Assembly: GCA_016124795.1 (NCBI GenBank)
Contig: WGNB01000027.1
Location: forward strand, 34,613 to 98,612
Length of the DNA: 64,000 nucleotides
Direction of reading: 5' to 3'
Source: Rhodopseudomonas sp.
GTDB taxonomy: Bacteria > Pseudomonadota > Alphaproteobacteria > Rhizobiales > Xanthobacteraceae
Numbering within the stretch: the stretch's first letter is position 1; each line of letters opens with the position of its first letter. The notes beneath the pieces are model-generated. The model made no database searches and was not told the DNA's origin. It was given only the letters and a program-made list of their open reading frames with translations. The position numbers and the translations under genes are program-made. Of this stretch, positions 1-64,000 are shown piece by piece.

Positions 1-743
1 TGAACGATACGTTCTCCACCGACATGCAGGTTTACGACTCGCTCGGCACCGCGCAATCGCTGGAAGTCACCTGGACCAAGACCGGCGCCAACGAGTGGTC
101 GGCGTCGTTCTCCAACCCGACGTTGACGTCGGACACCAGCGCCGACTCGGGCACGATCTCCTCCAGCGCGATCACCGTGACGTTTAATACCGATGGCTCG
201 CTGGCCAGCACGTCGCCGAGCCCGCCGACGGTGTCGATCACCGGCTGGACCACCGGCGCCGCCGACAGCACCATCACGCTCAACCTCGGCACCTCCGGCA
301 AGGCCGACGGCCTGACCCAGTATTCGAGCGGCTCCGACAGCCCGACGGTGGATCTCACCAGCGTCACCTCGAACGGCATGGCCTATGGCAGCTTGTCCGG
401 TGTGTCGATCGGCGACGACGGCATCGTCACGGCTTCCTACACCAACGGCCAGAAGATCGCGATCTACAAGGTTCCGGTCGCGACCTTCACCAATGCCAAC
501 GGCCTGCTGGCGACCAGCGGCAGCCTCTATCAGGAGACCACGGCGTCCGGTCATGCCACGTTGCATGAGGCCGGCACCGGCGGCGCCGGCGATATCAAGG
601 GCGGCGAACTGGAAGCGAGCACGACCGACTCCAGCGAGGAATTCTCGACGATGATCGCGGCGCAGCAGGCCTATTCGGCCTCGGCGCAGGTCATCACCGC
701 CGTCAACAAGATGTTCGATACGTTGCTGAGTGCGGTGCGTTAG
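1..743 (+). CDS. flgE: Flagellar hook protein FlgE, C-terminal part (5' end outside window)
   Basis: The open frame (first full codon at base 3) enters from the left edge, so this is a 3' fragment; the ATG at 24 in the ORF track is internal. It starts with a hook-protein segment (YDSLGTAQSLEVTWTKTG) of the FlgE D2-like region, followed by a Ser/Thr/Gly-rich outer-domain stretch. It ends with the typical flagellar rod/hook C-terminal helix (EFSTMIAAQQAYSASAQVITAVNKMFDTLL). FlgE polymerises outside the cell to form the hook that joins rod and filament. flgK and flgL follow on the same strand, which fits a hook-filament junction operon. FlgE is the best call; another FlgE/F/G-family protein is less likely given the hook-type D2 segment. 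Confidence 0.9.
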   Translation, partial: NDTFSTDMQVYDSLGTAQSLEVTWTKTGANEWSASFSNPTLTSDTSADSGTISSSAITVTFNTDGSLASTSPSPPTVSITGWTTGAADSTITLNLGTSGKADGLTQYSSGSDSPTVDLTSVTSNGMAYGSLSGVSIGDDGIVTASYTNGQKIAIYKVPVATFTNANGLLATSGSLYQETTASGHATLHEAGTGGAGDIKGGELEASTTDSSEEFSTMIAAQQAYSASAQVITAVNKMFDTLLSAVR

Positions 744-745
744 CC

Positions 746-1078
746 ATGAAAACCGATCACGAACGCGACGAGGACGCCGCCATTCATCGCACGCGCTGCG
801 CCATCGCCGAGGCGACGGCGGGGCTTCAACGTCTGGGCCTGCACCAGATGGTGGCGGACGGTGGCGACCGCTTCAGGCCAGTCGACCTCGATCCGGCGCA
901 GCGACGCGAACTGCTGATGTTTCTGTCGGAGCTTGAAGAGCTGGTGAAGGGGCTTGGCGCGATGAGCGCGGCGCTCGCCAGCGATATCGACCGGACCAAC
1001 ACCAACATGAACGCGCAGGCCGCGTACCGGCGCGTCGGCATGGTGCTGCGGCAGCAGCAGCGTCAGGCCAGGCATTAG
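746..1078 (+). CDS. Small orphan protein in flagellar operon, 110 aa
   Basis: The ATG lies 2 bases after the flgE stop, so it is almost certainly translated with flgE. The 110-aa product is charged, without a signal peptide or membrane segment. It is predicted mostly helical, with the central stretch RRELLMFLSELEELVKGLGAMSAAL and a Gln/Arg-rich tail. I do not recognise the family. Its position directly before a FlgN-like gene and flgK suggests a cytoplasmic role in hook or junction assembly, such as an export chaperone or regulator, but that rests on context only. Confidence 0.7.
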   Translation: MKTDHERDEDAAIHRTRCAIAEATAGLQRLGLHQMVADGGDRFRPVDLDPAQRRELLMFLSELEELVKGLGAMSAALASDIDRTNTNMNAQAAYRRVGMVLRQQQRQARH

Positions 1079-1101
1079 GCGAAAGATAAAGGGCCATCAT
1101 C

Positions 1102-1575
1102 ATGAGCGACACTATCGGACAGAGCCAGGCGATGACCGGCCATGGTGGACAGGGCGAACAGGCGACGCGCAAGCTGCTCACCCTGATGGACGAATTCATC
1201 ACGCTGGTTGTCGAGGAAAACGGCATGTTGTCGCGCGGCCTGCCACCGGCCTTGTCGCTGGTCGCGGTGCGCAAGGGTGAGCTGGCTTGCGAGTTCGAAC
1301 TCTGGGCCAAGGCGGCCAATGCGCGGGCGATCCGCCTGGAGACCGCGCCCGATCCGATCCGCAAGCAGTTCATCGAACGCCTCGCCGTGTTCCAGAAGGT
1401 GATGGATGAGAACGTCGCCCGGCTGGAAGCGGCGATCGAGGCGAGCCGCCGCCGCGTCGAGGCGGTGATGAGCGCGATCCGTCAGGGGATGACCGACGTG
1501 TCGCCTTATCGCGCCAACGGCAAGGCGCAGGCGGTGCAGAACAACAAGGCGACCCATAGCGGGATCGTCATCTAG
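1102..1575 (+). CDS. FlgN-like flagellar export chaperone
   Basis: The 157-aa protein is predicted all-helical, with FlgN-like features: a helix around LLTLMDEFITLVVEENGMLSRG, then long amphipathic helices (QFIERLAVFQKVMDENVARLEAAIEASRRRVEAVMSAI), then a flexible polar C-terminus. FlgN chaperones bind the C-termini of FlgK and FlgL and deliver them to the flagellar type III export gate. The gene sits immediately upstream of flgK, the usual place in Rhizobiales. An AAAGGG-like ribosome site precedes the ATG. Family assignment rests on fold pattern and position, since FlgN proteins are poorly conserved. Confidence 0.65.
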   Translation: MSDTIGQSQAMTGHGGQGEQATRKLLTLMDEFITLVVEENGMLSRGLPPALSLVAVRKGELACEFELWAKAANARAIRLETAPDPIRKQFIERLAVFQKVMDENVARLEAAIEASRRRVEAVMSAIRQGMTDVSPYRANGKAQAVQNNKATHSGIVI

Positions 1576-1592
1576 CATAAAGGTGTTCGCGT

Positions 1593-3365
1593 ATGTCGCT
1601 GTCAGTCGCGCGCTATGCCGCCTATTCGGCGATGATGACGACGCAACTGCAAATCAGCGTCGCGTCGTCGAACATCGCCAACGCCGATACCGCCGGTTAC
1701 ACGAAGAAGAGCGCTGCGCAGACGTCGACGGTGTCGAACGGCGTCGGCACCGGCACCACGGTCACGGCTGTCACCAGCAACGTCGACAAGCTGATGCTCA
1801 AATCGCTGATGTCGGCGGTTTCGGCGCTCGGCACCGCGACCACCAATGACAGCTACGCCAGTCAGTTGCAGTCATTGTTCGGCAGCACCAGCAGCTCAAG
1901 CGACAGTTCGGCCGGCACCTCGCTCGGCAATACCTTGGCTTCGCTCGAAACCGCGCTGTCGCAACTGGCCGATACGCCGGAAAGCACGACGCTCAAGGCC
2001 CAGGTCGTCAGCGACCTCGACGACGTCGCCGCCCAGTTGCGCGACACGTCGAGCCAGATCCAGACCTTGCGCAGCAACGCCGATCAGGAAATCTCGTCGG
2101 ACGTCGACAGCGTCAATTCGTCTTTGGCGACGATCAAGGACCTTAACGACCAGATCACGGCGGCGGCGGCGTCCGGAAATCCAACGGCGGATCTCGAGGA
2201 CAAGCGCAATCAGGCCTTGCAGGACCTGTCGTCGCTGATGGACGTCAGCTATTTCACAAATACTTCCGGGCAGATGCAGATCTATACCACGTCGGGTCAG
2301 GTCCTGCTCGACTCGTCGGTGCATAAGCTGAGCTACCAGACCGCCAGCAGCGTTTCGGCCTCGACCAGCTACAGCGCGTCGTCATCGGCGGGTCTTAGCG
2401 GCATCATGGTCGACGGAACCGACATCACAAGCCAGATCAAGTCGGGGTCGATCGCCGGTCTCGTCGAGCAGCGCGACGTCACCTTGCCAGCGGCGCAGGA
2501 CGAGCTCGATCAGCTCGCCGTGCAACTGGCCGCCACGCTTAACGGCATCAGCAATAGCGGGACGTCCGATCCGCCGCCGTCGAGCCTGACCGGAACCACT
2601 GCGGTTGCGGCGACCGACAGCTTTTCCGGCACAGGCACCGTGCGTATCGCGGTCACCGACAGCGACAGCAATCTGGTGTCCTATCAGGATCTCGATCTGT
2701 CGAGCTATTCGACGGTTGGCGATCTCGTCGATGCCATCAATTCGATCTCCGGCCTGTCGGCGTCAATCGACAGCAACGGTCACGTCGCGATTTCGGCCGA
2801 CAGCTCCAGCAATGGCGTCGCCATCAACGAGATGACGAGTTCGGTCGGCAGCAGCGGCCAGGGCCTGTCGGACTATCTCGGCCTCAACGACCTGGTGTCG
2901 GCGACCGGCGCGTCGGATTTCAAGGTGCGCAGCGACATTCTGTCCAATTCCAGTCTGCTGCCGAGTTCGACACTCGGCTCGTCGGCGAGCCTGACCGTCG
3001 GCGCGCAGGTCGTGACCGAAGGATCGATGACCGTCGCGCAGAACCTCTATGACGCCTTGTCGGGTAATCAGAGTTTCGATGCCGCCGGCGGACTGTCGTC
3101 GCGCAAAACGTCGTTCGCATCTTATGCCGCCGACATCGTCGCCGGCGTCGCCGCCGACGCGACGCGGGCCTCGAATACCCTGACGACCAAGCAGGCGGTT
3201 GAAACCAGCCTGTCCGACAGCATCTCGTCGGCCTCCGGCGTCAATATCGACGAGGAGACCGCGACGCTGACCCAGTTGCAGAACGAATACGCCGCCGCCG
3301 CGCAGGTCATGCAGATTCTCAACAGCATGTTCAGCTCCCTGCTCGATTCTGTGCAGTCGTCGTAA
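1593..3365 (+). CDS. flgK: Flagellar hook-associated protein 1 FlgK
   Basis: The 590-aa protein has the FlgK layout. The N-terminal helix contains the flagellar rod motif (YSAMMTTQLQISVASSNIANADTAGYTKK). A coiled region follows (about residues 85-200), then a large Ser/Thr-rich variable domain. The C-terminal helix NIDEETATLTQLQNEYAAAAQVMQILNSMFSSLLDSV is characteristic. FlgK is the first junction protein between hook and filament and is secreted by the flagellar type III system without a cleaved signal. The AAGGTG site before the ATG at 1593 supports the start. It lies between the FlgN-like gene and flgL. Confidence 0.95.
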   Translation: MSLSVARYAAYSAMMTTQLQISVASSNIANADTAGYTKKSAAQTSTVSNGVGTGTTVTAVTSNVDKLMLKSLMSAVSALGTATTNDSYASQLQSLFGSTSSSSDSSAGTSLGNTLASLETALSQLADTPESTTLKAQVVSDLDDVAAQLRDTSSQIQTLRSNADQEISSDVDSVNSSLATIKDLNDQITAAAASGNPTADLEDKRNQALQDLSSLMDVSYFTNTSGQMQIYTTSGQVLLDSSVHKLSYQTASSVSASTSYSASSSAGLSGIMVDGTDITSQIKSGSIAGLVEQRDVTLPAAQDELDQLAVQLAATLNGISNSGTSDPPPSSLTGTTAVAATDSFSGTGTVRIAVTDSDSNLVSYQDLDLSSYSTVGDLVDAINSISGLSASIDSNGHVAISADSSSNGVAINEMTSSVGSSGQGLSDYLGLNDLVSATGASDFKVRSDILSNSSLLPSSTLGSSASLTVGAQVVTEGSMTVAQNLYDALSGNQSFDAAGGLSSRKTSFASYAADIVAGVAADATRASNTLTTKQAVETSLSDSISSASGVNIDEETATLTQLQNEYAAAAQVMQILNSMFSSLLDSVQSS

Positions 3366-3389
3366 CGCGTTGGCCCGGGGAATGATTTC

Positions 3390-4301
3390 ATGGTGATGCG
3401 GGTTGCGACCTTCGCGCTGAGCAACAGCATGATCGATGCCGCGCTGCGGACGCAGGCGGAGATCGCCACCCGCCAGATCCAGACGGCTTCCGGCAAGGTT
3501 TCGTCCGATTACGGTGGCCTAGGCGCAAGCTCGAAGAAGGTCATCGATCTTCAGGTCTCGGTGTCGCGGTCGAGCAATTACGAGCAGGCCGCCAGCAGCG
3601 CCGACGATCGCGTCCAGGTGATGTATTCGGCCACGGGCTCGATCGCCGATCTGCTGTCCAGCTTCAAGACGCAGTTGATCGCGGCGTCGTCCGCCGCGAC
3701 CACCGACAGCACGTCCCTGGTCAGCGCCGCGCAGGGCTATATGAGCGACATCGCATCGCTTTTGAATACGCAATATGGCGGCCGTTACATGTTCGCCGGT
3801 TCGCGCACAGAAACGGCGCCGGTCGATCTGTCCGCCTATTCGAACACGACATCGGCGACGACGGCGGATACGTCCTATTACACCGGCGACGACCAGATCG
3901 TCTCCGCCAAGGTGTCTGACAGTCAGTCGATCAGTTACGGCGTGACGGCGGACAATTCGGCTTTCGAGCAGGCGATGCGGGCGCTAAGCATCGTTGCCAA
4001 TTCGACGTCGTCGCCGGTCGACAGCACGACCATCGCCAATGCGCTGGACCTGACGACGTCGGCGCTCGACGGCGTGACCGGCGTGCAGACCCAGCTATCG
4101 CTCAAGGCCTCGCAGCTGGAAAGCGCGGTTTCGACCCAGCAGGATTATCAGAGTTTCGCCAGCACGCTGAGTTCGGATTTGACCGATGTCGACGTGGCGT
4201 CGGTCACCGCGCAAATATCGACCTATCAGACCCAGCTCGAGGCGTCCTATTCGGCGCTGTCGAAAATACTGAGCCTGAAGCTGTCGGATTATCTGAAATA
4301 G
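3390..4301 (+). CDS. flgL: Flagellar hook-associated protein 3 FlgL
   Basis: The 303-aa flagellin-family protein has an N-terminal helix (SNSMIDAALRTQAEIATRQIQTASGKVSSDYGGLG) and a C-terminal helix (SVTAQISTYQTQLEASYSALSKILSLKLSDYL) that fit FlgL. The central domain is variable and includes the FlgL-like GGRYMFAGSRT segment. FlgL is the second junction protein and caps the FlgK ring before filament growth. The gene follows flgK by 24 bases and is the last flagellar gene here; its stop is only 15 bases from the stop of the opposing kinase gene. A start at the nearby ATG (3396) cannot be excluded. Confidence 0.93.
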   Translation: MVMRVATFALSNSMIDAALRTQAEIATRQIQTASGKVSSDYGGLGASSKKVIDLQVSVSRSSNYEQAASSADDRVQVMYSATGSIADLLSSFKTQLIAASSAATTDSTSLVSAAQGYMSDIASLLNTQYGGRYMFAGSRTETAPVDLSAYSNTTSATTADTSYYTGDDQIVSAKVSDSQSISYGVTADNSAFEQAMRALSIVANSTSSPVDSTTIANALDLTTSALDGVTGVQTQLSLKASQLESAVSTQQDYQSFASTLSSDLTDVDVASVTAQISTYQTQLEASYSALSKILSLKLSDYLK

Positions 4302-4316
4302 CTCTCGCTGCCGCGG

Positions 4317-5639
4317 TCAGGCCGGCCGCGACAACGGCAGGATCATGCGTGCCAAGAGACCGTGCGGTTTGGCGTCGTTCAATTCGAGCTTGCCGCTGTG
4401 GGCGGCGACGATGGTCGAGGCGATCGACAGGCCAAGGCCGAAACTGGCGCCGTTGCCGAGGCCGCGCGCAGGATCGCCGCGATAGAACGGTTCGATCACC
4501 TTGGCGCGTTCGGCGGCGCCGATGCCGGGGCCGTTGTCCTCCACCTCGATGACGGCGGCGCCGGGTTCGCTGACGATGCGCACGGTGACCGCGGTGCCAT
4601 ATTTCAATCCGTTGTGAACCAGGTTCATTACCGCGCGCGTGATCTGGTCGGGATCGCAGTGCAGATAGAGATGCGGCGGCGCGTTGTAGCTCAGTGGGTG
4701 CCCCATGTCGGCGAAGTCGTCGCACAGCACCTGAATGACGCTCGGCAGATCGACCAGCACATGCTGGCTCTCGCCGGTGCTCTGTTCGCGCAGGAAGGCC
4801 AGTGCCGACTGCACCATGTATTGCATGGTGTCGAGGTCGCGGATCACCTGGCCCTGCAACGGCGTCTGTTCGATTTCCTCGGCGCGCAGGCGCAGCCGGG
4901 TGATCGGCGTGCGCAGGTCGTGACCGATCGCGGCGAGCATTCGGGTGCGGTCGTCGACCATCGCGCGGATACGGCCGCGCATGTCGTTGAGCGCGCGGGC
5001 GAGCCCTCGGACCTCGGCCGGCCCGCTTTCCGGCAACGGCGCGTCGAGGCGGTCGACTGAAAATTGTTCGGCGGCGTTGGTAATGCGCGCCAGCGGCGCG
5101 GTCAGCGCGCGCCCGACCCACAGGAACAGCAGGGTGAGAACCACGGCCAGAAACATCACCGTGCCGATCAGCATTGGCAGCCGGTTGGAGGGCGGCGGCG
5201 GGAGTTCGGCGGCGATGAACTGGTGGTCGGACAGCCGGATGGCGACGCGCGGCGGGCCGCGTCGGTCGTCTTCGCCGGGGCGTAGGACATAGACCTTGTA
5301 GCGGTCGCCGAGCACGGCCCTGAGATCGTGGATCGGTCGGATATCGGTGAAATCTGTGGCGGTCGGTGGCAGCGCGTCGAGTTCGATCAGCGACGGCAGG
5401 CTTTCCCGTGCGGTACGTAGAATATCGGCTTGGGCTTGTGGCGTCGGCGCGGCGTCGAGCAGTCTGGCGGTAAAGGCGAGGCCGGCGAGAACGCCGACGG
5501 TGCTTTCCGTTTTCGGCGGCGGCTGCAACAGGAAGACGGTGGCGGTCACGCCATTGGCGATCGCCAGCGACATCACGATCAGCACGGCGATCTGGCTGCC
5601 GATATGGCGCGGCGTGAGATAGTGCAGGAGTCGCGTCAC
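4317..5639 (-). CDS. Sensor histidine kinase, EnvZ/OmpR family
   Basis: I place the start at GTG 5639, which overlaps the regulator stop in a GTGA junction. The longer 611-aa frame in the ORF track reads through the regulator out of frame. The 440-aa protein has an N-terminal membrane segment (IAVLIVMSLAIANGVTATVFL), a periplasmic sensor region, and a second membrane segment (MLIGTVMFLAVVLTLLFLWVG). A HAMP domain (TAPLARITNAAEQF) follows, then the H-box AAIGHDLRTPITRLRLRAEEIE, an N-box (MNLVHNGLKYG) and G-boxes (VEDNGPGIG, SFGLGLSIA). It should phosphorylate the adjacent regulator. The divergent Spy-like gene and efflux operon hint at envelope or toxicant sensing. Confidence 0.93.
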   Translation of the reverse strand: MTRLLHYLTPRHIGSQIAVLIVMSLAIANGVTATVFLLQPPPKTESTVGVLAGLAFTARLLDAAPTPQAQADILRTARESLPSLIELDALPPTATDFTDIRPIHDLRAVLGDRYKVYVLRPGEDDRRGPPRVAIRLSDHQFIAAELPPPPSNRLPMLIGTVMFLAVVLTLLFLWVGRALTAPLARITNAAEQFSVDRLDAPLPESGPAEVRGLARALNDMRGRIRAMVDDRTRMLAAIGHDLRTPITRLRLRAEEIEQTPLQGQVIRDLDTMQYMVQSALAFLREQSTGESQHVLVDLPSVIQVLCDDFADMGHPLSYNAPPHLYLHCDPDQITRAVMNLVHNGLKYGTAVTVRIVSEPGAAVIEVEDNGPGIGAAERAKVIEPFYRGDPARGLGNGASFGLGLSIASTIVAAHSGKLELNDAKPHGLLARMILPLSRPA

Positions 5640-6349
5640 GCCGAACTGACCTGCGGCGAAAACATGTAGCCGCCCGAGCGGATGGTCTGGAACAGCAGCG
5701 GCTGGCGTGGATCCTTTTCCATCTTCTGTCGTAACCGGCTGACCAGCACATCGATGCTGCGGTCGAATGGTCCCGAGACGCGGCCTTGCGTCAGATCGAT
5801 CAACTGGTCGCGCGACAGCACGCGGCGCGGCCGTTGGCAGAACACCAGGAGCAGCGCAAACTCGGCGCCGGTCAGTGCTACCCGCGCGCCCTCCGGGCTG
5901 AGCAACTGGCGGACGTTCGGGTCGAGCCGCCAGCCGTCGAAGGTCAGCGGCTGGCCGTCCGGCGCTTTCGTTGGCTCGCCGCCGCTTCGCCGCAACACGG
6001 CGCGGATACGCGCCAGCAATTCGCGCGGATTGAACGGCTTGGTCAGGTAATCGTCGGCGCCCATTTCCAGACCGATGATGCGGTCGATGTCCTCGCTCTT
6101 GGCGGTCAGCATGATGACCGGCAGGTTCGAGCTGGCGCGCAGTCGGCGGCACAGGCTCAGGCCGTCCTCGCCCGGCAACATGATGTCGAGGATCGCCAGG
6201 TCGATGCCGCCGGCGGCGAGGACCTTGTCGGCCTCCTCGGCATGGGTCGCGGTCGATACCCGGATGTCGTTGGCGCGGAGGAAGCGCGCCACCAGGACGC
6301 TGATGTCATTGTCGTCCTCGACTAGCAGGACGTGCGTGGGCGTTGTCAT
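5636..6349 (-). CDS. Response regulator, OmpR/PhoB family
   Basis: The ORF track extends to 6463, but the receiver domain begins right after the ATG at 6349 (MTTPTHVLLVEDDNDISVLV), giving the family-typical 237 aa. The receiver has the acidic pair ED, a phosphoacceptor Asp in LAILDIMLPGEDG, the Thr in LTAKSED and the Lys in YLTKPFNP. The C-terminal winged helix is visible (LTGAEFALLLVFCQRPRRVLSRDQLIDLTQGR and a Tyr-containing end). It is co-transcribed with the kinase and divergent from the Spy-like gene, a likely target. Confidence 0.95.
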   Translation of the reverse strand: MTTPTHVLLVEDDNDISVLVARFLRANDIRVSTATHAEEADKVLAAGGIDLAILDIMLPGEDGLSLCRRLRASSNLPVIMLTAKSEDIDRIIGLEMGADDYLTKPFNPRELLARIRAVLRRSGGEPTKAPDGQPLTFDGWRLDPNVRQLLSPEGARVALTGAEFALLLVFCQRPRRVLSRDQLIDLTQGRVSGPFDRSIDVLVSRLRQKMEKDPRQPLLFQTIRSGGYMFSPQVSSA

Positions 6350-6426
6350 GGATCTCGGCATAGCCCGGTTCTTCGTTGCCGTGGCGGGAAAATTGTTACC
6401 GATTATTGCTGGCGAAACGGCGAAGT

Positions 6427-6453
6427 CGAGGCCGCCGGCCGAAATCGGCCTCG
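6427..6453. promoter_or_regulatory. Hairpin/dyad in divergent regulator-spy intergenic region
   Basis: A perfect 8-bp inverted repeat (CGAGGCCG / CGGCCTCG, 11-base loop) sits in the 214-bp region between the response regulator (-) and the Spy-like gene (+). A competing arm CTGGCGA at 6409 can pair with TCGCCAG at 6451. It could be a protein-binding site or a leader structure. No T-run follows, so it is not a convincing terminator. Confidence 0.35.
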
Positions 6454-6563
6454 CCAGAAACAATCTTTAAAACTTCGCAACAAGTTTCTATCGACCGAAC
6501 ATATCGGGGCAAAGCGGGGGCCGCAGAACACGATCCAGCGAAACGGCAAGAGGAACGCGGATC

Positions 6564-7298
6564 ATGAATACCATGGTCAAGGTGATCGTCGCGATCGGCT
6601 TTGTGGCAGTGGCGGCAGCGGTCGCCATCATTCTGCCGCCCGGTGCGCGCGGCTCGGCGGCGGAAGGCTATCCGCCGAAAGATCAATCCCGGTTGCCGGC
6701 CGGCATCGTGTCCGGCGATGCGGCCGATTACGCCGGCAATCTGTTGCAACTGGCGAAGGCGGTGAAATCGCGGCCAGCCGATACGTTCGCCCCTGGTAAT
6801 ATGGTGCTCGCCGATGCCGGCGGTCCGCCGGCCGGTTTCGGACCGCCGCCGGCGGGACCGCGCGACGGTCAGGATCGCGGACGAGATCGCGGTCAGGATC
6901 GTGGTGAAGCCTCGCGTCGGCTGGTGCGGATGGGGCCGCCGCGCATGGCGCCGGTCCCGCCCGACCGCCGCGCCTGCAATGAGCAGATCGACCGCGGCGC
7001 CGGCGCCGCCGGCTATCTCAAGAGCAAGCTGGGTCTCGACAGCGCGCAGAAAGACGCCTGGCTGAAGATCGAACAGGCCGCCGATCCGGTGGTGCAGAAG
7101 ATGCGCGCGTTCTGCGCCGAACTGCCGACCGAGCCGGGCGCGCCGAGCTTCCCGACGATGATTGAACTCGCCGACAAGCAAATCGCGCTGCGCTCCGAGT
7201 TCGTCCACGCCATCGTCGCGCCGGCCAAGGCCTTTTACGACTTGCTGACGCCGCAGCAGCGCGCGGTGCTCGATCGCCCGCCGCCCCCGATTTTGTGA
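6564..7298 (+). CDS. Periplasmic Spy/LTxxQ-motif-like protein
   Basis: The 244-aa protein has an N-terminal hydrophobic signal or anchor (VKVIVAIGFVAVAAAVAIIL). A Pro/Gly/Arg-Asp-rich linker (GPPPAGPRDGQDRGRDRGQDRG) is followed by a helical domain with a conserved Cys pair. Near the end is LTPQQRAVLDRP, an LTxxQ motif as in Spy/CpxP periplasmic stress proteins. These bind misfolded proteins or quench envelope stress signalling. It is divergent from the two-component system and upstream of an efflux operon, a common arrangement in which the pair controls an envelope-stress regulon. A terminator follows it. Confidence 0.75.
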   Translation: MNTMVKVIVAIGFVAVAAAVAIILPPGARGSAAEGYPPKDQSRLPAGIVSGDAADYAGNLLQLAKAVKSRPADTFAPGNMVLADAGGPPAGFGPPPAGPRDGQDRGRDRGQDRGEASRRLVRMGPPRMAPVPPDRRACNEQIDRGAGAAGYLKSKLGLDSAQKDAWLKIEQAADPVVQKMRAFCAELPTEPGAPSFPTMIELADKQIALRSEFVHAIVAPAKAFYDLLTPQQRAVLDRPPPPIL

Positions 7299-7347
7299 TC
7301 GTCGCGGCATCCTCGTCCCCAACAGGGATGCCGAAACGAGCGACCGC

Positions 7348-7376
7348 CGCTGCGACCGCGGCGGTCGCAGCGTTTT
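7348..7376 (+). terminator. Rho-independent terminator
   Basis: A perfect 10-bp GC-rich stem (CGCTGCGACC / GGTCGCAGCG) with a 5-base loop is followed directly by TTTT. It lies 50 bases after the Spy-like gene and 26 bases before the outer-membrane efflux gene, so it should separate the two transcription units or attenuate read-through. A second imperfect hairpin (GGCATCC / GGATGCC) lies just upstream at about 7307-7332. Confidence 0.8.
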
Positions 7377-7401
7377 CGTTCCGCGTGTCGATTGAGTCCG
7401 A

Positions 7402-8910
7402 ATGCGAAATGCCATGAAGCCGAATGCCGTCATCGGCGCCGCGATCATGTTGACAGCCGTGGCGTTGTCCGGCTGTGCCGTCGGCCCCGATTACAAACCA
7501 TCCCCGATCGTGCTGCCGATCCACTGGTCGAATGAAAAGAACGGCCAGATCGTCAAGCCGGTCGATCTGGCGCAGTGGTGGACGCGACTGAACGACCCGG
7601 TGCTGAACGGGCTGATCGAAGACGCCGTCAGTGGCAATCTCGATGTCGCCAGCGCCAAGGCGAAAATCCGAGAGGCGCGCGCGACCCGCCGTCAGGCGAT
7701 CGGCGCGCTGTTTCCGTCGGTCAGTGGCGAGGGCGCGGCGACCCGCAGTCGCACCGCGGCCAGCAGCGACGCGAGCGCGCCGGTCACCGCCAATCAGTTT
7801 CAGGCCGGCTTCGATTCGAGTTGGGAACTTGACCTGTTCGGCGCCAACAAGCGCGCGGTCGAGGCGGCGTCCTACGGCGTCGATGCCGCCGACGATAATC
7901 TGCGCGCGACCTTGCTGACGCTGGTCGGCGATGTCTCGGCTTATTATGTCGAGGCGCGCGGTTATCAGGCCCGCATCGCGCTCGCCCGCCGCACCGCCAA
8001 ATCGCAACGCGACACCTGGGCGTTGACGCAACGCAAGTTCGAAGCCGGTTCGACGACGGCGGCCGATGTCGCCAAGGCGGCGGCGGTCGCCGCCACCACC
8101 GAAGCCGACATTCCGGGTTACGAGACGTCCTATGCCGCCGCGGTGCATCGGCTCGGCGTGCTGCTCGGCCTCGATCCGGTGGCGCTGGTGCGTGAATTGC
8201 GGCATGGCGCGCCGATCCCGACACCGCGTCTGCCTTTGCCGGCCGGCATTCCGGCCAATGTGATGTCGGCGCGGCCGGACGTCCGTCAGGCCGAGCGGCA
8301 ACTGGCGCAGTACACCGCCAAGATCGGCCAGGCCGAAGCCGCGCTTTATCCGAGCGTCAGCCTGACCGGGTCGGTATCGACCACTGGGCTCAACACCCGC
8401 GACATCGGCAGGAACTCATCGATCGGCTGGTCGATCGGCCCGAGCCTGAGCGTGCCATTGTTCAATGCCGGACGATTGCGCGCGGCGGTCGATGTCGCCA
8501 AAGCGCAACGCGACCAATACGACGTTGCCTGGCGTTCGGCGGTGCTGACCGCGCTGGAAGATGTCGAAAACGCGCTGGTGTCGCTGGCGCAGGAACGTAT
8601 CAAGCAACGTAAGCTCGGCGAAGCGGTGCGGCGTTATCGCGAGGCGGCGCGGCTGTCGCACGCGCTGTTCGAGAACGGTTCGGCGAGTTTCCTCGATGTG
8701 CTCGACGCCGAACGCTCGCTCTACACGGCGGAGGATTCGCTGCTGCAAAGCAGGGCCGCGATCGCCACCGATTATGTCGCCTTGGCCAAGGCGCTTGGCG
8801 GTGGCTGGGATGGCGCGATCGACAGTTCAAAGCCGGAGGTCGTCGATCGCGCAACCGGCCCGCATGTGATGCCGGTCGTCGCGGCGCGGGCGGCATCGCC
8901 GAACGACTAG
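7402..8910 (+). CDS. Outer-membrane efflux lipoprotein, NodT/OprM family
   Basis: The 502-aa protein starts with a lipoprotein signal (AAIMLTAVALSGC, lipobox Cys about residue 25) followed by the family signature AVGPDYKPSP. It has the two repeated outer-membrane-factor modules of TolC-like channels: EARATRRQAIGALFPSVS and LAQYTAKIGQAEAALYPSVSLTGSVSTTGL. The C-terminal segment FENGSASFLDVLDAERSLYTAEDSLLQSRAAIATDYVALAKALGGGW is characteristic. It would form the trimeric exit duct for the MacA/MacB-like pump downstream. An ATG four codons in (7414) is an alternative start. Confidence 0.93.
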   Translation: MRNAMKPNAVIGAAIMLTAVALSGCAVGPDYKPSPIVLPIHWSNEKNGQIVKPVDLAQWWTRLNDPVLNGLIEDAVSGNLDVASAKAKIREARATRRQAIGALFPSVSGEGAATRSRTAASSDASAPVTANQFQAGFDSSWELDLFGANKRAVEAASYGVDAADDNLRATLLTLVGDVSAYYVEARGYQARIALARRTAKSQRDTWALTQRKFEAGSTTAADVAKAAAVAATTEADIPGYETSYAAAVHRLGVLLGLDPVALVRELRHGAPIPTPRLPLPAGIPANVMSARPDVRQAERQLAQYTAKIGQAEAALYPSVSLTGSVSTTGLNTRDIGRNSSIGWSIGPSLSVPLFNAGRLRAAVDVAKAQRDQYDVAWRSAVLTALEDVENALVSLAQERIKQRKLGEAVRRYREAARLSHALFENGSASFLDVLDAERSLYTAEDSLLQSRAAIATDYVALAKALGGGWDGAIDSSKPEVVDRATGPHVMPVVAARAASPND

Positions 8911-8915
8911 CATCA

Positions 8916-10214
8916 TTGTGGGGGATCGCATTCTTGCTGGACAATACCACGAACATTCCTGCGCTGAGCCGGGCGGCGACGCGAGCCGGACGCCTCAGTC
9001 GACGCGCGCGCTGGACAGCGGTCGTTCTCGTGCTGGCGGTCGTTGCCGGTGTGATCGTCAAGCTTGCCCTGTTTTCCGCCACGCCCGTTGCGATGATGAC
9101 CGCGACCGCGGTCATGGGTGATGTCGAGGAATCGGTGCTGGCGACCGGCACGCTGAAGCCGGCCCGGCTGGTCGCGGTCGGCTCGCAGGCCAGCGGCCGT
9201 ATCACCGCGCTCAACGTCACGCTCGGCCAGACGGTCAAGAAAGGCGACCTGATCGCGACCATCGATTCGATGACGCAGCAGAACGCCTTGCGCACCGCGC
9301 AGGCGGCGCTTGCCAACGTCAAGGCGCAGCGTCAGGAAAAAGAGGCGACGCTGGCTTATGCCGAAACCGCGCGCGGCCGGCAGCAGCGCACCTTGGCGGT
9401 GAATGCGTCGTCGCATTCCGATTTCGATTCCGCCGACGCGACGGTCAAGACGACGCAGGCGCAGATCGCGCAGCTCGATGCCCAGATCGTCGAGGCCGAG
9501 GTCGCGGTCGAGACCGCCCGCGTTAATCTCGGTTACACCCGCATCACCGCGCCGATCGATGGCACCGTGCTGGCGACCGTGACGCAGGAAGGCCAGACGG
9601 TGAATGCGACCCAGTCGGCGCCGACCATCGTTATTCTCGGTGCGGTCGATGTCATGACCGTCAAGGCGGAAATCTCCGAAGCCGATGTCGTCAAGGTCAA
9701 GCCGGGGCAGCCGGTCTATTTCACCATCCTCGGCGATCCCGATCATCCTTATCGCACGACATTGACGTCGATCGAGCCGGCGCCGGAATCGATCCGTAAC
9801 GATACCAGCATTAGTTCGTCGACCTCGACCACCAGCAGTTCGTCGTCGTCATCGTCGACCTCGACGTCGGCGATCTATTACAACGGCGTGTTCAATGTGC
9901 CCAATCCCGATGGCCGTCTGCGCACTTACATGACCGCGCAGGTGCGCGTCGTGCTTGGCGAAGCCAGGAACGTGTTGACAATTCCGGTCGCGGCGCTCGG
10001 TGCGCGCGGTCAGGACGGCAGCTATGCGGTTAAGGTCGTCGGCAGCGACGGCGCGATTGCAACCCGGCAGGTCAGGATCGGGCTCGACGACAAGATCACC
10101 GCACAGGTGTTGTCCGGCCTCACGCAAGGCGAGCGCGTCGTCACCGGCGAGAAGACATCCGCGACCACAACATCGTCGCGGGTGCCCGGCGGCCCGCCGC
10201 CGATGGGCTTCTAG
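8916..10214 (+). CDS. MacA-type periplasmic adaptor (HlyD/RND-MFP family)
   Basis: There is no good ATG. The frame opens with TTG at 8916, and a second TTG at 8934 follows a GGGGGA ribosome site by 8 bases and may be the true start. A single N-terminal membrane segment (TAVVLVLAVVAGVIVKLALF) precedes the paired lipoyl half-motifs (AVGSQASGRITALNVTLGQTVKKGDLIATID and GYTRITAPIDGTVLATVTQEGQTV) around a helical hairpin. The C-terminal domains are MacA-like. Odd feature: a Ser/Thr-only run (SISSSTSTTSSSSSSSSTSTS, about residues 300-320) in the beta-barrel region where MacA homologues have a short loop. It links the NodT-type duct to the MacB pump. Confidence 0.92.
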   Translation: MWGIAFLLDNTTNIPALSRAATRAGRLSRRARWTAVVLVLAVVAGVIVKLALFSATPVAMMTATAVMGDVEESVLATGTLKPARLVAVGSQASGRITALNVTLGQTVKKGDLIATIDSMTQQNALRTAQAALANVKAQRQEKEATLAYAETARGRQQRTLAVNASSHSDFDSADATVKTTQAQIAQLDAQIVEAEVAVETARVNLGYTRITAPIDGTVLATVTQEGQTVNATQSAPTIVILGAVDVMTVKAEISEADVVKVKPGQPVYFTILGDPDHPYRTTLTSIEPAPESIRNDTSISSSTSTTSSSSSSSSTSTSAIYYNGVFNVPNPDGRLRTYMTAQVRVVLGEARNVLTIPVAALGARGQDGSYAVKVVGSDGAIATRQVRIGLDDKITAQVLSGLTQGERVVTGEKTSATTTSSRVPGGPPPMGF

Positions 10215-10232
10215 CGCGACGGCGGTGATACG

Positions 10233-12197
10233 ATGACCGAGCCGCGCCCGCCGTTGATCGAGTTGCGCAAGCTGCGACGGGAATATCCCTCCGGCGACGA
10301 CACGCTGGTTGTGCTGAAGGATCTCGACCTGACCATCGAGGCCGGCGAAATGGTCGCCATCGTCGGCGCGTCGGGCTCCGGTAAATCGACGCTGATGAAC
10401 ATTCTCGGCTGTCTTGATCGGCCGACCGCCGGGCAATATCGCATTGCCGGCCGGGAGACCGCCGCGCTCGATCCCGACGAATTGGCGGCGCTGCGCCGCG
10501 AACATTTCGGCTTCATCTTTCAGCGTTATCACTTGCTGCCGGCTTTGACCGCGCTCGGTAATGTCGAGGTGCCGGCGATCTATGCCGGCATGGCCGGTGA
10601 CGAGCGGCGGCAGCGCGCGAGCGCCTTGTTGTCGCGTCTCGGCATGGCCGACCGTCTCGGTCATCATCCCGGCCAATTGTCCGGCGGTCAGCAGCAGCGT
10701 GTCTGCATCGCCCGCGCGCTGATTAACGGTGGCGAGATTATCCTGGCCGACGAGCCGACCGGCGCGCTCGATACGCAGAGTGGCGAGGAGGTGCTGCAAA
10801 TCCTCGATCAGCTCAATGCCGAGGGCAAAACCATCGTCACCGTGACGCATGATCCGGCGATTGCCGCGCGCGCGCAGCGGATCGTCGAGATCGGCGATGG
10901 CCGGATCATATCCGATCGGCGCAAGACGGCGGTGCGCGTCGACAAGACGGCACCGGCTCCGGTGGCGGCCGTGGGCGGCTGGCGCTGGCAGGCGCAACTC
11001 GACCGCTTCAGGCAGGCATTCCTGATGGCGCTGTTGGCGATGCGCGCTAACCGGCTGCGCACCTTTCTCACCATGCTCGGTATCATCATCGGCATCGCGG
11101 CGGTGGTCTCGGTGGTGGCGCTCGGCAAAGGCGCGCAGCAGCGGGTGCTGTCGAACATCGCCAGTCTCGGCACCAACACGCTGGAGATTTTTCCCGGCGC
11201 CAGTTTCGGCGATGTGCGTTCGGCCAAGGTGCAGACGCTGGTGGTGTCGGACGCCGATGCGCTGGTCAGGCAGCCTTATGCCGCCGGCGTGACGCCGACG
11301 GTGTCGACCAGCAGCACCGTGCGTTACGGCTCGCTGGAAGCCAACGTGCTGGTCAATGGCGTCGGCGCGCAATATTTCGAGGTTAAGGGCACCAAGCTGG
11401 CGGAAGGCCGGCTGTTCGGCGCTGACAGCGTGCGCCGGCTGGCGCAGGAAGTGGTGATCGACGAGAACACCCGCAAGACTTTGTTCGACGGCGTGGCCGG
11501 CGGCGCGGTCGGCAAGATTCTGCTGGTCGGCAAGGTGCCGTTGCGCGTCGTCGGCGTCGCCGCGCAACAGCAAGGCGGTTTTGGCGGTAGCCAGAACCTG
11601 TCGGTTTATCTGCCCTATACGACGGTACAGTCGCGCATTCTCGGCACCACGACGTTGCGTAGCATCACGCTGCGGGTCAGCGACGATGTCACGCCGGCCC
11701 TGGCCGAGCAGGCGGTGACGCGCTTCCTGTCCCAGCGTCACGGCCGCAAGGATTTCTTTATTCTCAACACCGACGATATCCGCCAGACCATCACACAGAC
11801 CGCGCAGACTTTGACCTTGCTGGTCGCGGCGATCGCCGTAATCTCGCTGGTTGTCGGCGGCATCGGCGTGATGAACATCATGCTGGTGTCGGTGGTCGAG
11901 CGTACCGCCGAGATCGGCGTGCGGATGGCGGTTGGTGCGCGCCGTAGCGATATTCTGCAACAGTTTCTGATCGAAGCGGTGCTGGTCTGTATCGTCGGCG
12001 GCAGTCTGGGAATTGTCGTCTCGCTCGGCCTTGGCGCCGCGGTCGCGATGCTGGGCTCGTCCTTCGCCTTTGTCTATTCCAGCACGGCGATCGTGCTGGC
12101 CTTCCTGTGCTCGACGCTGGTCGGTGTCGTCTTCGGCTTTCTGCCGGCGCGCAATGCGGCGCGGCTCGACCCGGTCGTGGCGCTGGCGCGGGAGTGA
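10233..12197 (+). CDS. MacB-type ABC exporter, fused ATPase-permease
   Basis: The 654-aa protein has an N-terminal ABC ATPase with Walker [10 protein letters not shown], signature LSGGQQQR and Walker [13 protein letters not shown] (residues 1-220). A linker leads to a MacB/FtsX permease with one helix after the ATPase ([17 protein letters not shown]), a large periplasmic domain, and three C-terminal helices. This is the mechanotransmission architecture of MacB, which drives export of macrolides, peptides or lipids across the outer membrane with MacA and TolC. It follows the adaptor by 18 bases, completing a tripartite operon. The substrate is not deducible. Confidence 0.93.
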
Positions 12198-12209
12198 TGG
12201 CGGTTTCGT

Positions 12210-14741
12210 TCAGCGATCCGTCGTTTCTTTTTCCACGCCAAAGGCCAATGCCAGCGGAGCGATCGGAATCCGCTGCGCCTCGTCCTCGGCCAGCGCCAGC
12301 ACGCGCTGACCGCCGAGCGGCGTCAGCAGCAGCGTGATAACGCCGATGCGTTGGTTCAGCGGCGGCAGCAGGATCAGCAGCTTGCCATCGTCTCCCGACC
12401 GGTAATGGCTGCCGTTCAGCGTCAGGTCGACGCCTTGCAGGTGGTCCTCGGTCAGCGTCGTGATCGTGACGTTGCGCAAGGCGTCGCGCATCGTCTCGCC
12501 TTGGCGCAGCGTGACGCCGCGTAGCAGGCCATGCGACGCGATCCGGCCGATGGCGACCGCGACGGCGTCGAGCGGTCTGTCCGCCGGCAGCGGAATGTGG
12601 ATGCGGATGTCGCCATGACCGGTACGCAGGCAGCGTGCTTCGTTGGCGGCGGCGGCCTGTCGGTCGATCAAGGTAACGTCGACCTTGCCGCAGGGAATGT
12701 CGTCGAAGATTCCGGACGGCAGAAAGCCGGCGCCGAACAGCGTGTAAAGAAAGCCGTGCTGTGGCGACAGCGCGTTGAAGCTGCCGGCCGGCCACATCGG
12801 CGGCGGCGGCATCCGGCATGCGTCCGGGATCGATTTGTTCAACGTCCAGGTGGTGGCCTTGGCGGTATCGGCCAGCGCGACCACCGCGCTCGAACCGAGA
12901 TTGACGTCGTGACGCGCCGAGGCCAGCAGCAGCAATTCGTCGTCGGTCGGCATTAGCAGCAGCCGCGCCAGCAGCGCGGCGGCCCAGGCGGCGGTGCAAT
13001 CGCCGTCGGCGAAGGGATCGAGGCCATTGCCGACGTGCTCCGGCAATCGCGCGGCAAAGTGTAGCGCGCCGGCCTGCACGGCCTGCGACAAGGCGACCTG
13101 ATCGGGATCGCGGTGATCCTTGTCGCGGATCGCCTCGCCGTTACGGTAGTCGCGCACGCTGCCGGTCTGGGCGCAGCAAAGCTGTTCGAGGACCGCGATA
13201 TTGGCCAGCAGCGCGTGCTTGACCTGCGGTGTCACCACCAGATCGGAGATCAGTCCTTCGGCGGTGTCGCTATCGCCGCCGTTGGCGTTGTCGTTGCCGA
13301 TGTCGCCGAGCGCGTCGTCCTTGGTCAGCAGATAGAGGCCGTGCAGTCGCGGTCCGGCGCCGGCCAGATCGAAGGCCCGCCGCAGATTTTTCTGCACCGA
13401 AGCGCTGTAGCCGAGATCGACGAGAACGAGATCGGTGCAGGCGTCATAATCCGGGATCGCATGACGCAAGTGATTGATCAGGCCGTCGCGCATCCTACGG
13501 GCGAGACGGGCGACGGTTTTGCGGCTGATGAGTCTGGGCAGTTGGCTGGCCAGGCTTTCGCCGTCGGCGATACCGCCCGGTATGGCGCGGAAGAAATCGC
13601 GTAGCGCCGGCGAATCGACATTCAGCATGTCGACGGTGGTGGCGTGATCGATCCGGTTGATCGGATCGAACAGCGGCTTGAATCCGGCGTCGCCGTCGGC
13701 CGCCGCCAGACAGGCCGCGCGCCGGTTGATTTCAACATAGCCGGTCGGGCGCTGTCGCAACGCCGACCAGAGTTTGTGCGACAGGAAGCCGTCGCGCGCG
13801 AGGAAAGCGACCGCGACCTTGCGTCCCGGCGTTTGTTCGAGCGCGGCAACGCGGTCGGCGACAAAGCGGTCGAAGGCGGACATCAATGGACCGAGCACGG
13901 TCGCGCCCAGCGAGAATGCGGTGCTTCGGTCCGGCAAGGCGCGGGCAACACTGCGCCGCAGGCTGCGTAAGCCGCCATCGAGCCGCGACCCCGTCGCGCC
14001 GGCATTGGTCAGCAGCGTGAGCGCGGTGGCTTCACGGTTGAGCAGTCCGGTGAAGCTGTCGGACGCCTGCGGATGAAAGCGGGTCTCGACGCCAAGCCGT
14101 CGCGGCGTCGCGATATCGGCGACCGGATGGTCGCCGATATGCAATAGCGCGGCCGGTGAAAGCGTCTCCGCCGTCAGCACGATCTCAAACAAACCTTTGC
14201 TCTTGCCGCTGCCGTGATCGCAAGAGGCGTAGAGAAAATCCCATTTTAGGGAAGGCCGGCAGTGCCGCAGCAGCCGCGCGAGGCGCGCGCCGGTCCAGTA
14301 GGTGTCGGAGATAAAGCCGGTGCGTTTGCCGTCGGCGCGTGCGCGGTCATAGAGCCGGCCGATATCGGCATCGGCGACGCATAATTCAAGCTCTGCGTCG
14401 AATTCGGCGGCGGCGAGATCATCGACCGTCAGCGCGCCGAGGCCGAACAGGCGGCGCGGAAAGTGCTCGTAGATCTGTTCGATGGTGACCTCGCTGACGC
14501 CTTGGCGGGCCTTGCTCTGTTTGCGGGCCGCCATCTCGGCCAGCCGGCGATGCTGCACGAAGCTCTCGACTAGGCCGGCGCGCGTGACGTCGCAGCCGGT
14601 CAGCCGGCAGGCGCGTTCGAACACGCCATCCGGCGTCGTGCAGCGCCGCATCAGGAAGGTGTCGAAGACATCGAACGAAACCGCCTCGCCGGCGAATAGC
14701 TCAGGCCGGCGCGCCGGCCGGCAGTCCTGATCGACCCACAT
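12210..14741 (-). CDS. Large HAD-domain protein of unknown function, 843 aa
   Basis: The N-terminal about 220 residues form a HAD-type domain: motif I SFDVFDTFLMRR (two Asp), the motif II region GKRTGFISDTYWTG, and motif III HIGDHPVADIATPRRLGV. The remaining about 600 residues are not recognisable. They include a second HAD-like strand (VAVAFLARDGFLSHKLW) and a C-terminal beta-rich region. Similar long HAD proteins occur near surface-polysaccharide genes, but none is visible here. It is convergent with the efflux operon (12 bases between stops) and its promoter faces the tRNA-Arg fragment at 14865. No signal peptide or membrane segment is seen. Confidence 0.75.
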   Translation of the reverse strand: MWVDQDCRPARRPELFAGEAVSFDVFDTFLMRRCTTPDGVFERACRLTGCDVTRAGLVESFVQHRRLAEMAARKQSKARQGVSEVTIEQIYEHFPRRLFGLGALTVDDLAAAEFDAELELCVADADIGRLYDRARADGKRTGFISDTYWTGARLARLLRHCRPSLKWDFLYASCDHGSGKSKGLFEIVLTAETLSPAALLHIGDHPVADIATPRRLGVETRFHPQASDSFTGLLNREATALTLLTNAGATGSRLDGGLRSLRRSVARALPDRSTAFSLGATVLGPLMSAFDRFVADRVAALEQTPGRKVAVAFLARDGFLSHKLWSALRQRPTGYVEINRRAACLAAADGDAGFKPLFDPINRIDHATTVDMLNVDSPALRDFFRAIPGGIADGESLASQLPRLISRKTVARLARRMRDGLINHLRHAIPDYDACTDLVLVDLGYSASVQKNLRRAFDLAGAGPRLHGLYLLTKDDALGDIGNDNANGGDSDTAEGLISDLVVTPQVKHALLANIAVLEQLCCAQTGSVRDYRNGEAIRDKDHRDPDQVALSQAVQAGALHFAARLPEHVGNGLDPFADGDCTAAWAAALLARLLLMPTDDELLLLASARHDVNLGSSAVVALADTAKATTWTLNKSIPDACRMPPPPMWPAGSFNALSPQHGFLYTLFGAGFLPSGIFDDIPCGKVDVTLIDRQAAAANEARCLRTGHGDIRIHIPLPADRPLDAVAVAIGRIASHGLLRGVTLRQGETMRDALRNVTITTLTEDHLQGVDLTLNGSHYRSGDDGKLLILLPPLNQRIGVITLLLTPLGGQRVLALAEDEAQRIPIAPLALAFGVEKETTDR

Positions 14742-14864
14742 TCATTCGTCCCGCGTTTCTTATGAAGTTCAACGTGGGTGGCGGGAAATTCAGGCGATTT
14801 TGTCGCGTAGGACGGAGACGCCGTTGTCGGTGGCGCTTTGGATCATCAATGGACCGGGGAGAAG

Positions 14865-14912
14865 AAATGGCGCGCCCGACACGATTCGAACGTGTGACCT
14901 TTGCCTTCGGAG
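14865..14912 (-). repeat. Partial tRNA-Arg(CCG) 3' end; candidate attachment site, copy 1
   Basis: On the minus strand this reads anticodon loop CTCCGAA, the 3' anticodon arm GGCAA, variable loop, T-arm ACACG-TTCGAAT-CGTGT, acceptor 3' strand CGGGCGC, G, CCA. This is the 3' 45 bases of tRNA-Arg(CCG) plus 3 flanking bases. The 5' half is absent: the sequence diverges right after the loop. An identical 48-bp copy lies at 60647-60694 in the same orientation. Such truncated 3' ends are the hallmark of integration by tyrosine integrases into a tRNA gene. With the tRNA on the minus strand, the intact gene should lie to the right, beyond the window. Confidence 0.88.
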
Positions 14913-15890
14913 AGCGATTTCTAAGGTCCGGCTTCGCCAAAATATAAGAAAATCAATACTTTAATATCGCCAGCTTTCGCCGGAGATCATCTTCAACTGT
15001 GCCAAATCTGTGCCAGAAAACCAAGCGCTGGTTCGAGGCAGGCCCAATGCTCCGCCAGGATGAAAATCCAGAGGATGCGGAAGATGTTCGCAGATTTTAG
15101 TCGACGAATTCGAAGTTCAGTTCCGGACAAAAGTCGCAGGCTTTGCACTGCGTACAGCTATTTACTCACGGGTTTTCTACCCCCTGAAGAACGCTCGCAA
15201 ACTCGCATTTTGATTGGATTTTTCAGACCGATCCGCTGAGCACCGCCTGCGTAGATTTGTGCCGTCCGAAATGTAAAGTCGGATGACCGCGGCTCCTTGC
15301 TGCAATGACCTGCGCTATCGTACCGGGTCAGGGGTGTACTGGGGAAGTACTCTTTATTGGACGCAGGCATCGGAATGCAGTTCAGATTCGAGATGTGCCC
15401 GATTTTATTAGGCCTATGACGGTGTCGCCGCCGAGCCCGCAAATTCCAGGCGCGACATAATTCATTGCGGGCTGTAGCCGCGCTCATCGCTGCAGCGCTG
15501 TAATTTCAGGTGGGCATTCCAGTGGTCGGACCGCGCTCGTACGGTTCAAATCATCACCGCTCAGCTCCAGTTTTCGCGACCTGTGTAACGAAGAATGCAA
15601 TCAGTGAAACCGCCACTTTAAAGAGCGTAGGCGGGAGTACGTGCGGGCCGCTTCGGGTCCAAAGGTATGTCTATTTCTGGCCCAGAGCGGACGAGACTGC
15701 TGAGGGGCGCGAGGTCTGCTCCTTACAACAGATGAACTGCTCGCATCAGCCGTCAACGGTCACATCTGCGGCACGTCTGCCGGGGCCTGAAGTGCCGGAA
15801 ATTTTCGCTGGCCGCTAGCGCCCGTCTTTATGGATTATTGATACGCCGCCACGTGAATCCACATCGCTTCCTTACAGGCGTTGTCTTACG
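14913..15890. other. Gene-poor stretch at the left end of the putative element
   Basis: About 980 bases between the tRNA fragment and the kdp leader carry no convincing gene. The two ORF-track frames here (15158-15487 - and 15510-15818 +) have no recognisable domain, no good ribosome site, and composition unlike the neighbouring genes. The stretch is visibly more AT-rich just after the tRNA fragment. If this was an element end, its integrase gene is missing or eroded beyond recognition. Confidence 0.6.
14997..15015. repeat. CTGTGCCA direct repeat pair, 11-bp spaced (possible integrase arm sites)
   Basis: CTGTGCCA occurs at 14997-15004 and again at 15008-15015, one helical turn apart, 85 bp inside the element from tRNA fragment copy 1. 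An analogous 11-bp-spaced pair (GCTTACG) lies 132 bp inside copy 2. Arm-type binding sites of tyrosine integrases have this form, but the assignment is only positional. Confidence 0.3.
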
Positions 15891-15907
15891 TCGAGGTTCA
15901 ACCTCGA
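15891..15907. promoter_or_regulatory. 17-bp perfect palindrome upstream of kdp operon
   Basis: TCGAGGTT-C-AACCTCGA is a perfect 8+1+8 palindrome ending 22 bases before the first kdp small ORF. It could be an operator (KdpE or another factor) or a leader hairpin. A short TCCC-GAAA-GGGA hairpin follows and contains the AAGGGA ribosome site of the small ORF, so translation of the leader ORF could be structure-sensitive. Confidence 0.4.
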
Positions 15908-15929
15908 ACCTTCCCGAAAGGGACCAGCG

Positions 15930-16013
15930 ATGCTCGACCTTCTCATGCTGGCGATCGGCGCCGGACTATTCGTCCTGACGATTGGCTACGCCGCCGTCTG
16001 CGACCGGCTTTAG
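15930..16013 (+). CDS. 27-aa hydrophobic microprotein leading the kdp operon
   Basis: This ORF is too short for the track. The ATG follows an AAAGGGA site by 6 bases, and the product is one membrane span (LLMLAIGAGLFVLTIGYAAVC) with an acidic N-terminus and the end CDRL. It precedes kdpF by 11 bases. I recall similar small ORFs ending in CDRL before kdpF in other alphaproteobacterial kdp operons, but have not checked this. It may be an extra small subunit stabilising the KdpFABC complex, analogous to KdpF. No function is established. Confidence 0.65.
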   Translation: MLDLLMLAIGAGLFVLTIGYAAVCDRL

Positions 16014-16024
16014 GACCTTCGGTC

Positions 16025-16114
16025 ATGAATCTCGATTACACGTTCGCCGCCGCGGTCAGCCTCGGCCTGCTCATCTATCTCACTTACGCGCTTCTGCGCC
16101 CGGAACGGTTCTGA
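16025..16114 (+). CDS. kdpF: K+-transporting ATPase small subunit KdpF
   Basis: The 29-aa single-span peptide (FAAAVSLGLLIYLTYALLRPERF) has the typical KdpF end LLRPERF. The longer frame from 15881 in the ORF track is an upstream extension without a ribosome site. KdpF stabilises the KdpABC complex in the inner membrane. It lies 9 bases before kdpA. Confidence 0.9.
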   Translation: MNLDYTFAAAVSLGLLIYLTYALLRPERF

Positions 16115-16123
16115 GGCAGTGCC

Positions 16124-17827
16124 ATGACACTCATTGGCTGGGTTCAAATTGCTCTGTATTGCGCGATCATTGTCGCACTGACGCCGCTCGTTGGCGGCTA
16201 CATGACCCGCGTCTTCAACGGCGAACTAACCTTGCTGTCGCCAGTGCTGCGGCCGATCGAAAATCTGCTCTACCGGGCCGGCGGCATCGATGAGACGAGC
16301 GAGCAGCACTGGCTGACCTACACGATCGCCATGCTGCTGTTTCATGTTGGCGGCTTTGTTATTCTTTACTCCATATTGCGTCTGCAAGCCGTGCTGCCCT
16401 TCAATCCGGCCGGGCAAGGCGCGGTCGCGCCCGATCTCAGCCTTAATACCGCGATCAGCTTCGCCACCAACACCAATTGGCAGAACTACGGTGGCGAGAG
16501 CACGCTTTCTTATCTGACGCAAATGCTCGGGCTCACGCCGCAGAATTTTCTCTCGGCCGCGACCGGCATCGTGCTGGCGGTCGCGTTGATCCGCGGCATT
16601 GCCCGCGCTTCCGCCAAGACCGTTGGCAATTTCTGTGTCGATATCACCCGTTGCACGCTCTACATCCTGCTGCCGGTTTGCGTCGTCTTCACATTGTTCC
16701 TGGTTTGGCAGGGCATCCCGCAGACGCTCGGCCCCTATGTCGAGGCCACGACGCTCGAAGGCGGCCGGCAGACCCTCGCGCTCGGCCCGGTCGCCTCGCA
16801 GGTCGCCATCAAGATGCTCGGCACCAATGGCGGCGGCTTCTTCAACGCCAATGCGGCGCATCCGTTCGAGAACCCGACGGCGCTGTCGAACTTCGTGCAG
16901 ATGCTGTCGATCTTCGTGTTAGGGGCGGCGCTGACCAATGTGTTCGGCCGCATGGTCGGCAATCCGAAGCAGGGCTGGGCCATCCTCGCCGCGATGGGCG
17001 TGTTTTTTTTCGCCGGCGTTCTGTTCTGCTATTGGGCCGAAGCCAACGGCACCCAGATGCTGAACGCGTTCGGCATCGGCGGCGGCAACATGGAAGGCAA
17101 GGAGGTTCGTTTTGGCATCCTTGGCTCGGCGCTGTTCGCTGTCATCACCACCGCGGCTTCCTGTGGTGCGGTAAATGCCATGCATGACTCCTTCACCGCG
17201 CTCGGCGGCATGATCCCGCTGATCAATATCGAGCTCGGCGAGATCGTCATCGGTGGCGTCGGCGCCGGCCTTTACGGCATGTTGTTGTTCGTTATCCTCA
17301 CCGTATTCGTCGCCGGGTTGATGGTCGGCCGCACGCCGGAATATGTCGGCAAGAAGATCGAGGCGCGCGAGGTGAAGATGGCCATGCTCGCCATTCTCAT
17401 CCTGCCGCTGATGATTCTCGGCTGGACCGCGATTGCCGTGGTTTATCCGCCGGCGGTGGCCTCGATGGCCAATGCCGGGCCGCACGGCTTCTCCGAGGTG
17501 CTCTACGCCTTCTCGTCGATGACCGGCAATAACGGCTCGGCTTTCGCAGGGCTCAGTGGCAACACCTTTTTCTACAATATTGCCGGTGCGGTGGCGATGT
17601 TCATAGGCCGCTTCTGGATGATCGTTCCCGCGATGGCGATTGCCGGTTCGCTGGCGCAGAAGAAAATGGTGGCGGCATCCGCCGGCACGTTCCCGACCAC
17701 CGGCGGCCTGTTCGTCGGCTTGCTCGTCGGCGTCATTCTGATTGTCGGCGGCCTCACCTTCTTCCCGGCGCTCGCGCTCGGCCCCATCGTCGAGCATCTG
17801 GCGATGCAGGCCGGCCAACTGTTCTAA
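16124..17827 (+). CDS. kdpA: K+-transporting ATPase subunit KdpA
   Basis: The 567-aa integral membrane protein of the Trk/Kdp superfamily is the K+-selective channel subunit of the Kdp pump. The selectivity-filter loops are visible: [37 protein letters not shown] and [14 protein letters not shown], with a fourth segment around [18 protein letters not shown]. Length and the roughly ten membrane spans match the family. It is the first large gene of kdpFABCDE, with 18 bases to kdpB. Expression is expected under K+ limitation through KdpD/KdpE encoded downstream. Confidence 0.97.
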
Positions 17828-17845
17828 TTCCGGAGTTCATGGACC

Positions 17846-19918
17846 ATGGAAGCCGCCAAAATCCGCAAGCGCATGCCCGCCTCGTCGATGCTCGATCCGA
17901 CGATCGTTCTGCCAGCCATCGGCCAGGCCTTCGTCAAGCTCGATCCACGGACGCTGGCGAAGAATCCGGTGATGTTCGTGCTCGAAGTGGTCACAACGTT
18001 GACCACCGTGCTTCTGGGGCGCGACATCGCGGTCGGGGCGTCCGGCATCGGCTTTGAAGTCCAGATCGTCGTCTGGCTCTGGTTCACGGTGCTGTTCGCC
18101 AACTTTGCCGAAGCCGTCGCCGAAGGGCGCGGCAAGGCGCAGGCCGACACCTTGCGCAGGACACGTTCGGAAACGCCGGCAAAGCGCATCCTGATGGCCG
18201 ATAATTATGAAGTCTATCAGGGCGTGCCGGCTGAAACGCTTGAGGCGGGCGATCTGGTCGTGTGCGAGGCCGGCGACATCATCCCCGGCGATGGCGAGGT
18301 GGTCGAAGGCATTGCCTCGGTCAACGAAGCTGCCGTGACTGGTGAATCGGCGCCAGTAATTCGCGAGTCCGGTGGCGACCGTTCCGCTGTCACCGGCGGG
18401 ACCATGGTGATTTCGGATCGCATCATCGTGCGCATCACCTCGTCGCCGGGATCGTCGTTTCTCGACCGCATGATCGAGCTGGTCGAAGGCGCCGAACGGC
18501 AGAAGACACCGAATGAAATCGCGCTCAATATCCTGTTGGTCGGCTTGACGATCATCTTTGTCTTTGCCACCGCGAGCATTCCAAGTTACGCCGCCTATGC
18601 CGGCGGCGCGATCCCGGTGCTGGTGCTGGTGGCGCTGTTTGTCACCTTGATCCCGACCACTATCGGCGCGCTTTTATCGGCGATCGGTATTGCCGGCATG
18701 GACCGTCTGGTGCGGTTCAACGTGCTGGCCATGTCGGGACGCGCGGTGGAGGCGGCCGGCGACGTCGACACACTACTGCTCGACAAGACAGGCACCATCA
18801 CCTTCGGCAACCGCCTCGCGACGGAGATCATCCCCGTGCCGGGCGTGTCCGAGCGCGAGGCCGCGGAGGCTGCGCTATCGGCCAGCCTGGCCGACGAGAC
18901 CGCCGAAGGCCGTTCGATCGTCACCTTGGCGGGCGAGCGTTACGGTGTGGCGTCGCATGAAATGCCGGCAGACGCGAAGTTCATCGAATTTTCAGCGACG
19001 ACGCGCCTGTCCGGCGTCGATATTGGCGAGCGTAAAATGCGCAAGGGCGCCATCGACTCGGTTCTCAAATTCGCCGGCGAGCAGGCCGGGCAGGCCGTCA
19101 TCGAGCCATCGTCATTCAAGGCCGCCGTCGACAGGATCGCGCGGGCCGGTGGCACGCCGCTCGGCCTGGTCGAAGGTGGCCGCATTCTCGGCGTCATTCA
19201 TCTCAAGGATGTGGTGAAGCCGGATGTAAAAGATCGCTTCGCCGCGATGCGCCGGATGGGCATCAAAACTGTGATGATCACCGGCGATAATCCGGTGACC
19301 GCCGCCTCGATCGCTTCGGAAGCCGGTGTCGACGATTTCATCGCCGAGGCGACGCCCGAGGACAAGCTGCGCTACATTCGCAACGAGCAGGCGCAGGGCC
19401 GTCTCATCGCCATGTGCGGCGACGGCACCAACGACGCACCGGCGCTGGCGCAAGCCGACGTCGGCGTCGCCATGCAATCGGGCACCCAGGCGGCGCGCGA
19501 AGCCGGTAACATGGTGGATCTCGATTCTGATCCGACCAAGCTCATCGAAGTGGTGGAGATCGGCAAGCAGCTTCTGATGACGCGCGGCGCGCTGACGACA
19601 TTCTCCATCGCTAACGACGTGGCGAAATATTTTGCCATCATCCCCGCGATGTTTGCCGCGTTTTATCCGCAGCTCGGCGTTCTCAACATCATGGGCCTGT
19701 CTACGCCGCAAAGCGCCATCCTGTCGGCGATCATCTTCAACGCGCTCATCATTATCGCGCTTATTCCATTGGCGTTAAAGGGTGTGAAGTACCGGCCGAT
19801 CGGCGCCGCGGCGCTGCTGCGCCGCAACCTGTTGATCTACGCGTTCGGCGGCGTCGCCTTGCCGTTTGTCGGCATCAAGGCGATCGACCTCGCCGTCACC
19901 GCGTTTCATCTGGCTTAA
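17846..19918 (+). CDS. kdpB: K+-transporting P-type ATPase KdpB
   Basis: The 690-aa P-type ATPase energises KdpA. The phosphorylation site [11 protein letters not shown] is preceded by the actuator loop [10 protein letters not shown]. The hinge motif [21 protein letters not shown] and the nucleotide-domain segments ([16 protein letters not shown]) are intact. Length and order of domains fit KdpB. Seventy bases separate it from kdpC, a gap filled by a palindromic repeat. Confidence 0.97.
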
Positions 19919-19920
19919 CG

Positions 19921-19966
19921 CGCGCGATCCCGAAAAGTGGATATCGGTTTTCGGAAAGATCGCGCG
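19921..19966. repeat. Rhizobiales-type palindromic intergenic repeat
   Basis: CGCGCGATC-CCGAAAA ... TTTTCGG-aaa-GATCGCGCG forms a 46-base interrupted palindrome between kdpB and kdpC. The form (GATCC-CGAAAAGTGG ... TTTTCGGAAAGATC) resembles the short dispersed palindromes common in Bradyrhizobium, Rhodopseudomonas and relatives. In mRNA it would fold into a stable hairpin and may set the KdpB:KdpC ratio or stabilise the upstream message. Confidence 0.7.
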
Positions 19967-19989
19967 CTGGAATAAAAAGGACAGTCGTC

Positions 19990-20592
19990 ATGCTCAAGGA
20001 AATCCGCCCGGCCCTGGTTTTGGTTGTTCTCCTGACGGCTATCACCGGGCTCATCTATCCGCTGGCGATGACGGGCATCAGTCAGGTTCTGTTCCCGACC
20101 CAGGCGAATGGCAGCTTGATCGAGAAGGATGGCGAGGTCGTCGGCTCGGCGCTGATCGGTCAGTCGTTTACCGACGCCAAATATTTCCACGGCCGCCCGT
20201 CCCCCACGACCGGTCCCGATCCGAAGGATGCGAGCAAGACGGTGGCCATTCCATATAATGCGGTGAACTCCGGCGGTTCGAACCTCGGCCCGACCAGCAA
20301 GGCGCTGGCCGAACGCATCGGCGCCGATGTCGCCGCTCTGAAGAAGGAAAATTCGGCGGCGCCGGTGCCGGTCGATCTGGTCACCACGTCGGCGAGCGGC
20401 CTCGATCCCGATATTTCACCCGAGGCGGCGCTGTTCCAGGTGCCGCGCGTCGCCAGGGCGCGCGGTCTGCCGGACGACCGGGTGCGGGCGCTGGTCAGGG
20501 CCCAGATCGAAGGGCGGACTTTGGGTTTCCTGGGCGAACCACGTGTGAATGTCCTGAAACTGAACCTCGCGCTCGATCGGGCGCGCCCGTAA
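19990..20592 (+). CDS. kdpC: K+-transporting ATPase subunit KdpC
   Basis: The 200-aa protein has one N-terminal membrane helix ([29 protein letters not shown]) and a soluble domain with KdpC signatures: [62 protein letters not shown]. KdpC bridges KdpA and KdpB and is needed for complex assembly and ATP affinity. It follows the palindromic repeat and precedes kdpD by 23 bases. Confidence 0.97.
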
Positions 20593-20615
20593 GATGAGGC
20601 TTCACGAGGAGCCGG

Positions 20616-23306
20616 ATGACCGGCACAGATAGCCAGCGAGCTTCACCCGACGCGCTGCTCTCGCTTGCCCGGAAGGAAGGGCGAGGGCGGCTCAAGATTT
20701 TTTTGGGTGCAGCACCCGGCGTCGGCAAGACCTTCGCCATGCTCACCGCCGCCCACAGCGAACGCGCCGGCGGCCGCGATGTCGTCGCCGGGCTCATCGA
20801 AACGCATGGCCGGCGCGAGACCGAACAGCTCGTGGCCGGGCTCGAAATGCTCCCGCGCCAGCCGATCGTTTATCGCAACCAGGTGATGCGCGAGTTCGAT
20901 CTCGACGCGGCGCTGGCGCGGCGGCCGGGCTTGTTGTTGGTCGATGAATATGCTCACACCAACGTGCCGGGCAGCCGCCATCCCAAACGCTGGCAGGATA
21001 TCGACGAGATTCTTGAGAGCGGCATCGATGTCTGGACGACGCTGAACATCCAGCACCTCGAAAGCCTCAACGATGTCGTCCAGAAGATCAGCAGGATTCG
21101 CGTGCGCGAAACCGTGCCGGATAGCGTGTTCGACAAAGCCGACGAGGTGGTGCTCGTCGATTTCCCGCCGGACGAATTGCTCAAGCGTCTGGCCGAGGGC
21201 AAGGTCTATGTTCAGGAAACGGCGGCGCGCGCCGTCGAGCATTTCTTCAAGCCGCAAAATCTGACGGCGTTGCGCGAACTGGCGCTGCGTCGCGCCGCCG
21301 AGCGGGTCGATGCCGCGCTGATCGAGCGCATGCAGGCGCAGGCCATCGAGGGACCCTGGGCGGCGGGTGAGCGTATCCTGGCCTGCATTGGTCCGGACGC
21401 CAATTCGCCGGCGGTTGTGCGGGCCGCCAAGCGTCTGGCCGATCTGATGGACGCGCCGTGGATGGCGGTGACGGTCGAGCGCCCGGGTTCGGTCCTTGAT
21501 AACGATGCGCGGTTTCGTCTCGACGAGGCGATCAGGCTGGCGCAAAGCCTCGGCGCGGAAACGCAGACGCTCGCCGGCAGCGACCTGCCGCGCGAATTGC
21601 TGCGCTTCGCCAAATTCGAAAACGTGACGCAAATTGTCATCGGCCGCTCGCGCTATGGGATCGTTAAGGAGCTGCTACGGCGCTCGCTGCCATATGAGCT
21701 GGTGCGGCGTGCCGAAGACATTTCAATTCACGTGATCACGCGGGAGAGCGAAGCGCCATCGCCGGAATGGAAGCGCGGTTGGAAAACCGTTTCGTTCAAG
21801 CCGGTGCAGTTCGTTTTTGCTGCGTTGGCGGTCGCTTGCGCCCTCGGTATCGGGGAGATGCTGACCTGGCTGACGCCCATCCCGAATTTGTCCATCGTCT
21901 TTCTGATGTCGGTTCTGTTCACGGCCGTGCGTTTCGGCATTTGGCCAGCGATTTTTGCCTCGCTGCTGTCGTTCCTCACCTACAATTTCTTCTTCATCCA
22001 GCCACTCTATACCTTCACGATCGCCGAGCCGTTCGAACTGCTGGCGCTGGTGATTTATCTTGTCGTCTCGGTTGTCATTGCCGCGATGGCCGGTCGCGTT
22101 CGTGATCAGTCCATCGTATCGGCCAACCGGACCCGGGCGATGCGCCGCCTCTATGAATTCACCCGCCGCCTGTCCGGTTTGGCGACCCAGGACGCGGTTG
22201 CTGAAGGCGCGGTGAGCGAAGTTCACGCCAGCCTTGGGCGCGCCGTTGTGCTTCTGCTGGCACAAGGCGATGACCTGATGCTGACCGCGGCGTGGCCGCC
22301 CGAAGACGACCTCGACCAGGCCGCGACCACAGCGGCCCGCTGGGCCTTCGCCCACAACGAACCGGCAGGCGCCGACACCGGCACGTTGCCGACCGTGCCG
22401 TGGTATTTCGTGCCGCTGCAGATCGGCGATAAAGGCCTGGGCGTGATTGGCATCGCCAAGGAAGCCGGCAAGGAAACCGGATTGGCGCCGCTCGATTCCG
22501 AGGCCAAGGCCTTGCTCGGCACCTTATCGGAGCAGGCGGCCGCGGCGCTCGATCGTGCTTCGCTCGCCAGGGAAATGGTCAGCGCGCGGACCGCGACCGA
22601 GACCGAACGCGTGCGCAATACGTTGCTTGCGTCGATCTCGCACGATTTCCGAACGCCTTTGTCGTCGATCCTCGGCGCCGCGACGAGTCTCATCGATTTC
22701 GGCGATCGGCTCGATACGGCCGCGAGAAAAGACCTGCTGATGCAGGTGAAGGAGGAGGCCGAGGGGCTCGACGACATGGTGCGCAATCTGCTGGCCATCA
22801 CGCGTATCGATGCCGGCGCGCTCGAATTGCGGCGCGACTGGATCGACCTGCGCGAAATTGTCGAACGCATCGTCAGCGCGGCCCGGCGGCGCGGTGCAAT
22901 GCAAGCCGTCACGGTCGATCTGTCGGCTGATTTGCCTCTGGTCCGCGCCGACGCCACGCTGGCCGAACAAGCACTCGGCAACGTGATCGCCAACGCTATC
23001 CGTCACACACCGGCAAATACTGCTATCAAGGTCGATGCCGTCGTTCGGGCGGACAACTTGTCGGTCCGTGTCACTGACGACGGCCCCGGCCTTGCCGGCA
23101 GCATGTTGCCGCGCATCTTCGATAAGTTCGCCATCGGCGAACAGCCGGGCTCCGCTCATGGCGATGGGCACCAAAGCACGGGTCTCGGCCTTGCCATTGC
23201 CAAAGGCATCATGGAAGCGCATGGCGGCAGTATCGTCGCTGAAAGTCCGGTGATGGCCGGCCGCGGCGCGCGCTTTACTCTAACATTCCCGCGGGGAGAG
23301 GGCTGA
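20616..23306 (+). CDS. kdpD: Osmosensitive K+ channel sensor kinase KdpD
   Basis: The 896-aa protein has the full KdpD layout. It starts with an N-terminal KdpD domain holding Walker A GAAPGVGKT and Walker-B-like LLLVDEYAHTNVPG. A universal-stress-protein-like domain (about 250-365) follows, then four closely spaced membrane helices (about 390-500) and a GAF-like region. The kinase core has SISHDFRTPLSSILGAATSL (phospho-His), the N-box NVIANAIRHTP, VTDDGPGL and STGLGLAIAKG. It senses K+ limitation and controls KdpE phosphorylation. It precedes kdpE by 3 bases. Confidence 0.96.
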   Translation: MTGTDSQRASPDALLSLARKEGRGRLKIFLGAAPGVGKTFAMLTAAHSERAGGRDVVAGLIETHGRRETEQLVAGLEMLPRQPIVYRNQVMREFDLDAALARRPGLLLVDEYAHTNVPGSRHPKRWQDIDEILESGIDVWTTLNIQHLESLNDVVQKISRIRVRETVPDSVFDKADEVVLVDFPPDELLKRLAEGKVYVQETAARAVEHFFKPQNLTALRELALRRAAERVDAALIERMQAQAIEGPWAAGERILACIGPDANSPAVVRAAKRLADLMDAPWMAVTVERPGSVLDNDARFRLDEAIRLAQSLGAETQTLAGSDLPRELLRFAKFENVTQIVIGRSRYGIVKELLRRSLPYELVRRAEDISIHVITRESEAPSPEWKRGWKTVSFKPVQFVFAALAVACALGIGEMLTWLTPIPNLSIVFLMSVLFTAVRFGIWPAIFASLLSFLTYNFFFIQPLYTFTIAEPFELLALVIYLVVSVVIAAMAGRVRDQSIVSANRTRAMRRLYEFTRRLSGLATQDAVAEGAVSEVHASLGRAVVLLLAQGDDLMLTAAWPPEDDLDQAATTAARWAFAHNEPAGADTGTLPTVPWYFVPLQIGDKGLGVIGIAKEAGKETGLAPLDSEAKALLGTLSEQAAAALDRASLAREMVSARTATETERVRNTLLASISHDFRTPLSSILGAATSLIDFGDRLDTAARKDLLMQVKEEAEGLDDMVRNLLAITRIDAGALELRRDWIDLREIVERIVSAARRRGAMQAVTVDLSADLPLVRADATLAEQALGNVIANAIRHTPANTAIKVDAVVRADNLSVRVTDDGPGLAGSMLPRIFDKFAIGEQPGSAHGDGHQSTGLGLAIAKGIMEAHGGSIVAESPVMAGRGARFTLTFPRGEG

Positions 23307-23309
23307 CGC

Positions 23310-23999
23310 ATGAGCGCCAAGGCATCGGTTCTGGTGGTCGACGACGAGGCCGCCATCCTGCGCTTTCTCAAGCCGGCGCTGGAGGCCAACGATTACGACA
23401 TGGATAGCGCGGGGACGGTCGCCGACGCCGTCAAGAAGATCGCTAGCCGTCCGCCGGACGTCGTGCTGCTCGATCTCGGTCTCCCGGACGGCGATGGTAA
23501 GGACGTGATCCGCCGCGTCCGTGAATGGTCGGACGTCCCGATCATCGTATTGTCGGCTCGGGAGCGGGAAGCGGAGAAGATCGAGTCGCTTGATTTGGGC
23601 GCCGACGACTACGTCAACAAGCCGTTCAACGTCGGTGAATTGATGGCGCGGATACGAGCGGCGATGCGGCACCGCCTGCAGCGAAAGATGGAGGTGCCGG
23701 TGCTGCGCGTCGGCGATCTAGAAGTCGACGCCGTCAGGCATCGAGCGAAGCGATCAGGTGCCGAGCTTAAGCTTACACCCAAAGAATTCGAGCTTCTTGC
23801 ATTTCTTGCGCGTCACGCCGGCCGGGTGATCACCCACAGGCAAATTCTTGCCGCGGTATGGGGCCCGGCGCATACGGAAGACACCCAATATTTACGAGTC
23901 TATATCGGGCAGCTTCGTCAAAAGATTGAAGCGAAGCCAGATGAGCCAAAGATCGTGCTTACGGAGCCCGGGATCGGTTATCGGGTTGCGGATTTCTAG
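23310..23999 (+). CDS. kdpE: Response regulator KdpE
   Basis: The 229-aa OmpR-family regulator has a receiver with the acidic pair DDE, a phosphoacceptor in VVLLDLGLPDGDG, the SAR switch residue region and VNKPFNVGEL. The winged helix is visible (LKLTPKEFELLAFLARHAGRVITHRQILAAVWG, TQYLRVYIGQLRQKIE and the terminal GIGYRVADF). Paired with KdpD, it should activate the kdp operon promoter. It is the last gene of the operon. A short GGGCCA/TGGCCC stem at 24131-24146 lies before the convergent nnrS but lacks a T-run. Confidence 0.95.
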   Translation: MSAKASVLVVDDEAAILRFLKPALEANDYDMDSAGTVADAVKKIASRPPDVVLLDLGLPDGDGKDVIRRVREWSDVPIIVLSAREREAEKIESLDLGADDYVNKPFNVGELMARIRAAMRHRLQRKMEVPVLRVGDLEVDAVRHRAKRSGAELKLTPKEFELLAFLARHAGRVITHRQILAAVWGPAHTEDTQYLRVYIGQLRQKIEAKPDEPKIVLTEPGIGYRVADF

Positions 24000-24183
24000 C
24001 CTCCGGTCTCCGTCCGGGAATGGTCCAAAGCGGAATCAAATGGGCTATATAACTGAACTCGGTTTCTGACCTCTAGCGGGCTGAATTGCTCTGGTCTCGA
24101 CCGATTGATAGCTGGCGAGGTTCCAGCACTGGGCCATTGTTGGCCCGCAAGGAATCTGCCTGTTCTTAAGGATCGCTGCGCTG

Positions 24184-25380
24184 TCAACAACGCACCTGGG
24201 CCCAAGCCGGACGCTGGCGTACCAGGATTGGCCCATAGGCAATGGCGAACAGCAGGAAGCCGCCAAGCCACAAGGCGCCGGCGCCTTCGAGCAGCAACAA
24301 GTCGCCAGACAAAGCCGCGACGATGCGCAACACCGCCCCGACGAACACCAGCGCATAAATTGTCTGCGTCGCCGGCCCGGCCCGCAGCGCCTGACCGGTG
24401 TGGCCGAGAGAAGCCCGCGTCATGACCGCGAGCGTCATCAAGCCGATGGCGCCGGCTGTCCAGGCATGAATGCCGGCACTCGCCGGCAAGGTCGAGACAA
24501 TCGACAAGCCAATGAGCAGGAAACCGAGCGGCAAGAAGGCATAAGCCACATGCAGCACAAGAACGAGGCGGTCCGCGGTCGCGCGGTAGCCGACCCAGCG
24601 CGCCAGACGAAAGATTTGCATCACGCCGACGAACAGCATCGCCCATCCGGTCGCGGCGGCATTTGGAAGGATGACCCATGCCCCGAGCGATGCGACCGAG
24701 AGCGCCAAGGTCGCGGCATCGTAACGCGAGAACGGCTTGGGTAGTCGGCCCGGATTGTTCCGCGACAGCCAGTTGTTGGTGAAGCTCGGAACAATGCGGC
24801 CGCCGACCAGGGTGATCAGCACGATCACCGCCGCCAGCGCCAGGCGGACGCTGTAATTCGCCGATCCGGTCATGAAGGTCTCGACGTGGAAAAGCATATT
24901 CGACGCCAGCAGAACCGTGACCACCACGAGAACGCGCAAGTTGCGCCAGTTCCGGCCAGCGACGATCTCGCGGGCGCAGACGAAAGCCAGCGCCGCCAGG
25001 AAGGCAACATCGATGATCGCGATGACGACCGGACCGAGACTCGACGAGGCGAGCATGGCGAGGCGTCCGGCGAGCCAAAGAAGCGCCAATGCCGCCAATG
25101 GCACGCCGTTGACCGGCAAGCGACCGGTCCAATTCGGAATGGCGGTCAGCAGGAAGCCGGCAATGGCGGCGGCGGCATAGCCGAATAGCATTTCGTGGAT
25201 GTGCCAGTCCAACGCGGAAAAGTCAGTCGAGAACGGCATGAGCCCGAGATAAACGGGCAGCCATAAGATAACGCCCGCCGCCGCCCAGACCGCGGCGCTG
25301 AGAAAGAATATCCGGAACCCGTAAGAGAACAGCGCCGGGCCGGCATAGCGGCGGCGGCGTGCCAAAGCGGCATTCGTCAT
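24184..25380 (-). CDS. nnrS: NnrS family haem-copper membrane protein
   Basis: The 398-aa protein has about 12 hydrophobic segments and NnrS signatures: FSYGFRIFFLSAAVWAAAGVILWLPVYLG, the His-containing LDWHIHEMLFGYAAAAIAGFLLTAIPNWTGR, GRIVPSFTNNWLSR, and the late His segments HVAYAFLPLGFLLIG and GIHAWTAGAIGLMTLAVMTRASLGHTG. NnrS proteins protect against nitric oxide or reactive nitrogen and are induced with denitrification genes. It sits next to the nar regulator gene, and an FNR-type box lies 60 bases upstream of its start. The gene is convergent with kdpE. Confidence 0.92.
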   Translation of the reverse strand: MTNAALARRRRYAGPALFSYGFRIFFLSAAVWAAAGVILWLPVYLGLMPFSTDFSALDWHIHEMLFGYAAAAIAGFLLTAIPNWTGRLPVNGVPLAALALLWLAGRLAMLASSSLGPVVIAIIDVAFLAALAFVCAREIVAGRNWRNLRVLVVVTVLLASNMLFHVETFMTGSANYSVRLALAAVIVLITLVGGRIVPSFTNNWLSRNNPGRLPKPFSRYDAATLALSVASLGAWVILPNAAATGWAMLFVGVMQIFRLARWVGYRATADRLVLVLHVAYAFLPLGFLLIGLSIVSTLPASAGIHAWTAGAIGLMTLAVMTRASLGHTGQALRAGPATQTIYALVFVGAVLRIVAALSGDLLLLEGAGALWLGGFLLFAIAYGPILVRQRPAWAQVRC

Positions 25381-25439
25381 AATCGATAGTCCTAGCGGCG
25401 TTGCCGTAAAAGTCTGACGCCAATGATGCGGGCGCTACA

Positions 25440-25453
25440 TTGATCTAGATCAG
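25440..25453 (-). promoter_or_regulatory. FNR/NNR-type box upstream of nnrS
   Basis: TTGATCTAGATCAG matches the TTGAT-N4-ATCAA consensus at 9 of 10 positions and lies 60-73 bases before the nnrS ATG. That suits an activator site near -41. The adjacent CRP/FNR-family regulator is the obvious candidate factor. Confidence 0.7.
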
Positions 25454-25485
25454 ACGCCGGCCATGTGCGGCGCATGCCACGCGAC

Positions 25486-26178
25486 TCAGTCGTCCGCGTT
25501 TAGAATTGGCCTGGCGAACTCCGTCAGACGCGAGCGATCCGTCACGGTAATGGTAGTGCCACGACTGTGGACGCCATAGGACTCGAGCGCGGTTATGGCG
25601 CGTGAATAGCTTTCCGGCGTCATGCCCAGATACGACGCCAGTTTCCGCTTCTCGATCGGCAATTCGAATTCGTCGCGGCCTGCCCGCCGCGCTGAATTCA
25701 GGATCCAGTTGGCGAGGCGTTCGGTCGCGGTGAGCATACGGTCATTCTTCAACACGCGGGTGACACTGCGATACCGGGCGGCCAACTCGGCGACGATGCC
25801 GTGCGCGAATGCCGCTTCGCGCTCGAAGGTGGCGCGTACGATCTGCGATGGCACCATTAGGATCTGTGACGGCATTAGAGTGCGGGCCGATTTAAGCTGC
25901 GGTTCGTCGCGAACCACCGCGGCAACGATAAAGATCGAAATCGGATAGAGAATGTCGATCGTCGTTTCCACGCCGTCACGAGTCGCGAACAAATCGACGG
26001 CACCCTCGACGACGACATGGAGAAAATCCGGCAACTCGCCTTCTCGGATGATCTCCGCGCGCGCCGGAAAGCGCTGTAGCATCGACAGATCCATCATGGC
26101 GGCGAAATTCTGCTCGGACATTTCCTTGAACAGGGGTAGGGCGCGGATCGACTGGGTTTCGGCAAGGCGAACCGACAT
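25486..26178 (-). CDS. CRP/FNR-family regulator, NarR/NNR-like
   Basis: The track frame opens at 26262, but AAGGAG lies 9 bases before the ATG at 26178 (MSVRLAETQSIRALPLF), giving 230 aa. The cyclic-nucleotide-like beta roll (FPARAEIIREGELPDFLHVVVEGAVDLF) is followed by a dimer helix and the helix-turn-helix KRKLASYLGMTPESYSRAITALES. The N-terminus lacks the FNR cysteine cluster, so oxygen sensing by an iron-sulphur cluster is unlikely; a nitrate/nitrite or NO response fits better. It is divergent from narK, as narR is linked to narKGHJI in Paracoccus. It probably acts on the boxes at 25440, 26249 and 26339. Confidence 0.88.
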   Translation of the reverse strand: MSVRLAETQSIRALPLFKEMSEQNFAAMMDLSMLQRFPARAEIIREGELPDFLHVVVEGAVDLFATRDGVETTIDILYPISIFIVAAVVRDEPQLKSARTLMPSQILMVPSQIVRATFEREAAFAHGIVAELAARYRSVTRVLKNDRMLTATERLANWILNSARRAGRDEFELPIEKRKLASYLGMTPESYSRAITALESYGVHSRGTTITVTDRSRLTEFARPILNADD

Positions 26179-26248
26179 TTGCTCCATCTCCTTGGGAACG
26201 CGTCTTGCCGTTCGACGCGGTACAGGTTTGGTATAGTACAAACACCAC

Positions 26249-26262
26249 TTGATATTTATCAA
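26249..26262. promoter_or_regulatory. Perfect FNR-type box between narR-like gene and narK
   Basis: TTGATATTTATCAA is a perfect TTGAT-N4-ATCAA palindrome. It lies 70 bases upstream of the regulator start (26178) and about 150 bases upstream of narK, so it could serve autoregulation and contribute to nar activation. Confidence 0.82.
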
Positions 26263-26338
26263 GTCACAGACATCACTAAGTCAAGCCAAAGAACATCAAA
26301 GATCAATTCGAGATAAATCAGAGCGTTCACAAGTAGAG

Positions 26339-26352
26339 TTGATCCAGCTCAA
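26339..26352 (+). promoter_or_regulatory. FNR-type box in the narK promoter
   Basis: TTGATCCAGCTCAA matches TTGAT-N4-ATCAA at 9 of 10 positions. It ends 59 bases before the narK ATG at 26412, a position that fits a class II activator site at about -41.5 of a nar transcript. Confidence 0.7.
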
Positions 26353-26411
26353 AGAATATATCGGAGCAATGAGGCTTTCTCGTCCCATCGATTTTCACGA
26401 CGGGGCTTATC

Positions 26412-29153
26412 ATGACATCGCAAGCCGCAACGACCACGCCCGGCCAAAGTCGGGCGCTGTGGATGTCCACCATCGCTTTCACGGTTTGCTTTGCCGTGTG
26501 GACCATTTTCGCCATCATCGGCATTCAGATTAAGCAGCGGCTCGGGCTGAACGAGACCGAGTTCGGCCTACTGGTCGGCACACCGATCCTCACCGGCTCG
26601 CTGACGCGCATCTTCCTTGGTATCTGGACCGATCAGTATGGCGGCCGGCGCGTCTACACGGCGGTGATGCTCGCTGCTGCAGTCGCAACCTTCCTGCTCA
26701 CTTACGCTCACACTTATCTTCAATTTCTGACCGCCGCCCTCGGCGTCGGAGTCGCCGGCGGCTCGTTTGCGGTTGGTATCGCTTACGTGTCGCGCTGGTA
26801 CTCGGCCGAAAGACAAGGCACCGTGCTCGGCATCTTCGGTGCCGGCAACGTCGGCGCCGCCGTCACCAAGTTCTGCGCTCCGTTCGTTCTCGTCGCCTAT
26901 GGCTGGCAAGTGACGGCACAGGTCTGGGCCACGGCGATCGCGCTGATGGCGATCATTTTCTGGTTTACGACGAGCGAAGATCCGGTTGAGATGGCGCGTC
27001 GCGCCAAGGGTGAGCGGCCGCGCAGCGCCTGGCTCGAACTTGAGCCGTTGAAGAACCTGCAGGTCTGGCGTTTCTCGCTCTATTATTTCTTCGCCTTCGG
27101 TGGCTTTGTTGCGCTGGCGTTGTGGCTGCCGCGTTACATGATTGGCGTCTACAAGCTCGACATTGAAACAGCGGGCATGCTGGCCGCGGCCTACTCGATC
27201 CCGGCGAGCTTGTTCCGGGCTTACGGCGGCGTTCTCTCCGACCGTTATGGCGCGCGCCGCATCATGTACTGGATGTTCAGCGTTTGCGCGGCGATCGCCT
27301 TCATCCTGGCCTATCCGCCGGCTGAATACGTTATTCAGGGCATGAAGGGTCCGATCCAGTTTCATATGGCGACCGGCGTCGTCACCTTCACCTGCCTGAT
27401 CTTCGTGCTCGGCTTCTTCATGAGCCTTGGCAAGGCCGCGGTCTATAAGCACATCCCGGTCTATTACCCGAACAATGTCGGTTCGGTCGGTGGCCTGGTC
27501 GGGATGATCGGCGGCCTCGGCGGTTTCGTGCTGCCGATCGCCTTCGGCGTGCTCAACGATCTCACCGGCATCTGGACCAGCTGCTTCATGCTGCTGTTCG
27601 TCATCGCCGCTGGTTCCCTGCTTTGGATGCATCTTGCGGTCCGGCGTATGGAGCGCGAGGCGCTGGCACCCGGCCTGGAGAAACTACCGCAGTTCCCCGA
27701 AATGCAGCCGATCCACGAGGAAAAGCATGTCGGCGCTCTCGCTGGTCATGTGCTCGCCGAGTGGAAGCCCGAGGATCCGAAGTTCTGGGACGAAAAGGGT
27801 AAGGCCGTCGCCCGGCGCAATCTGTGGATCTCGATCCCGGCGCTGCTACTCGCCTTCGTGATCTGGATGGTGTGGTCGGTTGTCGTTGCTAAACTGCCGG
27901 CGGTCGGGTTCAAGTTCACGACCGATCAGTTGTTCTGGTTGGCGGCGATGCCGGGTCTGTCCGGTGCCACCTTGCGCATCTTCTACTCCTTCATGCCGCC
28001 GATCTTCGGCGGCCGGCTGTGGACCTCGGTGTCCACCTGGTCACTGATGGTGCCGGCGGTCGGCATCGGCCTGTCGGTGCAGTCGCCCGATACGCCCTAC
28101 ATCATCTTCCTGTCACTGGCCGCTTTGTGTGGTCTCGGCGGTGGCAACTTCGCCTCGTCGATGGCCAACATCTCCTTCTTCTTCCCGAAGGCGGAGAAGG
28201 GTAACGCGCTGGCGCTCAATGCCGGTCTCGGCAATCTCGGCGTCAGCGTCGGCCAGTTCGTCATTCCGCTGGTTATCACGACGGCGGTGTTCGGCTGGGT
28301 CGGCGGTGAACCGCTCAGCGCTAGCGCCACGACCAAGCTGTGGCTGCAGAATGCCGGCTTCATCTGGGTGCCGTTCATCGCCATCTCGGCGACCGCCGCC
28401 TGGTTCGGCATGAACGACATTGCCGCGATGAAGGCATCCTTCGCCGATCAGGCGGTGATCTTCAAGCGCAAGCACAACTGGCTGATGTGCTGGCTCTATA
28501 CCGGCACCTTCGGCTCGTTCATCGGCTACTCGGCCGGCTTCCCGCTGCTCGCCAAGACCCAGTTCCCGCAGGTCGACTCCTTGAAATACGTCTTCCTCGG
28601 GCCGCTGGTCGGCGCGCTGTCGCGCTCGGCGACCGGCTGGCTGTCGGACAAGTATGGCGGCGGCCGCGTCACCTTCTGGACCTTCCTGGTGATGATCGCG
28701 GCAGTGGGCGGCGTGCTCTACTTCCTCGGCATCAAGGACCAGGCCAACGCGTTCTGGGGCTTCTTCGCCATGTTCATGGTGTTGTTCTTCGCCACCGGCG
28801 TCGGCAACGCTTCCACGTTCCAGATGATCCCGACGATCATGCGCACCGAGATGCCGCGCCTCGAGCCCGGCATGTCGCTGGCCGATCGTCAGCGTCAGGC
28901 GGAAATGGAGTCGGCGGCGATCATCGGCTTTACCTCGGCAGTCGCGGCCTACGGCGCCTTCTTCATCCCGAAGGCCTACGGCACCTCGATCGCGCTGAGC
29001 GGCGGGCCGGAAGTGGCGCTGTGGGGCTTCATGGCCTTCTACGTCACCTGCGTCGCTATCACCTGGGGCTTCTACACCCGGCGCGGCGGCCTGCTGCGCG
29101 ATGTCGAACGCGGCAAAGGTCTGCCGCCCGCGGCCGCGCAACCCGCCGAATGA
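26412..29153 (+). CDS. narK: Fused NarK1-NarK2 nitrate/nitrite transporter
   Basis: The 913-aa protein consists of two consecutive major-facilitator modules of about 12 helices each. The first (residues 1 to about 430) is NarK1-like, with GSLTRIFLGIWTDQYGGRRVY and the nitrate-signature segment GVAGGSFAVGIAYVSRWY. The second (about 465-913) is NarK2-like, with GLSGATLRIFYSFMPPIFGGR and ALCGLGGGNFASSMANISFFFPKAEKG. In Paracoccus such a fusion supplies nitrate import (proton symport) and nitrate/nitrite exchange to a respiratory Nar enzyme. It leads narGHJI with 16 bases to narG. Confidence 0.95.
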   Translation: MTSQAATTTPGQSRALWMSTIAFTVCFAVWTIFAIIGIQIKQRLGLNETEFGLLVGTPILTGSLTRIFLGIWTDQYGGRRVYTAVMLAAAVATFLLTYAHTYLQFLTAALGVGVAGGSFAVGIAYVSRWYSAERQGTVLGIFGAGNVGAAVTKFCAPFVLVAYGWQVTAQVWATAIALMAIIFWFTTSEDPVEMARRAKGERPRSAWLELEPLKNLQVWRFSLYYFFAFGGFVALALWLPRYMIGVYKLDIETAGMLAAAYSIPASLFRAYGGVLSDRYGARRIMYWMFSVCAAIAFILAYPPAEYVIQGMKGPIQFHMATGVVTFTCLIFVLGFFMSLGKAAVYKHIPVYYPNNVGSVGGLVGMIGGLGGFVLPIAFGVLNDLTGIWTSCFMLLFVIAAGSLLWMHLAVRRMEREALAPGLEKLPQFPEMQPIHEEKHVGALAGHVLAEWKPEDPKFWDEKGKAVARRNLWISIPALLLAFVIWMVWSVVVAKLPAVGFKFTTDQLFWLAAMPGLSGATLRIFYSFMPPIFGGRLWTSVSTWSLMVPAVGIGLSVQSPDTPYIIFLSLAALCGLGGGNFASSMANISFFFPKAEKGNALALNAGLGNLGVSVGQFVIPLVITTAVFGWVGGEPLSASATTKLWLQNAGFIWVPFIAISATAAWFGMNDIAAMKASFADQAVIFKRKHNWLMCWLYTGTFGSFIGYSAGFPLLAKTQFPQVDSLKYVFLGPLVGALSRSATGWLSDKYGGGRVTFWTFLVMIAAVGGVLYFLGIKDQANAFWGFFAMFMVLFFATGVGNASTFQMIPTIMRTEMPRLEPGMSLADRQRQAEMESAAIIGFTSAVAAYGAFFIPKAYGTSIALSGGPEVALWGFMAFYVTCVAITWGFYTRRGGLLRDVERGKGLPPAAAQPAE

Positions 29154-29169
29154 GAAGGACGAAAGAACA

Positions 29170-32100
29170 ATGAGTCATTTTCTCGATCGGTTGACCTTCT
29201 TCAAACGCGGTGACGAGACTTTCTCCGACGGTCACGGCATTACGACTCACGAAGATCGGCGCTGGGAGGACGGCTACCGCAAGCGTTGGCAGCACGACAA
29301 GATCGTGCGCTCGACGCACGGCGCCAACTGTACCGGTTCGTGCTCGTGGAAGATCTACGTCAAGGGTGGCATTGTCACCTGGGAGACGCAGCAGACCGAT
29401 TATCCGCGCACGCGGCCGGAACTGCCCAACCACGAGCCGCGCGGCTGTTCGCGCGGCGCCAGCTACTCCTGGTACCTCTACTCGGGCAACCGCGTGAAAT
29501 ATCCGCTGGTGCGGTCACGGCTTTTGAAGCTGTGGCGTGAGGCGCGGGTCTTGCGCACGCCGGTCGCGGCCTGGGCCTCGATCGTCGAGGAGCCGGCGAA
29601 ACGTGAAGCCTATGTCTCGAAACGCGGCCTCGGCGGCTTCGTCCGCGCCACCTGGGACGAGGTGACGGAGATCATCGCGGCAGCCAATGCCTACACCGCG
29701 AAGAAACATGGCCCGGACCGCATCATCGGCTTCTCGCCGATCCCGGCGATGTCGATGGTGTCTTACGCCGCTGGCTCGCGCTACCTGTCGCTGCTCGGCG
29801 GCGTCTGCATGTCGTTCTACGACTGGTATTGCGACCTGCCGCCGGCTTCTCCGCAGACCTGGGGCGAGCAGACCGACGTTCCCGAGAGCGCCGACTGGTA
29901 CAACTCGGGCTTCCTCATTTTGTGGGGCTCGAACGTCCCGCAGACGCGCACGCCTGATGCACATTTCTACACCGAAGCGCGTTATCGCGGCGCCAAGAGC
30001 GTCGTCATCTGCCCGGATTATTCGGAAGCCTCGAAGTTCGCCGATCTCTGGATCTCGGTGAAGCAGGGCACCGACGCGGCGCTCGCCATGGCGATGGGCC
30101 ACGTCATCCTGCGCGAATTCCACATCGACCGCAAAGCCAGGTATTTCGAGGACTATGTCCGCCAGTACACGGATATGCCGATGCTGGTGGAGCTCGTGAA
30201 GCAGGACGGCAAGCTGGTGCCTGGGCGGCTCCTGCGTGCCTCCGACTTCACGGGCGATCTCGACGAGACCAATAATCCGGAGTGGAAGACCGTCGCCTTC
30301 GACGAGCAAAGCCAATCGATCGTCGCGCCGCGCGGTTCGGTCGGCTTCCGCTGGGGTGAGAAGGGCAAATGGAATCTCGAGGAGAAGAAGTCGGACGGCG
30401 CAGCCACCAAGCTGCAACTGTCGCTCGCCGACAATCGCGACGAACTGGCCGATGTCGACTTCCCCTATTTCGGCAATCGCGAGCATGACCATTTCGCCGG
30501 CACCGACCATCCGAGCGTTCTGACGCGCAAGGTTCCGGCCAGGCGCGTCGCGCTCAAGGATGGCGAGAAACTGGTCGCGACCGTCTACGACCTGTTTGTC
30601 GCTAACTACGGCCTCGACCGTGGCTTCGGCGGCGACCACGTCGCCAAGTCCTATGACGAGGACGTGCCCTATACGCCGGCCTGGGCGGAAAAGATCACTG
30701 GCGTGCCGCGTGATCAGATCATCACGGTGGCGCGCGAGTTCGCGCTTAATGCCGAGAAGACCAATGGCCGCTCCATGGTCATCATCGGCGCGGCGATGAA
30801 CCACTGGTATCACTGCGATATGAACTACCGCGGCGTCATCAACATGCTGGTGATGTGCGGTTGCGTTGGCCAGTCGGGCGGCGGCTGGTCGCATTATGTC
30901 GGTCAGGAAAAGCTGCGCCCGCAATCGGGCTGGCTGCCGCTGGCCTTCGGTCTCGACTGGGGCCGGCCGCCGCGCCAGCAGAACTCGACGTCGTTCTTCT
31001 ACGCGCATACCGATCAGTGGCGCTACGAGACCGTCGGCGTCGAGGAAATTTTGTCGCCGACCGCACCGGCCGGTCCTTGGGACGGCGCGCTGATCGATTA
31101 CAATGTGCGCGCTGAGCGCATGGGCTGGCTCCCGTCGGCGCCGCAGCTCAGGCAGAATCCGCTGGAGATCGCCAGGAAGGCGGCCGCCGCCGGCCTTGAG
31201 CCGAAGGACTATGTCGCCAAGGCACTGAAGTCCGGCGAGCTGCAGATGTCCTGCGAGGACCCGGACCATCCCGACAACTGGCCGCGCAACATGTTCGTGT
31301 GGCGCTCGAACCTGCTCGGCTCGTCCGGCAAGGGCCACGAGTATTTCCTCAAGCACCTGCTCGGCGCCACGCATGGTGTGCAGGGCAAGGACCTCGGCGA
31401 AACCGGGCACCAGAAGCCGAAGGAAGTCGCGTGGCACGACGATGCGCCGAGGGGCAAGCTCGACCTCCTGGTGACGCTCGACTTCCGCATGTCGACGACC
31501 TGCGTCTATTCCGACATCGTGCTGCCGACCGCCACCTGGTACGAGAAGAACGACCTCAACACCTCGGACATGCATCCCTTCATTCACCCGCTGACGTCGG
31601 CGGTGGATCCGGTGTGGGAGGCGAAAAGCGACTGGGAGATCTACAAGGCCATCGCCAAGGCGTTCTCGCGCGTCGCGCCCGAAGTGCTCGGCGTCGAGAA
31701 GGACGTGGTGCTGACGCCGATCCAGCACGATTCGGCCGGCGAAATCGCGCAGGCGCTCGACGTCAAGGACTGGAAGAAGGGCGAGATCGACCCGATCCCC
31801 GGCAAGACCATGCCGGCGGTGACGGTGGTCGAGCGCGACTACCCCAACATCTACAAGCGTTACACCGCGCTCGGGCCGTTGATGCAGAAGATCGGCAACG
31901 GCGTGAAGGGCATGGCCTGGAACACCGAGCACGAGGTCGAACTCCTGAAGCGTCTCAACGGCGAAGTGACGGAGGAGGGGACGACCAAGGGCCTCGCCCG
32001 CATCGACACTGACATTGACGCCACCGAGGTCATTCTGTCGCTGGCGCCGGAGACCAACGGCGAAGTCGCGGTCAAGGCCTGGGACGCGTTGTCCAAGACC

Positions 32101-32934
32101 ACCGGCCTTGACCACACGCATCTCGCTATCCCGAAGGAAGACGAGAAGATCCGCTTCCGCGACGTGGTGGCGCAGCCGCGCAAGATCATCTCGGCGCCGA
32201 CCTGGTCTGGCCTGGAGTCGGAGAAGGTCTGCTACAACGCCGGCTACACCAACGTCCACGAACTGATCCCGTGGCGCACCCTCTCCGGTCGTCAGCAGCT
32301 CTATCAGGATCACCTGTGGATGCGGGCTTTCGGCGAGGCCTTGTGCGTCTATCGGCCGCCGGTCGATCTCAAGGCCGTCAAGCCGGTGATCGATTCCAAG
32401 CCGAACGGCGAGAAGCAGATCGTCCTCAACTTCATCACGCCGCACCAGAAGTGGGGCATCCACTCGACCTACACCGACAACCTGCTGATGCTGACTTTGT
32501 CGCGTGGCGGGCCGATCGTCTGGATCAGCGAGAACGACGCCAAAAAGGTCGGCATCGCCGACAATGACTGGATTGAGGCCTACAACTCGAACGGCGCGCT
32601 GGTTGCGCGCGCCGTGGTGTCGCAGCGCGTCAAGGACGGCATGTGCATGATGTATCATGCGCAGGAGAAGATCGTGAACGTGCCCGGTTCGGAAGTGACC
32701 GGCCAGCGCGGCGGCATCCACAATTCGGTGACGCGCGTGGTGGTGAAGCCGACGCACATGATCGGCGGCTATGCTCAGCAGGCCTACGGTTTCAACTACT
32801 ACGGAACGATCGGCACCAACCGCGATGAGTTTGTCATCGTCCGCAAGATGAAGAGTGTCGATTGGCTCGACAAGCCAACCGCCGACCAACCCGAACCGCT
32901 GGCTGTCTCGCCGAAAATGGAGGCCGCAGAATGA
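29170..32934 (+). CDS. narG: Respiratory nitrate reductase alpha subunit NarG
   Basis: I use the ATG at 29170 (MSHFLDRLTFFKRGDETFSDGHG), with a GAAGGAC ribosome site upstream; the track start at 29101 lies inside narK. The 1254-aa molybdenum enzyme has the N-terminal [4Fe-4S] FS0 motif with His ligand (HGANCTGSCSWKIYVKGG ... CSRGASYSWYLY), the molybdenum-ligand Asp region FYDWYCDLPPASPQTWGEQTDV, and the bis-MGD binding domains. It reduces nitrate to nitrite at the cytoplasmic face of the membrane with electrons from quinol through NarI and NarH. Its stop overlaps narH by ATGA. Confidence 0.97.
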   Translation: MSHFLDRLTFFKRGDETFSDGHGITTHEDRRWEDGYRKRWQHDKIVRSTHGANCTGSCSWKIYVKGGIVTWETQQTDYPRTRPELPNHEPRGCSRGASYSWYLYSGNRVKYPLVRSRLLKLWREARVLRTPVAAWASIVEEPAKREAYVSKRGLGGFVRATWDEVTEIIAAANAYTAKKHGPDRIIGFSPIPAMSMVSYAAGSRYLSLLGGVCMSFYDWYCDLPPASPQTWGEQTDVPESADWYNSGFLILWGSNVPQTRTPDAHFYTEARYRGAKSVVICPDYSEASKFADLWISVKQGTDAALAMAMGHVILREFHIDRKARYFEDYVRQYTDMPMLVELVKQDGKLVPGRLLRASDFTGDLDETNNPEWKTVAFDEQSQSIVAPRGSVGFRWGEKGKWNLEEKKSDGAATKLQLSLADNRDELADVDFPYFGNREHDHFAGTDHPSVLTRKVPARRVALKDGEKLVATVYDLFVANYGLDRGFGGDHVAKSYDEDVPYTPAWAEKITGVPRDQIITVAREFALNAEKTNGRSMVIIGAAMNHWYHCDMNYRGVINMLVMCGCVGQSGGGWSHYVGQEKLRPQSGWLPLAFGLDWGRPPRQQNSTSFFYAHTDQWRYETVGVEEILSPTAPAGPWDGALIDYNVRAERMGWLPSAPQLRQNPLEIARKAAAAGLEPKDYVAKALKSGELQMSCEDPDHPDNWPRNMFVWRSNLLGSSGKGHEYFLKHLLGATHGVQGKDLGETGHQKPKEVAWHDDAPRGKLDLLVTLDFRMSTTCVYSDIVLPTATWYEKNDLNTSDMHPFIHPLTSAVDPVWEAKSDWEIYKAIAKAFSRVAPEVLGVEKDVVLTPIQHDSAGEIAQALDVKDWKKGEIDPIPGKTMPAVTVVERDYPNIYKRYTALGPLMQKIGNGVKGMAWNTEHEVELLKRLNGEVTEEGTTKGLARIDTDIDATEVILSLAPETNGEVAVKAWDALSKTTGLDHTHLAIPKEDEKIRFRDVVAQPRKIISAPTWSGLESEKVCYNAGYTNVHELIPWRTLSGRQQLYQDHLWMRAFGEALCVYRPPVDLKAVKPVIDSKPNGEKQIVLNFITPHQKWGIHSTYTDNLLMLTLSRGGPIVWISENDAKKVGIADNDWIEAYNSNGALVARAVVSQRVKDGMCMMYHAQEKIVNVPGSEVTGQRGGIHNSVTRVVVKPTHMIGGYAQQAYGFNYYGTIGTNRDEFVIVRKMKSVDWLDKPTADQPEPLAVSPKMEAAE

Positions 32935-34451
32935 AAATCCGCGCGCAAATCGCGATGGTGCTGAATCTCGATAAATGTATCGGGTGCCACACCTGTTCCG
33001 TGACCTGCAAGAACGTGTGGACCAACCGCGAAGGCATGGAATACGCGTGGTTCAATAACGTCGAGACCAAGCCCGGCATCGGTTATCCCAAGGAGTGGGA
33101 GAACCAGAAACGCTGGAACGGTGGCTGGCGCCGCAAGTCGAACGGCAAGATCGAACCGCGCATCGGCGGCAAGTGGCGGGTGCTGGCGAACATCTTCGCC
33201 AACCCCGATTTGCCGGAGATCGACGACTATTACGAGCCCTTCACCTTCGACTACGAGCACCTGCAGAACGCGCCGGAGCTCAAGGCTTCGCCGACGGCGC
33301 GGCCGCGCTCGCTGATTACCGGTCAGCGCATGGAGAAGATCGAGTGGGGCCCGAACTGGGAGGAGATCCTCGGCACCGAATTCGCCAAGCGGTCGAAGGA
33401 TGTCAACTTCGACGGCGTGCAGAAGGACATCTACGGCCAGTTCGAAAACACCTTCATGATGTACCTGCCGCGGCTGTGCGAGCACTGCCTCAACCCGGCC
33501 TGCGCCGCCGCCTGTCCTTCGGGCGCGATCTACAAGCGCGAAGAGGACGGCATCGTCCTCATCGACCAGGACAAGTGCCGTGGCTGGCGCATGTGCGTGT
33601 CCGGCTGTCCGTACAAGAAGGTGTATTACAATTGGTCGAGCGGCAAATCGGAGAAGTGCATCTTCTGCTATCCGCGCATCGAGGCGGGGCAACCGACGGT
33701 GTGCTCGGAAACCTGCGTCGGCCGCATCCGTTATCTCGGCGTCGTGCTCTATGACGCCGACCGCATCGAAGAGGCGGCCAGCGTGCCGAACGAGCAGGAC
33801 CTCTATGATGCCCAGCTCGGCGTCTTCCTCAACCCGCACGATCCGCGCGTCATCGAGCAGGCCCGCCGCGATGGCATCAACGAGAACTGGCTCGAGGCCG
33901 CGCGGCGTTCGCCGGTCTACAAGATGGCGATGGAGTGGAAGGTCGCCTTCCCGCTGCATCCCGAATATCGCACGCTGCCGATGGTCTGGTACGTGCCGCC
34001 ACTGTCGCCGATCCAGTCCGCGGCGCAGGCCGGCAAGATCGGCCATGACGGCGAGATGCCGGATGTGCGCTCGCTCCGCATTCCGCTGAAGTATCTCGCC
34101 AACCTGTTGACCGCCGGGAAGGAGGAGCCGGTGGCGCTCGGCCTCGAACGCATGTTGGCGATGCGCGCCTATATGCGGTCGAAAACCATCGACGGCGTCA
34201 TCGACGAGAACATCGCCAAACGCGTCGGCCTCACCAGCCTCGCGATCGAGGACATGTACCACGTCATGGCGATCGCCAATTACGAGGACCGCTTCGTCAT
34301 CCCGACGGCCCACCGCGAGGTCAACGAGGACGCCTACGACTTGCGCGGTTCCTGCGGCTTCTCGTTCGGCAATGGCTGCTCCGGCGGCACCTCCGAGACC
34401 AATCTGTTCGGCACGCCGAAGCGCGGCAAGAACCCGATGGAGATGGCTTGA
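32931..34451 (+). CDS. narH: Respiratory nitrate reductase beta subunit NarH
   Basis: The ATG at 32931 overlaps the narG stop (ATGA); the track start at 32862 is upstream in narG. The 506-aa iron-sulphur subunit carries four Cys clusters: CIGCHTCSVTCKNVW; CEHCLNPACAAACPSG; CRGWRMCVSGCPYKK, where Trp replaces a Cys and so gives a [3Fe-4S] cluster as in other NarH; and CIFCYPRIEAGQPTVCSETC. It relays electrons from NarI haem to NarG. The narJ ATG overlaps its stop codon by one base. Confidence 0.97.
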   Translation: MKIRAQIAMVLNLDKCIGCHTCSVTCKNVWTNREGMEYAWFNNVETKPGIGYPKEWENQKRWNGGWRRKSNGKIEPRIGGKWRVLANIFANPDLPEIDDYYEPFTFDYEHLQNAPELKASPTARPRSLITGQRMEKIEWGPNWEEILGTEFAKRSKDVNFDGVQKDIYGQFENTFMMYLPRLCEHCLNPACAAACPSGAIYKREEDGIVLIDQDKCRGWRMCVSGCPYKKVYYNWSSGKSEKCIFCYPRIEAGQPTVCSETCVGRIRYLGVVLYDADRIEEAASVPNEQDLYDAQLGVFLNPHDPRVIEQARRDGINENWLEAARRSPVYKMAMEWKVAFPLHPEYRTLPMVWYVPPLSPIQSAAQAGKIGHDGEMPDVRSLRIPLKYLANLLTAGKEEPVALGLERMLAMRAYMRSKTIDGVIDENIAKRVGLTSLAIEDMYHVMAIANYEDRFVIPTAHREVNEDAYDLRGSCGFSFGNGCSGGTSETNLFGTPKRGKNPMEMA

Positions 34452-35158
34452 TGAGCATCACCCTGAAAGCCCTCTCCGCGCTTCTGACTTATCCGACCGC
34501 CGAGCTGACCCAGGCGGCCGGCGAAATCAGGGAAGCGCTGGACAAGGACAAGCGTATCCCGGCGTCGGTGCGCGACCAGTTGCACAAGCTGCTTAATGAA
34601 CTGGCGAGCAACGACCTTTACGACCTGCAGGAGCGTTACGTGCTCTTGTTCGACCGCACCCGGTCGCTGTCGCTGCACCTGTTCGAGCATGTCCACGGCG
34701 AAGGCCGCGACCGTGGCCAGGCCATGATCGACCTCAAGTCACAATATGAGGCGGCCGGTTTGCAGATGTCGGCGAACGAATTGCCCGACTTCCTGCCGCT
34801 GTTCCTGGAATATCTCGCGACGCAGCCGGCGCAGGACGCCTGCGATACGCTTGGTCAGCCGGCGCATATCTTCGCCGCGATCGCGGAACGGCTGCGCAAG
34901 CGCCACTCGACCTATGAAGCGGCATTCCGCGCTCTGATCGCGCTGTCGGCGGCCAAGCCCAAGGACAACGAAATCGCGGCTTTGCTGCAATTCCCCGATC
35001 CCGACGCCGACGACCTCGCAGCGCTCGACGCCATCTGGGAGGACGAGCCGGTGAATTTCGGTCCCGGTTCCGGCGACGGCTGCAAGGATAATCTCATCGC
35101 CCGCGTGCGCGGCGGCATGCGTCCCGCGCCCGACATGCCTCAACGTCCGCGTCATTGA
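34451..35158 (+). CDS. narJ: Nitrate reductase assembly chaperone NarJ
   Basis: The ATG at 34451 shares its A with the narH stop. The 235-aa all-helical protein matches the NarJ/TorD family (LSALLTYPTAELTQAAGEIREAL; YVLLFDRTRSLSLHLFEHVHGEGRDRGQAMIDL; ELPDFLPLFLEYLA). NarJ binds the NarG N-terminus and is required for molybdenum cofactor and FS0 insertion before membrane attachment. The gene order G-H-J-I is canonical. Confidence 0.95.
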   Translation: MSITLKALSALLTYPTAELTQAAGEIREALDKDKRIPASVRDQLHKLLNELASNDLYDLQERYVLLFDRTRSLSLHLFEHVHGEGRDRGQAMIDLKSQYEAAGLQMSANELPDFLPLFLEYLATQPAQDACDTLGQPAHIFAAIAERLRKRHSTYEAAFRALIALSAAKPKDNEIAALLQFPDPDADDLAALDAIWEDEPVNFGPGSGDGCKDNLIARVRGGMRPAPDMPQRPRH

Positions 35159-35168
35159 GGAAAGCATC

Positions 35169-35873
35169 ATGCGCGACTTGATCACTTCCATCGTCTTCGG
35201 CTGGTACCCTTACCTCTGCCTCACCGTGTTTCTGCTCGGCAGTCTGGTCCGCTTCGACCGCGAGCAATATACGTGGCGCTCTGGCTCGAGCCAGTTGCTT
35301 CGCCGCCGGCAACTGACGTGGGGCTCCAACCTGTTTCATGTCGGCATCCTCGCCATTTTCGCCGGTCATTTCGTCGGCCTGCTGACGCCGATCTGGGTGT
35401 TCGACACGCTCGGCATCTCGCATACCTTCAAGCAGTGGATGGCGATTTCGATCGGCGGCGTCGCCGGTGTTGCCTGCTTCATCGGCATCACGCTGCTGGC
35501 GCACCGCCGCCTGTTCGACCCGCGTATCCGCACCACTTCGTCGTTCGGCGACATCGCCATCCTGCTCCTGCTCTGGCTGCAACTCACGCTCGGGCTTGGC
35601 ACGATCTACGTGTCGCTGCATCATCTCGACGGCCATGAGATGGTGAAGTTCATGACCTGGGCTCAAGGGATTCTCACCTTGCAGCCGGGCGTCGCGGCGG
35701 TGATCGCTGACGTGCACCCGATCTTCAAGGCGCACTTGTTTCTCGGCATGACCATCTTCCTGTTGTTCCCGTTCACGCGCCTCGTGCACATCTGGAGCGC
35801 GCCGGTCTGGTATCTCGGCCGTCGCGGTTATCAGGTTGTGCGCACGCGGCGCCCCATTGTTCCGGCGGAGTGA
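35169..35873 (+). CDS. narI: Respiratory nitrate reductase gamma subunit NarI
   Basis: The 234-aa membrane cytochrome b subunit has five hydrophobic helices. Haem-ligand histidine regions are visible (NLFHVGILAIFAGHFVG, HPIFKAHLFLGMTIFLLFPFTRLVHIWSAPVWYLGR). It oxidises quinol on the periplasmic side and passes electrons to NarH. GAGGAAAG precedes the ATG. The next gene overlaps its stop (GTGA). Confidence 0.96.
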   Translation: MRDLITSIVFGWYPYLCLTVFLLGSLVRFDREQYTWRSGSSQLLRRRQLTWGSNLFHVGILAIFAGHFVGLLTPIWVFDTLGISHTFKQWMAISIGGVAGVACFIGITLLAHRRLFDPRIRTTSSFGDIAILLLLWLQLTLGLGTIYVSLHHLDGHEMVKFMTWAQGILTLQPGVAAVIADVHPIFKAHLFLGMTIFLLFPFTRLVHIWSAPVWYLGRRGYQVVRTRRPIVPAE

Positions 35874-36718
35874 CGGCCATGTCGCTCTCAATCAGCGTGA
35901 ACGTGGCCGGTAACAGCAAGTCCAGGCCGGTCGATATCAGCGTCAATGGCGTCAGCATCGCGCGCGACGTGATTGTTCGCGAGATACAACACCACCCGGC
36001 CGAAAGGCCGGCCGCCGCCTGGTTCGAGGCGGCCCGGGCGCTGGTGGTGCGCGAACTGCTGTTGCAGCGCGCGGCGGCGCTTGAATTGACACCCGAGCCG
36101 CTTACCGAGGACGGTCGCCGCGAAACCGACAATGAAGCGCTGATGCGTGCCGTGATCGAGCGAGAAATCGCCGTGCCCGAACCCGACGAGGCCACTTGCC
36201 GGCGCTACTATGACAACAATAAAGCCCGCTTCCGTTCGCCCGACATCTATGAGGCCTCGCACATCCTGTTTGCGGCGTTGCCGGCGGACCAGGCCGCCTA
36301 TGCGCAGGCGCTTGCTATTGCCGAAGGCGTGCTGGCGGCTCTGATCGAACGGCCCGAGTCGTTTGCAACGATGGCCAGGGCCTATTCGCGCTGCTCGTCG
36401 GCGGCGCATGGCGGCAATCTCGGTCAGATCACCACCGGCCAGACCACACCGGAATTCGAGCGGGCGCTGGTGGCGCTTGAGCCGGGCCAACTCTGCGAAG
36501 CGCCGGTTGAGACACGTTACGGTTTTCACATTATCCGGCTTGAACGCAAGCACGATGGTGAGACTTTGCCTTACGAAGCCGTCGCCGGCCGGATCGCCGA
36601 TTATCTGCGCGATAGCGTCGCACACCGCGCACAGGCCCAATACATCGCCCGGTTGGTCTCGGCCGCGCGCATCGAAGGCATCGAACTGGCCGGCGCCGCC
36701 GAGCATTACGTAAACTGA
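35870..36718 (+). CDS. Parvulin-type peptidyl-prolyl isomerase (PpiC/NifM-like) in the nar operon
   Basis: The frame opens with GTG overlapping the narI stop (GTGA); an ATG at 35879 is an equally plausible start. The N-terminal half is helical (SurA/NifM-like). Residues about 130-245 form a rotamase domain (YEASHILFAAL, FATMARAYSRCSSAAHGGNLGQITTGQTTPEFERALVALEPGQLCEAPVETRYGFHIIRLERK). No signal peptide is seen, so it probably acts in the cytoplasm, perhaps in folding or maturing the nitrate reductase, as NifM does for nitrogenase iron protein. Translational coupling to narI supports this. Confidence 0.88.
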   Translation: MTAMSLSISVNVAGNSKSRPVDISVNGVSIARDVIVREIQHHPAERPAAAWFEAARALVVRELLLQRAAALELTPEPLTEDGRRETDNEALMRAVIEREIAVPEPDEATCRRYYDNNKARFRSPDIYEASHILFAALPADQAAYAQALAIAEGVLAALIERPESFATMARAYSRCSSAAHGGNLGQITTGQTTPEFERALVALEPGQLCEAPVETRYGFHIIRLERKHDGETLPYEAVAGRIADYLRDSVAHRAQAQYIARLVSAARIEGIELAGAAEHYVN

Positions 36719-36730
36719 AGGAACGACACC

Positions 36731-37006
36731 ATGCTGCTAGGCGATGTGTTGCGAAAATTGACCGACGATGGCGCGGCCGCCGAGGTCATTATGAGCGTCG
36801 GCGATCTGGCGCTTTTGAACGCTATATCCAACCGTGCGGCGCGCGAAGGACTCGGTCTCGCGAGCTTCAGCCAGGCCGCAGTACGACGCTATTCCGACGC
36901 CGCCTCCGAGGAGGAGTGGGTCACGCTGCTCGGCCAGATCGGCCAGTCGGTCGATCCGGCCGCGACCTATTTGAAGCGCGCTTTCGCCAGTGCGCTGCAT
37001 CCATAA
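36731..37006 (+). CDS. 91-aa orphan protein in the nar operon
   Basis: This small acidic, helical protein has no signal peptide or membrane span. The segment LALLNAISNRAAREGLGLASFSQAAVRRYSDAASEEEWVTLLGQIGQSVDPAATYLKRAFASAL resembles no domain I can name. It lies 12 bases after the isomerase gene and 15 before the DUF2478 gene, so it is almost certainly co-transcribed with nar. A role in nitrate reductase assembly or cofactor supply is inferred from context only. Confidence 0.7.
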   Translation: MLLGDVLRKLTDDGAAAEVIMSVGDLALLNAISNRAAREGLGLASFSQAAVRRYSDAASEEEWVTLLGQIGQSVDPAATYLKRAFASALHP

Positions 37007-37021
37007 GTGAGGGACCACACG

Positions 37022-37594
37022 ATGACCGGTGCGACATCATCCAATATTCTTGCGATCACCTATTCCGACAGCCTTGCCGCCGACCGTGTGATTGCTGAAA
37101 CCGCGTACCGGCTGCGCGATGACGGCGTGAACGTCGCCGGCCTTGTGCAGATTAACAGCGAGGTTCCCGGCCGCACCAAGTGCAATATGGCCGTGGAGGA
37201 ACTGTACTCGCGCACGATGTTTCAGTTGTCAGAGGATCGCGGACCGGCGGCGCGCGGCTGCCGCCTCGATCACAGCCGGTTGGCCGACGCGGCGGGGCTG
37301 TTGATTGATATCCTGGGCCAGGACCTCGACCTCGTCATTCTAAATAAATTCGGCAAGGTCGAAGCCGAAGGCGGCGGCTTGCGCGATCTGCTCGGCCGCG
37401 CCGTGCTGCTCGGCATTCCGCTGATCGTCGGTGTGCCCTATCGCAATCTTGACCAGTGGCGGATTTTCGCTGCCGGCCTGGCCGACGAATGCGAGGTATC
37501 AGTCGACGCTCTCGAACGCTGGCTGGCAGCGAAAGGCTTATGGGCGTCGGCCGAAGAACGTCAACGACTGGGTTCCGACGGCCTGAGGCCCTGA
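37022..37594 (+). CDS. DUF2478 family protein
   Basis: The start is chosen at ATG 37022 with GAGGGA upstream; the track begins at an in-frame GTG at 37007. The 190-aa protein has DUF2478 features: an N-terminal strand ILAITYSDSLAADRVIAETAYRLRDDGVNVAGLVQ, the Cys/Arg segment RGCRLDHSRLADAAG, DLVILNKFGKVEAEGGGLRDL, and GIPLIVGVPYRNLDQW. The family resembles P-loop NTPase folds and is found near molybdenum transport and molybdoenzyme genes. It ends the nar operon and may help molybdenum or cofactor supply. Confidence 0.85.
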   Translation: MTGATSSNILAITYSDSLAADRVIAETAYRLRDDGVNVAGLVQINSEVPGRTKCNMAVEELYSRTMFQLSEDRGPAARGCRLDHSRLADAAGLLIDILGQDLDLVILNKFGKVEAEGGGLRDLLGRAVLLGIPLIVGVPYRNLDQWRIFAAGLADECEVSVDALERWLAAKGLWASAEERQRLGSDGLRP

Positions 37595-37613
37595 TCGAGA
37601 TAGCGGCGACGCC

Positions 37614-37691
37614 ATGAGCCTCGACCGTCTGTTCGATCGTAATGCCATCTGGGCTCAGGCCAGGACCCGTGACGATTTCGCCTATTACTGA
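37614..37691 (+). pseudogene. 25-aa fragment, possibly a carbonic anhydrase N-terminal remnant
   Basis: A short ORF, MSLDRLFDRNAIWAQARTRDDFAYY, starts 19 bases after the DUF2478 gene. Its opening resembles the N-terminus of beta-carbonic anhydrases (LxxLFxxNxxWAxxxxxxDPxFF), but the frame stops before any zinc-binding residue. It may be a truncated gene left by a deletion, or a chance small ORF. Confidence 0.3.
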
Positions 37692-37725
37692 TTATGCCGG
37701 CCGGGTCTGAATAATTCTAACCGGC

Positions 37726-37842
37726 TCACGCAGCCCGCAGATAGACCGTGTTGAAAAACGCATATAGCTCATCGTGGGCGTCCAAAGGTGGGATATGCGA
37801 AATATAGCGATCGGGTCGCGCTACGACACGCAACCCTGTTCA
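37726..37842 (-). pseudogene. C-terminal gene remnant on the minus strand
   Basis: Between an in-frame TGA at 37840-37842 and a stop at 37726 the minus strand reads RVVARPDRYISHIPPLDAHDELYAFFNTVYLRAA. The RPDRY segment resembles the end of FAD-dependent aromatic monooxygenases. No start or body is present, so if real it is a remnant. Together with the fragment at 37614 it suggests a deletion scar in the 336-base gap between the nar operon and the aldolase gene. Confidence 0.3.
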
Positions 37843-37930
37843 CGGTCAACCCCGCGTATATCGTGGATATTGCCCGTACCCTTGTGATCGACTCCGGGAG
37901 AGTCCAAAGCCGATCCCGGTGGGGTTTGGG

Positions 37931-38740
37931 TTAATCGCTTTTCGCGCCGCGGGCGGCGGCTGTTCGGCGCGCTTCTTCCTTCCACAGATCCCACGGCCGC
38001 TGGACCTGGCCCTCAATGTTCTTGGCGCAGCATTGCGCCTCTTCCTCCGATAAATAGGTGATCGGACCAAGCCCGTTGGCCGTCACTTGATAGCGGGCGT
38101 TTAATTCGGCATAGACCGCGCGATAGACTACTTTCTGTAGATTATCAGCCACAACCGTCGAACCATGGCCACGCATCAGGACGATTTTCGATGTCTTGAA
38201 CATGTCGGCTAATGCCTTGCCGAATGTGCGATTGCTGATCAACAAGTCGGTGGCGCTGCCGCCGATGTCGCGGATTTCGAATACCGGCGCCGCCGTGCCA
38301 ATGAAACCGGCCATGTGAAATATCGGTCGCAGCGGAAAGCTCTTGACCACGCTCAGCGGCACGATTGCGTGGGAGTGGCTGTGCACGACCGCCATGACCT
38401 CCGGGTGAGCGCGGTAGATTTCGCTATGGATGAAACGTTCGAGATAGACGCGACGGCCGTTGGCGTTAACCGGTTCGCCGTCGAGGTTGAATTCGATGAT
38501 GTCGCCGGCGGTGACGTTGCCGGGGGCCATGTTACGGGCAAGCAAAAAGCGATCGGCGCGCGCGTCGTGGCGGACGCTAACATGCCCGAATGCGTCGACT
38601 ACACCGTTGTTGAATAGAATATGGTTGGCAAACACCAGGTCTTCAAGCAGCGCCTTTGTCGTTGCGGTCGCCGGCGTTGCGGCGTCTGCAACACTTTCCG
38701 AAATAGTCTCAGGGTTCGCGTCGTTGGCGCCGCTGCACAT
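37931..38740 (-). CDS. Class II aldolase/adducin family protein
   Basis: The start is taken at ATG 38740 (MCSGANDANPET), 6 bases after GAGGAAG; the track start is 17 codons upstream. The 269-aa protein has the class II aldolase zinc site: Glu/His in LERFIHSEIYRAHPEVMAVVHSHSHAIVPLS and a third His in VLMRGHGSTVVA. The NGVVDAFGHVSVRHD segment is typical. Members do retro-aldol cleavage, decarboxylation or hydroxy-acid chemistry. The neighbouring LysR and TRAP genes suggest it processes an imported organic acid. Its exact substrate is unknown. Confidence 0.87.
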   Translation of the reverse strand: MCSGANDANPETISESVADAATPATATTKALLEDLVFANHILFNNGVVDAFGHVSVRHDARADRFLLARNMAPGNVTAGDIIEFNLDGEPVNANGRRVYLERFIHSEIYRAHPEVMAVVHSHSHAIVPLSVVKSFPLRPIFHMAGFIGTAAPVFEIRDIGGSATDLLISNRTFGKALADMFKTSKIVLMRGHGSTVVADNLQKVVYRAVYAELNARYQVTANGLGPITYLSEEEAQCCAKNIEGQVQRPWDLWKEEARRTAAARGAKSD

Positions 38741-38908
38741 TTTATGCTTCCTCTTCAGGGTTCGTTTTATTTCTCGCAAGCCTGATCGCAAGAGCGGCGA
38801 GCGGCTCGGCGTGAATATCCCTGTCTACCGGTAGCCGGCAAGCGTTATTTATCAGCTCAACCGCTCGGTGGAGGACGGCGCATTGGCAAGCGCTGTCTCC
38901 CGGCAAAA

Positions 38909-39811
38909 CTACTTACCGAATAGATTGGTGATAATCTGGGTGAGCCATTGCCGGCCGCCGTCGGCTTCGAGGCGCTTGTGCCAGTGAATTTGCAACGGAA
39001 TGCGCGGGAAATCGAGTGGCGGATCGATCAATCGGATCGGCGAGCTGCCGGCAAAGAAGTTCGCTAGCGCGGAAGGGACCGTCGCGATCAAGTCTGTCTT
39101 GGCGCAAATCAAGATAGGGGCCAGGAAGTCGGTGACCTCAAGCGCGACCTGGCGCTCCAGGTTTCGGCGGCCGAGCGTGCGGGCGATGATCTCGTCGCCG
39201 CCGCTGACCGACGAAATCGTAATATGTTCCAGCTTGAGATATGTCTTAAGCGACAACCGCTTGGCGATCGCGGGGTGGTTCTTGCGCGCGACGCATAACC
39301 ATTTGTCCTGCATCAGGTCCTGCCGGATCATGTCTCTATTCAAGCGGGGCCAAACGCCGACCGCGAGGTCGATTTCGCCTTTCTCAAAATTCTTAAGATG
39401 CTCGGACGGGTCGGCTTTTGCCATGACCAAGCGGATTTTGGGCGCTTTTCGTCTGATCGTTTCGGATATCGCCGGTAAGAATAAGGTTTGTCCGATCTCG
39501 GATAGCAAAAGCGTGAAGGTGCGGTCGGAGGTTTCCGGATTGAATTTCTCGGTGGCGAGCAAGGCCTGACGCAGCGCGCCTAGCCCCTGCCGCACCGGCT
39601 CGGAGAGCTCGACCGCCCGCTTGGTCGGAATCATTCCGCCGCGCGTGCGGATGAAAAGTTGATCCTTGGTTGCGTCGCGTAAGCGGCTCAAGGCGCCGCT
39701 GACGGCGGGCTGCGACAGGTGTAGCTGCTTGGCCGCCTTGCTGACATTTCGCTCGCGGAACACGGCGTCGAACACGATCAGCAAATTCAAGTCAGTTCGC
39801 GCTATATCCAT
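38909..39811 (-). CDS. LysR-family transcriptional regulator
   Basis: The ATG at 39811 (MDIARTDLNLLIVFDAVF) is chosen; the track extends 19 codons upstream. The 300-aa protein has an N-terminal helix-turn-helix (RNVSKAAKQLHLSQPAVSGALSRLRDATKDQLFIRTRGGMIPT) and a periplasmic-binding-like effector domain. It is divergent from the TRAP operon at a 114-base gap carrying GATAATAC repeats, the classic LysR arrangement. It probably responds to the TRAP substrate and controls that operon and the aldolase gene. Confidence 0.92.
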   Translation of the reverse strand: MDIARTDLNLLIVFDAVFRERNVSKAAKQLHLSQPAVSGALSRLRDATKDQLFIRTRGGMIPTKRAVELSEPVRQGLGALRQALLATEKFNPETSDRTFTLLLSEIGQTLFLPAISETIRRKAPKIRLVMAKADPSEHLKNFEKGEIDLAVGVWPRLNRDMIRQDLMQDKWLCVARKNHPAIAKRLSLKTYLKLEHITISSVSGGDEIIARTLGRRNLERQVALEVTDFLAPILICAKTDLIATVPSALANFFAGSSPIRLIDPPLDFPRIPLQIHWHKRLEADGGRQWLTQIITNLFGK

Positions 39812-39817
39812 AATTCC

Positions 39818-39856
39818 GATAATACTCCAAAAGAAAGTCAATTTGACAGATAATAC
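39818..39856. promoter_or_regulatory. GATAATAC direct repeats in the lysR-dctP intergenic region
   Basis: GATAATAC occurs at 39818-39825 and 39849-39856, 31 bp apart, about three helical turns, so both lie on one DNA face. A TTGACA hexamer at 39843-39848 abuts the second copy. This is a plausible LysR binding region with an overlapping promoter, though LysR sites are usually T-N11-A dyads. Confidence 0.4.
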
Positions 39857-39925
39857 ATATATTTGCAACGTCCCGCAGCCAGCTCATTCGGCGCCGAGCG
39901 AAGACTGGCGACAGGGAGGATAACA

Positions 39926-40927
39926 ATGAAAAACGTCGCACTTGCACTCGCGTGCGCCATGGCGTCGCTTGCATGCAGCGCCGCACTAGCGGCCGGGCCG
40001 CAGAAGCTGACATTTTCGGTTCATGAGCCGCCACAGGCGTTCGGGCCTGTTCAGGTCTATGGACCTTGGGCCAATGACATCAGCGCCGCATCACAAGGCA
40101 CGGTCAAAATTGAAATGCTGGCCGGTGGTCAGTTGGGGCCGGCCAAAGATCAGCTCGATCTCGTGCAGAACCGGGTCGCCGACATGGCGCTGGTTATCCC
40201 TGGTTTTACACCCGGCCGCTTCAAGGGCAACGACATCACCGAACTGCCGTTTCTTTGGCGCGACCCCAGCGAGGCCGGCATCGCGGTTGCGAAGCTGATC
40301 GCCGCTGGTCAGCTTAAATATCCTGGCGTCAAGGTGCTCGGTGTGGCGGTGACTGGTCCGTACCAGGTTCACAGTGACAAGAAAGTCGCCAGCCTGGGCG
40401 ATCTGCGCGGTCTGCGGATTCGCGCGTCGGGGCCGATCTCGGCCGCGGTGGCGAGCGCGCTTGGTGCGACGCCGGTCGGGCTGCCCGCGCCATCGGTGGC
40501 GGAGAATATCAGCCGCGGCGTGCTTGATGGCACCTTTCTGGATTGGGCGCTGCTCAAGGTGTTCCGGATTATCGATGCCACGCCCTATCACTTTGAATAT
40601 CCGCTCGGCGGAACGATTTCACTGATCGTCATGAACAAAGACGTCTGGGCGGCCTTGCCGGACAAGGCGAAAGCGGCATTCGACAAATATGGACCGGAAG
40701 ACTTTGCCGCACGTTGGGGCAAAGTGATCAAAGCCCAAGATAAGGCTGTGGCCGAGCAGGCCAAGGCTGACACCGGACAAACAATCGTCAATCCGGACAA
40801 GGCTGAAGTCGATCGCTGGACCAAAGCCCTGACGCCGGTGGTGAACGAGTGGTCTGGCAAATCGCCCGAAAACAAAGCGCTGTTAGGAGCGTTTCAACAG
40901 GCATTGGCAGCGGCGCACTCCAACTGA
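39926..40927 (+). CDS. TRAP transporter substrate-binding protein (DctP family)
   Basis: The ATG at 39926 follows GGGAGGAT; the track start at 39863 lies in the promoter region. The 333-aa protein has a signal peptide (ALALACAMASLACSAALAAG). DctP signatures include DLVQNRVADMALVIPGF, DLRGLRIRASGPISAAVASALGATPVGLPAPSVAENISRGVLDGTFLDW and ISLIVMNKDVWAALP. It captures an organic acid in the periplasm; the conserved Arg in RIRASG binds the carboxylate in this family. A strong hairpin follows before dctQ. Confidence 0.94.
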   Translation: MKNVALALACAMASLACSAALAAGPQKLTFSVHEPPQAFGPVQVYGPWANDISAASQGTVKIEMLAGGQLGPAKDQLDLVQNRVADMALVIPGFTPGRFKGNDITELPFLWRDPSEAGIAVAKLIAAGQLKYPGVKVLGVAVTGPYQVHSDKKVASLGDLRGLRIRASGPISAAVASALGATPVGLPAPSVAENISRGVLDGTFLDWALLKVFRIIDATPYHFEYPLGGTISLIVMNKDVWAALPDKAKAAFDKYGPEDFAARWGKVIKAQDKAVAEQAKADTGQTIVNPDKAEVDRWTKALTPVVNEWSGKSPENKALLGAFQQALAAAHSN

Positions 40928-40937
40928 CGATGTCGTG

Positions 40938-40968
40938 GTGGCGCCGGTACAAAAATCGTCGGCGCCAC
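40938..40968 (+). promoter_or_regulatory. Hairpin between dctP and dctQ
   Basis: A perfect 9-bp stem, GTGGCGCCG / CGGCGCCAC, with a 13-base loop lies 11 bases after the dctP stop. No T-run follows. It may be a stabiliser or partial terminator that keeps binding-protein levels above the permeases, a common arrangement in solute transporters. Confidence 0.55.
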
Positions 40969-41023
40969 GAACGGCATTCGGGCGTCCCATCGAAGACAAG
41001 CGTCACCCCTCAGGCATCGGTAA

Positions 41024-41581
41024 ATGAAGAACAAGAGCGACAGATTTCACGTTTGGGTCGGTCGATTGACGATGCTGCTTGGTGTTGTCGGGGTGCTTTG
41101 CCTATTTGCTGCGACCGGGTTGACGGTCACTAACGCCGTGCTGCGAAGCTTTTTCTCAAGCCCGATCACCGGCGCTTCTGAACTGGTCGAACTGGTCGGC
41201 TTGATCGCGGTTGTCTGCTTCATTCCGCTATCGCTTGAATCGAACCATCACCTCGAGATCGATTTCGTCGCCGGCTATTTCGGACGCAACGTCTATCGGC
41301 TGAGCGGCCTGTTCGGATCGCTTGTCACATTGTTGTTCCTGGCGATGATCGTGTGGCAGCTGTGGGACTACAGCATGCGAACCCTGACATCCGGCGATAC
41401 GACCTACTTCTTGGCGATTGCGACCTGGCCTTATTGGGTGGCGTCGACCGTCATCCTCGCCGTCGGTCTGCCGGTCCAGATCATCGCGATGCGTCGCAAT
41501 TGGACGCGGGAAAGCGCCGACCGCAGCACGCCTGATATGACCGAAATCTCCGAAGCGGACTTCGAGGACGTGCGGATATGA
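41024..41581 (+). CDS. TRAP transporter small permease (DctQ family)
   Basis: The 185-aa protein has four hydrophobic helices (LTMLLGVVGVLCLFAATGLTVTNAVLR; ASELVELVGLIAVVCFIPLSLESN; LFGSLVTLLFLAMIVWQLWDY; TWPYWVASTVILAVGLPVQIIAM), with the family motif LESNHHLEIDFV. It pairs with the large permease, whose ATG overlaps its stop (ATGA). Both sit downstream of the binding protein. Confidence 0.92.
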   Translation: MKNKSDRFHVWVGRLTMLLGVVGVLCLFAATGLTVTNAVLRSFFSSPITGASELVELVGLIAVVCFIPLSLESNHHLEIDFVAGYFGRNVYRLSGLFGSLVTLLFLAMIVWQLWDYSMRTLTSGDTTYFLAIATWPYWVASTVILAVGLPVQIIAMRRNWTRESADRSTPDMTEISEADFEDVRI

Positions 41582-42882
41582 GCGAACCTCTCGTCCTGAC
41601 GGCCCTCGGCTTCGCCGGTCTGTTCACGTTGATCGCAATGCGGGTCCCGATCGGCGTTGCGATGGGGATTACCGGATTTCTCGGCTTTGGCCTTCTGGTC
41701 GGCTTTGCCCCGGCAGCCTCGTTATTCGGGACCCAGTCTGCCTCCGTGTTCAGCAGCGCGGATCTGGCAGTCATTCCGTTGTTTCTATTGATGGGGTCGC
41801 TGGCCACGGTCAGCGGCCTGTCCGATGACACCTATCGTTTGATTTCCGCTTTCGTCGGCCATTGGCCCGGCGGGCTTGCCTGCGCCACCATCGGCGGCTG
41901 CGCCGGCTTCGGCGCAATATGCGGCTCGTCGCCGGCAACTGCCGCGACCATGGGGCAGATCTCGTTGCCGCAAATGTTGGACCGCGGCTACGCGCCCGGC
42001 TTGGCGGCGGGCACGATCGCGGCCGGCGGAACGCTCGGCATGCTCATCCCGCCTTCGATCGTGATGGTCCTATATGCCTTCCTGGCGCGGCAATTCGTGA
42101 TCGACATATTTGTCGCCGCATTGATTCCGGCGGTCATTGCCGTGGTGTTCCAGACGCTGGCCGTCCTAATTTATGTCCGACTGTGGCCGGACGCGGCGCC
42201 GACGGGAGCGCGCATGACATGGCGGGAACGGCGTCAGGTCGTCATGCACAGTTGGGGCGTCATGGTCATGGTCGGAGCGGTCGCCGGTGGCCTCTATTCC
42301 GGTGTCTTCACGGTCAATGAAGCGGCCGCCTTTGGCATGCTGGTCGCACTGTTGTTTGCAATTGGGCGACGCAAACTGAACTTGAACGGCTTTGCCAGGG
42401 TGGTGCGAGAGACCGCGGCCAATACGGCGATGATCTATGTCATCATCCTCGGCGCTTCGCTTTTCACGTATTTCATAACGGCGACCCGTCTCCCGGGTGC
42501 GTTGAGCGCCATCTTTGACGGCCTCGACTTGCCGCCGTTAATGGTCATCGCCGTATTGGTCTTGATGTATATCGTGCTCGGCTGTGTCTTCGATACGATC
42601 TCCAGCATGGTGATTACCTTGCCGTTCGTGCTGCCGGTGGTGCTCCATCTCGGCTACAGCCCGATCTGGTGGGGCATAGTTCTGATCATGGTCATCGAAC
42701 TCGGCATGATCACGCCGCCGATCGGCATCAACGTCTTCATCATTCACGGTCTCGACCGTCGAATACCGCTGACGACGATTTTCGCCGGCGTGACGCCATT
42801 CATCATCGCGGACCTGCTTCGGATCATCGTGGTGATCCTGTTCCCGATGTTGGCGCTGTGGCTGCCGTCGCTGCGACATTAA
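41578..42882 (+). CDS. TRAP transporter large permease (DctM family)
   Basis: The 434-aa protein has about 12 membrane helices. DctM motifs include FLLMGSLATVSGLSDDTYRL, GFGAICGSSPATAATMGQISLPQMLDRGYAPGLAAGTIAAGGTLGMLIPPSI, and MVIELGMITPPIGINVFII. It forms the Na+-coupled channel for the substrate delivered by the DctP protein, completing a TRAP system. The catabolic genes that follow on the same strand suggest the imported acid is degraded through CoA esters. Confidence 0.94.
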   Translation: MSEPLVLTALGFAGLFTLIAMRVPIGVAMGITGFLGFGLLVGFAPAASLFGTQSASVFSSADLAVIPLFLLMGSLATVSGLSDDTYRLISAFVGHWPGGLACATIGGCAGFGAICGSSPATAATMGQISLPQMLDRGYAPGLAAGTIAAGGTLGMLIPPSIVMVLYAFLARQFVIDIFVAALIPAVIAVVFQTLAVLIYVRLWPDAAPTGARMTWRERRQVVMHSWGVMVMVGAVAGGLYSGVFTVNEAAAFGMLVALLFAIGRRKLNLNGFARVVRETAANTAMIYVIILGASLFTYFITATRLPGALSAIFDGLDLPPLMVIAVLVLMYIVLGCVFDTISSMVITLPFVLPVVLHLGYSPIWWGIVLIMVIELGMITPPIGINVFIIHGLDRRIPLTTIFAGVTPFIIADLLRIIVVILFPMLALWLPSLRH

Positions 42883-42944
42883 CCGGAATCGCGCGCGTTT
42901 GCGCAATGGCAATTGGTTATCGGATCAACGTGAAAGGAAGAGAT

Positions 42945-43757
42945 ATGACGAAAATTGAGACGGTCACAGTAGAACGCGAGGGAAAAGTCGCCATCGTAAC
43001 CTTGAACCGGCCAAACAAGCGCAATGCAATGAGTCCGCAGCTTCATCTCGATATGACGCAGGTCCTCGACGAATTGAGGGACGACGATACGATCAATGTC
43101 GTGGTCATCACCGGCGCCGGCCAGGCGTTCTGTGCCGGCATGGATCTCAAGGAGTTCTTTATCAAGAATCGCGACGATGGCGCGATGTTTGAAAAGGCCT
43201 TCCGCGCGTCGGTCGAATGGCGGGGTAGGACGTTGCGTTACTATCCGAAGGTCACGATCGCGATGATCAATGGCGACTGCTTTGGCGGTGCGTTTTCGAT
43301 CGTTGAAGGTTGCGACCTTGCCGTTGCCGCAAATGAAGCGCGGATTGGTCTTTCCGAAATCAATTTCAAGATCTTCCCCGGCGGTTCGGTGAGTAAGTCG
43401 CTGGCGAACCTGCTGAGCCCGCGGGACGCGCTGTTTTACGGATTGACCGGCCGTCCCTTCGACGGTGTCGAAGCTGCCCGCATCGGCCTCGTCAATTATG
43501 CGACTCCGGCTGAAGGGCTTCGCGCCAACGTGCTGGCGCTGGCGAAGGAAATCGCCGCTAAGGACGGTGCCGCGCTGCGCGCGACCAAGGACGGTTACCG
43601 GTTCTCGCTCGAAATGAGCTGGGAAGCCTCGATGGATTATACCCTGGCCAAGCAGGACCAGCTTACCATGCGGCAGGGCGGCGCATGGCAGGATCAAGGT
43701 ATCGGTGGCTTCCTCGACAAGAAGTACAAGCCGGGCCTGAGCGCCTTGGAAGGCTAG
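42945..43757 (+). CDS. p-Hydroxycinnamoyl-CoA hydratase/lyase-like crotonase
   Basis: The ATG at 42945 follows AAAGGAAGAG. The 270-aa crotonase-fold protein aligns best with hydroxycinnamoyl-CoA hydratase-lyases: FCAGMDLKEFF, SKSLANLLSPRDALFYGLTGRPFDG and SMDYTLAKQDQ. Residues corresponding to the known HCHL catalytic Ser (GGAFSIVEGCDLA), Glu (LSEINF) and Tyr (DYTLAKQDQ) are present. HCHL hydrates feruloyl- or coumaroyl-CoA and splits it to an aromatic aldehyde and acetyl-CoA. Neighbours include an acyl-CoA ligase but no vanillin dehydrogenase, so the natural substrate may be a different unsaturated acyl-CoA. Confidence 0.85.
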   Translation: MTKIETVTVEREGKVAIVTLNRPNKRNAMSPQLHLDMTQVLDELRDDDTINVVVITGAGQAFCAGMDLKEFFIKNRDDGAMFEKAFRASVEWRGRTLRYYPKVTIAMINGDCFGGAFSIVEGCDLAVAANEARIGLSEINFKIFPGGSVSKSLANLLSPRDALFYGLTGRPFDGVEAARIGLVNYATPAEGLRANVLALAKEIAAKDGAALRATKDGYRFSLEMSWEASMDYTLAKQDQLTMRQGGAWQDQGIGGFLDKKYKPGLSALEG

Positions 43758-43867
43758 GCCCGCACGGGAAGTGGCGGCGGCGGCCATGCCTTCGGCTTGA
43801 TCGAAGGTTTGGCGCGCCGTCGCGACGGGCGCGATCTCGGATTTGCGATATGCGAGTGTGATCGGAC

Positions 43868-44332
43868 ATGAATTCCACCGCTGCGGCGTCGTTCGAAGGC
43901 CTTGATGTTGGCATGCAATGGTGCAGTCCGGGGCGCACCCTGATGGAGGCGGAGTTGGCGTTGTCGAGCATGACGAGTGCCGATTGGCACCCCATCCATG
44001 TCGATGCTCGCTTCGCATCCGGCACGACGCTCGGGCAGCGCGTTTTTCACGGAACCTACGGCATTCACATTGCCCTTGGCATGGCAACACACTTGCCGGA
44101 ATTGGGAAGCGCGGTGATTGGCGCCCTGGGGCTGAACGATTGGCGATTCCGCACGCCGCTATTCGTCAACGATACCGTGCATGTGACGGTCGAATTGATC
44201 AGCAAGCGTGCGACCGGCGACGGGCTGCGCGGGGTTCTTGAGCGGCGTATCCGGTTGCTGAAAGATGACGGCCAAATAGCACAAGAAGGTGTCCTGGCCA
44301 CGCTGGTGCATCGTGCAAAGGAAAAGTCATGA
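43868..44332 (+). CDS. MaoC-like hydratase
   Basis: The 154-aa hot-dog fold protein shows the MaoC/(R)-hydratase pattern: TSADWHPIHVDARFASGTTLGQRVFHGTYGIHIALGM, with the catalytic Asp/His dyad (ADWHPIH), and DWRFRTPLFVNDTVHVTVELISKR. It hydrates 2-enoyl-CoA or related thioesters. It overlaps the following acyl-CoA ligase by ATGA, so the two are coupled. Confidence 0.88.
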   Translation: MNSTAAASFEGLDVGMQWCSPGRTLMEAELALSSMTSADWHPIHVDARFASGTTLGQRVFHGTYGIHIALGMATHLPELGSAVIGALGLNDWRFRTPLFVNDTVHVTVELISKRATGDGLRGVLERRIRLLKDDGQIAQEGVLATLVHRAKEKS

Positions 44333-45885
44333 TTCTCGGTGAAATCTTCCTGCGCAATGAGCGGTGCTTTCACAACCATCCCGCCGTCGAGTTCGAGGGG
44401 CGTAGCGTTACGCATGGCGAATTGGCGCAACGCATTCGCCGGCTGGCCAATGCCCTGATGATGCGCGGATTGGTTCGTGGCGACCGTATCGGCGTGTTGT
44501 CACGCAATTGCGTCGAATATCTGGAAATCTATGGCGCCGCGGCGCTGACCGGCTTTGTCTGCATGGGCATCAATTATCGTCTGTCGGCGGCCGAGCAGGC
44601 CGATATATTGGTGGACGGCGAGCCGGCTGTCCTGGTGTTCGAGGATTTTTATACCGAACGGGTCGATGAATTACGGCGGCGTTTGCCGGCAAACCAGATT
44701 TATGTCGCGATCGGCAAAACGCCGGATTGGGCGTTGAATTATGAAACGCTGTTATCGGAGGGGAGCGACATCATGCCCCGTCAAATAGCAGCGGACGATG
44801 ACACCTTTATGTTCGTTTATACAAGCGGGACGACCGGCAAGCCGAAAGGCGCCATGCTCGGCAATGCCGCGCAACTGGAGCAGGCGCGCGAGCAGGGGCT
44901 GATGCTGTCGGCTCAGCAAACCGATCGCAAGCTCATCGTCATGCCCTTTTACCATATCGGTGGCCCGACACATGTCTTCACCTATTTGATGGTGGGGGCG
45001 ACGATCGTGCTGCATCGGTCGTTCGATGCTCAGGCGATCTTGCGCAGCTTTTCCGAATTTCGCGTCACCGTAACTCATCTGGCGCCGACGATGATCGAGA
45101 TGTTGCTGGAAGCCCTGGATAAAGCGCCTTGCGACGTCTCGAGTCTGCATACCATTTGTTATGCTTCGTCGCCGATGTCGGTTGCGTTATCACGCCGCGC
45201 GCGCAAAGCCTTCGGGCCGATCTTTGTTCAGATCTATGGTCTGACCGAGTGCGGTTTGGGTTCCATCCTGCTCAAACATCAGCATGTCGTCGACGGGCCG
45301 CCGCAGGCGGTTAAGCGGCTGGCGTCCGCCGGTCAGCCTTATCTCACTTCCCGCATGAGGATCGTGGGACCCGACGGCGTCGAATGCGCGATCGGCGAGG
45401 TAGGCGATGTCTGCATTCGATCGCCGGCGGTGATGCAGGGCTATTGGCGTCGGCCCGAAGCGACCGCGGCCGCTTTGGAGGATGGCGAGCTGCGCACCGG
45501 CGATATGGGATACTTCGACGACGAGGGGTTCCTCTTTATCGTCGATCGCAAGAAGGACATGATTATCTCGGGCGGAGAGAATATTTACTCTCGCGAGGTC
45601 GAAGAGGCGCTGCTGCTGCATCCGGCGATTGTCGAGTGCGCCGTGGTCGGGGTCCCCGATCCGCGTTGGGGCGAATCCGTGATGGCGGTCGTCGTCGTGC
45701 GCAATGGCGGTGCAATGACGCTGGAGCAGGTTCAGGAACACTGCGTCGGTATGATCGCCAGCTACAAGAAGCCGCGTTACCTGAGCGTGGTCGATGCATT
45801 GCCGCGCGTGGCGAGCACTAACAAGATTGACAAGAAGGCCTTGCGGGAGCCGCATTGGCGCGCGCATCACGCGGAGCCGGTTTGA
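44329..45885 (+). CDS. AMP-forming acyl-CoA ligase (FadD/feruloyl-CoA synthetase-like)
   Basis: The 518-aa ANL-superfamily ligase has the P-loop FVYTSGTTGKPKGAMLGN, the ATP motif YGLTECG, the hinge TGDMGYFDDEGFLFIVDRKKDMIISGGENIYSREVEEAL and the catalytic Lys near ASTNKIDKKAL. It activates a carboxylic acid to its CoA thioester. Its place after the TRAP system, the HCHL-like enzyme and the MaoC hydratase suggests it activates the imported acid. The acid, whether aromatic or aliphatic, cannot be told from sequence. Confidence 0.93.
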   Translation: MILGEIFLRNERCFHNHPAVEFEGRSVTHGELAQRIRRLANALMMRGLVRGDRIGVLSRNCVEYLEIYGAAALTGFVCMGINYRLSAAEQADILVDGEPAVLVFEDFYTERVDELRRRLPANQIYVAIGKTPDWALNYETLLSEGSDIMPRQIAADDDTFMFVYTSGTTGKPKGAMLGNAAQLEQAREQGLMLSAQQTDRKLIVMPFYHIGGPTHVFTYLMVGATIVLHRSFDAQAILRSFSEFRVTVTHLAPTMIEMLLEALDKAPCDVSSLHTICYASSPMSVALSRRARKAFGPIFVQIYGLTECGLGSILLKHQHVVDGPPQAVKRLASAGQPYLTSRMRIVGPDGVECAIGEVGDVCIRSPAVMQGYWRRPEATAAALEDGELRTGDMGYFDDEGFLFIVDRKKDMIISGGENIYSREVEEALLLHPAIVECAVVGVPDPRWGESVMAVVVVRNGGAMTLEQVQEHCVGMIASYKKPRYLSVVDALPRVASTNKIDKKALREPHWRAHHAEPV

Positions 45886-46375
45886 CGGTTTTCGGCTGCG
45901 ATCGACCTCTCGATCATCCTTGACAGGGCGGTCGCCACTTATCGATTGCGCGGCAGCCAATGCTCCGGTTTGGACCGTCGCTCATGGGCAAGTGTCGTGA
46001 GTAGCCGGCCAGGCGGACCCTGGTCGTGAAACGACAAGCCAATGCCGCTGTGTTGCCCGCCGTCGTTCGGTCGATCCTCTGCCCGTTGTGTGCCTTCGGT
46101 CCGCGGCCGCTGATTTGTCATGGCCATCAGGCCGCCGATCGCTTCGTCTCGCGCTTCCTCCCTCATTGTCTTCTTCCTCTACAGCGCTGCTTTCGCATCG
46201 TTCGTGCCGGCGTGGCCGGCCGCAGAAATATTCGTCAAGGCGATAATTGAAATAAGTAATAGAGATTTGACAAATACTAGCGGCGGCTCATTGTGTCGCA
46301 AAAGAATGAAGGGGAAACGCGCATGGTTGCCGTCGGGGTATCGCCGACCGGATCGCGCGACGGGTGCGCGGTGAA
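45886..46375. other. 490-base gap between two catabolic transcription units
   Basis: No convincing gene; the small frames here lack domains and ribosome sites. The part at about 46240-46300 is AT-rich with a TTGACA hexamer at 46267-46272 and only a weak -10 match (CATTGT, 17-base spacing). It is a plausible promoter for the acyl-CoA dehydrogenase operon. Confidence 0.4.
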
Positions 46376-47569
46376 ATGACGTCGTCGACTGAAACGAAAT
46401 CATTATCGACGCCGTCATGTGAAACGCAGCCTGCAATGACGGTGCAAGAGCTCGATGAGTTTCGGCGCAGTCTGCGCCGTTTCATCGAACGCGAGGTGAT
46501 GCCGTTCGAGCGGCGCCCGATGGATTTGGCGGCGCGCGAGAATATCCAGCATAAGGCGAGAGCGGCGGGTTTCTGGTTGCTTGACGTTCCCGAGTCGCTC
46601 GGTGGTCAGGGGCTTGGGCTTGCTGGCATGGCGGTGTTTTGGCACGAGATCTCGCGGACCACCGTGGTGCCGTCGCGGGATCATTCGCTGTTCGGTCCCG
46701 TCACAGGGCCGATCCTTCAATCTCTGACCGGCGACCTGAAGCAACGCTATCTCGACCCGGTATTGGCCGGTGAGAAGGTTGCCTGTTTCGCGCAAACCGA
46801 ACCGGATGCGGGGTCGGATCCGGCTTCGATGCGGACCCGGGCCGAGCGCAAGGGGGGCCGCTATGTTCTCAACGGCGTTAAACGGTTCATCACGCACGCC
46901 GACAAGGCCGATTTCGCGCAGGTCATGGCGGTCACCGACGCGACGCAAGGCGCGCGAGGCGGCATTTCGTGCTTTCTCGTCGATATGGATACGCCAGGGG
47001 TTCGGATATCGGCGAAACATCAAACCATGATGGGCGATGCGCCTTGTGAGATCGTGTTTGAGGACGCCGAGGTCCCGGCTGGAAACATGGTCGGGAAGGA
47101 GGGCGGTGGCTTCGCGTTGGCGCAACGGTGGCTCGCTGAAGGCCGCATTCGGCATGGCGCGCGTGCTTGCGGCGTCGCCGAGCGGTGTCTTGATCTGGCG
47201 TTGGATTACACCCAGCAGCGTAAAACCTTCGGCGAGACGCTATCCGAGCGACAGGGCGTGCAATGGATGCTGGCCGATTGTTTCACCGAGTTGCATGCCG
47301 CAAAGCTGATGGTGCGCGACGCCGCGACCAAACTCGAAGCTGGCGCGGATGCTCGCGCCGAAACCTTCATGGTCAAGATTTTTGGAGACGAAATGGGGTT
47401 TCGCGTCGCGGACCGATGTCTGCAATTGCATGGCGGCATCGGATTAACAAATGAATTGCCGATCGAGAAGTTCTGGCGCGATCAACGCAGTTTCATGATT
47501 ACCGAAGGTCCAACCGAGGTGCTGCGGACAGCGTTGGCGAAACTCATTCTGCGCGGAGCGGTGTCATGA
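46376..47569 (+). CDS. Acyl-CoA dehydrogenase family flavoprotein
   Basis: I use ATG 46376; the track takes GTG 46364, and ATG 46436 also fits. The 397-aa protein has the acyl-CoA dehydrogenase signature CFAQTEPDAGSDPASMRTRAERKGGRYVLNGVKRFITHADKADF, DYTQQRKTFGETLSERQGVQWMLAD, and the C-terminal LQLHGGIGLTNELPIEKFWRDQRSFMITEGPTEV, with a Glu in the usual catalytic position. It oxidises an acyl-CoA to a 2,3-enoyl-CoA, passing electrons to ETF. Its stop overlaps the next gene (ATGA). Confidence 0.92.
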   Translation: MTSSTETKSLSTPSCETQPAMTVQELDEFRRSLRRFIEREVMPFERRPMDLAARENIQHKARAAGFWLLDVPESLGGQGLGLAGMAVFWHEISRTTVVPSRDHSLFGPVTGPILQSLTGDLKQRYLDPVLAGEKVACFAQTEPDAGSDPASMRTRAERKGGRYVLNGVKRFITHADKADFAQVMAVTDATQGARGGISCFLVDMDTPGVRISAKHQTMMGDAPCEIVFEDAEVPAGNMVGKEGGGFALAQRWLAEGRIRHGARACGVAERCLDLALDYTQQRKTFGETLSERQGVQWMLADCFTELHAAKLMVRDAATKLEAGADARAETFMVKIFGDEMGFRVADRCLQLHGGIGLTNELPIEKFWRDQRSFMITEGPTEVLRTALAKLILRGAVS

Positions 47570-48342
47570 GGAAACCCGGCAAGCCCCTGAAATCGGAGAT
47601 GGGGTGGAGCAGCGTGGACCGGATTGTCGTGCGCGGGCATGACTTGCCGGCGGAGCTGATCGGACATGTCGATCTCGGCACGATGGCGTTTCTCGAAATC
47701 GTCGGTCGGCTGCCGTCGCCGCAAGAGGCCGAAACCTTCAACGCGCTTCTGGTCACCTTGGTGGAGCATGGCATGACGCCGCAGGCGATGACGAGCCGTC
47801 TCGTCCATTTAGCCGCGCCGGAAGCTCTGCAGGCCGCGGTGGCGGCCGGTCTTTGCGGCGTCGGCAGTGTGTTTGCGGGCGGGTCGGAATTGACCGCAAA
47901 GATGCTGCAGGAAGCGCTTCAGGGCCAGCCCGACGGCCTGGATATTGAATCGACGGCGGCTGGCATTGTGGAAGCCTATGTCGCGCGTAAGGCGGCCATT
48001 CCGGGCATCGGTCATCCTTTGCATAAGCCGATCGATCCCCGGACGCCTGTCTTATTCGCGATTGCGCAACGCAATGGCTTTCGGGGCCGGTACGTCGCCT
48101 TGCTGGAATCGATCAGTGCCAGCGCGGAACGCCGCCTCAATCGTTCGCTGCCGATCAATGCGACCGGAGCGATCGGCGCCATCCTGTGCGAGCTCGGCTT
48201 TCCCTGGCGCATTTGTCGCGGTGTTGCCGCTATTTCACGTGCCGTCGGTCTTGTCGGTCATCTTGCCGAGGAGATGCGCAATCCACTGGCGCGCGAGATT
48301 TGGGAGCGCGCAGAAGCTGAAGTCTTCGATAATAAAGAGTGA
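47566..48342 (+). CDS. Citryl-CoA lyase-like (short citrate synthase fold)
   Basis: The 258-aa protein is much shorter than citrate synthase (about 430 aa) and matches the short citryl-CoA-lyase-like family. Visible features are VDRIVVRGHDLPAELIGHVDLGTMAFLEIVGRLPS, LCGVGSVFAGGSEL, IPGIGHPLHKPIDPRTPVLF with the catalytic-site His, and NATGAIGAILCELGFPW. Such proteins cleave or form carbon-carbon bonds with acetyl-CoA-type thioesters. It is translationally coupled to the acyl-CoA dehydrogenase, suggesting cleavage of a tertiary hydroxyacyl-CoA in one pathway. The substrate is unknown. Confidence 0.8.
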   Translation: MRKPGKPLKSEMGWSSVDRIVVRGHDLPAELIGHVDLGTMAFLEIVGRLPSPQEAETFNALLVTLVEHGMTPQAMTSRLVHLAAPEALQAAVAAGLCGVGSVFAGGSELTAKMLQEALQGQPDGLDIESTAAGIVEAYVARKAAIPGIGHPLHKPIDPRTPVLFAIAQRNGFRGRYVALLESISASAERRLNRSLPINATGAIGAILCELGFPWRICRGVAAISRAVGLVGHLAEEMRNPLAREIWERAEAEVFDNKE

Positions 48343-48378
48343 GCTGTTCAGGCTCGGACAAAAAAGCGGGAGGATACA

Positions 48379-49344
48379 ATGAAATTGGGGAAACTGATTC
48401 TGGGACTGTGCCTGGCGCTATGCGCGACCGTGGTCCATGCCGAAACCTGGCCGAGCCGTCCGATTCATTGGATCGTGCCTTATCCGCCGGGCGGTGGCAC
48501 CGATCTCATGGCCCGCGTGATTGGCGTGCATCTCGAGAAGTTGTTGGGCCAATCCGTCGTAATCGACAACAAGCCGGGCGGATCGACCGTCGTCGGGACG
48601 GCGGCGTTAACGCACGCGGAGCCGGATGGTTATACGGTCGGCATGGTGTTCGATTCCCTGGCGATCAATCCGGTACTCGGACTGCAGACCCCTTATAATC
48701 CGAAGACGGACATCGCGCCGGTGATCAAATTGGCGACCGTGCCGCTCGTTTTCGTGGCTAATACCGCGCAAGTTCCGATGAAGACCTTGCCTGAGGTCGT
48801 GGCATATTCAAAGAGCCATCCGCAGTGGTTCACATTCGGCTCGCTGGGTCCCGGCAGCCCACATGAAATCGGCTTTCTTTGGTTCAAGCATTTGTCAGGC
48901 ATGGACGCTCTGGTGGTGCCGTATCGGGGCGTGGCGCCGGCCTTGCAGGCGGTTGTCGCTGGCCAGATCAAGGGCATGTTCATCGGTGTGGCGGTGGCCG
49001 ACGGCTATATCAAAAAAGGGATATTGCACACCTTGGCGGTGACCAGCTCAAAACGGTTGGCGTCGGCGCCCGACGTGCCAACGATCGCCGAGCTGGGATA
49101 TCCGGATTACGATTACTCGACCTTCTATGGCCTCGCCGCGCCCAAGGGTACGCCGCCGCAAATTGTCGAACGTCTTAATCAGGCGATCAACCAGGTTCTG
49201 AAAATGCCGGACGTGAAAGAACGACTCGGTACGACCGGTGCCGTTCTCGCCGGCGGGACGTCTCAGGAGTTCGGTGCCTTCCTTGCCGCGAACTTCGGCA
49301 AATTTCAGAAAATCATGGCGCTTTCTGCGGTTAAAGCGAATTAG
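48379..49344 (+). CDS. Bug-type substrate-binding protein (tripartite tricarboxylate family), 1
   Basis: The 321-aa protein has a signal peptide (LILGLCLALCATVVHAETWPSRPI) and the Bug/TctC signatures IHWIVPYPPGGGTDLMARVIGVHLEKLLGQSVVIDNKPGGSTVVGTAAL, HEIGFLWFKHLSGMDALVVPYRGVAPALQAVVAGQIKGMF, and RLASAPDVPTIAELGYPDYDYSTFYGLAAPKGTP. It captures carboxylates in the periplasm. No TctA or TctB permease is in the window, so it may use permeases elsewhere or act as a sensor. Confidence 0.94.
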   Translation: MKLGKLILGLCLALCATVVHAETWPSRPIHWIVPYPPGGGTDLMARVIGVHLEKLLGQSVVIDNKPGGSTVVGTAALTHAEPDGYTVGMVFDSLAINPVLGLQTPYNPKTDIAPVIKLATVPLVFVANTAQVPMKTLPEVVAYSKSHPQWFTFGSLGPGSPHEIGFLWFKHLSGMDALVVPYRGVAPALQAVVAGQIKGMFIGVAVADGYIKKGILHTLAVTSSKRLASAPDVPTIAELGYPDYDYSTFYGLAAPKGTPPQIVERLNQAINQVLKMPDVKERLGTTGAVLAGGTSQEFGAFLAANFGKFQKIMALSAVKAN

Positions 49345-49368
49345 CGTCAAACAGGGCAGGATCTCATC

Positions 49369-50493
49369 TTGACCGAAGTTCTCAAAGGCGTGCGCGTCGT
49401 CGAGTTGGGCACTATGATTACGGCGCCTCTGGCCGGTATGATGCTGGCCGATTTTGGCGCGGATGTTATCAAAGTCGAGCGTCCCGACGGCGGCGATCCA
49501 TTTCGGAGCTTTCGCGGCGGACTTTATAGTCCACAGTTCGTGGCGTTTAACCGCAACAAGCGCAGTGTCACGGTCGATTTGCAGTCGGCGGCCGGCACGG
49601 CGTCGCTGCGTCGGTTACTAGCCGGTGCAGATGTTCTGCTCGAGAACTATCGGCCCGGCGTGATGGATCGACTCGGCTTCTCGGTCGAGGCGCTCCGCGC
49701 CGCGTTTCCGCGTTTGATTATCTGCACTATCACGGGGTTTGGTCCTGACGGGCCTTATGCGAGCCGTCCGGCTTTCGATGCGGTTGCCGGATCGCTTGCC
49801 GGTATCGCGAGCATTTCTCTCGATCGTGATAAACCGATGGCCAGCGGACCGACCGTTGCCGACAACGTAACCGGGATGTATGCGGCCTATGGTATTCTTG
49901 GCGCGCTTTATGAGCGCGAGAAGACCGGTCGTGGCCGTCGCGTCGAGGTCAATATGCTGGAATCGGCAATTGCCTTCATTCCGGATGCCTTTTCGAATTT
50001 CACCCGGCTCGCGATTGATAACGGCCCCAGAACACGGGTGGCGACTTCTCAGTCTTATGCATTTTGCTGCGCCGACGGCAAACTGCTGGCGTTACATCTT
50101 TCGTCGCCGCCAAAATTTTGGGAAAGCCTGCTGGACGTGCTTGAGCGGCCCGATATGAAGGTCGATCCTCGCTTCAGTACCCGCGACGCGCGGGTGCGCA
50201 ACTACGCCGCGCTTGAAGCGGAGCTGGCGGCGGTGATCCTGCGCCATGATCGCGTTTACTGGATGATGCGTTTGGAAAGCGCGGACGTTCCGTTCGCGCC
50301 AGTCCAGACTATCCCGGAAGTGCTTGACGATCCCCAGGTTCAGCATCTCGGCACGTTTTACAATCAGGTCCATCCGGCCGAGGGTCCGTTGACCTTGATC
50401 AATCGCCCGGTCTGGATTGACGGGAGCCGTGACATTCGCGCGTTGCCGCCGCCGACCCTCGGTCAACATAACTCAGAGCTATTGGATGAATGA
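49369..50493 (+). CDS. Class III CoA transferase (CaiB/BaiF family)
   Basis: The frame opens with TTG 49369, which fits the family N-terminus (MTEVLKGVRVVELGTMITAPLAGMMLADFGADVIKVERPDGGDPFR). The 374-aa enzyme has the catalytic Asp in PTVADNVTGMYAAYGILGALYEREKTGRGRRVEVNMLESA. It moves CoA between carboxylic acids without ATP. Flanked by two Bug binding proteins and an enolase-superfamily enzyme, it may activate the acid those proteins bind. Confidence 0.92.
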   Translation: MTEVLKGVRVVELGTMITAPLAGMMLADFGADVIKVERPDGGDPFRSFRGGLYSPQFVAFNRNKRSVTVDLQSAAGTASLRRLLAGADVLLENYRPGVMDRLGFSVEALRAAFPRLIICTITGFGPDGPYASRPAFDAVAGSLAGIASISLDRDKPMASGPTVADNVTGMYAAYGILGALYEREKTGRGRRVEVNMLESAIAFIPDAFSNFTRLAIDNGPRTRVATSQSYAFCCADGKLLALHLSSPPKFWESLLDVLERPDMKVDPRFSTRDARVRNYAALEAELAAVILRHDRVYWMMRLESADVPFAPVQTIPEVLDDPQVQHLGTFYNQVHPAEGPLTLINRPVWIDGSRDIRALPPPTLGQHNSELLDE

Positions 50494-50583
50494 CCGAGAT
50501 TCAATGGTGGCGATCGGCTGAGAAGGAGTCATGTCGCCGTGGCCGGCAAAGAGTCAAAAAGAAAACAAACGGGGGGATAAGGA

Positions 50584-51555
50584 ATGCGCTTTCTAACATC
50601 ATTGGTCGTGGCGATGATCATGACGATGTCGGCCGGGGTCGGCGCGCGCGCGGCGGACTGGCCGGCGAGCCCGATCCACATGATCGTCCCGTTTGGTGCA
50701 GGCGGCGCGGCTGATATCTTAACGCGGCTCGTTGCCGAAAAACTGAGTGCTTCCCTGGGGCAATCGGTTGTCGTCGAAGACCGGCCAGGTGCTGGCGGCA
50801 ATATCGGCGGCGCATTCGTTGCTCATGCCAACCCGGATGGTTACACCCTGTTGATGAGCGGCAGTCCGACACATTCGGTCGGTCCCCACCTTTATAAAAA
50901 TCTTGCTTACGATCCGATGCGCGATGTGCCGCCGGTGGCAATGATCGCAGCGGGCCCTAATCTGCTGGTGGTCAATCCGGCATTGCCGGTTCATTCGCTT
51001 GGCGATCTTGTCGCGCTCGCGCGCCGGAAACCCGGTCAGCTGACTTATTCTTCGGCTGGTGTTGGAACGTCGGGTCATTTGGCGGCGGAATTTCTCAAGA
51101 AAGCTGCCGGTATATCGGCGCGCCATATTCCTTTCAAAAGCGGGCCAGAGGCGGTGACGGCTGTTCTGTCCGGTCAGATCGACTTCATGTTCTTCACCGT
51201 GCCGGCTTTGTTGCCGCAGGTGAAGGCCGGTAAGTTGCGCGCGTTGGCTATCACGAGTCTCACGCGGAGCAAGTTGGTGCCGGACATCGCCACCGTCGCT
51301 GAATCCGGCTATCCGGATTTTGAAGTGTTGGCCTGGTATGGTCTGTTTGCGCCGCGAGGCACTCCAGCGCCGATTACGGCCCGGCTGAGTCAGGAGATCG
51401 GCAAGATTGTCGCCTCGCCGGAAGTTCAGGAAAAGATGGCCCGCCTTGGCGTCGAGCCAAAGTATCTGGATTCGAAACAGCTCACTGAATTCATTACCGA
51501 TGAATCGGCGAAATGGGGCGCCCTGATCAAGGACGCGGGCATCGAGCCCAAATAA
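50584..51555 (+). CDS. Bug-type substrate-binding protein, 2
   Basis: The 323-aa protein has a signal peptide (VVAMIMTMSAGVGARAADWPASPI) and the family motifs IHMIVPFGAGGAADILTRLVAEKLSASLGQSVVVEDRPGAGGNIGG, VGTSGHLAAEFLKKAAGISARHIPFKSGPEAVTAVLSGQIDFMF and PDIATVAESGYPDFEVLAWYGLFAPRGTP. GGGGGATAAGGA precedes the ATG. It is 21 bases upstream of the enolase-superfamily gene, suggesting a shared substrate. Confidence 0.94.
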   Translation: MRFLTSLVVAMIMTMSAGVGARAADWPASPIHMIVPFGAGGAADILTRLVAEKLSASLGQSVVVEDRPGAGGNIGGAFVAHANPDGYTLLMSGSPTHSVGPHLYKNLAYDPMRDVPPVAMIAAGPNLLVVNPALPVHSLGDLVALARRKPGQLTYSSAGVGTSGHLAAEFLKKAAGISARHIPFKSGPEAVTAVLSGQIDFMFFTVPALLPQVKAGKLRALAITSLTRSKLVPDIATVAESGYPDFEVLAWYGLFAPRGTPAPITARLSQEIGKIVASPEVQEKMARLGVEPKYLDSKQLTEFITDESAKWGALIKDAGIEPK

Positions 51556-51576
51556 CCGGAATAGAGCGACATCATC

Positions 51577-52683
51577 ATGCGGCTCCATGACTATTCTCTA
51601 CACGTTTACGCCTTGCGTTATGAACGGCCGATTCAATGGAGTGACATCGTCGAGGAGGCAGCGCCCTACGTCCTGCTGCGGTTGCAAGACGATATGGGAG
51701 CTGTCGGCGTTGCCGAGGTGACGGTGAAGCCGACATGGTGCGGCGTGAATGCCCGAACCCTGACGGTGGCGGTCGAGGACATCTTTATGCCGATTCTGGC
51801 TCAGATCGACTTGACCGATCCGGTTCAGGTGCGTCGGACGCTCGACCGCATTCCGGAGAATACGGCTGCCAAGACGTTGATTGATAATGCCTGTTGGGAT
51901 CTTTACGCGGCGCGAAGCGGTCAATCGCTGCGGGGCCATTGGGGCGGATCGGGTCGCGTCGAGGTGTCCTGGGCGCTGACACGTCAACCGCCGCAGGCCA
52001 TGGCGAACGAAGCGGAGACGATGGTGGCGCGCCATGGCTTTCGCACCATCAAGGTGAAAGGCGGCCAGGGAATTGCGGTCGACCGCGCCGTCATGAAAGC
52101 GATTCGTGATGCTGTCGGCGATCGCATCAGGCTCTATGTCGACGCCAATGGTGCTTACCCTTATGCCGAGGCGGCAGACTACGTCCGGGCGATGGCCGAT
52201 TTCGGCGCCGAGATGGTCGAAGACCCCTGCGTGACGGCACCGGACGGTAAGTTTCGGCAGTTGCAGGAGGTCGGGCCAGTGCCGGTGCTGGTCGATTTCG
52301 GTTGCACATCGATCCGGGATGCGGCGAGTTATATCGCGAATGGGACCAAGGCCCTGAGCCTCAAACCCGGGCGGTTTGGATTGACCGATTCGCGCGCCAT
52401 GCTGCAACTTGCCGATGCCGCTTCTTGTCATTCGATAGCCGGTTTAATGGGTGAAAGCACGGTCGGTACTTTCTTGGGCTTGCAATTCGCTTCGATCTTG
52501 CATGCGTCACCGTTACCGGCGGAATTGTCCGGTTATCTTGGCATGACTGAGCACGTCACTACGACTATTCCAAAGATCGAGAATGGCGAGGTGCAACTGC
52601 CGGATTCCGCTTCGGTCGCAAGCATGGTCGACTTCGATGCTGTCGAGTTTTATGGCCAACGGGGCCAAGATCAGATCCGTTAA
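51577..52683 (+). CDS. Enolase-superfamily enzyme, muconate cycloisomerase/mandelate racemase-like
   Basis: The 368-aa protein has the N-terminal capping domain and a barrel with MLE-subgroup residues in order: KxK in FRTIKVKGG, Asp in LYVDANGAY, Glu in MVEDPC, Asp in VLVDFGCTS, and Lys in LSLKPGRFGLTDSR. These bind Mg2+ and abstract the alpha-proton of a carboxylate, giving racemisation, dehydration or lactonisation. Its gene ends a five-gene run with a CoA transferase and two Bug proteins. The substrate is unknown. Confidence 0.9.
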   Translation: MRLHDYSLHVYALRYERPIQWSDIVEEAAPYVLLRLQDDMGAVGVAEVTVKPTWCGVNARTLTVAVEDIFMPILAQIDLTDPVQVRRTLDRIPENTAAKTLIDNACWDLYAARSGQSLRGHWGGSGRVEVSWALTRQPPQAMANEAETMVARHGFRTIKVKGGQGIAVDRAVMKAIRDAVGDRIRLYVDANGAYPYAEAADYVRAMADFGAEMVEDPCVTAPDGKFRQLQEVGPVPVLVDFGCTSIRDAASYIANGTKALSLKPGRFGLTDSRAMLQLADAASCHSIAGLMGESTVGTFLGLQFASILHASPLPAELSGYLGMTEHVTTTIPKIENGEVQLPDSASVASMVDFDAVEFYGQRGQDQIR

Positions 52684-52824
52684 GTGCGACCGGAGCCGTC
52701 GCGTCATATTGACTGGCCCGTTGGATCAAGGCCGGACAAAGGTCGTCTTCATGTCTCGGGATGACCTCGTGCGGCCATCTCGAGACACCGCGGCGGAGGC
52801 TGCTCCACAGTTTCGAATGACAGA

Positions 52825-52863
52825 CTGTCTGTGCCCGGAGGGTATGCATCCAGGCACAGACAG
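52825..52863. terminator. Perfect hairpin between convergent genes
   Basis: CTGTCTGTGCC and GGCACAGACAG form a perfect 11-bp stem with a 17-base loop in the 195-base gap between the enolase-superfamily gene (+) and the ABC binding protein gene (-). Convergent placement suggests bidirectional termination, but neither side has a clear T-run. Confidence 0.45.
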
Positions 52864-52878
52864 GGCTCGCCGGATCGG

Positions 52879-53829
52879 CTATTTCCTTGCCATGGGAGCG
52901 ACCGCGTCCTCATAAGGATAGCTTTGCGGCATGATCTTGAGCGCGACTGAAATTTTCTGCGTCGCATCGACATTGGCCCGGCTGAACGTCCCGTCAGGCG
53001 AATAGACTTTGTACATATGCTCGAGAGCGGCCTTCAGGACGGTCGGGTTAGCATTGGCAAAATGCTTCTTGGCGATTTCGAACGTGTCGTCGTGGTGGCC
53101 TTTGATGTATTGTTGGGCCTCTACGAGGGCATCGAACACACCCTTGGCGTCGTTGGGAGATTTGTTGAGAAAAGCTTTGCTGGTCGAAAGCGGGGCCGAC
53201 GAAAATGCGTCGAGTTTGGCGGCGACATCCACGACCACATTGGCGATGCCCTGGTTGACCGCGATGCTGACGAACGGCTCGAATAGCATCGCCGCATCTG
53301 CGCGTTTGCTCTTGAGCGCGCCTAGCAATTCGCCGCCGCCGCCGACCGATACCAGGCTCACATCTTTGGCCGGGTCCATGCCAGCCTGGATCAGGAAATA
53401 GCGGGTCAGGTTGGCCGTGAGCGAGCCGGGGCTGGTAACGGCAATCGTTTTTCCTTTAAGGTCGGCGACGGATTTGATGCCGGCGTCCGGACGGGCAATC
53501 AACGAAAATGGCACGCGCGAAGTCTGCGCGAAAAACAGCATGACGTCGACGCCTCTGGCGCGCATCAGGCCGACTTCGGGGAACCCTGTGCCGACGATTT
53601 GAACTTCGCCGGCGATGTAGGCTTTCATGGCTTCGCCGCCGCCGCGGCTGGTCACGACATCGACCTCGACGCCGTGCTTTTTGAACAGGCCTTTCGCCTG
53701 AGCGACGAATATCGGCATCGACTCCAGCGACATCACCGGCAAAGCAATCTTGACCGGCTCGGCTGAAGCCATCGCCGGCAAAGCGCAAAGCGCCCCGATC
53801 ATCGCCAATATTTTCATCGAAAGTCGCAT
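52879..53829 (-). CDS. ABC transporter substrate-binding protein (SsuA/NMT1-like)
   Basis: The 316-aa protein has a signal peptide (MRLSMKILAMIGALCALPAMASAEPV) and a NitT/TauT-type binding fold: LPVMSLESMPIFVAQAKGLFKKHGVEVDVVTSRGGGEAMKAYIAGEVQIVGTGFPE, and ADLKGKTIAVTSPGSLTANLTRYFLIQAGMDPAKDVSLVSVGGGGELLGALKSKRADAAMLFEP. Such systems import sulphonates, nitrate, pyrimidine precursors or aromatic acids. It is the last gene of the minus-strand operon that begins with the epimerase. Confidence 0.92.
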   Translation of the reverse strand: MRLSMKILAMIGALCALPAMASAEPVKIALPVMSLESMPIFVAQAKGLFKKHGVEVDVVTSRGGGEAMKAYIAGEVQIVGTGFPEVGLMRARGVDVMLFFAQTSRVPFSLIARPDAGIKSVADLKGKTIAVTSPGSLTANLTRYFLIQAGMDPAKDVSLVSVGGGGELLGALKSKRADAAMLFEPFVSIAVNQGIANVVVDVAAKLDAFSSAPLSTSKAFLNKSPNDAKGVFDALVEAQQYIKGHHDDTFEIAKKHFANANPTVLKAALEHMYKVYSPDGTFSRANVDATQKISVALKIMPQSYPYEDAVAPMARK

Positions 53830-53879
53830 GGCATCCTCCCTGTTTCAATTTTGGTTGGTCTGATTAAAGCAGCGATCCA

Positions 53880-54656
53880 TCACTTCTCATCGGCGAACCG
53901 CCAATGCACCAGTACATGGCCAAGCGCGTCGACCGCGAAGCTGAGCGCTGCCGCAAAAATCGCCAGGGCAATAATGCCGAGATACAAGGTCGGCGTGTCC
54001 AGCGTGCCGGATGCATAAAGGATCATGTGACCGAGGCCGGATCGGGACGCGACAAATTCACCGATGACTGCGCCGATTAATGCGAGCCCTGAGCCGATCT
54101 TGAGGCCGGTATAGATACTCGGCAGCGACGATGGCACGACCACTTTCCAGAAGATCTGCCAGCGGTTGGCGCCCATGACCCATAGGGCGTCGACCAGCGT
54201 GCGCTCGAGGCGGAGCGAGGCGGTGTAAACCGGAATGAACATCGCAAAGAAGACGATGTAGACGCTGATGCCAATTTTCGACGCCAGTCCGAGCCCGAGC
54301 CAGAGAATGAATAGCGGGGCGATCACAATGACTGGAATGCCGTTAAGCACCATCAGGAAGGGTTCTATGACCCGCGACAGCGTGCGCGACTGCGGCAGTA
54401 CCAGGCCCGTGGCGATGCCGGCCAGCGAACCGGCGATCAGTCCGAGCATAGTCTCGAACACGGTGATGCCAATATTGGGCATCAGCGTGCCTTCGCCGTA
54501 TTGGGCCTGCAAGGCGTGGTAAATTTCGGTTGGGCTCGAAAAGAAGAGCTTGCTCAGAATGCCGTAGCGGACACCGAGTTCGGTTCCAAGCAGCAGCACC
54601 GCCAGCACCAGGAGCCGGCCGAGCGTTACGATCAGGTTATGCCACGATATTGTCAT
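53880..54656 (-). CDS. ABC transporter permease (SsuC/TauC-like)
   Basis: The 258-aa inner-membrane permease has about six helices and the EAA loop (ASLRLERTLVDALWVMGANRWQIFWKVVVPSSLPSIYTGLKIGSGLALIGAVIGEFVAS). It overlaps the ATPase stop (ATGA) and precedes the binding protein gene. With those two it forms a complete NitT/TauT-type importer. Confidence 0.94.
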   Translation of the reverse strand: MTISWHNLIVTLGRLLVLAVLLLGTELGVRYGILSKLFFSSPTEIYHALQAQYGEGTLMPNIGITVFETMLGLIAGSLAGIATGLVLPQSRTLSRVIEPFLMVLNGIPVIVIAPLFILWLGLGLASKIGISVYIVFFAMFIPVYTASLRLERTLVDALWVMGANRWQIFWKVVVPSSLPSIYTGLKIGSGLALIGAVIGEFVASRSGLGHMILYASGTLDTPTLYLGIIALAIFAAALSFAVDALGHVLVHWRFADEK

Positions 54657-55435
54657 GCCGCCGTCTCATTCATCCCGGTGACGCTGATGTCGAGAGCGTC
54701 CCAGATGCGCTTGAAATAGGTTGCGTACTCCGGCATTGCCGGTACGTCGGCAACGCTCTTGGCGCCGCGGCTGAACGGGATGTCGAAGATCTCCTTGACG
54801 GTGCCGGGCCTGCGGCTGAGGACGACGACCCGGTCGGCCATGGAAATGGCTTCCGAGATATCGTGCGTGACGAGCAGCACGCTGCGTTTTCCGGCGCGAC
54901 AGATCTTGACCACGTCGTTTTCAATGACGACGCGGGTCTGGGCGTCGAGCGCAGCGAACGGTTCGTCGAGCAGCAGGACTTCCGGTTCCATCGCCAAAGT
55001 CTGCGCCAAGGCCGCACGTTTCTGCATGCCGCCCGAGAGGGCGTGAGGATATTTGCGCTCAAAGCCGCCAAGCCCGTATTGCCGCATCAAGGTGACGGCC
55101 TTGTCACGGCGAAAGCTCTTTGGTTCGCCGCGGATTTCCAGCCCCAATTCGACGTTCTCGACAACCGATCGCCAGGGCAGCAGTGTGCTTTGTTGAAACA
55201 TCATGCCGATCAGGCGGTTCTGTCCCTTAACCGGCCGCCCGTCGATAAGGATATCGCCTGCTGTCGGCTTGCGCAGACCGGTCGCGAGGCTCAGCAGCGT
55301 TGACTTGCCGCAACCGCTCGGCCCGACGACAGCTACGATTTCATCCTCGCCGCAGGTGAAAGAGACGTCGTGCAGCACGTCGATCGTGTTGCGCTTGGTG
55401 GGGAAGTGAAAGCTGATGTTGCGGAATTCGAGCAT
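54653..55435 (-). CDS. ABC transporter ATP-binding protein (SsuB/TauB-like)
   Basis: The 260-aa ATPase has Walker A VVGPSGCGKSTLLSLATGL, the Q-loop LIGMMFQQSTLLPWRSV, signature ALSGGMQKRAALAQTLAMEPEVLLLDEPFAALDAQTR and the switch His in VLLVTHDISEAISMADRVVVLSRRPG. It powers the adjacent permease. The gene lies 15 bases after the cupin gene in the same operon. Confidence 0.95.
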   Translation of the reverse strand: MLEFRNISFHFPTKRNTIDVLHDVSFTCGEDEIVAVVGPSGCGKSTLLSLATGLRKPTAGDILIDGRPVKGQNRLIGMMFQQSTLLPWRSVVENVELGLEIRGEPKSFRRDKAVTLMRQYGLGGFERKYPHALSGGMQKRAALAQTLAMEPEVLLLDEPFAALDAQTRVVIENDVVKICRAGKRSVLLVTHDISEAISMADRVVVLSRRPGTVKEIFDIPFSRGAKSVADVPAMPEYATYFKRIWDALDISVTGMNETAA

Positions 55436-55450
55436 GATAATGTTTCGGTT

Positions 55451-55960
55451 TCAGCGGGCGTTGCCGGCGCCGGCGACCGGTTTGCCGATGCCGAGTGGTT
55501 CCGCGTCGATAAGGACAAAGGCCACCCGTGCCCGTGTCGCGCTACGGTTTGCCCAAGCGTGATTGGTGCCGCGCTGAACCAGGACTTCGCCAGCCTTCAA
55601 TGTGACCGAGGTGTCGTCCATATCCATGTCGATTTCACCTTCGAGCACGATGACGTAGTCGATGGTTTCGGTGCGATGCAGGTGCGGCGTGTTGCCCGGC
55701 GGGAAATCGATGATGGCAAAGCGGGTGCCCATGGCCGGCGGCGCGGTGCCCATGATGCGGGCGCCCATATCCTCGATGTCGGTGCCGATTTCGATGCCGG
55801 CCGGACACTTGTCGGTCGCCCAGATAAGCGTGGATACGGTGCCGGGGGACGGGAATTTGGCATTGCTCGCCGGGCCGTCGATCAGGGCTTTTGCGACGTT
55901 GGCGGCGTCGTGTCCGGTGACAACGCGGCGGATCGGTGGGTATTCGGATTTTTGATTCAT
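55451..55960 (-). CDS. Cupin-domain protein
   Basis: The start is ATG 55960 (MNQKSEYPPIRRVVTGHD); the longer track frame reads into the next gene. The 169-aa protein has one cupin barrel: motif 1 FPPGNTPHLHRTETIDYVIVLEGEIDMDM with metal-type His and Glu, and motif 2 LKAGEVLVQRGTNHAWANRSATRARVAFVLID with His. Single cupins in catabolic operons act as isomerases, dioxygenases or small-molecule binders. It sits between the creatinase-like gene and the ABC ATPase. No specific function can be given. Confidence 0.88.
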   Translation of the reverse strand: MNQKSEYPPIRRVVTGHDAANVAKALIDGPASNAKFPSPGTVSTLIWATDKCPAGIEIGTDIEDMGARIMGTAPPAMGTRFAIIDFPPGNTPHLHRTETIDYVIVLEGEIDMDMDDTSVTLKAGEVLVQRGTNHAWANRSATRARVAFVLIDAEPLGIGKPVAGAGNAR

Positions 55961-55982
55961 GCGCTTTGCTCGCTGAAGTCGT

Positions 55983-57206
55983 TCACGGACCGATGACCTG
56001 GAAGTCCATCGGGAAGTCGTGCATGCGTCGCGCGCCGGCCTCAGTGATATGCACTGTTTCGGCGAAAACACAGCCGGTCTTGCCGTCCTGCCACTTCGGA
56101 TCGAAGAGATCGATGTTGAAGGCGAACACCATGCCCGGACGGAAGTGGTCGCCGACCGACTTGAGCGCTTCCTGGTCGGCTTTGAGAGCGTGGTGGCGAT
56201 AGCGCGGATATTCCAGCGAGGCCAAACCGTGGCCGTGAATGCCGGTTTCACACATGCCAAGACCAAGGTCATGGATGACATCTCGGACATGATCCATGGC
56301 GGCCGCGATCGGTTTGCCGGGGCCGAAGCGTTTCATGCCTTCGTCGAAAGCGGCCACGCAACCGTCGTAGATCCGGCGCTGGTCGCGCTCCGGCTCGCCG
56401 AGCGAAAACGTCCGCTCAACGTGGGTGAAATATCCGCCGGTCTTTGGATGAATCTCGCAAGTGATCAGATCGCCGGCTTCCATCGGTCGAACCGTTGGTA
56501 ACCGAAAAGGGTGCGGCGATGGATAGCGGTCGCAGGCCCACAGGAACAGCGTCGGCTCTTCGCCTCCATTGGCCAGCATGGTCTCCATCATGCTGCCATA
56601 GACTTCCGACTCGCGTACGCCCGGCCGCGCGATGTCACGGCAGGTTTGCAACATCATGTCACCGAGTTTGGCCGCGTCTTCGAGGATCGCGATTTCTTCG
56701 TCGCTTTTGACGGTACGCTGCAATTCCAGCATGTCGTCGAGATTGACGAAGTCGGCTTTCGGCAGCAATTCGAGCAGGCGCGTGTAAACGCTGTGCGGCA
56801 GCCAGCCGTCGGGATCGAGCGGTCCGGCAAGTCCGTCCATGCCGATGCGTGCGCCGGCCAGGTTCAATTCGTTGATCCGGTGCGCCACCGTGTCGGCCCA
56901 TGGGCCGCGACGGGAGCGGATGTCGGACACCCAGTCCTGGCTGGCGCGCCAGCCGTCGAGAAAAGTCGGCATGAAAACGAAGCACGTAGGATCGCCGTGG
57001 CGCGGGAACACGAGAATGTTGTGTTCTGCGTTGCCGCCGACCGGGCAGAGGTAGCGCGCATTGGCGGTGCAGAAATCCCACATCGCCGGCCAGCCCCACA
57101 GCACCAGGCAATCGAGCCCACGTCTGTCCATTTCACGACGGGTTGTTTCCCAGCGCCGGTCACGTTCGGCGAGCGACAGGCGGGGTAGTTCCAGGCGGCT
57201 GCGCAT
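55983..57206 (-). CDS. M24-family (creatinase/Xaa-Pro aminopeptidase fold) protein with altered metal site
   Basis: The 407-aa protein has the two-domain pita-bread layout, with a creatinase N-domain and a C-terminal catalytic domain. The usual five metal ligands are not all kept. Where metallopeptidases have D-x10-D, this reads CEIHPKTGGYFTHVERTF (Glu and His). The GHGLASLEYPR His is present, but the next Glu of the usual TIEPG motif is Asn (GMVFAFNIDLF); the final Glu (FAETVHITEAG) is kept. Creatinase also lacks these ligands, so this may be a metal-independent amidinohydrolase-like enzyme rather than a peptidase. Confidence 0.85.
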   Translation of the reverse strand: MRSRLELPRLSLAERDRRWETTRREMDRRGLDCLVLWGWPAMWDFCTANARYLCPVGGNAEHNILVFPRHGDPTCFVFMPTFLDGWRASQDWVSDIRSRRGPWADTVAHRINELNLAGARIGMDGLAGPLDPDGWLPHSVYTRLLELLPKADFVNLDDMLELQRTVKSDEEIAILEDAAKLGDMMLQTCRDIARPGVRESEVYGSMMETMLANGGEEPTLFLWACDRYPSPHPFRLPTVRPMEAGDLITCEIHPKTGGYFTHVERTFSLGEPERDQRRIYDGCVAAFDEGMKRFGPGKPIAAAMDHVRDVIHDLGLGMCETGIHGHGLASLEYPRYRHHALKADQEALKSVGDHFRPGMVFAFNIDLFDPKWQDGKTGCVFAETVHITEAGARRMHDFPMDFQVIGP

Positions 57207-57235
57207 TGGCCGGTTTCCTCATGCTTGAACGAGTT

Positions 57236-58207
57236 TTAGATGCCGCGCGCCTGCATGCGCTTGAGGCTGTCGAGATAATCGCCGATAGCCCGTTCGATGT
57301 CGTACTGGGCCGTAAAGCCGAGCTCCGTGCGGGCGCGGCTGACGTCGTAAACTCCGTGCGGCGGATAGGGCATGCCGAGGAAATTGGTGCCGGGCCCGAT
57401 CTTGATGTCGGCACCGGGAATCTTCTTGCGCAACACGTCGGCAAAATCATTGAGCGAATGAGCGACGCCGCTTCCGATATTGTAGACGCGGCTTGGCACC
57501 TTGTCGGCAACGGTGGCGAGGTAGATGCCGGCAGCGGAATCCTTATTGTAAATGAAATCGTCCTTGGCATCGCCGCCGGCGGGATGATGAAACGGCAAGC
57601 CGTGAAATGGATTTTCGACGATCTGGCTGGTCACGCCCATTTTGCCATGGCGGGCCGTTTTGCCGGGCCCATAGGTGGTGGCAAAACGTATTATGGCGAC
57701 ATCGACGCCCATGTTGTTGGCGTAATAGATGCCGGTCTGTTCGCCCATCAACTTGGCGCTGTCGTAAATCCGCTGCGGATTCTTGGGCGCATCTTCCGGG
57801 ATCGGCTTGTAGTGCGGCGGGCCATATTCGCCTAGGACGGGACCGTAGATTCCTTTGGCGCTGGTATAGACCACCCGGCGGATGTCGAAGGCGCGCGCTG
57901 CCTCAAGCACATTGACCATGCCCATCACATTGACCTGAATGCTCAATGCCGGATTGGAGGCCGAGACCGCGCCGACAAAGGCCGCGGCATGTACGATGTG
58001 CGTGACTTTGTGCTTCTTGATGATTTCAAGCAGGCGCGGCCAATCGAGAATGTCCCCGGCCTCGAAGTCGATATTGTCGACGATGTCGTCAATCAGTCGG
58101 TCGTCGCGGTGGCGCGCCATCACCACGGGGCGATGACCTTCGTTTACGAATTTTCTGCTGGTCTCGGCGCCGATGACACCCATACCGCCCGTGATCAGCA
58201 CCTTCAT
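57236..58207 (-). CDS. NAD-dependent epimerase/dehydratase (extended SDR)
   Basis: The 323-aa Rossmann-fold enzyme has the nucleotide motif TGGMGVIGAETSRKF, an acidic end of strand 2, the segment VTHIVHAAAFVGAVSASNPALSIQVNVMGMVNVLEAARAF, a catalytic-type YxxxK (YDSAKLMGEQTG), and VAIIRFATTYGPGK. It would act on a sugar-nucleotide or keto/hydroxy acid. It is the first gene of the six-gene minus-strand operon and is divergent from the TetR regulator, which likely controls it. Confidence 0.91.
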   Translation of the reverse strand: MKVLITGGMGVIGAETSRKFVNEGHRPVVMARHRDDRLIDDIVDNIDFEAGDILDWPRLLEIIKKHKVTHIVHAAAFVGAVSASNPALSIQVNVMGMVNVLEAARAFDIRRVVYTSAKGIYGPVLGEYGPPHYKPIPEDAPKNPQRIYDSAKLMGEQTGIYYANNMGVDVAIIRFATTYGPGKTARHGKMGVTSQIVENPFHGLPFHHPAGGDAKDDFIYNKDSAAGIYLATVADKVPSRVYNIGSGVAHSLNDFADVLRKKIPGADIKIGPGTNFLGMPYPPHGVYDVSRARTELGFTAQYDIERAIGDYLDSLKRMQARGI

Positions 58208-58253
58208 CGCTTTCTCCCGCCGACAGCCGGGGCCTTGACGACCCCTCTTTTAA

Positions 58254-58273
58254 TTAACCCCCGGGTGAGTTAA
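58254..58273. promoter_or_regulatory. Candidate TetR operator
   Basis: The inverted repeat TTAAC-N10-GTTAA, embedded in ATTAACCCCCGGGTGAGTTAAGAG, lies in the 165-base gap between the epimerase operon and tetR, 47 bases upstream of the epimerase start. A CTTG-T-CAAG palindrome follows at about 58289. Position and symmetry suit autoregulation and operon repression by the divergent TetR. Confidence 0.5.
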
Positions 58274-58372
58274 GAGAGAACACCAGAACTTGTCAAGCGA
58301 GCCGGCGTCGTCGGCCCTTGTGCCGCGCGCGTCGCCATCCGGGCGCGCTGCCACCGTTGGAAATCTGAGACG

Positions 58373-59206
58373 ATGAAATTGGATCGCGACAGTAGGGGAC
58401 CCGGTGTGAATGCGACGCGACGATCGGCACATCGCGTCCGCAACGGCGTGACGCCCGAAATTGTTGCGCCCGCCATGGTGGTCAAAAAACGCCCGCGGAA
58501 AACCAAAGGGAGTGAGCCAACCAATTCCGAAGTGAGCGCCGTCACGGCGCGCAAACGCGATGCCGCCGCCACCCGTGCGCGCATCCTCGACGCCGCCATG
58601 GAGGAGTTCGCCGTGCGCGGGATGCCGGACGCCCGCATTGAGGATGTGGCGCTGCGTGCCGATACCAATCGGCGGATGATCTATTACTATTTCGGCAGCA
58701 AAGAGGGGCTATACCTTGCCGCGCTTGAGGCCGTTTATGCCGGCTTGATGAATGAAGAGCGCAAGATCGACGTCGAGACGCTGGATCCGGTCGAAGCGAT
58801 CGAAGAACTCGTACGTCTCAAGATCGACCATTACACGACGAATCCGAAATTCATCGCTTTCCTGAATATGGAAAACCTGTATCGGGCCCGCTACCTGAAG
58901 AACTCGAAGCGGCTCGCCGATTTCAAGGCGCCGTTTACCAAGATCATCGCGCGCGTCCTGGAGCGTGGACAACGTCTCGGCATATTCCGCGCCGACGTCG
59001 ATCCGGTCGATCTGTATATTTCGATCTGCGCGCTCGGTTATTTGTATTTCTCGAACCAATACACGCTCGGGGTTATTTTCGGTCGCGACATGATTGCGCC
59101 GAAGCTGCTGAAACAGCGCAAGACGTCGATCTGCGAGATGGTTATCAGCTATCTGAAATACCCCAATATCGATCTCCACCATGAGGTGAAGGGGCGCAAA
59201 AAGTAG
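58373..59206 (+). CDS. TetR-family transcriptional regulator
   Basis: The 277-aa protein has a TetR helix-turn-helix at about residues 58-115 (ARKRDAAATRARILDAAMEEFAVRGMPDARIEDVALRADTNRRMIYYYFGSKEGLYLAALEAVY). A C-terminal ligand domain of the TetR_C type follows (LEAVYAGLMNEERKIDVETLDPVEAIEELV, FIAFLNMENLYRARYLKNSKRL). The basic 57-residue N-terminal extension is unusual, and an internal ATG at 58475 may be the true start. It is divergent from the epimerase operon and upstream of a Bug binding protein. Confidence 0.93.
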   Translation: MKLDRDSRGPGVNATRRSAHRVRNGVTPEIVAPAMVVKKRPRKTKGSEPTNSEVSAVTARKRDAAATRARILDAAMEEFAVRGMPDARIEDVALRADTNRRMIYYYFGSKEGLYLAALEAVYAGLMNEERKIDVETLDPVEAIEELVRLKIDHYTTNPKFIAFLNMENLYRARYLKNSKRLADFKAPFTKIIARVLERGQRLGIFRADVDPVDLYISICALGYLYFSNQYTLGVIFGRDMIAPKLLKQRKTSICEMVISYLKYPNIDLHHEVKGRKK

Positions 59207-59287
59207 CGACGCGCTCGCCGTGCCGCAGCGTTCGGGCCGCCCGGCCCGGGCCAATCAATAACCAAATACAAAAAATAGGGAGCTGGA

Positions 59288-60259
59288 ATGTCTAAAGGTT
59301 CATTGGGGGTCCGTCCGTTTGTCGCGGCTATCGCTTTCTCGGTGCTCGCATTCGCTGCCGCGAAGGCCGAAACTTTTCCGGCCCGGCCGGTCAAAATCAT
59401 CGTGCAAACCGGCGCCGGTTCATCAATCGATGTCGCCGCACGAATTCTGGCGGCCAAGTTGACGACGCTTTGGGGCCAACAAGCTGTTGTTATCAATCAG
59501 CCGGGCGCTGGCGGTGCGTTGGCGACCAAGGCGTTGGCCGCAGCCGCGCCTGACGGCGAAACGCTGCTGCTGGCGGCATCGTCGATCTTCATCGCGCTGC
59601 CGGAGATCCAGAAGGCGCGAGCCGCTGATGTCGATAGCCTGGTGCCGATTTCATTCATTGGCGAGCAGCCGATGGTGGTCGCGGTCGCGGCCGATAGCAA
59701 GGTTCGGTCGTTCGCCGACTTGCTGGCGTTGATGCGCAAGACGCCGGATGGACTTAATTGCGCTGTTTCGACCAGGGGCGGACTATCCCATCTCACAGGC
59801 GAGGCGCTGCGTGAGAAATCCGCAACCAATATGAACTTCATCTATTATCCCGGAACGGCCCAGGCGCTCACCGATATTCTTGGCGGCCGGGTGCCCATGG
59901 GCGTCGACAGTCTGTCCGCCTATATCGGGCCAGCCGCCGGCGGCAAGATCAAGATTGTCGCGGTCGGCTCGGCCAAGCGTCTTGCCCGTCTGCCGGATGT
60001 GCCGACAGTGGCCGAGACGCTCCCTGGCTTTGAGGCTACCGCCTGGCTGGTGCTGGTGGCGCCTAAAGGAACGCCGGCCGGTATCGTCGACAAGATCGGT
60101 GCGGACGTTAATGCACTGCTGGCCGATCCGGAGGTTGTCAAAAGTCTGGACAAGGTCGGCACTTTTGTCCGCCCGATGCCGACTTCGCAGGTCAAAGCTT
60201 TTGTGACGTCCGAACGCCAGAAGTGGGCGCCAATCGTAAGAAAATTCGCCACACAGTAA
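59288..60259 (+). CDS. Bug-type substrate-binding protein, 3
   Basis: The 323-aa protein has a signal peptide (VAAIAFSVLAFAAAKAETFPARPV). Family motifs are VKIIVQTGAGSSIDVAARILAAKLTTLWGQQAVVINQPGAGGALATKAL, GGLSHLTGEALREKSATNMNFIYYPGTAQALTDILGGRVPMGVDSL and ARLPDVPTVAETLPGFEATAWLVLVAPKGTPAGIVDKIG. It is the third Bug protein in the window and the last intact gene before the IS remnant and the second tRNA fragment. No TctA/TctB partners are visible. Confidence 0.93.
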   Translation: MSKGSLGVRPFVAAIAFSVLAFAAAKAETFPARPVKIIVQTGAGSSIDVAARILAAKLTTLWGQQAVVINQPGAGGALATKALAAAAPDGETLLLAASSIFIALPEIQKARAADVDSLVPISFIGEQPMVVAVAADSKVRSFADLLALMRKTPDGLNCAVSTRGGLSHLTGEALREKSATNMNFIYYPGTAQALTDILGGRVPMGVDSLSAYIGPAAGGKIKIVAVGSAKRLARLPDVPTVAETLPGFEATAWLVLVAPKGTPAGIVDKIGADVNALLADPEVVKSLDKVGTFVRPMPTSQVKAFVTSERQKWAPIVRKFATQ

Positions 60260-60381
60260 GGGGCGCGAAACTCATCCTGACGTGATGGACGACAGGGTGG
60301 GTCTTTTTACCGGAGATCGCTCGTTCTGGACGTTCTCGCACGGTGAGCCCGGATAGTTCTGGATCGGTGTGATTCCCAGGC

Positions 60382-60643
60382 GAGCAGTTGCAGGCCTTCC
60401 TCGCGTCAGATCCGCTCGACTTTCTTGTGATCGACGGTCCGGCCTTAGGCCCGCAGCAGCTCGCCGATCTTGCGGTAGCCCTAGCGGCCGTACTGCTTGG
60501 CCAGCCGGATCAGGGCCAGCCGGATCAGCGCCAGACGCAGGTCGTCCTTGTTCCTGGGAACGGCCTCATAGCGTTGCGTGCTGCGGGCCACGCCGAGGAC
60601 CAGGGCAATCGATTCGCGATCGAAAAACGCTGATTTTGGTGGG
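60382..60643 (-). pseudogene. IS3-family transposase (OrfB) remnant
   Basis: The minus strand encodes a piece of an IS3-type OrfB N-terminal region (IALVLGVARSTQRYEAVPRNKDDLRLALIRL, then LAKQYGR-GYRKIGELLRA-GRTVDHKKVERI-REEGLQLL). Three in-frame stops interrupt it (TAG at 60481, TAA at 60445, TGA at 60406), and no terminal repeats or catalytic core remain. A perfect 15-bp tandem duplication (60499-60513 and 60514-60528) repeats residues LALIR. The remnant abuts the tRNA-Arg fragment. Confidence 0.8.
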
Positions 60644-60646
60644 AGA

Positions 60647-60694
60647 AAATGGCGCGCCCGACACGATTCGAACGTGTGACCTTTGCCTTCGGAG
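60647..60694 (-). repeat. Partial tRNA-Arg(CCG) 3' end; candidate attachment site, copy 2
   Basis: Identical over 48 bp and in the same orientation as 14865-14912: the 3' 45 bases of tRNA-Arg(CCG) from the anticodon loop to CCA, plus AAA. Again the 5' half is missing, with divergence right after the loop. It lies 180 bases upstream of an integrase gene, as expected for an attachment site. The track frames running through it (APDTIRTCDL, MARPTRFERVTF) are translation artefacts of the tRNA sequence. Confidence 0.9.
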
Positions 60695-60825
60695 CAATTT
60701 AACCTGCCCTTCGACGCTTTTCGATGGGTTTCGCTCCTATGCGCTATGCTACTGTAATCACTAAACAAATTGAATTTTCGAGCCGCCTGACGTATCCTCG
60801 AATACGCTCCGACTTGCGGCCGGCT

Positions 60826-60843
60826 GCTTACGTGGTGCTTACG
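60826..60843. repeat. GCTTACG direct repeat pair, 11-bp spaced (possible integrase arm sites)
   Basis: GCTTACG occurs at 60826-60832 and 60837-60843, one helical turn apart, between the tRNA fragment and the integrase gene. The location suits arm-type integrase sites or autoregulation of the integrase promoter. Confidence 0.35.
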
Positions 60844-60874
60844 CGAGAATGGGAGTTTGGACGGGAGAATTCCC

Positions 60875-62266
60875 ATGGCTAGGCTCACAAAGCGGCTCGT
60901 CGACGCTGCGGAGTCGCGAGAGAAGGACTACGTCATCTGGGATGACGAGCTACCAGGTTTCGGCCTCCGCGTCTTCGCTTCAGGCAAGCGCAGCTACGTC
61001 CTCCAATACCGAGCCTTAGGCCGCTCGCGCCGCTATACCATCGGCTTGCATGGCGTCTGGACCGCCGAAAGCGCGAGGCAGGAGGCGAAGGTCCAGTTGG
61101 GCCGCGTCGCGCAGGGCGACAATCCCGCAGAGGAACGCCAGCTCGATCACAAGGCCATCACCGTCAAGGAGCTTTGCACGCTCTATCTCAATGACCTCAA
61201 CGCAGGTCTCATCCTGGGGAAAGGCGGCCGGCCCAAGAAGCCTACGACCGTCGTCACGGATACAGGGCGCATCGAGCGGCACATTATCCCCCTCTTGGGG
61301 ACTCGCCGGGTGAAGGATCTGACCAAGGCCGACATTAACAAGGTCCTGAAGGACATCATGGCCGGCAAGACGCGAGTGTCGGTCAAGACGAAGAAGCTGC
61401 GCGGCAAGGCCATTGTCCGCGGCGGCGCCGGAACGGCCACGCGCACGGTCGGCCTCCTCGGTGGCATCCTCACCTACGCCGTCGAAGCCGGCATCATTGC
61501 GATCAACCCGGCCCACGGCCTTCGGAAGCCCAAGGACAATGTCCGCACTCGCCGGCTGACCGAGGCAGAATATCGGACGCTGGGCGAAATGCTGCGGAAA
61601 GCCGAGCAGGAGGAGAAGTACGCGACGACGGTCCAGATCATCCGCCAGATCGCGCTGACCGGCTGCCGGCGGAGCGAGATGATCGGCCTCATGTGGGCCG
61701 AAGCCGATACCGATGGAAGCTGCCTCCGGCTGATTGATAGCAAGGAGGGGACCTCGATCCGGCCAATGGGTCTGCCCGTTGTCGAGTTTCTCGAGGCGCG
61801 CCGGGAGACGTCATCCGGCACTTATGTCTTCCCGGGCTACGGCGACGATAATGCGTTCGGCAGCTTCCCCAACCACTGGGAGCAGATTTTCAAGGACTCG
61901 CCGCTCTCTGACGTCACGCCGCATGTCTTGCGCCACAGCTTTGCGAGCGTCGGCAACGATCTCGGCTTCACGGAGGTGACGATCGCGGCTCTGGTCGGTC
62001 ATGTAAAGGGGTCCGTCACCAGCAAATATATCCACACGCTCGACACAGCCCTCATCATGGCGGCGGACACAATCGCCGGCTACATTGAAGGCCTGCTCGA
62101 TGGGAAGGAGTTCAAGCAGACTGCCTACGCGCTCGATCGGAATTCTCGAAAAGCGGCTCTCGCTCGCTTTCTTCGCAAGGCGGCCGGCGATGACCAACCT
62201 CGGGGCAGCGAAGATCAGCGCCTTGCTGACATGCCGTTGCTACTATCTGGCGTCAGCGCGCCTTGA
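60875..62266 (+). CDS. Tyrosine recombinase, P4-type integrase
   Basis: The start is ATG 60875 (MARLTKRLVDAAES) with GGGAGA upstream; the track begins at TTG 60857. The 463-aa integrase has an N-terminal arm-binding domain (DYVIWDDELPGFGLRVFASGKRSYVLQYRALGRSRRYTIGLHG), a core-binding domain (about 95-200) and a catalytic domain. Catalytic-domain residues are the first Arg in TGCRRSEMIGL, HxxR in HVLRHSFASVGNDLG, His in VGHVKG, and the Tyr nucleophile in SKYIH. The gene reads away from the tRNA-Arg fragment 180 bases upstream, which is the likely target. It begins a second element that runs out of the window. Confidence 0.95.
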   Translation: MARLTKRLVDAAESREKDYVIWDDELPGFGLRVFASGKRSYVLQYRALGRSRRYTIGLHGVWTAESARQEAKVQLGRVAQGDNPAEERQLDHKAITVKELCTLYLNDLNAGLILGKGGRPKKPTTVVTDTGRIERHIIPLLGTRRVKDLTKADINKVLKDIMAGKTRVSVKTKKLRGKAIVRGGAGTATRTVGLLGGILTYAVEAGIIAINPAHGLRKPKDNVRTRRLTEAEYRTLGEMLRKAEQEEKYATTVQIIRQIALTGCRRSEMIGLMWAEADTDGSCLRLIDSKEGTSIRPMGLPVVEFLEARRETSSGTYVFPGYGDDNAFGSFPNHWEQIFKDSPLSDVTPHVLRHSFASVGNDLGFTEVTIAALVGHVKGSVTSKYIHTLDTALIMAADTIAGYIEGLLDGKEFKQTAYALDRNSRKAALARFLRKAAGDDQPRGSEDQRLADMPLLLSGVSAP

Positions 62267-62390
62267 TCATTGGGGGAACAAGCCCGTCTCGCATGCCTAG
62301 TTGGACACCATTCCAACGCGTCCGCTTGTCGAGTGTCGATTATCACTGTACACCTTATCGTCTCAGGATCCCTCTATGACTCGATAGGCG

Positions 62391-62684
62391 ATGCATCCAG
62401 GAACGACAGTCCGGCAGGATTGCCTTGAAAAGCACGGATTGAGCGTGACCGACGCCGCCCGTGTCCTGGGCGTAGATCGGCAGACCCTGAGCAACCTCCT
62501 GAACGCGCGGTCGGGTATCTCGCCAGAGATGGCCATTCGGCTTGAGAAGGCGTTCGGGACGCCCGCACGCGAATGGTTGATCCGGCAGCTTGACCACGAA
62601 CTGGCCGAGGCTATGCGCCGGGTCGACCAGATAGAGGTTGAGCCTTTCCACGCTCCCGCTGGCGAAAGGCGTGGCGACGAATGA
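62391..62684 (+). CDS. HigA-like XRE antitoxin/regulator without adjacent toxin
   Basis: The 97-aa protein has a HigA/VapI-type helix-turn-helix (HPGTTVRQDCLEKHGLSVTDAARVLGVDRQTLSNLLNARSGISPEMAIRLEKAFGTPAREWLIRQ). No HigB toxin frame is seen in the 124 bases upstream, and the gene overlaps the methyltransferase start (ATGA) instead. A CTAT-N6-ATAG dyad just before the ATG may be an autoregulatory site. Coupling suggests it controls the methyltransferase, like the controller genes of restriction systems. Confidence 0.85.
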   Translation: MHPGTTVRQDCLEKHGLSVTDAARVLGVDRQTLSNLLNARSGISPEMAIRLEKAFGTPAREWLIRQLDHELAEAMRRVDQIEVEPFHAPAGERRGDE

Positions 62685-64000
62685 ACGCGGTCGAGATTGA
62701 GGAAGCCGTCACCGAGCTCGCGGAAAAGCCCTTCGACGCGGCGGAATTTCCGTATCAGTTCCTCGCAGCCTTCGGGAACAAGGACACCACCGTCAAACGG
62801 CTGCGCGTCGGATCGACCAACGCATCCGACCTGCCCGGCGGCGTTCTCCAGCGAAGCAACATTCACATCGCCGTCGCACCACCCGGCAAGGTGACGCAGA
62901 CGCTCGCGGCTCTGCGCGTCAGTCCCGCGACGACGAAGGCTAAGGCGAGGTTTATCCTAGCTACCGACGGCGACGGCTTCGAGGCCGAGGAATTGGAGTC
63001 CGGCGAGACGGTCGCCTGCGCTTATGCTGACTTCCCCAACCATTTCGGCTTCTTCCTGTCACTGGCAGGCATCACCACCGTCAAGCAGGTGCGCGAAAGC
63101 TCGTTCGATATTCGCGCCACCAGCCGCCTCAACCGGCTCTATGTCGAGCTTCTGAAAGACAATTCCGCTTGGGCGAGCGCCGAACGTCGCCACGACATGA
63201 ATCATTTCATGGCGCGGCTGATCTTCTGCTTCTTCGCTGAGGATACTGACATCTTCGGCAAGATCGGCCTGTTCACCGAGACGGTTGAGCGGATGAGCGA
63301 CCGGGACTCGTCCAACACCCACGAGGTGATCGGGACATTGTTCCGCGCCTTGAACACCAAGGGGCCGGATCGTGAGGCGGCGGGGATTCCCCGGTGGGCG
63401 GCCCGCGCCGACCAGTTCCCCTATGTGAACGGCGGGCTGTTTTCCGGCAACATGGAGGTGCCGCGCTTCAGCCGCATCGCGCGCTCATATCTTCTCCATA
63501 TCGGCAATCTCGACTGGACGAAGATCAACCCCGACATCTTTGGGTCGATGATTCAGGCCGTCGCCGATGACGAGGAGCGCGGCGCCCTCGGGATGCACTA
63601 CACCAGCGTCCCGAATATCCTGAAAGTCCTCAACCCACTTTTCCTCGATGACCTGCGCGAGCGTCTTGCGGAAGCGGGCGACAACGCCCGCACGCTCTTG
63701 AATCTCCGCAAGCGCATGTCGCGGATCCGCGTCTTCGATCCCGCCTGCGGCTCCGGCAATTTCCTCGTCATCGCGTATAAGGAGATGAGGTTCATCGAGG
63801 CCGAGATCAACAAGCGGCGCGGCGAGCCGGATCGGTCGTCGGAAATTCCGCTCACCAATTTCCGGGGCATCGAACTTCGCGATTTCCCGGCCGAGATCGC
63901 CCGTCTCGCCCTCATCATCGCCGAGTTTCAATGCGACGTGATCTATCGCGGCAAGCAGCTTGCCTTGAATGAGTTTCTGCCGCTGTCGAAGGAAAACTGG
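62681..64000 (+). CDS. MmeI-like class I DNA methyltransferase, N-terminal 440 codons
   Basis: The frame from ATG 62681 stays open to the window end, so the ORF track omitted it. The N-terminus (ELAEKPFDAAEFPYQFLAAFGNKDTTVKRLR) fits the MmeI-like N-terminal domain. A helical spacer (SRLNRLYVELLKDNSAWASAERRHDMNHFMARLIFCFFAEDTDIF) and the segment ALGMHYTSVPNILKVLNPLFLD follow. SAM-binding motif I is VFDPACGSGNFLVIAYKEMR; the catalytic NPPF/Y motif lies beyond the window. Such proteins are adenine-N6 methyltransferases of type IIL restriction enzymes or of DISARM-like defence. The gene overlaps the HigA-like gene. Confidence 0.9.
   Translation, partial: MNAVEIEEAVTELAEKPFDAAEFPYQFLAAFGNKDTTVKRLRVGSTNASDLPGGVLQRSNIHIAVAPPGKVTQTLAALRVSPATTKAKARFILATDGDGFEAEELESGETVACAYADFPNHFGFFLSLAGITTVKQVRESSFDIRATSRLNRLYVELLKDNSAWASAERRHDMNHFMARLIFCFFAEDTDIFGKIGLFTETVERMSDRDSSNTHEVIGTLFRALNTKGPDREAAGIPRWAARADQFPYVNGGLFSGNMEVPRFSRIARSYLLHIGNLDWTKINPDIFGSMIQAVADDEERGALGMHYTSVPNILKVLNPLFLDDLRERLAEAGDNARTLLNLRKRMSRIRVFDPACGSGNFLVIAYKEMRFIEAEINKRRGEPDRSSEIPLTNFRGIELRDFPAEIARLALIIAEFQCDVIYRGKQLALNEFLPLSKENW

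Follow-up and report, generated by a model that had tools for sequence, protein, structure and literature searches.

A conserved 91-residue protein family encoded directly behind the parvulin of nitrate reductase operons

The nar operon of Rhodopseudomonas sp. does not end with narI. Three further genes follow it on the same strand, and the question is whether their products contribute to the assembly of the nitrate reductase NarGHI and, if so, which of them belong together.

Gene order behind narI

The window, that is the whole stretch of DNA that was analysed, comprises 64,000 nt (assembly GCA_016124795.1, contig WGNB01000027.1, positions 34,613–98,612 of the forward strand), and all coordinates given here are window coordinates. 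It contains an intact narK12-narGHJI operon at 26412–35873, on the + strand like all the genes described below. The operon starts with a fused narK1-narK2 nitrate/nitrite transporter gene (26412–29153; NarK family TIGR00886, E = 4.7e-157). The four following products were identified by NCBIfam scores above the curated cut-offs: the alpha subunit NarG (29101–32934; TIGR01580, 2208 bits, cut-off 1084), the beta subunit NarH (32931–34451; TIGR01660, 985 bits, cut-off 524), the Moco assembly chaperone NarJ (34451–35158; TIGR00684, 119.5 bits, cut-off 59) and the gamma subunit NarI (35169–35873; TIGR00351, 270 bits, cut-off 106). The real start of narG probably lies inside the called frame, near position 29170.

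Behind narI come the genes for a cytoplasmic-type parvulin (35879–36718, alternative start GTG 35870), a 91-residue protein termed ORF91 (36731–37006) and a DUF2478 protein (37022–37594, alternative start GTG 37007). The initial annotation had placed three reading frames at 35870–37594; these coordinates are correct and the genes are real. The GTGA overlap that it described between narI and the parvulin gene is doubtful, as it requires the GTG start at 35870. A Shine-Dalgarno-like GGCGGAG at 35864–35870, read by eye, has a spacing that suits ATG 35879, and parvulin homologues begin at the corresponding position. A GAGGGA at 37009–37014, also read by eye, suits ATG 37022 of the DUF2478 gene and not GTG 37007. 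These two ATG codons are therefore preferred as starts. The successive gaps then measure 5, 12 and 15 nt, so that the tight coupling of the three genes holds, with ORF91 and DUF2478 following within 15 bases as originally described. Terminator-like and promoter-like patterns were found in the region at chance level, and an internal promoter or terminator dividing the three genes was rejected on this ground. In Methylophaga, RT-PCR gave no product linking narI2 and ppi (PMC4689864).

Downstream of DUF2478 lies a 24-codon remnant of a β-carbonic anhydrase gene (37617–37688), with 62.5% identity to residues 4–27 of the carbonic anhydrase of locus L013 (E = 3.4e-5). As the gene is whole in the related nar tails L013, L033 and L069, the operon tail of the window has probably been cut by rearrangement. 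Genes resembling β-carbonic anhydrase recur in the tails L013, L033, L069, L016, L097 and L119, the L013 product being the one confirmed by Pfam (PF00484), and are accompanied in several nar tails by MogA and DUF2478. Hemerythrin-like HHE proteins are also frequent behind the nar parvulin or ORF91 (L014, L015, L016, L013, L026, L032, L039, L046 and L048); of these, the one in L013 has Pfam support and the others were recognised by eye.

The nar parvulin and its variants

The parvulin carries a rotamase domain (PF00639, 83.4 bits, cut-off 21.7, E = 2.3e-23). Residues H128, C172 and H217, which we take to be the active-site His, Cys and His by analogy with Pin1 and PpiC, are invariant among 10 aligned nar parvulins. 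By its domain and conserved residues, the protein is a predicted PpiC-type peptidyl-prolyl isomerase. An N-terminal hydrophobic segment was looked for and none was found, in agreement with the cytoplasmic location initially proposed. Its description as NifM-like was also apt, since NifM is its best NCBIfam match, though under the cut-off (TIGR02933, 81.5 bits against 168.2). NifM, the maturase of the nitrogenase Fe protein, is likewise a parvulin encoded together with a metalloenzyme, and its N-terminal part may bind NifH (PMC12691677). The window gene, in contrast, adjoins nar and not nif. In the window's genome (G000, about 95% complete) no nifH was found over the cut-off, and this, together with the score, led to the rejection of an identification as NifM itself.

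In a survey of 289 genomes of the class, narI was found above the curated cut-off at 45 loci. A parvulin gene follows it at 35 of these, the other 10 being without a recognised parvulin. The position directly 3' of narI is thus the rule rather than the exception, as already known from the literature. A parvulin gene in nar operons has been reported for P. aeruginosa and Methylophaga (PMC4689864 for the latter), and in Accumulibacter ppiC was drawn among the denitrification gene loci. The nar-associated PpiC proteins of P. aeruginosa (PA3871), P. stutzeri (Psest_3482) and Methylophaga (ppi) resemble that of the window in their parvulin domain and in being encoded behind narI; unlike in the window, no ORF91 has been reported in their operons. 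No paper was found that explains why parvulins occupy about half of proteobacterial nar operons.

Six homologues of the nar parvulin encoded directly behind narI (L019, L097–L100 and L119) have lost the rotamase domain and kept both flanks. They match the nar-parvulin profile up to approximately position 123 and again from approximately 230 onward, and a Pfam search of the six detected no rotamase. The C-terminal PLVQ is kept in five. This pattern of loss suggests that the nar-specific work of the protein is probably done by the flanks, and that catalysis can be lost.

The C-termini of nar parvulins mostly bear a conserved ...SPLVQ-like tail, including in Pseudomonas, which is possibly a docking peptide. 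The window protein ends in ...EHYVN.

ORF91 and DUF2478

The initial annotation proposed that the three genes encode an undescribed maturation module for NarGHI. The link between parvulin and nar, and the idea of maturation, were in fact published in 2015, when ppiC was reported in 52.3% of the narGHI operons of denitrifying Proteobacteria (PMC4464133). What stands is a family strongly tied to nar: the new element with respect to the literature, judged by sequence comparison, is the conserved ORF91 family directly behind the nar parvulin.

ORF91 is a real gene, as dozens of genomes carry a member of the family in the same position and as comparison with a Pseudolabrys homologue (L153) gave a dN of 0.25 for a dS of 1.14 (dN/dS about 0.22), indicating purifying selection. 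The protein was rightly described as unknown, with no Pfam or NCBIfam match over the cut-off. No PDB sequence match was found below E 0.5. Weak matches, such as DUF7426 or an integrase, were discarded because they are below the cut-off and not common to the homologues. An AlphaFold2 model computed from 17 sequences is a six-helix bundle (pLDDT 92.3, pTM 0.82), for which Foldseek found no PDB match better than E 4.1. ORF91 is thus confidently predicted to be a six-helix bundle without PDB counterpart; a known fold, for example a NarJ/TorD-type bundle, was rejected for want of a PDB fold match.

A family common away from molybdoenzyme genes was to count against the original proposal. In 249 genomes of the order, where narI was found over the cut-off in 56, the ORF91 profile matched in 22: 19 matches lie directly behind narI-parvulin, 1 is at a contig edge and 2 are unlinked. 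The proposal withstands this check. Among the 20 nar-type carriers, 19 possess narI (Fisher p = 5e-13, uncorrected for phylogeny). In profile searches of the class, ORF91 follows the nar parvulin at 9 of the 35 narI loci with a parvulin and at 0 of the 10 without a recognised one. In a separate collection of 80 named nar-parvulin loci, NarI is encoded on the fetched stretch in 79 and ORF91 is immediately next in 37. The latter include loci of Bradyrhizobium, Rhizobium, Mesorhizobium, Bosea, Xanthobacter and Azorhizobium, as well as Falsiroseomonas, Sphingomonas and Brevundimonas; the Pseudomonas loci of this collection have no ORF91.

Two loci display a fusion. In L016 and L072, the alignment shows that the ORF91 domain runs in frame from the C-terminus of the parvulin, with no intervening stop. 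These loci belong to two genera of one family. A further locus, L071, shares its genus with L016 and has the two as separate genes. Both fusions have a similar linker and may therefore result from one event. Given the conservation after narI-parvulin, the fusions, the predicted structure and the dN/dS, ORF91 is probably a partner, or a detached domain, of the nar parvulin.

Some other features of the family were recorded. The homologues L073:8931–9302 and L074:9428–9784 have neither nar nor molybdoenzyme genes around them, and no narI over the cut-off was found in their genomes; a weak match in genome G014 (E = 8.6e-4) has none of the nar query genes nearby. The homologues L010, L013, L033, L067, L068 and L069 have a cysteine-rich C-terminal tail, of the CxCGG..GCH type in several of them, which perhaps binds metal. 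This tail is not present in the ORF91 of the window.

The DUF2478 protein is clearly assigned (PF10649, 154.7 bits, cut-off 22.3, E = 2e-45). Its predicted model (pLDDT 85.5) shares its fold with the NTPase THEP1 (Foldseek, 1ye8, E = 1.9e-4, probability 1.00, TM 0.59/0.66), and no sequence match to the solved THEP1 was found. The Walker A P-loop GxxxxGK[ST] is missing from all 10 nar-linked DUF2478 homologues, and an active P-loop NTPase was rejected for this set. DUF2478 occurs in 25 of the 289 genomes of the class; 12 of these are narI carriers (Fisher p = 6e-5), and in 8 of the 25 it lies within the nar tail. The order parvulin-ORF91-DUF2478 of the window is repeated in Pseudolabrys (L153) and at the loci L162, L173 and L174. 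The grouping of the three genes into one module is nevertheless not upheld: DUF2478 comes and goes and is only loosely coupled to the other two, and the conserved unit consists of the parvulin and ORF91.

The association of DUF2478 with molybdenum is supported by its neighbourhoods. It is found near a molybdopterin-binding C-terminus resembling that of NapA (L142), near a Mo-hydroxylase subunit (L149), and in an in-frame fusion behind MobA (L147:1480–2619). MobB can be fused to MobA, and DUF2478 is similar to it in this respect. About half of the remaining sites have no molybdenum gene within 1.5 kb, as judged by eye. Genes for MobA, MoeA and MogA occur in other nar tails. Considering the THEP1 fold, the MobA fusion and the Moco genes in the same tails, a role in cofactor supply fits best. 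A literature search returned no paper on the function of DUF2478.

Possible roles of the operon tail

Individual deletions combined with assays of nitrate reductase activity had been suggested as a check, and published RB-TnSeq data for P. stutzeri RCH2 provide part of the answer, for the parvulin only. In denitrifying growth, Psest_3482 had a fitness of -0.3, almost no defect, compared with -1.8 to -2.4 for narGHI; with chromate, its value was -2.6, near those of narG (-2.9) and narH (-3.1) (PMC5554334). The section of that article on nitrate reduction does not discuss Psest_3482. No such data were found for ORF91. As its fitness depends on chromate, the need for the parvulin is to be read as conditional, and the near-neutral value in ordinary denitrification makes an obligate maturation factor unlikely.

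The favoured explanation, to which about an even chance is given, is that the nar tail forms an accessory cassette for the assembly of NarGHI, a stress-conditional helper and not an obligate NarJ-like step. The parvulin and ORF91 would act as one unit, in which the N-terminal helices and C-terminal tail of the parvulin and the ORF91 bundle would hold a cytoplasmic component of Nar or target it as a client; this client is probably NarG, or NarGH ahead of membrane docking. The parvulin domain would speed up prolyl isomerisation if folding is slow or damaged. This help would matter under stress and would not be obligate like that of NarJ. DUF2478 would be a separate, loosely coupled aid to cofactor supply, MobB-like and directed to MobA, and not to folding. 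The starting points are the observed gene order (the parvulin after narI, ORF91 adjacent), conservation, fusions, domain loss in the rotamase-less homologues, predicted folds, the conditional fitness from RB-TnSeq and the precedent of NifM; from these we infer that the client is Nar, that there is physical contact, and what DUF2478 does. The NarJ/REMP chaperones are dedicated NarG assembly helpers encoded in the operon, a role like that proposed here. No sequence relation to them was found, and NarJ being encoded separately, the new proteins are additional.

Several facts count against an assembly cassette. In E. coli, nar is known to work although its operon has no parvulin of this kind, and 10 of the 45 loci of the class have no recognised one. 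Most nar-parvulin operons, the Pseudomonas ones among them, lack ORF91, and two of its homologues are away from nar and molybdoenzymes. The chromate sensitivity in P. stutzeri need not act via Nar. DUF2478 is frequently missing or encoded at another place: of its 25 carriers in the class, 8 have it in the nar tail.

The main rival, possible although rather unlikely, is regulatory hitch-hiking, by which general anaerobic stress helpers borrow the nar promoter with no action on Nar itself. The tail behind narI-parvulin is indeed variable, with HHE, carbonic anhydrase, NnrS-, NnrU- and HemN-like genes (the last three recognised by eye), and a parvulin such as that of P. stutzeri, which has little effect on ordinary growth with nitrate and matters with chromate, is what a general helper might look like. 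However, the parvulin is fixed directly behind narI while other tail genes shuffle, ORF91 stays with it, and several downstream genes are molybdenum cofactor genes. It is improbable that ORF91 serves to regulate or inhibit the parvulin instead of being a client adaptor: a small separate protein, strictly adjacent and occasionally fused, would suit a regulatory subunit equally, but inhibition would be permanent in the two genera with fused proteins, and ORF91 matches no nuclease, toxin or DNA-binding family over the cut-off. The initial reading of all three proteins as essential joint maturation factors of NarGHI beyond NarJ, despite their tight coupling in the window and the repeated order in Pseudolabrys and at three other loci, is very improbable given the near-neutral fitness of the parvulin in ordinary denitrification and the many nar operons without ORF91 and DUF2478.

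The accessory-cassette explanation can be taken further, tentatively and with somewhat less than an even chance of being correct. ORF91 would found a new family of helical co-chaperones, forming one machine with the nar-dedicated parvulin. The non-catalytic parts of this machine would be what recognises NarG or NarGH, as suggested by the loss of the catalytic domain in some lineages. Under metal or redox stress, the machine would protect or repair the assembly of nitrate reductase. The versions with a fused partner domain and those devoid of the enzyme domain are natural experiments that hint at which parts matter. The published chromate phenotype points to a condition to examine, and the question is testable in common laboratory denitrifiers. 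If the proposal is true, such a co-chaperone machine would add a further layer to the maturation of molybdoenzymes, beyond that of NarJ.
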